Part shown: positions 1 through 26,908 of the stretch, in pieces
Layout: each line of letters starts with the position of its first letter
Position numbering within the stretch: the first letter of the stretch is position 1
Virus record (IMG/VR): IMGVR_UViG_3300017732_000049
Location: 1-26,908 of that record
Strand: one strand, 5' to 3'
DNA: 26,908 bases
From: a virus
The notes under the pieces: generated by a model
What the model was told of the DNA's origin: nothing
Database searches by the model: none
The model's input: the letters and a program-made list of their open reading frames with translations, nothing else
Position numbers and translations under genes: made by a program

Positions 1-123
1 ACTATAGGTACAGGACAAGTTCCAGTACCACAGGAACAAGGATTTAGTGGAAATGAGCAAGGAGCAGTTGAGCAGTCTCAAGGGTCTGGTGAACAACCAC
101 CAGCAATGGGAACAGTTCAGTAA
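1..123 (+). CDS. C-terminal end of probable portal protein (partial)
   Basis: Frame 1 is open from the first base of the window to a TAA at 121-123, giving the last 40 residues of a protein whose start lies outside. The visible tail is rich in Gly, Gln, Pro and Glu and has no recognisable domain. Low-complexity Gln/Gly/Pro tails are common at portal C-termini. The genes that follow (small overlapping protein, structural protein, scaffold, major capsid protein) match the usual order after a portal gene. The portal identity therefore rests on position only. It could be another virion protein. Confidence 0.55.
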   Translation, partial: TIGTGQVPVPQEQGFSGNEQGAVEQSQGSGEQPPAMGTVQ

Positions 124-265
124 ATATTTAGATACAGTAATAGCACAACAGCATCGTGCTATGGAACAATCAGATAACAGTATTGCTATGTATAGAGCAC
201 AAGGTGCAATATATCAATTACGTAGATTACAATTACTACGAGATGAAGTATTAAAAAATGGCTGA
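47..265 (+). CDS. Small helical protein of the portal-scaffold region
   Basis: A 72-residue protein starting at a GTG at 47, or at the ATG at 53. An AAGG stretch about 6-10 bases upstream fits either start. It overlaps the end of the upstream gene by 77 bases in another frame and overlaps the next start by 8 bases. It is hydrophilic and helical, with the pattern QWEQFSKYLD, then QHRAMEQS, MYRAQGAI and a leucine/arginine-rich end. From memory, small proteins of this pattern often follow portal genes in marine and alphaproteobacterial phages. No function is assigned. The long overlap makes the exact start uncertain, but the frame is well kept. Confidence 0.75.
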   Translation: MEMSKEQLSSLKGLVNNHQQWEQFSKYLDTVIAQQHRAMEQSDNSIAMYRAQGAIYQLRRLQLLRDEVLKNG

Positions 266-3239
266 TAATGTAGGCATAAAAACAAATAAAAAAACACAGA
301 CAGGAAGAGATGTATACAAAACTCCTGAAGGTGAAATGGTATCTGAAAAATCTACTACCTTTAAATACAAAGGTCAATGGATAAACATTCCTAGTATACA
401 CGAGGGTAATAGATACGATGATGACACACTAATACTTATGTTAGAAGCAGGTCTTATTGAGCCTACTAGTGTACATAAAAATAAAGAAGAGGCAGAGCAA
501 GCTGCACGTAAACGCAGTGATAGTTTAAAATTTAACCAAGGTGGAACTCCAATGCTAGAACAACAAATGGAACTTTTTGAAGATGGTGGCCTCAGAGATG
601 AGGGTGGTGAAGTAGATGAAGTATCTGGAAATGAAGTTCCTGTAGGTGGGACTAAGAAGGGTGTTCGTGACGATGTACCTGCTATGGTCAGTGAAGGTGA
701 GTTTGTTTTTCCTGAAGATGTAACACGATATATTGGTTTAGATAAACTAATGCAAATGCGTCAAGAAGCTAAGATGGGTTTGAAACGTATGGATGCTATG
801 GGTCAAATGGGTAATGGCGATGAAGCCACTATGCCTGATGATATGCCATTTGGTATGGCTGATCTTATCGTAGTTGCTGGTGATACTGGTGAAGAGTTAG
901 AAATGCAAGAGGGTGGTTTTGTAACACGACCAACTACAGTTACACGTACTGAGCAACAACCTACGTATGCAGAACCACCTGTAGAACCTGCACCTGAGTT
1001 TCGTAGTACACGTGCCTTGACACCTTCTATCGAACGTCCAGCACGTCCCGATATAGATTTTAGTAAAATTATGGGTGATGCAAACATAGAGTTTAAAGAG
1101 TACCGTAATGAAGAAGGTACGTCTACTCTAGTTGCATTTATTGGTGGTAAACCTGTTTATCCCATTCCAGATGGATATACTTTGTATACAGAAGAAGATG
1201 CGGCAGATAAAACAGAGGAAGCTGTAGTTAAAGCAAATGCCATAGTTCCCGAAAAAGATAAGTATGAAATGCCAGACTTCTTGAAACCAAAGCCACCAGA
1301 GCCTAAAAATTGGGCCACTATGCCTACAGATGAATTGATTGATGAACTAGGTAGTGTTACAGGTACGTCTAGGTTAATAACAAAAGGTGCTCTGCTATTA
1401 ATGGGACCAGTTGGTATAGCAGGTAGCTTTATGATGAAAGACCAAGATAAAAATATTGTAGTTGCTATTGATGCTGCTCTTGCTAGAGGTGGTTTATCTT
1501 CAGAGGATACAGCTACACTTACTGCTGCAAAAGAAGAATTAACTAAGTCTGGTATGCTAGACTTTCTTGATCCTATTATTGATGGGGTTGCTGGTGCATT
1601 AGGTTTATCCACAGAAAAAGTAGACAACTCTGTTAATACAGCCGTAGCTACAGGTGCTGTACAAGAATCACTTCGACCACGAGCACGTCCTGCTGCAGAA
1701 GAACCTGCTGTTGAAGAACAGAAGTATACATCTACTGGTGCTCAAATGCAAGCTAGTCAAAGAGCATTGCAAGATATTGTTCCCGCCCCTGAACCTGCAG
1801 AAACAACAGACGCAGGTAGTTATTTATCACAAAGACTTGCTTCAAGCCAAGGGGGAGACAGTTTTACAGGCGGTGATTATGATGTAGCAAGTAATGACCC
1901 TAATTTTGTATCAGATGCAGATGACAAGTTTCGCAAGGATTTGCCAGAAGTTCGTAAGGCATTTTATGGTGATGAGTCGGCTACACCACAAGTAGAAATA
2001 ACACAACAACCTACAGCTACTTTCCCACAAGGTTATCCAGTAGACAATCAGGTGGGTATATCCGCAGGTACAACAACACAACCTTTTGAACCTATAGTAA
2101 ATGCATCACCTAGAAAAACAGATGTAGTAACTACGGGTATGCAACTAGCCCCTGTACAACCTGATCTTTCTGCTGTGCCTGAGTATATGGATACAGACAC
2201 TGGCACACCTTCTTATGGTCCTGTACCTGCTGCCCCACGTGTACCACGAAGATTTACTGGTGCTGATCCATTTAATGTGGAAGATACGTCAAATACATTA
2301 GCTGCATTTGATCTTAGTCCTGCACCACAAGAATCTGGTACATTTACAAAAGACGGTATTTCTATGTTACCTAGTGCAGACGTAAGTGATTTAACAACTG
2401 AAGCATACATAGCATCACAACAACCAGCTTCACTACAGGAACAAGCATTAAATCTATTAAGTCCAGAGGCTCAAACCAGAGTACTAAATAAAGATATTGA
2501 TGCCACAATTGCAAATGCAAAAAAAGTAATAAGTAATAGTAGTGATGATCAAGGTACTGTACCTAAACCTCAAGCACCTGCTCCTGCGGCAATAAGTGAT
2601 CCAAGAATAGATGTAAGTAGACAACCGTTTATTGATGCACCGTATCCACAAGCACCTGTTGCTGCACCACTAAGAAGTTTTAGTGATGCTACATCTATGG
2701 CTAAAAGAAAGGCACTAGCTGCACGACCTACACCACTAGTTACTACAGAAGAACCAGTTAAAAGTACTAAATCTTTTGAAGACCTTGAGGCAGAGTATAG
2801 TACAAGTCCTGCACTTAAATCTGAAACCTTTAATGAGGCATTTGCTCGTAATAAAAAAGATGGTAAAAAAACATTTACCTATAGAGGTAAAAAATATATA
2901 ACAGAAACAAAAGAAGAAAAGGCAGCTAAAAAAGAAGCAGCTAAACCCAAAAGAGATACAGGCTCAAAAAGTAATAGATTAGATCAGTCTAATCCTAATT
3001 CAGAAATAAACTTTAATGAGCATCTTGCTGATTGGGAAAAAGCACAAGCTAGAAGTGATCCTAATCTAGCAAGACACTTTATACTTACTGCTAATAGACG
3101 AGAGAATGAAAAAAAGAAAACAGGAAAAGACCCTGCCGATAAAGTATCTGCAAAAAAACACGATGAGTCTGGTGGACTTGGTGGAGTTTTTAAAGGACTT
3201 TTCGGTGCACAGAAGGGTGGACTAGCAACCCGAAGATAA
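258..3239 (+). CDS. Large virion-associated protein, 993 aa
   Basis: A 993-residue protein encoded between the portal-proximal genes and the scaffold gene. Residues about 20-73 form a compact region (TGRDVYKTPEGE, then INIPSIHEG, then GLIEPTS) that I recall at the N-terminus of structural proteins in marine phages. Residues 122-165 carry a second recalled motif: SGNEVP, then VRDDVPAMVSEGEFVFPEDV and RYIGLDKL. A hydrophobic stretch at about 371-390 (ALLLMGPVGIAGSFMM) could touch membrane. From about 450 onward the protein is Pro/Ala/Thr/Ser-rich and low in complexity, with a lysine-rich stretch near 890-920 and a Gly-rich end. There are no catalytic motifs I can identify. The start is the ATG overlapping the previous stop. 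A minor structural or ejected protein is likely; the exact role is unknown. Confidence 0.85.
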   Translation: MADNVGIKTNKKTQTGRDVYKTPEGEMVSEKSTTFKYKGQWINIPSIHEGNRYDDDTLILMLEAGLIEPTSVHKNKEEAEQAARKRSDSLKFNQGGTPMLEQQMELFEDGGLRDEGGEVDEVSGNEVPVGGTKKGVRDDVPAMVSEGEFVFPEDVTRYIGLDKLMQMRQEAKMGLKRMDAMGQMGNGDEATMPDDMPFGMADLIVVAGDTGEELEMQEGGFVTRPTTVTRTEQQPTYAEPPVEPAPEFRSTRALTPSIERPARPDIDFSKIMGDANIEFKEYRNEEGTSTLVAFIGGKPVYPIPDGYTLYTEEDAADKTEEAVVKANAIVPEKDKYEMPDFLKPKPPEPKNWATMPTDELIDELGSVTGTSRLITKGALLLMGPVGIAGSFMMKDQDKNIVVAIDAALARGGLSSEDTATLTAAKEELTKSGMLDFLDPIIDGVAGALGLSTEKVDNSVNTAVATGAVQESLRPRARPAAEEPAVEEQKYTSTGAQMQASQRALQDIVPAPEPAETTDAGSYLSQRLASSQGGDSFTGGDYDVASNDPNFVSDADDKFRKDLPEVRKAFYGDESATPQVEITQQPTATFPQGYPVDNQVGISAGTTTQPFEPIVNASPRKTDVVTTGMQLAPVQPDLSAVPEYMDTDTGTPSYGPVPAAPRVPRRFTGADPFNVEDTSNTLAAFDLSPAPQESGTFTKDGISMLPSADVSDLTTEAYIASQQPASLQEQALNLLSPEAQTRVLNKDIDATIANAKKVISNSSDDQGTVPKPQAPAPAAISDPRIDVSRQPFIDAPYPQAPVAAPLRSFSDATSMAKRKALAARPTPLVTTEEPVKSTKSFEDLEAEYSTSPALKSETFNEAFARNKKDGKKTFTYRGKKYITETKEEKAAKKEAAKPKRDTGSKSNRLDQSNPNSEINFNEHLADWEKAQARSDPNLARHFILTANRRENEKKKTGKDPADKVSAKKHDESGGLGGVFKGLFGAQKGGLATRR

Positions 3240-3308
3240 TTGCTAGATATGCTGGCTACTCACCCCCCATCCAACATGGCTACGGTGGCCCTAGTTTAAG
3301 GAAATACA
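3240..3308 (+). other. Short intergenic spacer with C-rich tract
   Basis: A 69-base gap between the 993-aa gene and the scaffold gene. It holds a run of six C bases near 3264-3269, a GGCTAC word on each side of it, and an AAGGA ribosome-binding site just before the ATG at 3309. I see no convincing hairpin with a T-run and no promoter pair. Confidence 0.5.
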
Positions 3309-4175
3309 ATGTCTGATACTATCATGGCTGAAGAAGTGCAGCCTGAAAAGAAAACAGCTTTCGCAAATCGTAAGTATACTAACGAAGAACGAATTAAAAA
3401 AGATGAAGAAGAATTAGAACAACTTATTGCAGAACAAAAAGGTGAAGTCAAAGAGGAAGAGCCTCAAGAAGCTGAACCTGTTAATGCAGAAGAAAAAAGT
3501 TTTAAAAAACGTTATGGTGATCTTCGTCGCCATATGCAAGAAAAAGAAAAAGTTTGGGAAGCAAATCAACTTGAGTTACAAAAACAACTTAAAGAAGTTA
3601 CCCAAAAAGAAATTAAACTACCGAAGTCTGACGAAGACATTGAGGCTTGGGCTACACAGTATCCAGATGTAGCAGCTATTGTAGAAACCATTGCAATTAA
3701 AAAAGCACGTGAACAAGCTGTTGTATTAGAAGATCGTGTAAAAGAAATTGATGAGATGAAAGCAACTGCATCTCGTGAGAAAGCTGAAGTCGAGCTTATG
3801 AAAGCACATCCAGACTTTGGTGAAATTCGTGACAGTGATGCATTCCACGAGTGGGCAGATCAACAGCCTAAGTGGGTACAAGATGCACTATACGAGAATG
3901 ACAGTGATGCTCGTTCTGCTGCTAGGGCAATTGATTTGTACAAGGCAGACATGAACATTAATACTAAAAAACCTGCAAGCAATAAAGATGCTGCACGTTC
4001 TGTAAACAGTCGTAATAATAGAAGTCAACCTGATACCGATAATGACACGGCGGTATTTAAAGAGAGTGATGTAAATAAAATGTCACCTCAACAGTACGAA
4101 AAGGCTGCTGATGCAATCATGGAATCTATTCGTACAGGTAAATTTATTTACGATATGTCGGGGTCAGCCCGATAA
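3309..4175 (+). CDS. Probable capsid scaffolding protein
   Basis: A 288-residue, highly charged protein directly before the major capsid gene, the usual place for a scaffold. It is rich in Glu and Lys. Residues about 20-65 are acidic (EERIKKDEEELEQLIAEQKG). A predicted coiled coil follows at about 70-105, and a second helical block at about 140-175. An aromatic patch, HEWADQQPKWVQDALYEND, lies near 178-198. The C-terminal 70 residues are polar, with Lys/Arg and Asn/Ser runs, as expected for a scaffold tail that binds coat protein. An AAGGA site precedes the ATG. Composition, size and position all agree with a scaffold, but no signature motif proves it. Confidence 0.8.
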   Translation: MSDTIMAEEVQPEKKTAFANRKYTNEERIKKDEEELEQLIAEQKGEVKEEEPQEAEPVNAEEKSFKKRYGDLRRHMQEKEKVWEANQLELQKQLKEVTQKEIKLPKSDEDIEAWATQYPDVAAIVETIAIKKAREQAVVLEDRVKEIDEMKATASREKAEVELMKAHPDFGEIRDSDAFHEWADQQPKWVQDALYENDSDARSAARAIDLYKADMNINTKKPASNKDAARSVNSRNNRSQPDTDNDTAVFKESDVNKMSPQQYEKAADAIMESIRTGKFIYDMSGSAR

Positions 4176-4181
4176 AAGGTA

Positions 4182-4209
4182 TTGACATATAATATATTTA
4201 TGATATAAC
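4182..4209 (+). promoter_or_regulatory. Sigma70-type promoter before the major capsid gene
   Basis: TTGACA at 4182-4187 matches the -35 consensus fully. TATAAC at 4204-4209 matches the -10 consensus at five of six bases, with a 16-base spacer. It lies in the largest non-coding gap of the window, just after the scaffold stop, and points at the capsid gene about 215 bases downstream. This suggests that host RNA polymerase boosts capsid expression. It has not been tested. Confidence 0.65.
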
Positions 4210-4222
4210 TATGTGTACAATC

Positions 4223-4260
4223 TAATGGTGTGACCCCTATATGGAATACTCGCACCATTA
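4223..4260 (+). promoter_or_regulatory. Hairpin in the capsid leader (first)
   Basis: TAATGGTGTG at 4223-4232 can pair with CGCACCATTA at 4251-4260, giving a 10-pair stem with one G-U pair and an 18-base loop. It begins 13 bases after the predicted -10 box, so it would lie at the 5' end of the capsid transcript. No T-run follows, so it is more likely an mRNA-stabilising 5' structure than a terminator. Confidence 0.5.
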
Positions 4261-4320
4261 AATACTCTTAGCAAACAACAATAGCTTTCGGACAACCTAA
4301 TGTCTTATGGCCCATTTGAT

Positions 4321-4340
4321 GGAAGGTAGGCCAACTTTCC
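4321..4340 (+). promoter_or_regulatory. Hairpin in the capsid leader (second)
   Basis: GGAAGGT at 4321-4327 pairs with ACTTTCC at 4334-4340, with one G-U pair and the six-base loop AGGCCA. It lies in the middle of the 248-base untranslated leader before the capsid gene. The role is unknown; it may help to shape or protect the leader RNA. Confidence 0.4.
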
Positions 4341-4423
4341 TAATAATGCACCCTACTAGAATTAGCCTCTGTATAAGTATTTGAAGGTTTGCATCTGTGT
4401 CTCAATGCTAAAGGAGAATTAAA

Positions 4424-5482
4424 ATGGCATTTTCGACAGCTTCTGGTCATGGAAACCTACCCAATGGTAATTTCTCACCAGTTATCTACAGCAAACAGGT
4501 GCAACTTGCATTCCGCAAAGCATCTGTTGCCGAGGCAATTACTAACTCTGATTATTTCGGAGAAATTGCAAACATGGGTGACTCAGTAAAAATCATTAAA
4601 GAACCTGAAATCACCGTAAAAGAATACGCACGTGGTACAACTATTACACCACAAGACTTGGACGATGAAGACTTTTCATTGACCATCGACAAAGCAAACT
4701 ACTTTGCCTTTAAAGTCGATGACATTGAGGAAGCCCACTCTCACGTCAACTTCCAAAGCCTTGCAAGTGATCGTGCTGCGTATCGTTTGTCAGATCAGTT
4801 TGACCAAGACGTTCTTGGATACCTAACAGGCTTTAAACAGTCTGCTATTCATGGTACTCCAGATACTGTAAACTCAACCGTTAATGGTAGTGTTGCAGTT
4901 TCAACTGCTGGTACTGACGAGTTGTTATCTTCAATGAAAATTGATTCTAATGACTTTGGTGGTTCAGCAGGTGATGCACTTGCCCTTCAGCCTCGTACTG
5001 GTGGTGCAACTGACTCAACTCCTGCTGCTGGTGACACATTCCCATTGACTGTGATCGCACGTATGTCTCGTCTTCTTGACCAGCAAAACGTGGATTCACA
5101 AGGTCGTTGGCTTGTTGTTGATCCAGTATTTATGGAACTACTGAAAGATGAGGACTCACGTTTGTTTAACGCAGACTTCGGTGGTTCTGGTCTTCAGAAT
5201 GGTCAAATCGGAACTAAGATTCACGGTTTCTCTGTTTATACATCTAACAACCTTCCTGCTGTTGGTACTGGTCCTTCCTTTACTGGAACGAACTCGTCTA
5301 CTAACTATGGCATGATTGTTGCTGGACATGATTCTGCTGTCGCAACTGCGGAGCAAATCAACAAAACAGAAACATACCGTGACCCAGATTCATTTGCCGA
5401 CATTGTTCGGGGTATGCATCTATATGGCCGCAAGATTCTTCGTCCAGAAGCTCTTGTGAATGCTAAGTATCACTTGGCGTAA
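4424..5482 (+). CDS. Major capsid protein
   Basis: A 352-residue protein after the scaffold gene, with a strong AAGGAG site (4411-4416) seven bases before the ATG. This is the kind of translation signal expected for the most abundant virion protein. The sequence resembles coat proteins I recall from marine short-tailed phages: an N-terminal arm (VIYSKQVQLAFRKASVAEAI), a region like an HK97-fold E-loop (VKIIKEPEITVKEYARGTTI, then DDEDFSLTIDKANYFAFKVD), a long helix-rich stretch at about 105-145 (RAAYRLSDQFDQDVLGYLTG), and a C-terminal region with GRWLVVDPVFMELLKDE. Nearby lines are more GC-rich (29 of 60 bases G or C at 5041-5100) than the later cassette, in keeping with high expression. The HK97 fold is inferred from family resemblance. 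Confidence 0.92.
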   Translation: MAFSTASGHGNLPNGNFSPVIYSKQVQLAFRKASVAEAITNSDYFGEIANMGDSVKIIKEPEITVKEYARGTTITPQDLDDEDFSLTIDKANYFAFKVDDIEEAHSHVNFQSLASDRAAYRLSDQFDQDVLGYLTGFKQSAIHGTPDTVNSTVNGSVAVSTAGTDELLSSMKIDSNDFGGSAGDALALQPRTGGATDSTPAAGDTFPLTVIARMSRLLDQQNVDSQGRWLVVDPVFMELLKDEDSRLFNADFGGSGLQNGQIGTKIHGFSVYTSNNLPAVGTGPSFTGTNSSTNYGMIVAGHDSAVATAEQINKTETYRDPDSFADIVRGMHLYGRKILRPEALVNAKYHLA

Positions 5483-5496
5483 GGGAGGATTGAAAC

Positions 5497-5979
5497 ATGG
5501 CACTTGGTGATAATACTCTTGCTTCCGCACGTGGCAATACGCAACGTGGTCGCAATCCCTATATGGTTCAAACTACCTTAAACTTGGCAACAGCCTTGTC
5601 TGACAAAGGTTCTGCTCTTGCAGCATCTGATGTCATTCCTGTAATTGCTGTAGCTAAAGGTACTATGGTCCTAAACGCAGGTATCGAAGTTGACACTGCA
5701 TCCGATGGTTCTACTTTCACAGTAGACTTAGGTATGGTTGATGCTGACGTATTTGTTGATGGTTTCGATGCTACATCTGCAGCAGCAGTAGTCGCACAGA
5801 ACCCTGCAGCTTATCAGCCTGTAATGGCTGTTGCTAATGACAACATTGATGTAACAATTGCTACCCTTTCAGGTGGTGCTGTTACTACTGGTAAGCTCCG
5901 TGTATGGGCAGTTCTTATGGATTGCACAGACATTGGTGACATGGCTGCTAATGAAGTAGACCGTGATACACTTGCATAA
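5497..5979 (+). CDS. Probable head decoration or stabilising protein
   Basis: A 160-residue protein 14 bases after the capsid gene, preceded by GGGAGG. It is rich in Ala, Val, Thr and Asp with almost no long helical charge pattern, which suggests beta structure. The N-terminal 25 residues are polar and flexible. The middle alternates short strands (VIPVIAVAKGTMVLNAGIEV; TFTVDLGMVD). The position directly after the coat gene, the size and the composition fit a capsid decoration protein. I recall similar proteins at this place in marine phages, but there is no motif that fixes the role. Confidence 0.7.
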   Translation: MALGDNTLASARGNTQRGRNPYMVQTTLNLATALSDKGSALAASDVIPVIAVAKGTMVLNAGIEVDTASDGSTFTVDLGMVDADVFVDGFDATSAAAVVAQNPAAYQPVMAVANDNIDVTIATLSGGAVTTGKLRVWAVLMDCTDIGDMAANEVDRDTLA

Positions 5980-5990
5980 TTAAAACAAAC

Positions 5991-6020
5991 TAAAGGGGCT
6001 GCTTTAGGGTGGCCTCTTTA
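5991..6020 (+). terminator. Possible weak terminator after the capsid unit
   Basis: TAAAGGGGC (5991-5999) pairs with GCCTCTTTA (6012-6020) in a nine-pair stem with one G-U pair and a 12-base loop. It stands between the decoration gene and the next start. The trailing T-tract is only three T bases inside the stem end, so termination would be partial at best. It might instead protect the 3' end of the capsid mRNA. Confidence 0.4.
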
Positions 6021-6043
6021 TTGCTATATAGAGGATTAGAATA

Positions 6044-6481
6044 ATGGCAATCACAACAGCAATGTGTACAAGTTTTAAGTCTGAGCTACTTGGTGGTACA
6101 CACGACTTAGACAGTAACACAATTAAATTGGCTTTAATTAAAAGTGGTATGTCTGGAACATATGGGGCAGCTACAACAAACTACTCAGATGTTACAGGTA
6201 ACTCTGATGAGGCTACAGGCACTAACTACAGTGCAGGAGGTCAAAATCTTGACAGTGCTGCTATTACCACATCAGGAACTACTGCCTTAGTAGATTTTGC
6301 AGACGAGGTATTTTCTAACGTAACTACTTCTGCAGCAGGTTGTATTATTTATAATTCATCTGCATCTAATAAAGCTATTGCAGTAATCGACTTTGGTGGT
6401 ACAGTTAGTGCTACTGCAGGTGATCTTACTATTGAATTTCCTGCTGCAGGAGCATCTACAGCAGTCATTCGTATCGCCTAA
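6044..6481 (+). CDS. Small beta-rich virion protein
   Basis: A 145-residue protein rich in Ala, Thr, Ser and Gly. The opening SFKSELLGGTHDLDSNTIKLALIKS and the later CIIYNSSASNKAIAVIDFGG are a pattern I recall from many marine and alphaproteobacterial phage genomes, where it is annotated as a hypothetical or virion protein. It is likely a single beta-sandwich domain. AGAGGATT just upstream serves as the ribosome-binding site. It sits between the head genes and the fibre gene, so a minor head or tail component is likely. The function is not known. Confidence 0.8.
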   Translation: MAITTAMCTSFKSELLGGTHDLDSNTIKLALIKSGMSGTYGAATTNYSDVTGNSDEATGTNYSAGGQNLDSAAITTSGTTALVDFADEVFSNVTTSAAGCIIYNSSASNKAIAVIDFGGTVSATAGDLTIEFPAAGASTAVIRIA

Positions 6482-6505
6482 AAGAAACTAAACAGGGGGT
6501 ATACT

Positions 6506-8053
6506 ATGGCACTTGTCGTAAAAGATAGGGTTAAAGAAACAACCACAACTACAGGTACAGGTAGTATCTCTTTAGGGGGGGCAGTAACTAAGTTTAAAAC
6601 CTTTAGTTCTGCCCTTTCTAATGCCGACACCACATACTATGCTATTGAGCAACAAGGTGATGATAATGAGTTTGAAGTAGGTATTGGTACTTATACTAGT
6701 AGTGGTAATACTTTAGCTAGAACTACTATCCTATCCAGTTCTAATTCTAATAATGCTGTAGATTTTTCTGCAGGTACTAAAAATATATTTATGACATACC
6801 CTGCAGATAAAGCAGTGTTTGAAGATGCATCAGGTAATATTGCTATTCCCGGTACTATAGATGGTCGTGACCTTGCTACAGACGGTAGTAAGTTAGACGG
6901 TATTGAAGCTAGTGCTACGGCAGATCAGACAAACGCAGAGATAAGAGCCGCCGTTGAAGCTGCATCCGACAGTAACGTCTTTACTGATGCTGATCATACT
7001 AAGTTAAATGGTATTGAGGCTAGTGCAACTGCAGACCAAACTAATGCTGAGATAAGAGCAGCAGTTGAAGCTGCTAGTGATTCAAATGTATTTACAGATG
7101 ATGACCATACTAAACTAAATGGTATTGAAGCAAGTGCTACGGCAGATCAAACTGATGCCGAAATAAGGGCGGCAGTAGAAGCAGCCTCAGACTCTAATGT
7201 ATTTACTGATGCAGACCACACTAAGCTCAATGGTATTGAAGCATCTGCTGATGTAACTGATACAGCTAATGTAACTTCTGCAGGAGCTTTGATGGACAGT
7301 GAGGTTACTAATCTTGCTGAAGTTAAAGCATTTGATAGTTCAGACTATGCAACTGCTGCACAAGGTACTACTGCTGATGCAGCTTTACCTAAAGCAGGAG
7401 GCACAATAACAGGCAATATTGTCATGTCTGGCTCTCAAACTGTAGATGGTCGAGATTTGTCAGCAGACGGTACTAAGCTAGACGGTATCGAAGCATCTTC
7501 AGATGTCACAGATGCAGCTAATGTAGGTACTGCCCTTACTGCATTTTCTACTGGTACAGATGCAGGGTCTTCTGACCTTATCCCTGTATATGATGTTAGT
7601 GCTAGTGCATGGGAAAAGCAAACTATTGCTAATGCTATTGCAGCAGGACCAACTGGACCGACAGGACCAACTGGCCCTACTGGACCTACTGGACCTGCAG
7701 GTGGTGATGGTGATGCAGGTGGTACAGGCCCAACTGGACCGACAGGACCGACAGGCCCAACTGGTCCGTCAGGCGCAGATAGTACTGTGGCAGGACCGAC
7801 AGGGCCAACTGGCCCAACAGGACCAACAGGGCCAACAGGACCGTCTGGGGCTTCCATAAGTGGTCTGGCATACGGCAGCTATTACCAAAGTGGTAGTTAC
7901 TCGACGACAGATAAAGGTCTTAAAAATTTAACTAGTGCGTCACAACAAAATGATTGGCTTTGGTGCGGCGTAGATAGAACTGATCTTACTGCCACTCAGT
8001 ATGATAATACAACTTATTTTTCTGGGTTTCGCAAACGTTACAGAACATATTAG
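6506..8053 (+). CDS. Tail-fibre-like protein with 37-aa repeats and collagen-like region
   Basis: A 515-residue modular protein. Residues 1-120 form an N-terminal head ([36 protein letters not shown]) that I recall from marine phage fibres. Three tandem 37-residue repeats follow at residues 129-239 (each with [11 protein letters not shown] and [12 protein letters not shown]), then a linker with two DGRDL words in total. Residues 381-449 are collagen-like: 14 Gly-Pro-Thr triplets plus GPA and GPS, in three blocks split by short GGDGDAGGT and GADSTVA breaks. The last 66 residues ([25 protein letters not shown]) may be a small tip domain. Collagen-like triplets probably form a trimeric triple helix in the virion. 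The eight-gene enzyme cassette starts nine bases after its stop. Confidence 0.88.
6890..7222 (+). repeat. Three tandem 111-bp coding repeats
   Basis: Units at 6890-7000, 7001-7111 and 7112-7222 each encode 37 residues beginning K-L-(D/N)-G-I-E-A-S and ending (A/D)-D-H-T. A partial fourth unit follows to about 7250. The protein copies are almost identical, yet the DNA differs at many third codon positions (gctacggcagat, gcaactgcagac, gctacggcagat). The repeat is therefore kept at the protein level and is not a fresh duplication throughout. Confidence 0.9.
7646..7852 (+). repeat. Collagen-like Gly-Pro-Thr coding repeat
   Basis: Nine-base units of the form GGN-CCN-AC(A/T) are repeated in three blocks, encoding 5, 4 and 5 Gly-Pro-Thr triplets, closed by GPA, GPS and GPS. 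Synonymous codons vary between units. The reverse strand is also open here and would read Gly-Pro-Val, which is a by-product of the repeat. Confidence 0.9.
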
Positions 8054-8062
8054 GAAAAAAAA

Positions 8063-8494
8063 ATGCCTTGGTATTATTTCAATGAAGATAACTCTTTGTG
8101 CTATATGTCAACAGATGGCAAATTAGCAGACAGTGAGTTTGATAAATTAAAAGTTGGTCAAAAAACTATGACTGAAATTTATCTTGAGACTCATCCTACT
8201 ATACCAGAGGGATGTGAAGATGAATATGAGGATTTATGGATACTTGAAGATGGTACTGTTGGTGTAAAACAGGAAGTCACACGTTGTGGAACAAAAAGAC
8301 ACTTACGGCAAATTATTGATTATTTGCAAATGTATGCGCCTTTAGATGATATTGATAGACCTGCTGATTGGGCAGATCGTCTTGATGATGGCTATGTATA
8401 TCTTGGTGAAGATATTGTAATTAATTTTTTAGCTGACAGAGTAATAACTAATGATGAAAAAAGACAGCTTTATGAAAAGGCAAATGCTATATGA
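8063..8494 (+). CDS. Unknown 143-aa protein, first gene of the cassette
   Basis: A 143-residue acidic protein starting nine bases after the collagen-like fibre gene; its stop overlaps the next start (ATGA). I do not recognise it. Visible features are an aromatic N-terminus (MPWYYFNEDNSLCYM), acidic stretches (EGCEDEYEDLW), a helix-like segment (RHLRQIIDYLQMY) and a charged C-terminal helix (ITNDEKRQLYEKANAI). There is no signal peptide, no membrane segment and no metal motif. Small proteins directly after fibre genes are sometimes fibre-assembly chaperones, and translational coupling to the cassette allows a role as partner or substrate there. Both ideas are inference. Confidence 0.8.
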   Translation: MPWYYFNEDNSLCYMSTDGKLADSEFDKLKVGQKTMTEIYLETHPTIPEGCEDEYEDLWILEDGTVGVKQEVTRCGTKRHLRQIIDYLQMYAPLDDIDRPADWADRLDDGYVYLGEDIVINFLADRVITNDEKRQLYEKANAI

Positions 8495-8988
8495 TTGAAA
8501 TAATCAAACCAGTAGGTGAAGTTATTAAACGTTTAGAAGAAGTAATAAGTTTAAATAAAAGCAGAAAACCTACAAAAACATTAACACTGGATGAGTTTTT
8601 AAAAAGACCTTTGCCCCATATGGACATACCTAAAAGTGCTTCTGGTGCACTTTTTGAAAATGATGAAAAAGAAATTTCTGGTTTACTTAAAGAGTGTGCT
8701 GAAATTTTAGAGTGTGATGATGTTACTAATTGTACAAGAATGGAAGCAAATACTCAACTTCCTTGGCATACTAATAGTGACAACGAAGGTTACAGAATAT
8801 ATTATATTAAAGGTAAGGGTGTTTTTAAGTACTTAGATGAAAATGGAAATCAACAACTATCTTATGATGATCCTAATGATTGGACTTGCAGAAAATTTAA
8901 AGTTGTAAAAGAAAAACCTTTTTGGCATTCTGCTTATGCAGAAGAAACTAGATTTGCATTTGGTTTTGGTCGCCCTATATGGCGATAA
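8491..8988 (+). CDS. Cupin-type 2OG/Fe(II) oxygenase-like protein
   Basis: A 165-residue protein with the layout of an aspartyl/asparaginyl-hydroxylase-like or other double-stranded beta-helix oxygenase. LPWHTNSDNEGYR (H93, D97) would supply the first metal ligands, IYYIKGKGVFKY is the following strand, and FWHSAYAEETRFAFGFG (H146, R154) would give the distal His and the 2-oxoglutarate-binding Arg. If active, it would hydroxylate a substrate using O2 and 2-oxoglutarate in the cytoplasm. The H-x3-D spacing differs from the common H-x-D, so the metal triad is less sure than in the 12221 gene. It overlaps the previous gene by 4 bases and the next by 10. A sugar-binding or non-catalytic cupin is the main alternative. 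Confidence 0.7.
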   Translation: MIEIIKPVGEVIKRLEEVISLNKSRKPTKTLTLDEFLKRPLPHMDIPKSASGALFENDEKEISGLLKECAEILECDDVTNCTRMEANTQLPWHTNSDNEGYRIYYIKGKGVFKYLDENGNQQLSYDDPNDWTCRKFKVVKEKPFWHSAYAEETRFAFGFGRPIWR

Positions 8989-9908
8989 GTGCAGAGGCTT
9001 GGGTTGCACTTTGGATTGAGCATAGAAAACATAACCCAGAAAAAATGCATCTTGTTCCTTTGCTACGAAATTGTTTAAGTATAGCAGAACAATGGGATAA
9101 CGAAGAAGCATGTTTTGAAGTCTATAATAATCAAAAAGTTGACTACAGATTTATGGGTGGCTTTGGTGCATTTGAACACATAAGGTTTTCAAAAGGTTTA
9201 TATATTACTGAATATAAACAAAGAGATGATTGGCTTAAAGCAGAACCAGACGAACAAATATATCAAGAGTATTTAAATAGGGCTAATGACCGATATTTAC
9301 AAACAGATAAGCCTTGGGTTAAAGATAGACCATATGTTCTTGTGCCTTTGCAGTTTATTTACCCTAAAGACTACTATGAAACAGTAGCCCTTGTTGAGTG
9401 GGCTACAAAAAATAAAGTTTATACAGTATTTAAACGCCACCCTGCATCATCAAGCCAAAGCAATATACCTAGAAACTATGATGCGTTTTGGGGAGTTGTA
9501 GAAAAAATGGGGATAACAAGTGAGTATACTTGTTTTCCAAGAGAAAACTACAATTCTATGTCAATGGTTTCACAATGTGAAATGCTTATAAGTGTTGATA
9601 GTGCTATGACTTTGCAAGCCATGCTGCAACAAAAACCAACTGTAAATTTAAGGCGTTGTATGATAAGTGATATTGTGCCTTTGGCTAACTATAAAGAACT
9701 AGACAGTAGTGTATTAGAATTAAAACCAATACCAAAAGAGGAACAGATAAGATGGCTTACATGGTATTGGAAGTCTTGTGTCAATGATTACAACTCTGAA
9801 AATTTTAAGTGGAAAATAAATAAGAGGCGTGATTTATACAAGCTAGGGGCTACAGATGTAGACCTTCACTCATGGAAATTTACTAAAGAAAATGGACTTC
9901 ATGTATAA
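8979..9908 (+). CDS. KpsC/KpsS-like glycosyltransferase-type protein
   Basis: A 309-residue protein resembling the C-terminal half of capsule polysaccharide biosynthesis (KpsC/KpsS-type, CMP-Kdo-using) transferases. The recognisable signals are a strand YVLVPLQF, VYTVFKRHPASSS with H154-P155 (the basic 'K-x-HP' loop of the family), and CEMLISVDSAMTLQAMLQQKPTVNLR with S205, D207 and S208, matching the 'S..V.T.NS..G.EAL..GKPV' type donor-binding helix of GT-B enzymes. The expected role is transfer of a sugar from a nucleotide donor onto a glycan or a protein. There is no signal peptide or membrane segment. It overlaps both neighbours (10 and 17 bases). The donor and the acceptor cannot be read from the sequence. 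Confidence 0.68.
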   Translation: MAISAEAWVALWIEHRKHNPEKMHLVPLLRNCLSIAEQWDNEEACFEVYNNQKVDYRFMGGFGAFEHIRFSKGLYITEYKQRDDWLKAEPDEQIYQEYLNRANDRYLQTDKPWVKDRPYVLVPLQFIYPKDYYETVALVEWATKNKVYTVFKRHPASSSQSNIPRNYDAFWGVVEKMGITSEYTCFPRENYNSMSMVSQCEMLISVDSAMTLQAMLQQKPTVNLRRCMISDIVPLANYKELDSSVLELKPIPKEEQIRWLTWYWKSCVNDYNSENFKWKINKRRDLYKLGATDVDLHSWKFTKENGLHV

Positions 9909-10806
9909 ATCTAATACTGAATTACACCCTGATATGATTAAGATGGACGATTTCATCTGGTGTGTAGAGGTTCACTTAACAGAACTATGCAATATGAAAT
10001 GTAGTTTTTGCCCACGGGCGCATGGCTACCCAAACCTTAATCAGAACATGAGTTTAGAAACCTTTGACCTTATACTTGATGAAATGGCTACATTTGATTT
10101 CTCAAAAAGAAATGGGTGGTCAGATAGCAATGACAAAAACCTTTATTCCGAAAAGCCAGATAAATTTAGACTGCATTTTGCAGGGCGTGGTGAACCTTCT
10201 TTGCATCCTGATTTTGGCAAGATGCTAGAAAAAGCAATACACAGGCGTAATACTGATATGCCTCATCTATGGATTAAGGTTAGCACCAATGGATCAAGGA
10301 TAGATAAGTATTATGATTTATATAAGCAGCTAGATGATGTAAATTTTAGTATATATGATGAAAGTAAAATTAGTTTCCATGAAGCTAAGTTACGTTATCC
10401 AGATATAAGAATTTCAGACCGTAAAACTAAAACAATTATGACAGACTCTAAAGCAGGTAGAGCTTTAAATAATCGTGGTGGTTCTGTGCCTGATGAAAAT
10501 ATAAACAGACCAGATTATAAAGGACATAAACAATGGGGTAAAATATGTCATAAGCCGTTTAATATGGTCTATGTAAATTGGGATGGTGATTACGTTCTTT
10601 GTTGTAATGATTGGAGCAAAGAAAACAATTTTAGTAATATACATAATGTTCCAATGAAAGAGTTTTGGAACACTGACGAAGGACTAAAAGAATACAGAAC
10701 AGAACTAATAAATGGTCGCAGAACAAAAAGCCCATGTTCAACTTGCTACAAACGACCTGATGTTGCATTTATTATGCAATTAAACGAGGCGGTTTATGCA
10801 GCATAA
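9892..10806 (+). CDS. Radical SAM/SPASM enzyme (first)
   Basis: A 304-residue protein with the radical SAM motif CNMKCSFC (C33, C37, C40), which binds the 4Fe-4S cluster that cleaves S-adenosylmethionine. AGRGEPSLHPDF follows as the 'GEP' strand that helps bind SAM, then KVSTNGSRID. The C-terminal part has C219, a CC pair at C237-C238 in DYVLCCNDW, and C282-x2-C285, with NIHNVPMKEFWNTDEG between, as in SPASM or twitch domains with an extra cluster. Such enzymes modify peptides, sugars or other small substrates. The start at 9892 overlaps the upstream stop by 17 bases; the ATG at 9901 is also possible. It overlaps the next gene by 11 bases. The reaction is unknown. Confidence 0.88.
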   Translation: MDFMYKSNTELHPDMIKMDDFIWCVEVHLTELCNMKCSFCPRAHGYPNLNQNMSLETFDLILDEMATFDFSKRNGWSDSNDKNLYSEKPDKFRLHFAGRGEPSLHPDFGKMLEKAIHRRNTDMPHLWIKVSTNGSRIDKYYDLYKQLDDVNFSIYDESKISFHEAKLRYPDIRISDRKTKTIMTDSKAGRALNNRGGSVPDENINRPDYKGHKQWGKICHKPFNMVYVNWDGDYVLCCNDWSKENNFSNIHNVPMKEFWNTDEGLKEYRTELINGRRTKSPCSTCYKRPDVAFIMQLNEAVYAA

Positions 10807-11269
10807 TCCTTGGCCCCACATAGTTGTTGATAATTTTTTAACCAATTATGACTTCCACTTAGCAGAAGTAAATAAAAGAAAGTCTATTGGTGAGGGGGCA
10901 AAGTATAGGTTATCTATATCTGATACATCTTTTCTTCCTGATATATTTAAGTATTGCAAAAAATTAGATCACAAACCCTATAACGAAGTTGAGAAAATTG
11001 ATTGGTATTATTCAGTTCAACACGGACCTTATGAGTATCCAATACACCATGAGTGGGTTAAGAAAATAATATCGGTTGTTGTTTATCTTGGAGATAAAGG
11101 AACAGGAACAGATTTATATAAACCAGATAAAAGTTATTACGGTAGAGTAGATTGGAAACCAAACAGAGCATTTATTTTTGCAGGTAAAGAAAATTATACT
11201 TACCACAGCTATTGTGCAGAAAGGGGAGAGACAAGAAAAACTTTAAACGGATTTATTATAGCAAAATGA
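10796..11269 (+). CDS. 2OG-Fe(II) oxygenase (second of three)
   Basis: A 157-residue protein with the plan of short phage 2OG oxygenases. The opening PWPHIVVDNFLTNYDF is typical of the family. PIHHEWVKKIISVVVYLGD holds H84-H85-E86 (H-x-E in place of the usual H-x-D), GTGTDLY is the next strand turn, and NRAFIFAGKENYTYHSY gives the distal H137. R147 in ETRKTLNGFI is the likely 2-oxoglutarate anchor. Glu for Asp in the metal triad is known to be tolerated in few 2OG enzymes, so activity is uncertain. The gene lies between the two radical SAM genes and overlaps both, which suggests that it works on the same substrate. Confidence 0.8.
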   Translation: MQHNPWPHIVVDNFLTNYDFHLAEVNKRKSIGEGAKYRLSISDTSFLPDIFKYCKKLDHKPYNEVEKIDWYYSVQHGPYEYPIHHEWVKKIISVVVYLGDKGTGTDLYKPDKSYYGRVDWKPNRAFIFAGKENYTYHSYCAERGETRKTLNGFIIAK

Positions 11270-12228
11270 AAGTTAATAATTTACTTACAATGCCTCAACT
11301 AGAAAGGGCCGTTATTGAAATAAACGGTGGATGTAATTATACTTGCAAGATGTGTCCTCAAACAGACCCTAAAAGACCAAAAGGTTTTTTAAGGAAAATG
11401 CCACTAGATCAGTTTGAAGATATTGTTGCTCAGTGTGCAGAACAAAACGTAAAGGCTATAAATCTAGAAGGATCAGGAGAACCTACTTTAAATAGAAATC
11501 TTCCAAGATATATTGAGATCGTAAAAAAGTATGGAGCAAAATCTTACATATATTCTAATGGTAAGAATATGCGTGGGTCTTTTATGAAAGAAACGGTTGA
11601 TGCAGGTCTTAACTTTTTTAGGTTTTCTATTATAGGCTACAATGAAGAGACATATAAACAATGGATGAATAGTCCTTTCTTTAACTTAGTTATACAAAAT
11701 GCTAAAGATATGCGGGAGTATGCTAAAGATAAAGATTGTATAGTAGCAGCATATCATTTAATACTAGACAACGATAATGAGCCAGTAGAAGTAGAAGCAT
11801 ATAAATCTCTTTTTGATAATATGAATGTTGATATTTGGCGTATGCATAATTGGTCTGGTGTATATGAGTCTGATTATAAAAGAAAAGGTAAGATAGCAGG
11901 ATGTGGAAGACCTTTCTCTCCTGATGTAGTTGTTAGGGCAGGAGGTAATGATGGTAATACAGCAGCAGTGCATCCTTGCTGTCAGGTTTTAGGTAATGAT
12001 GAGGCTGCAGTATTAGGGCATTTAAGTACAAATACTTTAAAAGAAGTTTGGAATGGTAAGGCTTATAATAAATTAAGAGAGCAACACAGAAATAAAGATT
12101 TCCCTGATTATTGCAAGTCATGTGATTTTTTAGTTGAAGACCCTGAAGTTTTAGTGTACAGTAATGATGACAGATATATAGGAAATATGATCGGCACTAA
12201 CTTTAATTTGAAGGAATACTATGCATAG
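11266..12228 (+). CDS. Radical SAM/SPASM enzyme (second)
   Basis: A 320-residue protein read from the ATG at 11266, which overlaps the upstream TGA as ATGA. An upstream ATG at 11212 in the same frame lies deep inside the previous gene and is less likely. CNYTCKMC (C23, C27, C30) is the radical SAM cluster motif, EGSGEPTLNRNLP the GEP motif, and AKSYIYSNG the next strand. C213, the pair C238-C239 in VHPCCQVLG, and C283-x2-C286 form a SPASM-like set. The 44-residue distance from the CC pair to the C-x2-C pair equals that in the first radical SAM protein, so the two are probably paralogues with different substrates or steps. The C-terminal LKEVWNGKAYNKLREQH is typical of SPASM proteins. Confidence 0.88.
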   Translation: MKVNNLLTMPQLERAVIEINGGCNYTCKMCPQTDPKRPKGFLRKMPLDQFEDIVAQCAEQNVKAINLEGSGEPTLNRNLPRYIEIVKKYGAKSYIYSNGKNMRGSFMKETVDAGLNFFRFSIIGYNEETYKQWMNSPFFNLVIQNAKDMREYAKDKDCIVAAYHLILDNDNEPVEVEAYKSLFDNMNVDIWRMHNWSGVYESDYKRKGKIAGCGRPFSPDVVVRAGGNDGNTAAVHPCCQVLGNDEAAVLGHLSTNTLKEVWNGKAYNKLREQHRNKDFPDYCKSCDFLVEDPEVLVYSNDDRYIGNMIGTNFNLKEYYA

Positions 12229-12766
12229 ACCACTATGGCAACTATACGAAAACGCAGTAAATGAATTTCTTGTAAATAAAATACATGATTTAGCTGAAGA
12301 ACAGATAGTAAATAAAGCTACAACTTTTAATGATAATAATAAAGCTAGGTCTAGTGAAGTTGCTTGGCTATCTCAAAATAAAGAACTTAAAAACTTTTTG
12401 TGGGACATAGTTCAGAATGCTAACAGAAATGTGTTTGGTTTTAAAGTAGAAAACTATGCAGACATACAATATACTCTGTATCATGCTGAACAAAATGGTC
12501 ATTATGATTGGCATATTGATACAAATTGGTCTTCTCAAACTGCTTTTGATAGGAAGTTAAGTATAACAGTTCAGCTAAGTGATTCGGAAAACTATGAAGG
12601 TGGAGACTTTAGTTTTGCAGAAGTAGAAAACCCCAATAAAGAAAAACTTAGACAAAAAGGTACTGTCCTTGTTTTTCCTAGTTATCTAAGCCATAGAGTA
12701 TCTCCTGTAACAAAAGGTACAAGATGTTCTTTAGTTGCTTGGTTTGAGGGTCAAAGATGGATATAG
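12221..12766 (+). CDS. 2OG-Fe(II) oxygenase, prolyl-4-hydroxylase-like (third)
   Basis: A 181-residue protein with a complete 2OG oxygenase signature: DIQYTLYHAEQNGHYDWHID with H98-x-D100, then RKLSITVQLSDSENYEGGDF, then GTVLVFPSYLSHRVSPVTKG with distal H158, and R168 as the 2-oxoglutarate anchor in TRCSLVAW. This is the arrangement of PKHD-type and P4H-like hydroxylases, which hydroxylate prolyl or other side chains or small molecules. Of the three oxygenase-like proteins in the cassette it has the clearest catalytic set. It overlaps the preceding radical SAM gene by 8 bases and the next gene by 10. The substrate cannot be named from the sequence. Confidence 0.9.
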   Translation: MHRPLWQLYENAVNEFLVNKIHDLAEEQIVNKATTFNDNNKARSSEVAWLSQNKELKNFLWDIVQNANRNVFGFKVENYADIQYTLYHAEQNGHYDWHIDTNWSSQTAFDRKLSITVQLSDSENYEGGDFSFAEVENPNKEKLRQKGTVLVFPSYLSHRVSPVTKGTRCSLVAWFEGQRWI

Positions 12767-13446
12767 TAGCATATGGATCACACGACAAACACCCTTACAG
12801 GATATTATTAGATGAACCTGAAAGACTCACTAAGTCTATAAAAAAAGAGTATGCTAAATATAACGTAACGGGTCTTTTACAGTGTCCTTCTATAGCTGAT
12901 ACTATAAAAGATTACTACGTAATAAACACCCCTTGCGATTTACTTATAAAGATTACTAGAGGTAAATCTCATAAAGTTTTTAATACTTCTGCTAATCCCC
13001 ATATACTAATGGTTGATCAATTAGGAGAGGATATTAAAAGAGCTCCGAATGCAATACAGTGGTTAAGTGATTTTTATTTATGTATGTTTGCACCAACTAA
13101 AACTATATTAAACATATACCCACCATTTATGCATAAGTCTGATATTTTTGGTATTGCAGGTTCTTTTGACATAAGTAAATGGTTTAGGCCAATTAGTTTT
13201 TCATCAATATATACAGGTAATCCTATTGAAATAAAAAAAGGAGAACCTATGGCATATGTAACTTTTAATAAAGAAATTAAATTTAAAAGGTTTACCGTTA
13301 CAGAGCCTATGGTTAATATTGCTCATAGCTGTTTAAGTCTAAAAGTTTATTCCCCAAAATCTTCTTTATCTTATTGCTATGAAAGATTTAAAATAAATAG
13401 ATATAATAAACAAATAATGAAACTAATAAATGAACAAATAGACTAA
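12757..13446 (+). CDS. Unknown 229-aa protein, last gene of the cassette
   Basis: A 229-residue protein of unknown function. It opens with MDIVAYGSHDKHPYRILLDE. It has no signal peptide or membrane helix. The segment ILNIYPPFMHKSDIFGIAGS, followed by DISKWFRPISFSS and IEIKKGEPMAYVTFNK, resembles, from memory, an uncharacterised beta-rich family (DUF6065-like) found in cyanophages and marine bacteria close to 2OG oxygenases. This match is weak and unproven. The DNA is very AT-rich (17 of 60 bases G or C at 13201-13260). Its start lies inside the previous gene, so it belongs to the same translation unit. It could be a substrate-binding or partner protein of the cassette. Confidence 0.75.
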   Translation: MDIVAYGSHDKHPYRILLDEPERLTKSIKKEYAKYNVTGLLQCPSIADTIKDYYVINTPCDLLIKITRGKSHKVFNTSANPHILMVDQLGEDIKRAPNAIQWLSDFYLCMFAPTKTILNIYPPFMHKSDIFGIAGSFDISKWFRPISFSSIYTGNPIEIKKGEPMAYVTFNKEIKFKRFTVTEPMVNIAHSCLSLKVYSPKSSLSYCYERFKINRYNKQIMKLINEQID

Positions 13447-13457
13447 GGATAAACTAA

Positions 13458-14921
13458 ATGTTCGGTTTTACGGCACTATCTGAAGCTCCCTTTGGTGTAT
13501 CATCCTCATCTGTATCTCCAGATGTTTCTTTAGGTAGTGTCTCTGCTAGTACTGCAGTAGCAGGTCTGTCTGTTGGTGGTTTTGAAGTTGACATCTCAGA
13601 AAGACTTGGGTCTGTAAGTGCTACTGGTGCTGTAGGAACTATAAGTTTTAATACAGAAGAAAAGCTAGGCAGTGTTTCTGGTACAACAGGTATTAGTTCA
13701 GTCTCTGTAAATTTAACTGTAACACCTACAGGAGTACAAAGTACTGGTGCAATAGGTACACTAGAAAATAGCAACACTGTTACATTAACTGGTGTGTCTG
13801 GAACAGGTGCTGTAAATACAGTAGAGAATAGTAATACATCTACACTTACTGGTGTGTCTGGGACAGGTTCTGTAAATACAGTAACCATTACGTTTTCTGA
13901 AAGTTTAGCAAGTGTTTTTGGTACAGGACAAATAAACTCTGTAACTGTAAATGTAACAGAAAAAATTAATAGTGTAAGCAGCACTGGATCAGTAAATACT
14001 GTTGATGCAAGATTTTCTTTTCCAATTTCTGGTGTAGCTGCTACTGGTTCTTTAGGTACACTTACACTTACTGCAACTTCTACCATAGTAATTTCAAGCA
14101 GTGGACTAACTTCTTCTTTAGGAACAATAGAACCTAAAGTAAGTGAAAGCATTGTTGGTGTTCAGGGTTCTGGTTCTGTTGGAACACTTCAAACTAAAAC
14201 AGCTAGTGGTCTTACAGGTGTTTCTTCTACAGGTATAGTTACATCTGTAGCTATAAATGTTTTTGAAATTGATGTAACAGAACAATTATCTTCTGTAAGT
14301 TCTACTGGTGCTGTAGCTACTGTATCTGTAAACATTTCAGAAAGTATTACTGGTGTTTCTGGTACAACAGCTTTAGGTTCTATAGTTACCACTACATCAG
14401 AAGCATTAAATTCTGTAAGTGCTACAGGTAATGTAGGTTCTTTAGGAGTTGATGTAAGTCTGTCATTGACAGGAGTGCAAGGCTCTGGTGCGGTAAACAC
14501 TTTAAGTATTAGTGTGGGTAAAACACATACGTTAGTTGGTGTTAGTGCTTCTGGTAGTGTAGGTTCTTTAAAAGTTAATAACTCTGTAATTCCAACAGGT
14601 GTAGTTGTTGCAGGTGAAGTTGAGGGCTTAGAAGCCAAAGTTAGTGAAGTTTTAAACAGTGTCTTTGCAACAGGTGCTATTGGACTTCTTTCTTTCCCTG
14701 CAACACAAAGTCTAACCTCTGTTGGATTACAAGTAGCATTAGGTCAACTTACTGCAACAGGTGTTGTATTTGATTTTGACCCAGATGCTTACAACAGACA
14801 AAGAACTATATACGCAGTAGCACAAGATAATAATAATACAGTTATTATACCACCACAAAATAGAACCTTGTATATACCTAAACAAAACAAGAATACACAA
14901 ATCATTAAGATTGCAGCCTAA
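13458..14921 (+). CDS. Repeat-rich beta virion protein (about 20 units)
   Basis: A 487-residue protein made of about 20 copies of a unit of roughly 20-24 residues with the core L-x-(G/S)-V-x-(G/A/S)-(T/S)-G-x-(V/I)-x-(T/S)-(V/L), separated by short alternating strands such as VTVNVTEK. The pattern predicts a long beta-solenoid or beta-fibre. I see no Cys and almost no aromatic residues within the repeats. The last 50 residues differ: DFDPDAYNRQRTIYAVAQD, then NNTVIIPPQNRTLYIPKQ, a C-terminal domain I recall in marine phage structural proteins. Two neighbouring units (13790-13830 and 13850-13890) are nearly identical in DNA, a sign of recent duplication. It is probably a fibre, spike or surface-decoration protein, placed between the cassette and the tail genes. 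Confidence 0.85.
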   Translation: MFGFTALSEAPFGVSSSSVSPDVSLGSVSASTAVAGLSVGGFEVDISERLGSVSATGAVGTISFNTEEKLGSVSGTTGISSVSVNLTVTPTGVQSTGAIGTLENSNTVTLTGVSGTGAVNTVENSNTSTLTGVSGTGSVNTVTITFSESLASVFGTGQINSVTVNVTEKINSVSSTGSVNTVDARFSFPISGVAATGSLGTLTLTATSTIVISSSGLTSSLGTIEPKVSESIVGVQGSGSVGTLQTKTASGLTGVSSTGIVTSVAINVFEIDVTEQLSSVSSTGAVATVSVNISESITGVSGTTALGSIVTTTSEALNSVSATGNVGSLGVDVSLSLTGVQGSGAVNTLSISVGKTHTLVGVSASGSVGSLKVNNSVIPTGVVVAGEVEGLEAKVSEVLNSVFATGAIGLLSFPATQSLTSVGLQVALGQLTATGVVFDFDPDAYNRQRTIYAVAQDNNNTVIIPPQNRTLYIPKQNKNTQIIKIAA

Positions 14922-14932
14922 AGGATAGTATA

Positions 14933-15250
14933 ATGTCGTACAAGTGGCCCGATAAAGATAAAGACGAAGTTTTAGATTATAGTATTGATTGGTCACGTTT
15001 TCTTGATACCGATACTATTTCTAGTGTTGCATGGCACATAGATGCTGCTAATGGAACAAAAACAGAGGTATCCTCAAATGATATAGTTAATGGTCTTCAA
15101 TTTGTTCAGGCTACTAACACTACTACTGTAGCTACTACTAGATTTGGATTAGGTACTAATAATATCAGATACAAAATAACGTGTAAGATTACAACAAATG
15201 GTGGACTACAATATGAACGTTCTGTATTCTTACGTATTAAGGAGAAATAA
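14933..15250 (+). CDS. Small beta-sandwich-like virion protein
   Basis: A 105-residue protein. The opening YKWPDKDKDEVLDYSIDWSR and the strands SSVAWHIDA, NGLQFVQATN and IRYKITCKITTNGGLQYERS suggest an immunoglobulin-like beta sandwich. I recall the same small protein next to tail genes in many marine phages, without a known role. It ends two bases before the next gene, and AAAGGATAG just upstream acts as ribosome-binding site. A connector or fibre-attachment role is possible but not shown. Confidence 0.8.
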   Translation: MSYKWPDKDKDEVLDYSIDWSRFLDTDTISSVAWHIDAANGTKTEVSSNDIVNGLQFVQATNTTTVATTRFGLGTNNIRYKITCKITTNGGLQYERSVFLRIKEK

Positions 15251-15252
15251 TA

Positions 15253-15942
15253 ATGGCCTACAACTACTTAGCACTAGTAAATGATGTTAATCGTAGGTTA
15301 AACGAAGTAGAATTAACCTCTTCTAATTTTGCTTCTGCAACAGGTTTTTATAGTTTAGCTAAAGATGCAGTAAATTCTTCTCTTCGTCATGTTAATCAAG
15401 AAGAGTTTGAATGGCCTTGGAATCATGTAGAGGAAACAGAAGTATTAGTGGCAGGGGAAATTAGATATAGTATGCCATATGATTCTAAAACAATTAACAT
15501 GAATACCTTCCGTATTAAAAGAGATAGTGATTTAAATGTGGAAACTGTTAAATTAAAAGTACTTAGCTACGAAGAATGGCTTGACAAATACGCCGATTCA
15601 GAGTATAACTCTAGTACAAACATACGTTCTGTTCCTACACATGTAGCTAGAACACCTAGTAGAGAACTTATATTTTATCCTGCCCCCGATAAAGCCTATG
15701 AAGTAGTGTATGAATATTATACTTTATCCCATGACTTAGAACTACATGACGATGTACCTACTCTTCCAGAGCAATATAAATATGTTATTGTCGATGGTGC
15801 TATGTATTATGCTTATCAATTTAGAGGTGATACACAAAGTGCTAATCTATCTTTTAACAAATTTACTCAGGGTATAAAACACCTAAGAAGTTTAAATATT
15901 AATCGTAATGAATATATACGTGATACAAGAGTTTATTATTAA
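15253..15942 (+). CDS. Head-tail adaptor / tail tubular protein A-like
   Basis: A 229-residue protein, just before the tail-nozzle gene, in the place held by the gp11-like tail tubular protein A in short-tailed phages. It starts LALVNDVNRRLNEVELTS, followed by a helix with AKDAVNSSLRHVNQEEFEWPW, then beta-rich sections (GEIRYSMPYDSK, RELIFYPAPDKAYEVVYEYY) and a C-terminal helical bundle (YVIVDGAMYYAYQFRGD). Helix-beta-helix layout and length fit the adaptor family. I recall close relatives annotated only as structural proteins. The stop overlaps the ATG of the next gene by one base. Confidence 0.75.
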   Translation: MAYNYLALVNDVNRRLNEVELTSSNFASATGFYSLAKDAVNSSLRHVNQEEFEWPWNHVEETEVLVAGEIRYSMPYDSKTINMNTFRIKRDSDLNVETVKLKVLSYEEWLDKYADSEYNSSTNIRSVPTHVARTPSRELIFYPAPDKAYEVVYEYYTLSHDLELHDDVPTLPEQYKYVIVDGAMYYAYQFRGDTQSANLSFNKFTQGIKHLRSLNINRNEYIRDTRVYY

Positions 15943-18068
15943 TGGCAACACAATGGCAAACATATCCTATAGAATTTAGGGGTGGACTTATTTCCAATCT
16001 TAGCCCATTGCAACAGGGTATTAATGCTGTAGGTTCTGCTACTGTACTACAAAATTTTGAGCCTAATAAAAATGGTGGGTACAGTAAACTTTTAGGTTTT
16101 GAAAAGTACAGTACTACAACTGTACCGGGAACTGGTCCTATCCTAGCATTAAAGGTTATTAGTTCTGGTCTTGTAGTAGCAGCACGTAAAGTAGATAGCA
16201 GTGCGATAACAACATATACAGCAACAGCTTCTGTAAATGGAACTACAAGTTCAACAACAGCACTAGTGGTAGACGGTAATTCTGGTACTATTGAAGTTGG
16301 CATGTCTGTTACTGGAACAGGTATATCTGGAACACCAACCGTTGCCACAGTAACAGATCAAAACACTTTAGTTTTGTCTTCTACCCAATCTTTATCAAAT
16401 GATGTAGCTTTAACCTTTAAACATTTAGATACACCAGATTTAAATAAAACAGCTTACTATTATAGTACAGGTACAACATGGACCTTTATGGCAAAGAGTG
16501 CCTCTACTAACGGTGGTAAAGCTAAACATACAGAATTTAATTTAGACGGTGATGATAAAGTTATTTTTGTAGATGGAACTAGCTACCCTGCTATTTATAA
16601 TACTTCTGGAAACAGTACAACATTTCTTACTTCATCTAACAGTTCAGATATTAGTGGTGCAGAACATGTAGCAATGTTTAAAAAACATGCTTTTTATGCC
16701 AAAGGTAATAATCTTTATTTTAGTATTCCTTCTAATGTAAGTAACTTTGGTACAGGCTCTGGAACTATTAATGTAGGACATGACATAACAGGTCTTACAG
16801 TTTTTCGTGATCAACTTATTATTTTTACAACAGACACAATACAAAAAATTACAGGTAACTCTGTTAGTGATTGGGCTTTAGCACCTATTACAAATAAAAC
16901 AGGTTGTATTAATGGTGACACCATACAAGAAGTTGGTGGTGATATTATTTATTTAGCTCCTGATGGGATTAGATTGTTAAGTGCTACAGATCGTATCGGT
17001 GACTTTGCATTAGATGTTGCATCTGATTCAATACATAAAGATGCTGATTCTTTTTTAAATACATCAAACGAATTTTCTTCTATGCTTATAAGAAATAAAT
17101 CTCAGTATCGTATCTTTGCTTATGTTTCTTCAGAGAGAAACTCTGTTGCTAAAGGTTTAATAGCTACTAAATTTATTGCTCAAGGTTCTGCAGGTATTAA
17201 CTGGGCTTCGACAAAAGGTATAAAAGCCTATATAGCAGATAGTAGATATGCAGGAGATCAAGAAACTTCCGTGTTTGTAAATGATGATGGCTATGTCTAT
17301 AGGATGGAAACAGGTAGTAATTTTGATAGTTCTAACATTGAGGCTATTTATGAATCTCCTTTTATGCCTATTCAAGACCCTCAGATACGTAAGACTTTTT
17401 ATAAAATGGCCTTGTATGTTACACCTACTGGCTCTACATCAGTAGACGTAAATCTTACATACGATTTTAACGATGACAAAATTATACAACCACCTACACA
17501 AGCTATATCCAGTACAGGTACTTCTGTATTTTCCTATGGGGCATCTGATGCTATTTACTATGCTAAAAATATTACTTATGCAGTAACAGTATCTAATCCG
17601 GGATCAGGAAATAAATATTATATATCAGACCATACTGGTGCTGCTCCAACTTTAAGCCTAACAATAGGTCGTACATATAGATTTACACAAGAAGATAATA
17701 GTAATTCTACTCACCCTCTAAGATTTTCTACAACAGCAGACGGTACTCATGGTGGGGGTTCTGCATACACAACAGGTGTTACTACAAGTGGAACAGCAGG
17801 AAGCTCTGGGGCATATACTGAGATAACAATTACAGACAGTACACCTACACTATATTACTATTGTACTAATCATAGTGGTATGGGAGGCACTGCTAATATG
17901 GTAGAAGCAACAGAAATAACCTATGGTGGTGAACTAGATAAAATATATAATACTAATTTAATCGGATCGGGTAAAACGGTAGCTCTACGTATAGCTGACA
18001 ATTCAACCAATCCCACATTTACTCTTGACACAGCAGTGTTAGAGTACAGACAAAACGATAGGCAATAA
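15942..18068 (+). CDS. Tail nozzle / tail tubular protein B-like with inserted domains
   Basis: A 708-residue beta-rich protein. The N-terminus (YPIEFRGGLISNLSPLQQGI, SATVLQNFEPNKNGGYSK) and the repeated strands with DKVIFVDGTSYPAIYN, HAFYAKGNNLYFS and GGDIIYLAPDGIRLLSA fit the beta-propeller platform of tail tubular protein B / tail nozzle proteins. Two modules interrupt this. Residues about 90-162 are a small beta domain (TATASVNGTTSSTTALVVDG; VGMSVTGTGISG). Residues about 546-655 are a cupredoxin-like domain with H591, C641, H644 and M647. The protein would form the distal tube of the tail, with added domains on its outside. An ATG overlapping the previous stop starts it. Confidence 0.8.
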   Translation: MATQWQTYPIEFRGGLISNLSPLQQGINAVGSATVLQNFEPNKNGGYSKLLGFEKYSTTTVPGTGPILALKVISSGLVVAARKVDSSAITTYTATASVNGTTSSTTALVVDGNSGTIEVGMSVTGTGISGTPTVATVTDQNTLVLSSTQSLSNDVALTFKHLDTPDLNKTAYYYSTGTTWTFMAKSASTNGGKAKHTEFNLDGDDKVIFVDGTSYPAIYNTSGNSTTFLTSSNSSDISGAEHVAMFKKHAFYAKGNNLYFSIPSNVSNFGTGSGTINVGHDITGLTVFRDQLIIFTTDTIQKITGNSVSDWALAPITNKTGCINGDTIQEVGGDIIYLAPDGIRLLSATDRIGDFALDVASDSIHKDADSFLNTSNEFSSMLIRNKSQYRIFAYVSSERNSVAKGLIATKFIAQGSAGINWASTKGIKAYIADSRYAGDQETSVFVNDDGYVYRMETGSNFDSSNIEAIYESPFMPIQDPQIRKTFYKMALYVTPTGSTSVDVNLTYDFNDDKIIQPPTQAISSTGTSVFSYGASDAIYYAKNITYAVTVSNPGSGNKYYISDHTGAAPTLSLTIGRTYRFTQEDNSNSTHPLRFSTTADGTHGGGSAYTTGVTTSGTAGSSGAYTEITITDSTPTLYYYCTNHSGMGGTANMVEATEITYGGELDKIYNTNLIGSGKTVALRIADNSTNPTFTLDTAVLEYRQNDRQ

Positions 18069-18069
18069 T

Positions 18070-18312
18070 ATGGCAGGATATTCAAGACAAGACACAGCAA
18101 ACAACATTGCTAATGGTAAAGTTATTGATGCAGATGACTTAGACAGTGAGTTTAATGCGGTTGAAACTGCATTTAATGCATCAAGTGGTCACGTTCACGA
18201 TGGCACTACAGCTAACGGTGCTCCTATTACTAAGGTTGGTCCTAGTCAAGACCTTGTTGTATCATCAACTAGTGTGTTACCAAAAACAACAAACACTTTA
18301 GATGTGGGTTAA
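18070..18312 (+). CDS. N-terminal fragment of tail fibre, ended by TAA
   Basis: An 80-residue product as read with standard stops. SRQDTANNIANGKVIDADDL followed by EFNAVETAFNASSGHVHDGT and GAPITKVGP is the conserved head region of T7-like and other short-tailed phage fibres, which binds the tail. The frame then reads LPKTTNTLDVG and meets TAA at 18310-18312. The same frame continues open for another 1.5 kb with fibre sequence. If the stop is real, only the tail-attachment head is made. Confidence 0.75.
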   Translation: MAGYSRQDTANNIANGKVIDADDLDSEFNAVETAFNASSGHVHDGTTANGAPITKVGPSQDLVVSSTSVLPKTTNTLDVG

Positions 18313-19251
18313 AGTGGAGCACAATTTAAAGATGGATATTTTGATGGATCAGTTAAAGGGCATACACTACAAGCAGGTACTAATGGATACACAACTATTG
18401 TTGATAATGAAATTGATGTATCTAGTGGAGATTTAACAGTAGATATTGCAGGTGATCTTACTATAGACGTTGATGGTGGAGATGTATTATTAAAAGATGC
18501 TACTGCTACATGGGGTGGACTAAGTAATAACTCAGGCAATCTTGTTGTAAAATCTGGTACAACTACAGCAGCTACTTTTACTGGTGCTAATGTAGACTTA
18601 GCAGGTACATTAGATGTTACAGGTGCAGCAACTTTAGATAGTACATTAGGTGTTACAGGTAACGCAACTGTAGGTGGCACTCTGGGTGTTACAGGACTGT
18701 CTACTTTAGCAACAGTAGATGTTAATGGTGGTGCTATTGATGGTACTATTATTGGTGCTAATACTGCAGCAGCCATTACAGGTACTACAATTACAGGTAC
18801 ATCCCTTGTCGGACCATTAACAGGCAATGCAGCCACAGCTACAAAATTAGCAACGGCACGTAGCATTACTATTGATGGTGATGTAGATGCCTCTGCTACT
18901 AACTTTGATGGCACAGGTGCTATTACTCTTACTACTACACTAGACACAGTAAACTCTAACGTAGGTTCTTTTGGTGGTGCAACAGCAATCCCTGTACTTA
19001 CAGTTAATGGTAAAGGGCTTGTTACTGCAGCAAGTACAGCAGCTATTACTACTACTCTTACTGTTGGTGCAGACAGTGGATCAAATGATACTGTAGCTCT
19101 TGCAAGTGATACACTTAACTTTGCAGGTACAGCTAATGAAATAGAAACTACAGTATCCGATAATCAAATACAAATTGGTTTACCTAACAATGTTACTGTA
19201 GCAGGTAATCTTACTGTATCGGGTACAACTACTACAGTAAACACTACAAAC

Positions 19252-19878
19252 ATGACTGTCAGTGATAAACTTGTTGAGTTAGGTAATGGTCGTACAGGTT
19301 CTGCTTCAGGTGATTCAGGTCTTGTTATTGAACGTGGTAATGATGCTAATGCCTTTATTGGTTTTGATGAAAGTGCAGACAAGTTTACTGTAGGTACAGG
19401 TACATTTACAGGTGCATCTACAGGCGATCTTACAATTACTACAGGCACACTTGTAGCCAATATTGAAGGTGCTGTTACAGGTAATGCTAGTACAGCAACT
19501 ACTCTTGCCACAGCTAGAGCTATTGCATTAGCAGGAGATGTTACTGGTACTGCTAATTTTGATGGTAGTGGTGATATTAGTATTACAGCTACCGTAGCAG
19601 ACGATAGCCACAATCATACTATTGCAAATGTAGATGGTTTGCAGACAGCACTAGATGCTAAAGCAGCATTAGCAGGTGCTAACTTTACTGGTGCTGTAGA
19701 TGTAGATGCTGCACTTACAGCAAACAGTTTTGCTATTGATAACGGTTCTAATGATTGGACATTTGAAGTAGATAGTAATAACCTTCTTATAAAATATGCT
19801 GGAACAAGTAAAATGAAACTAGACAGTTCTGGAAACCTTACCGTTGTAGGTAATGTAACAGCATACGGATCAATTTAA
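19252..19878 (+). CDS. C-terminal part of tail fibre (possible separate product)
   Basis: A 208-residue open frame from the first ATG after the interrupting stop, in the same frame as the fibre head. It holds SDKLVELGNGRTGSASGDSG, one fibre repeat (TGNASTATTLATARAIALAG) and a C-terminal DNWTFEV-like region. There is no clear ribosome-binding site directly before the ATG, only AACACTACAAAC. It may be no more than the distal part of the interrupted fibre and might not be translated by itself. Confidence 0.4.
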   Translation: MTVSDKLVELGNGRTGSASGDSGLVIERGNDANAFIGFDESADKFTVGTGTFTGASTGDLTITTGTLVANIEGAVTGNASTATTLATARAIALAGDVTGTANFDGSGDISITATVADDSHNHTIANVDGLQTALDAKAALAGANFTGAVDVDAALTANSFAIDNGSNDWTFEVDSNNLLIKYAGTSKMKLDSSGNLTVVGNVTAYGSI

Positions 19879-20705
19879 TGGCATTACCTGCAAGTGGAAA
19901 CTCTATATCTTTAGATCAAATGCACACAGAAGTATTTAGTACTTCTGGTAGTTCGGTGTCTATAAATGATGCAGACATAAGGGGTATGATATTTAAATCC
20001 TCTGCTTCAGAAATGTCTTTTAGTGAGTGGCATGAAGCAACACCCCCTATTGCTGTTACACATATAGATAAGTATGATTACACAGGTTCAAGTAGTATGG
20101 ATGCTACTACAACAATGTCCTTATCAGGGCTTTCATCTAGCCCAACAACCCTTGTTGTAGGTGCTCATTGGATGGATAAAAACCACTCAGGTTTGTCTCC
20201 AAGTTCCCCATCTTTATCTTCTAGTGGTGGTCACACTGTTAATTCTGATCTTGTTTTTAACGATGATGGATTTGATGAAAAGAAATATCTAAGGTGGTAC
20301 AGAATTTATATTGGAACAGCTACGTCTGTTACTTTAACAGGTACAAAAGGTGGTTTTGGAAGTACTCCTTCAGGGGGTGGTTGGCGTATTTGGGAATGCA
20401 CTGGCAATCTTCAATTAGGTACAACTGCTAAGTCTAGTGAAAGTTATTCTGATGCGGGTTGGGTTAATACAGTAACGGCTGCTATAAATGCAAATAAACG
20501 TGACGTTGTTTTTGTAGGAACTATAGGAAATGCAACTATACCTGCAGCCATAGCTAATGTTGACAGTGGTTCAGAAGTAACTGGAAACTATTCAAGGATG
20601 GGTTATGATACAAGAGGTTCTAGTGATACTGGTTCTGTTACATACTCAAGTAATGCAGGTGGTTCAGGTGGTGGTATTGCTGCAGTAAGATACTTTTTAA
20701 TTTAA
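19878..20705 (+). CDS. Fibre- or spike-like virion protein, 275 aa
   Basis: A 275-residue protein whose ATG overlaps the fibre stop by one base (TAATG). The N-terminus (LPASGNSISLDQMHTEVFST, then INDADIRGMI, then MSFSEWHEA) is a recurring head region in marine phage fibre proteins. After it comes a beta-rich body (TTLVVGAHWMDK, YRIYIGTATSVTLTG, RDVVFVGTIGNATI), Gly/Ser-rich, with a C-terminal GGIAAVRYFLI. This body is probably a receptor-binding or accessory tail-tip domain. There is no enzymatic motif. Confidence 0.8.
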   Translation: MALPASGNSISLDQMHTEVFSTSGSSVSINDADIRGMIFKSSASEMSFSEWHEATPPIAVTHIDKYDYTGSSSMDATTTMSLSGLSSSPTTLVVGAHWMDKNHSGLSPSSPSLSSSGGHTVNSDLVFNDDGFDEKKYLRWYRIYIGTATSVTLTGTKGGFGSTPSGGGWRIWECTGNLQLGTTAKSSESYSDAGWVNTVTAAINANKRDVVFVGTIGNATIPAAIANVDSGSEVTGNYSRMGYDTRGSSDTGSVTYSSNAGGSGGGIAAVRYFLI

Positions 20706-20718
20706 TAAGGAATAAATA

Positions 20719-20991
20719 ATGACTGACAATAGCTGGCATCTAAGTAAATCTGTACCTATTTCTTTTATACTAGCTATTGTCGGTCAGACCGTAGCATTAG
20801 TCTGGTACGTATCAAGTCTGGACAACAACATAGAAAACAATCAACGTGAACTTATACGGCACGAAACTAGAATAGAGGCTTTAGAAAAAGTAGTACAAAG
20901 TCAAGCCGTAACCCTTGGACGCATGGATGAAAACATAAAAGCCATACGTGACTCAGTGGAAAAGATGGCAAACAGGGACACTGAAAACTAA
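20719..20991 (+). CDS. Small membrane-anchored coiled-coil protein
   Basis: A 90-residue protein with one N-terminal membrane segment (VPISFILAIVGQTVALVWYV, residues about 12-32) followed by a hydrophilic helix with heptad-like spacing (IENNQRELIRHETRIEALEK). Single-span proteins of this kind with a coiled-coil tail are frequent among small phage proteins near lysis or tail genes. A holin or spanin-like role is possible, but no endolysin is visible nearby. TAAGGAAT upstream is the ribosome-binding site. Confidence 0.75.
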   Translation: MTDNSWHLSKSVPISFILAIVGQTVALVWYVSSLDNNIENNQRELIRHETRIEALEKVVQSQAVTLGRMDENIKAIRDSVEKMANRDTEN

Positions 20992-21012
20992 TACAATCGT
21001 TGGGGGGATACT

Positions 21013-21474
21013 ATGATTGATCCAGTAACAGCTATAGCTGGTGCTACTGCAGCCTTCAATGCAATTAAAAAAGGTATACAAGTAGGCAGAGACTTGCAAG
21101 ACATGGGTGGTCAACTTTCTCAGTGGGCAGGTGCAGTAGCAGACCTAGACTTTGCAGACAGACAATCTCAAAAGCCACCTTGGTATAAGGCTCTAGGTAG
21201 TGGTGTTGAGGCACAGGCAATGGAGATATGGCAAGCTAAAGAAAAAGCTGAGTCCATGCGTAAAGAACTAAAAGATTACATATCGGTTATGTATGGCCCA
21301 TCTAAGTGGCAAGAGATACTTGAGATAGAAGCCAAGTTAAGAAAACAAAAGAAAGAACATGAGCACAGACAAATAGAAATTAAACAGTCAATAATAGAAT
21401 GGTCAGCAGGTATAGCTGTATTTATTATTTGCACTGGATGTTTGGTTGGCTTTGTATATTTAGGGACTAGATAA
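21013..21474 (+). CDS. Unknown 153-aa protein with C-terminal membrane helix
   Basis: A 153-residue protein with an Ala/Gly-rich N-terminus (IDPVTAIAGATAAFNAIKKG), a basic helical middle with ILEIEAKLRKQKKEHEHRQI, and a C-terminal membrane segment (AGIAVFIICTGCLVGFVYLG, about 131-150). I recall similar proteins in marine short-tailed phages with no known role. Its TAA overlaps the ATG of the next gene. Membrane helix plus position before the internal virion proteins would allow a part in DNA ejection or lysis, which is inference. Confidence 0.75.
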   Translation: MIDPVTAIAGATAAFNAIKKGIQVGRDLQDMGGQLSQWAGAVADLDFADRQSQKPPWYKALGSGVEAQAMEIWQAKEKAESMRKELKDYISVMYGPSKWQEILEIEAKLRKQKKEHEHRQIEIKQSIIEWSAGIAVFIICTGCLVGFVYLGTR

Positions 21475-23471
21475 TGATACAATTTAAAGGATTTAAACCG
21501 CAAGCTATGCAACGTATTGCAGGTACTATGGGCTATCAAGGCGACATGAGTGGCTTTAATACGTTCTTAGAACAAAACCCTGACAAGATGCAAATGATGA
21601 ATATGTATCAAGATAAAGCTGTGCAGATGGTTAAAGGTGGTAGTGTACCTAGTAAGTATAAAGGTTTTTCTAAACTGCCAGAAAATGTACAACAAAAAAT
21701 AAATCCAAAACTTGCAGGTGAATATCAAGAGGGTGGGATAATTACACCTGATCCTGTGTCACCACCACAACAACCTGAATACCAAGGTGAATCTATTACA
21801 GAGCTACAAGCACAACGTGCTATTGATCCGTCATTAGCTTACGGTACTACAGTACAACCTGTTGGAACACAAATAACATCTAATCAGTTAATCCCATCAA
21901 CTAGTGGTCAAGTCTCAGGGGATATTCAAACAGGTACAGTACAAGCAGGTACTGCACAAGCAGATGCACCAATCACAAAATCTGCAGCTACTATGAGTGC
22001 AGATAAAACTAAAGATGATGTATCAAACGTTATAGCTCAAACACAGGCAGCACAAGGTGCTGTTGATCCACGTTCAGTAGTAGATGCAGAAATAGCTACG
22101 GCAACTAGTGTAAGTGATCTTGAAGCTGCTCAAGGTAAAGCTGTATTAATAGATAACCCTGTGCAACGTAAAGTAGAGGAAGGTGAATTAGTTAGCTCTT
22201 CTGCTAATGCAGCCACTGCTGCTAAGTTTACTGAAGAAGTTCAAGCTGCGCAAGCTACTCCTACTAAACAGGCTACAGTTCAAGGTCAACTTGATACATT
22301 AATGCAACAGTTTGAGGGTGGTGCTACACCTGCATGGGCTGCTGGTGCTATGCGTAATGCTACAGCTACTATGGCTGCACGTGGTTTAGGTTCTTCTAGT
22401 ATTGCAGGTCAAGCTATTATACAAGCAGCTATGGAATCTGCAATACCTATTGCACAAGCAGACGCAAGAACAATTGCATCTTTTGAAACACAGAACTTGT
22501 CAAACCGTCAGCAACGTGCTATGCTTGCAGCAGATCAACGTGCTAAGTTTATTGGTCAAGAGTTTGATCAATCGTTTCAAGCACGTGTAATGAATGCAAG
22601 TAAGATTAGTGACATTGCAAACATGAACTTTACTGCAGAACAACAGATTGCATTAGAGAATAGCCGTGCAGCAAACACTATGAACCTAGCTAACTTGAGT
22701 AATAGACAAGGACTTGTAATGTCTGAGGCTGCAGCCCTAGCCAACATGGATATGGCTAACCTTAACAATAGGCAGCAAGCTGCTGTAATGAATGCACAGT
22801 CTTTCCTACAGATGGATATGGCTAACCTAAACAATCAACAGCAAACAGAAATGTTTAAGGCTCAACAAAGCATACAGTCTTTGTTTACTGATCAAGCTGC
22901 TGAGAATGCTGCACGTCAGTTTAATGCAACTAGTCAAAATCAAACAGATCAGTTCTTTGCTAATCTACAGACACAAACATCACAGTTTAATACTTCACAA
23001 ACCAATGCTATGTCACAGTTTAATGCAGGTGAAGCTAACGTAATGGAAAAGTTTGCTGCAGAAATGATGAACCAACGTGATCAGTTCAATGCACAAAACA
23101 GATTGGTGATTGATCAACAGAATGCACAGTGGCGTAAACAAGTAGCAACAGCAGATACTGCAGCCATTAATCGTGCTAATGAAATTAATGCAACTAATCT
23201 ATTAAACATATCTAACAATGCATACAACGATCTGTGGGCATACTATCAAGACAGCATGGAATATGCATGGAACAGTGCAGAAAATGAACGTGGTAGACTT
23301 ATGGATTTAACTTTAGCAAAACTAGAAATAGATGCTAGAGCAGATATTGCTGAAGCTGAAAGAGACTATCAGTCTAGTGCAGCATGGGGTAGTCTTGTTG
23401 CTACTATGTTTACATCACCAATAGGGGGTGACACTCTGCTTGGTAAAGGTCTTGCAGGACTAGGATTTTAA
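21474..23471 (+). CDS. Large internal (ejected) virion protein, 665 aa
   Basis: A 665-residue protein. The N-terminus FKGFKPQAMQRIAGTMGYQG and MMNMYQDKAVQMVKGGSVPS is a marine-phage structural pattern that I recall. QEGGIITP (85-92) resembles QEGGFVTRP at 217-225 of the 993-aa protein. From about residue 195 on it is Ala/Gln-rich. Residues about 340-560 are an Asn/Gln-rich helical region with repeated (A)NLNNRQQ words. The C-terminal LLGKGLAGLGF is hydrophobic. Long Gln/Asn/Ala-rich helices fit internal core proteins that are injected with the DNA. No lytic transglycosylase motif is visible. Confidence 0.8.
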   Translation: MIQFKGFKPQAMQRIAGTMGYQGDMSGFNTFLEQNPDKMQMMNMYQDKAVQMVKGGSVPSKYKGFSKLPENVQQKINPKLAGEYQEGGIITPDPVSPPQQPEYQGESITELQAQRAIDPSLAYGTTVQPVGTQITSNQLIPSTSGQVSGDIQTGTVQAGTAQADAPITKSAATMSADKTKDDVSNVIAQTQAAQGAVDPRSVVDAEIATATSVSDLEAAQGKAVLIDNPVQRKVEEGELVSSSANAATAAKFTEEVQAAQATPTKQATVQGQLDTLMQQFEGGATPAWAAGAMRNATATMAARGLGSSSIAGQAIIQAAMESAIPIAQADARTIASFETQNLSNRQQRAMLAADQRAKFIGQEFDQSFQARVMNASKISDIANMNFTAEQQIALENSRAANTMNLANLSNRQGLVMSEAAALANMDMANLNNRQQAAVMNAQSFLQMDMANLNNQQQTEMFKAQQSIQSLFTDQAAENAARQFNATSQNQTDQFFANLQTQTSQFNTSQTNAMSQFNAGEANVMEKFAAEMMNQRDQFNAQNRLVIDQQNAQWRKQVATADTAAINRANEINATNLLNISNNAYNDLWAYYQDSMEYAWNSAENERGRLMDLTLAKLEIDARADIAEAERDYQSSAAWGSLVATMFTSPIGGDTLLGKGLAGLGF

Positions 23472-23485
23472 TAAGGACACATACA

Positions 23486-23689
23486 ATGGACGTTAACCCA
23501 GCATATATGGCATACACGAACTTAGGAATTAAAGAGGATGAAGCTCCTGTAGAACAAACAAAGAGCTTTGGTTTACTATCTCGTAACGGAAATAGTGAAT
23601 CTAACGATACTAAAAATGAACCTATTGATCGTGTTCGTAGTTATGTTACATCATTACGTAAAGCAAGGAAACAAATAACAAATGGCTGA
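23486..23689 (+). CDS. Small unknown virion-region protein, 67 aa
   Basis: A 67-residue protein with an AAGGAC ribosome-binding site and an ATG 15 bases after the internal protein stop. It opens MDVNPAYMAYTNLGIKEDEA and ends basic (RVRSYVTSLRKARKQITNG). It overlaps the next gene by eight bases. I do not recognise it. It lies between two internal-virion-type genes, so it may be a small virion component. Confidence 0.7.
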   Translation: MDVNPAYMAYTNLGIKEDEAPVEQTKSFGLLSRNGNSESNDTKNEPIDRVRSYVTSLRKARKQITNG

Positions 23690-24194
23690 TACACTTAACC
23701 CTACTATGGATTATCCTATAGCTGGACAAGGTATGACTGCAGAACTAGGTAGCAGACCTTGGCAGAACCCACCACAGTATGCCTCTGTAGAAGAAGCACT
23801 TGAGTGGTATATACCTAGACTTGTATCTAGTGAGATGTACGAGGGTATAGTAGACACTATGGAACTTGGTGTACCTCTTACTACTATGGCTGATACCCTA
23901 CAGACAGGTGGGGTTATGCAGGGATTGCACACAATTGATGTTGGTATGCTAGCAATGCCTGTAATTATTGAGATGCTTGCATATATTGCAGAAGATGCAG
24001 ATATAGAATACAATATGGGTACAGAAAAACCTATTGATGATGATAAGATTAGTGATACTAAGATTGCATTAGCAATGAAGAAGATGCGTGAAAGGCTACC
24101 AGAGGCCATAGAGGAACGTGAAGAAGAGCCAGAGGTAATGGAAGATACACCAGTAGAACCTGTACCTAGTGGGCTTATGGCAAGGAGAGTATAA
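23682..24194 (+). CDS. Virion-associated protein, 170 aa
   Basis: A 170-residue acidic protein. The helical middle (VEEALEWYIPRLVSSEMYEG, VDTMELGVPLTTMADTLQTG, MLAMPVIIEMLAYIAEDADI) and the Glu/Pro-rich C-terminus, ending PSGLMARRV, resemble a small structural protein found beside internal virion proteins in marine phages, by recall. There are no catalytic motifs. It overlaps the previous gene by 8 bases and the next by 1. Confidence 0.75.
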   Translation: MADTLNPTMDYPIAGQGMTAELGSRPWQNPPQYASVEEALEWYIPRLVSSEMYEGIVDTMELGVPLTTMADTLQTGGVMQGLHTIDVGMLAMPVIIEMLAYIAEDADIEYNMGTEKPIDDDKISDTKIALAMKKMRERLPEAIEEREEEPEVMEDTPVEPVPSGLMARRV

Positions 24195-25354
24195 TGGCAT
24201 TTAGTTTACAAGGGTTTGGTGCTGGGTTTGCTAGTCAATTATCCACTAATTTAAATGAACAACGTCAACGTCAAGAAAGACTGCAAGATGAAGCAACTAG
24301 CATTGCCACTAGACAACGACTAGCTAAACAAGCAGAACGTGACCAAGAAAAAAAGGTAATGGAAGAACTAACAGAATCTTTAAGTTTGTACTACACACCC
24401 GATCAAGTCAAAAATATTTTATCTGAAGGTAAGTCTGGAGTTAAATATGCGTTAAATCATGCTCAAAATCTTCCAGTAGGAGTTGATGCATCTACTACGT
24501 ATACGTTACCTAAAACAAACATCCCTAGTAAACATACGTATGATTCTGATAATCCTTCTGCAACTAATGCTCCAAGTGTATCAGAAGGTGTTTTAGGTAA
24601 AGGAACATTTGCATCTAGGTTTACACCCATAGACCCTAAAGCAAAAACTAAAGCTACAACATTTCAAGCCAGACTTGTTGAGCTTGATTTTGAAAGACAA
24701 AACGCAAAGACTCAAGAGGAAAAAGACCTTGCTCAAAAGGCATTTGATTCAACCTCAGAAGCATATAAAAACTTTAAGTCTATAGAAACATCTAAAGCAA
24801 GTAAAGATGGTAAAACTGTTACTATAGATTTTTTAGATGAAACACGTCAGCAATCTATCGTTGAAAATAGTTTTGATTCAGTCCTAAAGCCGTATATAGA
24901 TTTGTATGAAGTAGACCCTGCTACACAGTTAAAAAAATTAAAAACAGGTAATCAAGCAGCTATTATACAGCTACAAGCTCAAAACTACATTAACTTAAAA
25001 GAAACATATTTGACTAAAGATTCTGATAGCAAGGCTCTTGTAGAAGAAGGTGATACATTTTTTACTAGAATAAAACAAGTAGGTCAGGCTGCAAATAGAG
25101 ATAAAATAAACTACGTAAATGAACAAAGGCTAAAGCAGACAACATTAGAAGCAACGGCTACTCAAAATAATACTTCTGTAGCAAGTACTTCTACAACTTA
25201 CTACATAAATAATTCTGCTGAACCTCGCACGTTACAAGATGTCCAAACTGGAAGGCGTGATGGTACATTTAATATGGGTTCTGTTGTAGAATACGTAGAC
25301 GAAAATGGCACATTAAGAACTGCCTTAGTTTCAACGGTAGGTGTATACCCATAA
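24194..25354 (+). CDS. Virion-associated protein, 386 aa
   Basis: A 386-residue protein preceded by AAGGAG, with its ATG overlapping the upstream TAA. The start FSLQGFGAGFASQLSTNLNE and a basic-acidic coiled coil (residues about 22-65) are typical of small core or internal virion proteins. The middle is Thr/Lys-rich and less ordered, with helices at about 160-190 and 255-300, and the C-terminal 50 residues are beta-like (FNMGSVVEYVDENGTLRTAL). The role is unknown. It is likely part of the internal or ejection assembly, judged by its neighbours. Confidence 0.75.
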   Translation: MAFSLQGFGAGFASQLSTNLNEQRQRQERLQDEATSIATRQRLAKQAERDQEKKVMEELTESLSLYYTPDQVKNILSEGKSGVKYALNHAQNLPVGVDASTTYTLPKTNIPSKHTYDSDNPSATNAPSVSEGVLGKGTFASRFTPIDPKAKTKATTFQARLVELDFERQNAKTQEEKDLAQKAFDSTSEAYKNFKSIETSKASKDGKTVTIDFLDETRQQSIVENSFDSVLKPYIDLYEVDPATQLKKLKTGNQAAIIQLQAQNYINLKETYLTKDSDSKALVEEGDTFFTRIKQVGQAANRDKINYVNEQRLKQTTLEATATQNNTSVASTSTTYYINNSAEPRTLQDVQTGRRDGTFNMGSVVEYVDENGTLRTALVSTVGVYP

Positions 25355-26908
25355 TGGAAAACCTTAATGCTAGTGATTTCGATGAGTTTGAAACACAACA
25401 AGTTGATATAGATCAGGGAACTTTAAATACTATTAACACCTCTGATTTCGATGAGTTTGAAACAGACCCCATTGAAGCAGAAGAGGATGATATAGTAATT
25501 GATGCTAGTTCTTTTGTACAAACAGATGTATCTGTAGAGCCTAAACTAGATGATTTAGAACAAACACAGCCTCAGTCACAAGCTACTGCAGACGATCTGC
25601 AAGAGTACTTTAGTATAGTTGATAATCAATATGTAGAATATCTAGGTAGTGATGTTATGGCAGAAATAACACGCAGACAAGAGGATGCTAATAGAGAACA
25701 ACAAAACTACTTAGCTATGGTAGAGGCAGCTAAAAAAGAAGATGCAATAACAGGTGGGCAACGTGCATTAATGATACCAAAACCACAATCGCAAGAGTTT
25801 GTGGACATTAGCACAAAGCTCTATAGAGAAAAGCTAGAAAGTACAAAGGAAACTTTTAAACAGGCATTACAAGACCCTAACCCATTGCGGTCAGGGCTTG
25901 CTAAACATTTATTAGATTCTGGTATGAACTACAGAGATGCAGGTTGGATACTATCAGGTGCAGAATTTGCTCCTGTAACAGGTACAGCACTATGGCTTGG
26001 GGATGTACCAGAAGATGTACGCATAGCAAGACAAGCATATGAAGATGGTGATTGGGGAACACTTGCTTCTACTGTTGGTTGGATGGGTGCAGAGGGCATA
26101 CTTACTGCTGTAGGTACAGGTGCTACAATTAAACAAACTGCAAAAAAAGTAAAATCTAAATTGCGTACTACACAAGTTATGGAAGAGATACGTACCGCAG
26201 ACGCAGAAGCAATAGCAACTAAAGCTGCTGCCGCCAAAGATGTAGCAGATGAAGCTAAAGAAATACGTCAACAGTTAATAGATGAGTTTGAAAATGATAC
26301 GGGTTATACTATATCAAATACAGATAGCAGTGGCCTCAAGACTCTTAATGGTCAAAAAGCAAGGGAAGCAGGATTAGAAATAGCTAGAGATGTATCACAG
26401 TTACAAGATGAAAGAGCTATTGCATTCGCACGTAACCCTGAAGAAGCTAGGCAGAAGTTTAGTTCTACCTATCAAGGCACATTATCTGATGAAGTTGCCT
26501 ACAATAATCTAACTGACAATGTAGAAGAGTTGGTAAACCCACTATTAGTACCAGAAAAGTTTAATGCTATTGTAGCTGTAGCAAATGATTTTCAAAAAGC
26601 AAATCCTAAAGTATTTCGTAACAATAAATCTATCATTGACAATCTTTTTGATTACACTGTTTCTAATGATTTAGAAGGTAGTCAAGAACTAGCAGATACC
26701 CTAGCTAAGTATGGATTAACTTTTGATGACTATGTACTTACTGTTGTAGGGTCTGGTTCAGAAGCAGGTAAGATTCTAAACAAGCTGTCTCAAATTCGCA
26801 GAGCAGGAAATCTAGACGTATTTAAACAAAAGAAAAATAAAGCTCTTGAAATGGGTCAACCTGAGTGGCTAAAGGTATTTCGTAGAGTTGAAAACGTTAG
26901 ACGTGGTG
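25354..26908 (+). CDS. Large internal virion protein, partial (5' part)
   Basis: Frame open from an ATG at 25354 (overlapping the previous stop) to the end of the window: 518 residues of a longer protein. The first 60 residues are acidic and contain a duplicated SDFDEFET word. Helical regions with Gln/Glu/Ala follow. A partly hydrophobic segment at about 195-265 (AGWILSGAEFAPVTGTALWL, then LASTVGWMGAEGILTAVGTG) could insert in membrane. A coiled-coil stretch lies near 270-310. Size, position after other internal proteins and the hydrophobic core fit a large ejected protein comparable to gp15/gp16 of short-tailed phages. No transglycosylase or protease motif is visible in the part shown. Confidence 0.8.
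   Translation, partial: MENLNASDFDEFETQQVDIDQGTLNTINTSDFDEFETDPIEAEEDDIVIDASSFVQTDVSVEPKLDDLEQTQPQSQATADDLQEYFSIVDNQYVEYLGSDVMAEITRRQEDANREQQNYLAMVEAAKKEDAITGGQRALMIPKPQSQEFVDISTKLYREKLESTKETFKQALQDPNPLRSGLAKHLLDSGMNYRDAGWILSGAEFAPVTGTALWLGDVPEDVRIARQAYEDGDWGTLASTVGWMGAEGILTAVGTGATIKQTAKKVKSKLRTTQVMEEIRTADAEAIATKAAAAKDVADEAKEIRQQLIDEFENDTGYTISNTDSSGLKTLNGQKAREAGLEIARDVSQLQDERAIAFARNPEEARQKFSSTYQGTLSDEVAYNNLTDNVEELVNPLLVPEKFNAIVAVANDFQKANPKVFRNNKSIIDNLFDYTVSNDLEGSQELADTLAKYGLTFDDYVLTVVGSGSEAGKILNKLSQIRRAGNLDVFKQKKNKALEMGQPEWLKVFRRVENVRRG
25374..25464 (+). repeat. 22-bp direct repeat in the start of the last gene
   Basis: The 22 bases tgatttcgatgagtttgaaaca (first 20: tgatttcgatgagtttgaaa) occur at 25374-25395 and again at 25443-25464, 69 bases apart and in the same reading frame. 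They encode the word SDFDEFET twice. Identity at DNA level, including third positions, suggests a recent duplication or a slipped copy. Confidence 0.85.

Follow-up and report, generated by a model that had tools for sequence, protein, structure and literature searches.

Gene content of the cassette

The window, that is, the whole stretch of 26,908 nucleotides that was analysed, belongs to an HMO-2011-type podovirus, with a capsid protein matching those of HMO-2011 and CRP-345 at 80-81% and structural genes in the same order. Contig L003 is a near-twin, showing 99.8% identity over 20.8 kb. The window contains eight intact open reading frames, g1 to g8 (Table 1), at 8063-13446, flanked by a fibre gene upstream and a beta-repeat gene downstream, as the first-pass annotation had claimed. 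All seven internal junctions overlap, by 4, 10, 17, 11, 4, 8 and 10 bases in order, which confirms the range of 4-17 bases given there. Gaps of 9 and 11 bases separate the cassette from the fibre gene and the beta-repeat gene, respectively. The 12 junctions from the beta-repeat gene to position 25354 range from an overlap of 8 bases to a gap of 21, except where a broken fibre gene contains a gap of 939 bases, and a run of seven overlapping junctions is found only in the cassette. In CRP-345, the gene next after a 145-aa gene matches the beta-repeat gene (52% over 94 residues), and neither a fibre nor a cassette is located between these two genes.

Table 1. Coordinates of the cassette genes and adjoining features in the window.
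Feature	Position	Strand	Basis or remark
Collagen-like tail fibre, presumed substrate	6506..8053	+	PHROG tail fibre matches to 5e-53
Gly-Pro-Thr collagen tract of fibre, Lys-free	7646..7855	+	Triplet count
C-terminal fibre tip, ends KRYRTY	8027..8050	+	Resembles tips of L004, L013, L016, L038
g1, unknown, 143 aa	8063-8494	+	Homologues open cassette in L004, L013, L016, L038, L049
g2, 2OG-oxygenase/cupin-like double-stranded beta-helix, HTN..H..R	8491-8988	+	Predicted structure
g3, GT-B glycosyltransferase fold resembling KpsC	8979-9908	+	Predicted structure
g4, radical SAM/SPASM (twitch-type) enzyme	9892-10806	+	Pfam Radical_SAM 38.4, SPASM 38.8 bits, above cut-offs
g5, 2OG-Fe(II) oxygenase (HxE..H..R)	10796-11269	+	Pfam 2OG-FeII_Oxy_3 E 1e-4, below cut-off
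g6, radical SAM/SPASM enzyme	11266-12228	+	Radical_SAM 54.2, SPASM 39.3 bits, above cut-offs
g7, PKHD-type 2OG-Fe(II) hydroxylase, predicted collagen prolyl hydroxylase	12221-12766	+	Pfam 2OG-FeII_Oxy_3 59.5 bits, cut-off 27
g8, unknown (phrog_17480/7084)	12757-13446	+	PHROG match
Beta-repeat structural gene	13458..14921	+	Downstream boundary of cassette

The fibre contains 22 Gly-X-Y triplets, with Pro at X in 17, Thr at Y in 15 and Lys at Y in none; this short tract scores 25.4 bits against Pfam Collagen (E 1.2e-5), just below the cut-off of 27.2. The first-pass annotation had named the virion fibre as a candidate target, and the collagen nature of this fibre, which is the key to the locus, was absent from it.

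No Pfam match at E<=1 was found for g1, g2 or g8. The g1 homologues show 20-58% identity; g1 is distinct from Phage_tail_APC, which L049 carries besides g1. The start pattern of g1 was found in 11 stretches, four of them cassette contigs, and in the other seven it opens peptides of 33-40 residues without cassette genes. The g2 model (pLDDT 85.1) resembles PHD2 and AlkB (Z 9.4-10.7 over 131-141 residues) and its motif is invariant in 6/6 sequences, with an Asn at the usual position of the metal-binding Asp, so that g2 may not be a normal oxygenase. Among phage records, g2 has two weak matches, and none was found for g3 or g5.

The predicted structure of g3 (pLDDT 83.5) has a KpsC-like GT-B fold. 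KpsC is the top Foldseek match (E 2.9e-5, at a TM-score of only ~0.4) and aligns over 227-240 residues, nearly the full length, at Z 11.4-12.1 and 12-14% identity, other GT-B families reaching equal Z over shorter stretches; an HP dipeptide is invariant in 9/9 sequences. Since the Capsule_synth score is below the Pfam cut-off (14.3 against 20 bits), the KpsC/KpsS-like assignment made earlier holds for the fold and not for the family score, and a likeness in activity to the KpsC beta-Kdo transferases is conceivable.

The two radical SAM/SPASM enzymes proposed from the first reading are g4 and g6, which show the CX3CX2C motif (CNMKCSFC and CNYTCKMC). The nearest solved structure of both is BtrN (E 7.7e-11 for g6). 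In phage records, g4 matches only Campylobacter phages at ~26%, and g6 has a 54% homologue in Phage C48C1. We took g6 from its ATG; a listed TTG start lies further upstream, at 11212. As for the two further 2OG oxygenases, g7 could be upheld at its family cut-off and g5 could not (23.6 bits, cut-off 27), and the g5 motif is kept in the L004 homologue, at 63% identity. A phrog_61 match (3.4e-31) and matches to PKHD structures were also found for g7; with the PKHD models of NCBIfam, it stays under the cut-offs. Its HxD..H..R centre is kept in L004 (H98, D100, H158 and R168, which we take to be the active-centre residues).

Cassette relatives on other backbones

Contigs L004 and L013 show a collagen fibre followed by g1-g2-g3-g3b-g4-g5-g6-g7, g3b being a paralogue of g3, and the L004 cassette is 45-70% identical to that of the window. 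In both, the backbone is other than that of the window and the cassette is joined to a GT25-PLOD-type protein; when the window backbone proteins were searched in 15-kb stretches of L004 and L016, only the short p90 matched, in L016, at 38%. Between L004 and L013, dN/dS is ~0.05-0.20 for g1-g7, and the cassette genes are intact and conserved. Other variants are found in L016, without g5, in L049, without g4, g5 and g7, and in L038, with g5 before g4; FkbM-type methyltransferases accompany relatives. In L038, the visible fibre is non-collagenous, though g1-g6 and the GT25-PLOD gene are present. No match to g8 was found in the radical SAM-bearing relatives. Relatives of g8 are present in CRP-6 and in L131, where the gene is located just before g7 and the GT25-PLOD gene, downstream of a collagen fibre. 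The recurrence of the gene order beside fibres, put forward as a check, is thus observed for g1-g7 and not for g8. Independent occurrence and decay, which had been named as evidence against a joint system, were found in part: g7 and GT25-PLOD genes also occur beside collagen fibres without other cassette genes, L049 carries a g7 relic, and g6 is interrupted in L016.

Enzymes and fibre composition

The protein added in these relatives shows GT_PLOD (8e-37) and Glyco_transf_25 (5e-12) domains and a weak 2OG match (24.9 bits, cut-off 27). Its profile matches human-type LH3 (1.3e-48), R699 (1e-35), procollagen galactosyltransferase 1 (1e-23), the R655 structure, and the 6ax6 'procollagen lysyl hydroxylase and glycosyltransferase' (4.5e-12), which we take to be mimivirus L230. 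No GT_PLOD domain was found in the 26.9-kb window, a genome fragment, or in its near-twin, and the domain is present in the other three of five records. GT25-PLOD relatives were found in 311 viral contigs and in 11 phage records, five of which were inspected. Of the 311, 80 loci were kept, and 43 of the 47 with at least 2.5 kb upstream show a collagen ORF there; the four without a qualifying one are L038, L039 (its sequence begins within g3), L070 and L090. AG-345-L05 shows two GT25-PLOD matches and no collagen within its 8 kb. In pattern scans of genome contigs for a bacterial origin, no relative of the GT25-PLOD enzyme was found among 81 pattern matches, and none of g3 among 73.

The comparison set contains 64 fibres: 60 from the 80 loci, with an upstream collagen ORF of at least 15 triplets, and four from cultured phages. 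All 64 show at least 11% Lys at Y, with 1492 Lys at Y against three at X. Lys at Y alone was rejected as a signature, since 98 loci without the enzyme also show 184 Lys at Y against 10 at X; because it is a general preference, only its amount was used. For E. coli prophage collagen-like proteins, a preference for Lys at Y, and one for Pro at X, has been reported anyway (PMC3368898). In a sample of collagens chosen irrespective of Lys (102 of 120 stretches with a qualifying ORF), the enzyme was found, at a GT-PLOD limit of 1e-6, with four of six Lys-rich fibres and none of 46 others having at least 2 kb downstream (p=5.5e-5). The association weakens with longer downstream sequence (2/3 against 0/37 at 3 kb or more, p=0.004; 1/2 against 0/21 at 5 kb or more, p=0.09), and the weak L190 match (E 6e-7) falls within the limit and fails one of 1e-20. 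Exceptions are L178, with 33 Lys at Y of 150 and no enzyme within 12 kb on the downstream side, the only one in view, and L154 and L200 (1.7 kb downstream).

A g7-type oxygenase is located between the fibre and the GT25-PLOD gene for all 25 fibres with at least 10% Pro at X and for one of 39 Pro-poor fibres, or two of 39 if the L049 relic is counted. Because many of the 64 fibres are near-duplicates, they were grouped in 25 clusters: g7 is present in 12/12 Pro-rich and 1/13 Pro-poor clusters (p=2.7e-6), or 2/13 with the relic (p=2.0e-5). The 10% cut-off was set after inspection of the data, and any cut-off from 2 to 25% gives p<=0.0013. L112 was reassigned to g7-positive by tblastn after standing out (11/12 against 1/13 before, p=3.3e-5); tblastn over all 64 intervals gave one extra g7 match, the L049 relic, which is contrary to the rule. 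The exception L100 shows g7 and 0% Pro at X. The GT25-PLOD tree has only four changes in g7, and independent pairs agree in ~3.5 of 4 (sign test 0.125, underpowered), so shared ancestry may account for the link. Distant g7 homologues are found in 139 phage records and are widespread in cyanophages; nine cyanophage regions inspected contain no collagen ORF of at least eight triplets, and two adjoin uvsW, so the wider family is not bound to collagen. The window fits both rules, with a Pro-rich fibre and g7, and a Lys-free fibre and no lysine enzyme. From these sequence comparisons, g7 is likely a collagen prolyl hydroxylase.

Probable fibre modification and alternative readings

The data show the genes present, their adjacency and kept order, the predicted folds and the covariation with fibre composition; the cassette probably modifies the collagen-like fibre as a modular system, in which every activity and substrate is one that we infer. 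The virion's own fibre is favoured as target because the gene order recurs behind collagen-like fibres and the enzymes follow fibre composition. The dedicated modification system proposed earlier gains by this comparison; its fixed eight-gene pathway does not hold, as the content varies. The fibre gene and the eight downstream genes would be made together, and g1 may serve, at a guess, to hold the newly made chain or to present it. By covariation and family, g7 would hydroxylate the X-position prolines of the Gly-Pro-Thr tract, and g5, perhaps with g2, might hydroxylate other fibre residues. Judging from its fold, g3 may put a sugar, perhaps from the CMP-Kdo pool of the host, on a hydroxyl such as Thr at Y or a newly made one, and g4 and g6 would introduce radical modifications, the best candidate site for g4 being the fibre tip. 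In relatives with Gly-X-Lys collagen, the GT25-PLOD-2OG fusion would add lysine hydroxylation and glycosylation. The outcome would be a fibre stabilised or tuned to the host. An extended form, which we regard as unlikely, is a phage assembly line on collagen fibres exceeding animal chemistry by hydroxylation, radical oxidation or cross-linking, and Kdo-type capping: in tract and tip alike, hydroxylases would first act on Pro and on further residues, after which BtrN-like radical SAM enzymes would turn such hydroxyls into carbonyls or form cross-links in the tip, and the KpsC-like enzyme would cap other hydroxyls with a Kdo-type sugar. The adhesin would be covalently stabilised or chemically diversified, and its decoration could swap between phage groups by gain and loss of cassette genes.

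That the enzymes act mainly on the non-collagen tip or the adjoining beta-repeat protein, not on the collagen tract, is a rather doubtful reading. The tip, KRYRTF in L004, L013 and L016 and KKYRSF in L038, occurs together with g4 in these four and the window, and 61 of the 64 fibres show neither; a tip pattern, built from these sequences and the window, matched four viral contigs, all cassette-bearing, and L038 shows the tip and g1-g6 with no visible collagen. However, g7 and GT25-PLOD are also found where the tip is absent and vary with the composition of the collagen, and in five related cases function and descent are inseparable. A small chance is left to a gathering of unrelated accessory genes at a variable spot: gene content and order vary, parts are missing or broken in L049 and L016, and cyanophage g7 homologues are widespread away from collagens, but seven genes keep the same order on another backbone, dN/dS is low, and composition covaries.

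SPASM enzymes often mature ribosomal peptides, and g4 and g6 show weak NCBIfam maturase matches, so they might modify a small precursor, either g1 or an unlisted peptide. This is very improbable, because those matches are all far below the RiPP-maturase cut-offs (the best NCBIfam score of any kind being 77.1/170 bits for g4 and 75.6/380 for g6), g1, at 143 aa and with purifying selection acting on it (dN/dS ~0.13), is unlike a leader-core peptide, and the nearest solved structure, BtrN, is a dehydrogenase of a small molecule. We also consider it improbable that the cassette changes the host surface glycan, for superinfection exclusion or receptor change, with fibre adjacency reflecting a shared hypervariable host-interaction region, though for g3 taken singly a host-glycan target may apply. 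The resemblance of g3 to a capsule Kdo transferase, the FkbM-type methyltransferases that accompany relatives and the pelagimyophage host-recognition clusters, which carry radical SAM cassettes and glycosyltransferases attributed to the O chain of LPS (PMC7029224), are in its favour. Against it, the enzyme set tracks the amino-acid composition of the adjoining fibre, the companion enzyme is of a collagen-modifying type, on two different backbones the genes follow the fibre immediately, and no sugar-nucleotide gene was found among the family matches of the window, which is part of a genome.

Phage collagen-like fibres are usually treated as unmodified. Bacteria and viruses are described as without prolyl hydroxylases for Pro at Y (PMC3368898). 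Compared with animal LH/PLOD and GLT25D/COLGALT1, the cassette relatives have all three domain types in one protein, located behind Gly-X-Lys-rich fibres; the window differs in having no such protein and no Lys in its collagen, and beyond the animal system the phages have radical SAM enzymes and a protein like KpsC. Mimivirus L230, R699 and R655 are likewise virus-encoded collagen-modifying enzymes beside viral collagens, but they are separate proteins of a giant virus of amoebae, and the available part of PMC9546862 names no radical SAM genes. That of PMC8968730 includes mimivirus among viruses hydroxylating and glycosylating their own collagen and names no phage. A Baltic Sea viral prolyl 4-hydroxylase auxiliary gene has been mentioned alongside tail-fibre collagen, with a characterised chlorella-virus prolyl hydroxylase cited and the use of the enzyme termed cryptic, whereas the part available reports no fibre linkage or residue covariation (PMC9301287). 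The pelagimyophage cluster is likewise a variable region where tail fibres lie with glycosyltransferases and cassettes of radical SAM genes, but is interpreted there as host-surface change, with collagen repeats as receptor-binding candidates (PMC7029224, in part). In a search with most subscription journals outside its range, no publication was found describing the cassette, combining phage with procollagen galactosyltransferase, pairing HMO-2011 with radical SAM, or joining prolyl hydroxylase, phage, collagen and tail fiber.

If this reading is true, animal-type collagen lysine enzymes are present in viral contigs by the hundred (311 relatives) and in several marine phages in culture, and dedicated fibre modifiers accompany them in some. 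Two rules would tie enzyme to substrate, Lys at Y to GT25-PLOD and Pro at X to g7, and could be tested directly in the cultured phage CRP-6. The single-protein enzymes may suit recombinant collagen, and among the 'auxiliary metabolic genes' that marine phages carry, some of the 2OG and radical SAM type would have a structural, not a metabolic, role.

Layout and genome setting of the cassette

The unit described in the first-pass annotation shows eight overlapping genes (g1-g8), with overlaps of 4, 10, 17, 11, 4, 8 and 10 bases at the seven junctions and outer gaps of 9 bases to the fibre gene and 11 bases to the beta-repeat gene. All eight start with ATG, and their GC content ranges from 0.29 to 0.35, versus 0.44 in the fibre gene and 0.33-0.37 in the next four genes. 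The tail fibre upstream, whose collagen repeat was absent from that annotation, contains 22 Gly-X-Y triplets, with Pro at X in 17, Thr at Y in 15 and no Lys, and ends in KRYRTY.

The record is a virus fragment of 26.9 kb whose capsid protein shows 80-81% identity with those of HMO-2011 and CRP-345. Over 20.8 kb, including the cassette, contig L003 has 99.8% identity to the window. Directly behind its 145-aa gene, CRP-345 has a gene that matches the beta-repeat gene over 94 residues (52%); next come a short ORF and then the 105-aa gene, so the fibre and cassette make the window about 7 kb longer at this place than CRP-345. CRP-207 has a fibre with a related N-terminus, and a search of it for cassette genes gave no match; HMO-2011, CRP-1, CRP-9, CRP-13 and MW202701 show no match to the 145-aa, fibre, beta-repeat or 105-aa proteins. 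A second tail-fibre gene of the window shows one in-frame stop after codon 80, where L003 has a 602-residue ORF; this stop may be a sequencing error or real decay.

Coordinates of the features discussed
Feature	Source	Positions
Collagen-like tail fibre	window	6506-8053
g1-g8	window	8063-13446
Best start of g6	window	11266
Beta-repeat gene	window	13458-14921
Second tail-fibre gene	window	18070-19878
Broken g6	L016	5316-6309
g7 trace	L049	about 8945-9010
DUF6065 protein	L040	2600-3472
DUF6065 protein	L051	1183-2049
Distant g7 homologue and neighbours	L236 (S-SCSM1)	8956-11373

Family assignments fared unequally. Both g4 and g6 are above the Pfam cut-offs as the radical SAM/SPASM enzymes proposed, and the one solved structure common to their matches at E<=0.001 is BtrN. 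Of the two genes called 2OG oxygenases, g7 is of the PKHD type, and g5 shows the HxE..H..R motif but a weaker family match than g7. The cupin/2OG-like reading of g2 holds for the predicted double-stranded beta-helix (pLDDT 85.1; nearest folds PHD2 and AlkB, Z 9.4-10.7); however, g2 has no family match, and HTN replaces HxD in 6 of 6 relatives. The KpsC/KpsS-like reading of g3 keeps a GT-B fold model (pLDDT 83.5) with KpsC aligned over 227-240 residues, but Foldseek TM-scores are just 0.34-0.49, and UDP-GlcNAc epimerases and natural-product glycosyltransferases equal KpsC on Z, mostly over 126-144 residues. g1 is unassigned to a family. g8 has relatives in CRP-6 and in contig L131, which shows the order collagen fibre, g8 relative, g7 and GT25-PLOD gene.

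Distribution of the cassette

Searching viral_contigs with g3 and g4 gave three contigs besides the near-twin L003/L005. The eight-gene order recurs in part: L004 and L013 contain g1-g7 in order behind collagen fibres of 139 and 157 triplets with the tip KRYRTF, with a g3 paralogue between g3 and g4, followed by a GT25, GT_PLOD and 2OG fusion (GT25-PLOD), an FkbM methyltransferase, a beta-repeat gene and a BppU-like gene; dN/dS of g1-g7 between both contigs is about 0.05-0.20. L016, L038 and L049 vary. L016 has no g5, and its g6 is broken by a short repeated segment and a frame change, which may be an assembly error or a mutation. Three contigs were found through the fusion search: L038 (g1-g2-g3-g5-g4-g6-fusion), L039 (truncated within g3) and L049 (tail chaperone, then g1-g2-g3-g6-fusion). 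Since the 15-kb stretches of L004 and L016 show no match to HMO backbone proteins, except a short p90 in L016 (38%), the cassette seems to have been transferred between phage groups.

Fibre composition and enzyme content

The fusion, of about 600 residues, has profile matches to LH3, R699, procollagen galactosyltransferase 1 and the lysyl hydroxylase chain 6ax6, which we take to be mimivirus L230. By these matches it is predicted to unite in one phage protein all three kinds of enzyme that modify lysine in animal collagen. It occurs in the cultured phages CRP-6, S-PRM1, S-CAM9 and three S-8S5x; in 4 of the 4 examined, a collagen fibre lies upstream whose Y positions hold 22-26 Lys. In CRP-6 the fibre is gp60 and the fusion is gp58. 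The search of viral_contigs brought up 311 relatives, of which 80 were kept; a collagen ORF is upstream in 43 of the 47 kept loci having at least 2.5 kb there. Lys represents at least 11% of Y in all 64 fibres with the fusion (60 of the 80 kept loci and four cultured phages), with 1492 Lys at Y versus three at X in 5762 triplets. In an independent collagen sample, picked for Gly-Pro-Thr repeats, a qualifying ORF is present in 102 of the 120 stretches. Of the 8280 triplets at the 98 loci that lack the fusion, 184 have Lys at Y, and 87 of the 119 ORFs at these loci contain no such Lys. In this sample the fusion is alongside 4/6 Lys-rich versus 0/46 other fibres with at least 2 kb downstream (p=5.5e-5), 2/3 versus 0/37 at 3 kb (p=0.004) and 1/2 versus 0/21 at 5 kb (p=0.09). 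The exceptions are L178, L154 and L200, the last with 1.7 kb downstream. DUF6065 (PF19541) proteins, putative partners of the GT25-PLOD system, recur between collagen fibre and fusion. L025 (AG-345-L05) shows two GT25-PLOD places and no collagen ORF on the strand examined (8.35 kb).

A g7-type oxygenase lies between fibre and fusion for 25/25 fibres with at least 10% Pro at X versus 1/39 others, L112 being counted as g7-positive (corrected entry). In 25 clusters at 90% identity, g7 is present in 12/12 Pro-rich versus 1/13 Pro-poor (p=2.7e-6), or 12/12 versus 2/13 with all tblastn traces counted (p=2.0e-5); counted thus, p<=0.0013 at all six Pro cut-offs tried (2-25%). The extra trace, in L049, covers about the last 23 g7 codons before the fusion and overlaps the GT25-PLOD start; the collagen there is nearly Pro-free at X, and the fragment reads as a probable lost g7. 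On the tree, g7 changes four times and Pro class five, with agreement for 3.5 of the 4 pairs (sign test 0.125); this is no more than suggestive. Like the window, four stretches of the independent sample (L122, L134, L172, L232) contain g7 and Lys-free or nearly Lys-free collagen and have no fusion match. The 139 phage records that contain g7 homologues are mainly from cyanophages; identity is 31-41% among the 60 matches listed. Since no collagen ORF of at least eight triplets was found near distant homologues (0/9 regions examined) and two of the nine adjoin uvsW, the wider g7 family is not collagen-bound, and the proline rule would apply to close relatives behind fibres. In S-SCSM1 a distant homologue adjoins an annotated GDP-fucose protein O-fucosyltransferase and a second 2OG oxygenase, possibly another protein glycosylation set.

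The tip motif and g4 are found together for five distinct fibres, those of the window, L004, L013, L016 and L038, and 61 of the 64 fibres of the fusion set, L049 included, have neither. Because the five fibres are related, a link between g4 and the fibre tip is a lead. The window agrees with all three patterns: Pro at X with g7, neither Lys nor GT25-PLOD, and tip with g4.

Proposed fibre modification and precedents

We propose that the cassette modifies the fibre encoded just ahead of it. g7 would hydroxylate prolines at X, g5 and perhaps g2 would carry out further hydroxylation, g3 would attach a sugar, and g4 and g6 would do radical chemistry, for which the tip is a possible site. In animal collagen, hydroxylation- and glycosylation-type modifications come before trimerisation (PMC8968730, part consulted), which would make a coupled fibre-enzyme operon fitting. 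Thr glycosylation is named as a means of collagen stabilisation in the part consulted of PMC3368898, and g3 may perform it.

Mimivirus collagen enzymes (PMC9546862), a viral prolyl 4-hydroxylase possibly connected with tail fibres (PMC9301287) and radical SAM cassettes in host-recognition clusters (PMC7029224) are on record in the parts consulted; the CRP-6 paper (PMC6918029) mentions collagen and hydroxylase nowhere in the portion of main text covered. The same portions of these papers, of PMC8968730 and of PMC3368898 contain no precedent for the linkage rules or the radical SAM/KpsC-like extension. The reverse strand of L147 (13.5 kb) shows a Lys-poor collagen fibre followed by 279-aa, 185-aa and 451-aa proteins, the second resembling a 2OG oxygenase and the third carrying by eye a radical SAM-like CNYECNYC unlike g4 and g6; together they may form a similar but unrelated set. 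With a radical SAM arm that has no counterpart in the literature portions examined, the system would be a variant of collagen modification.
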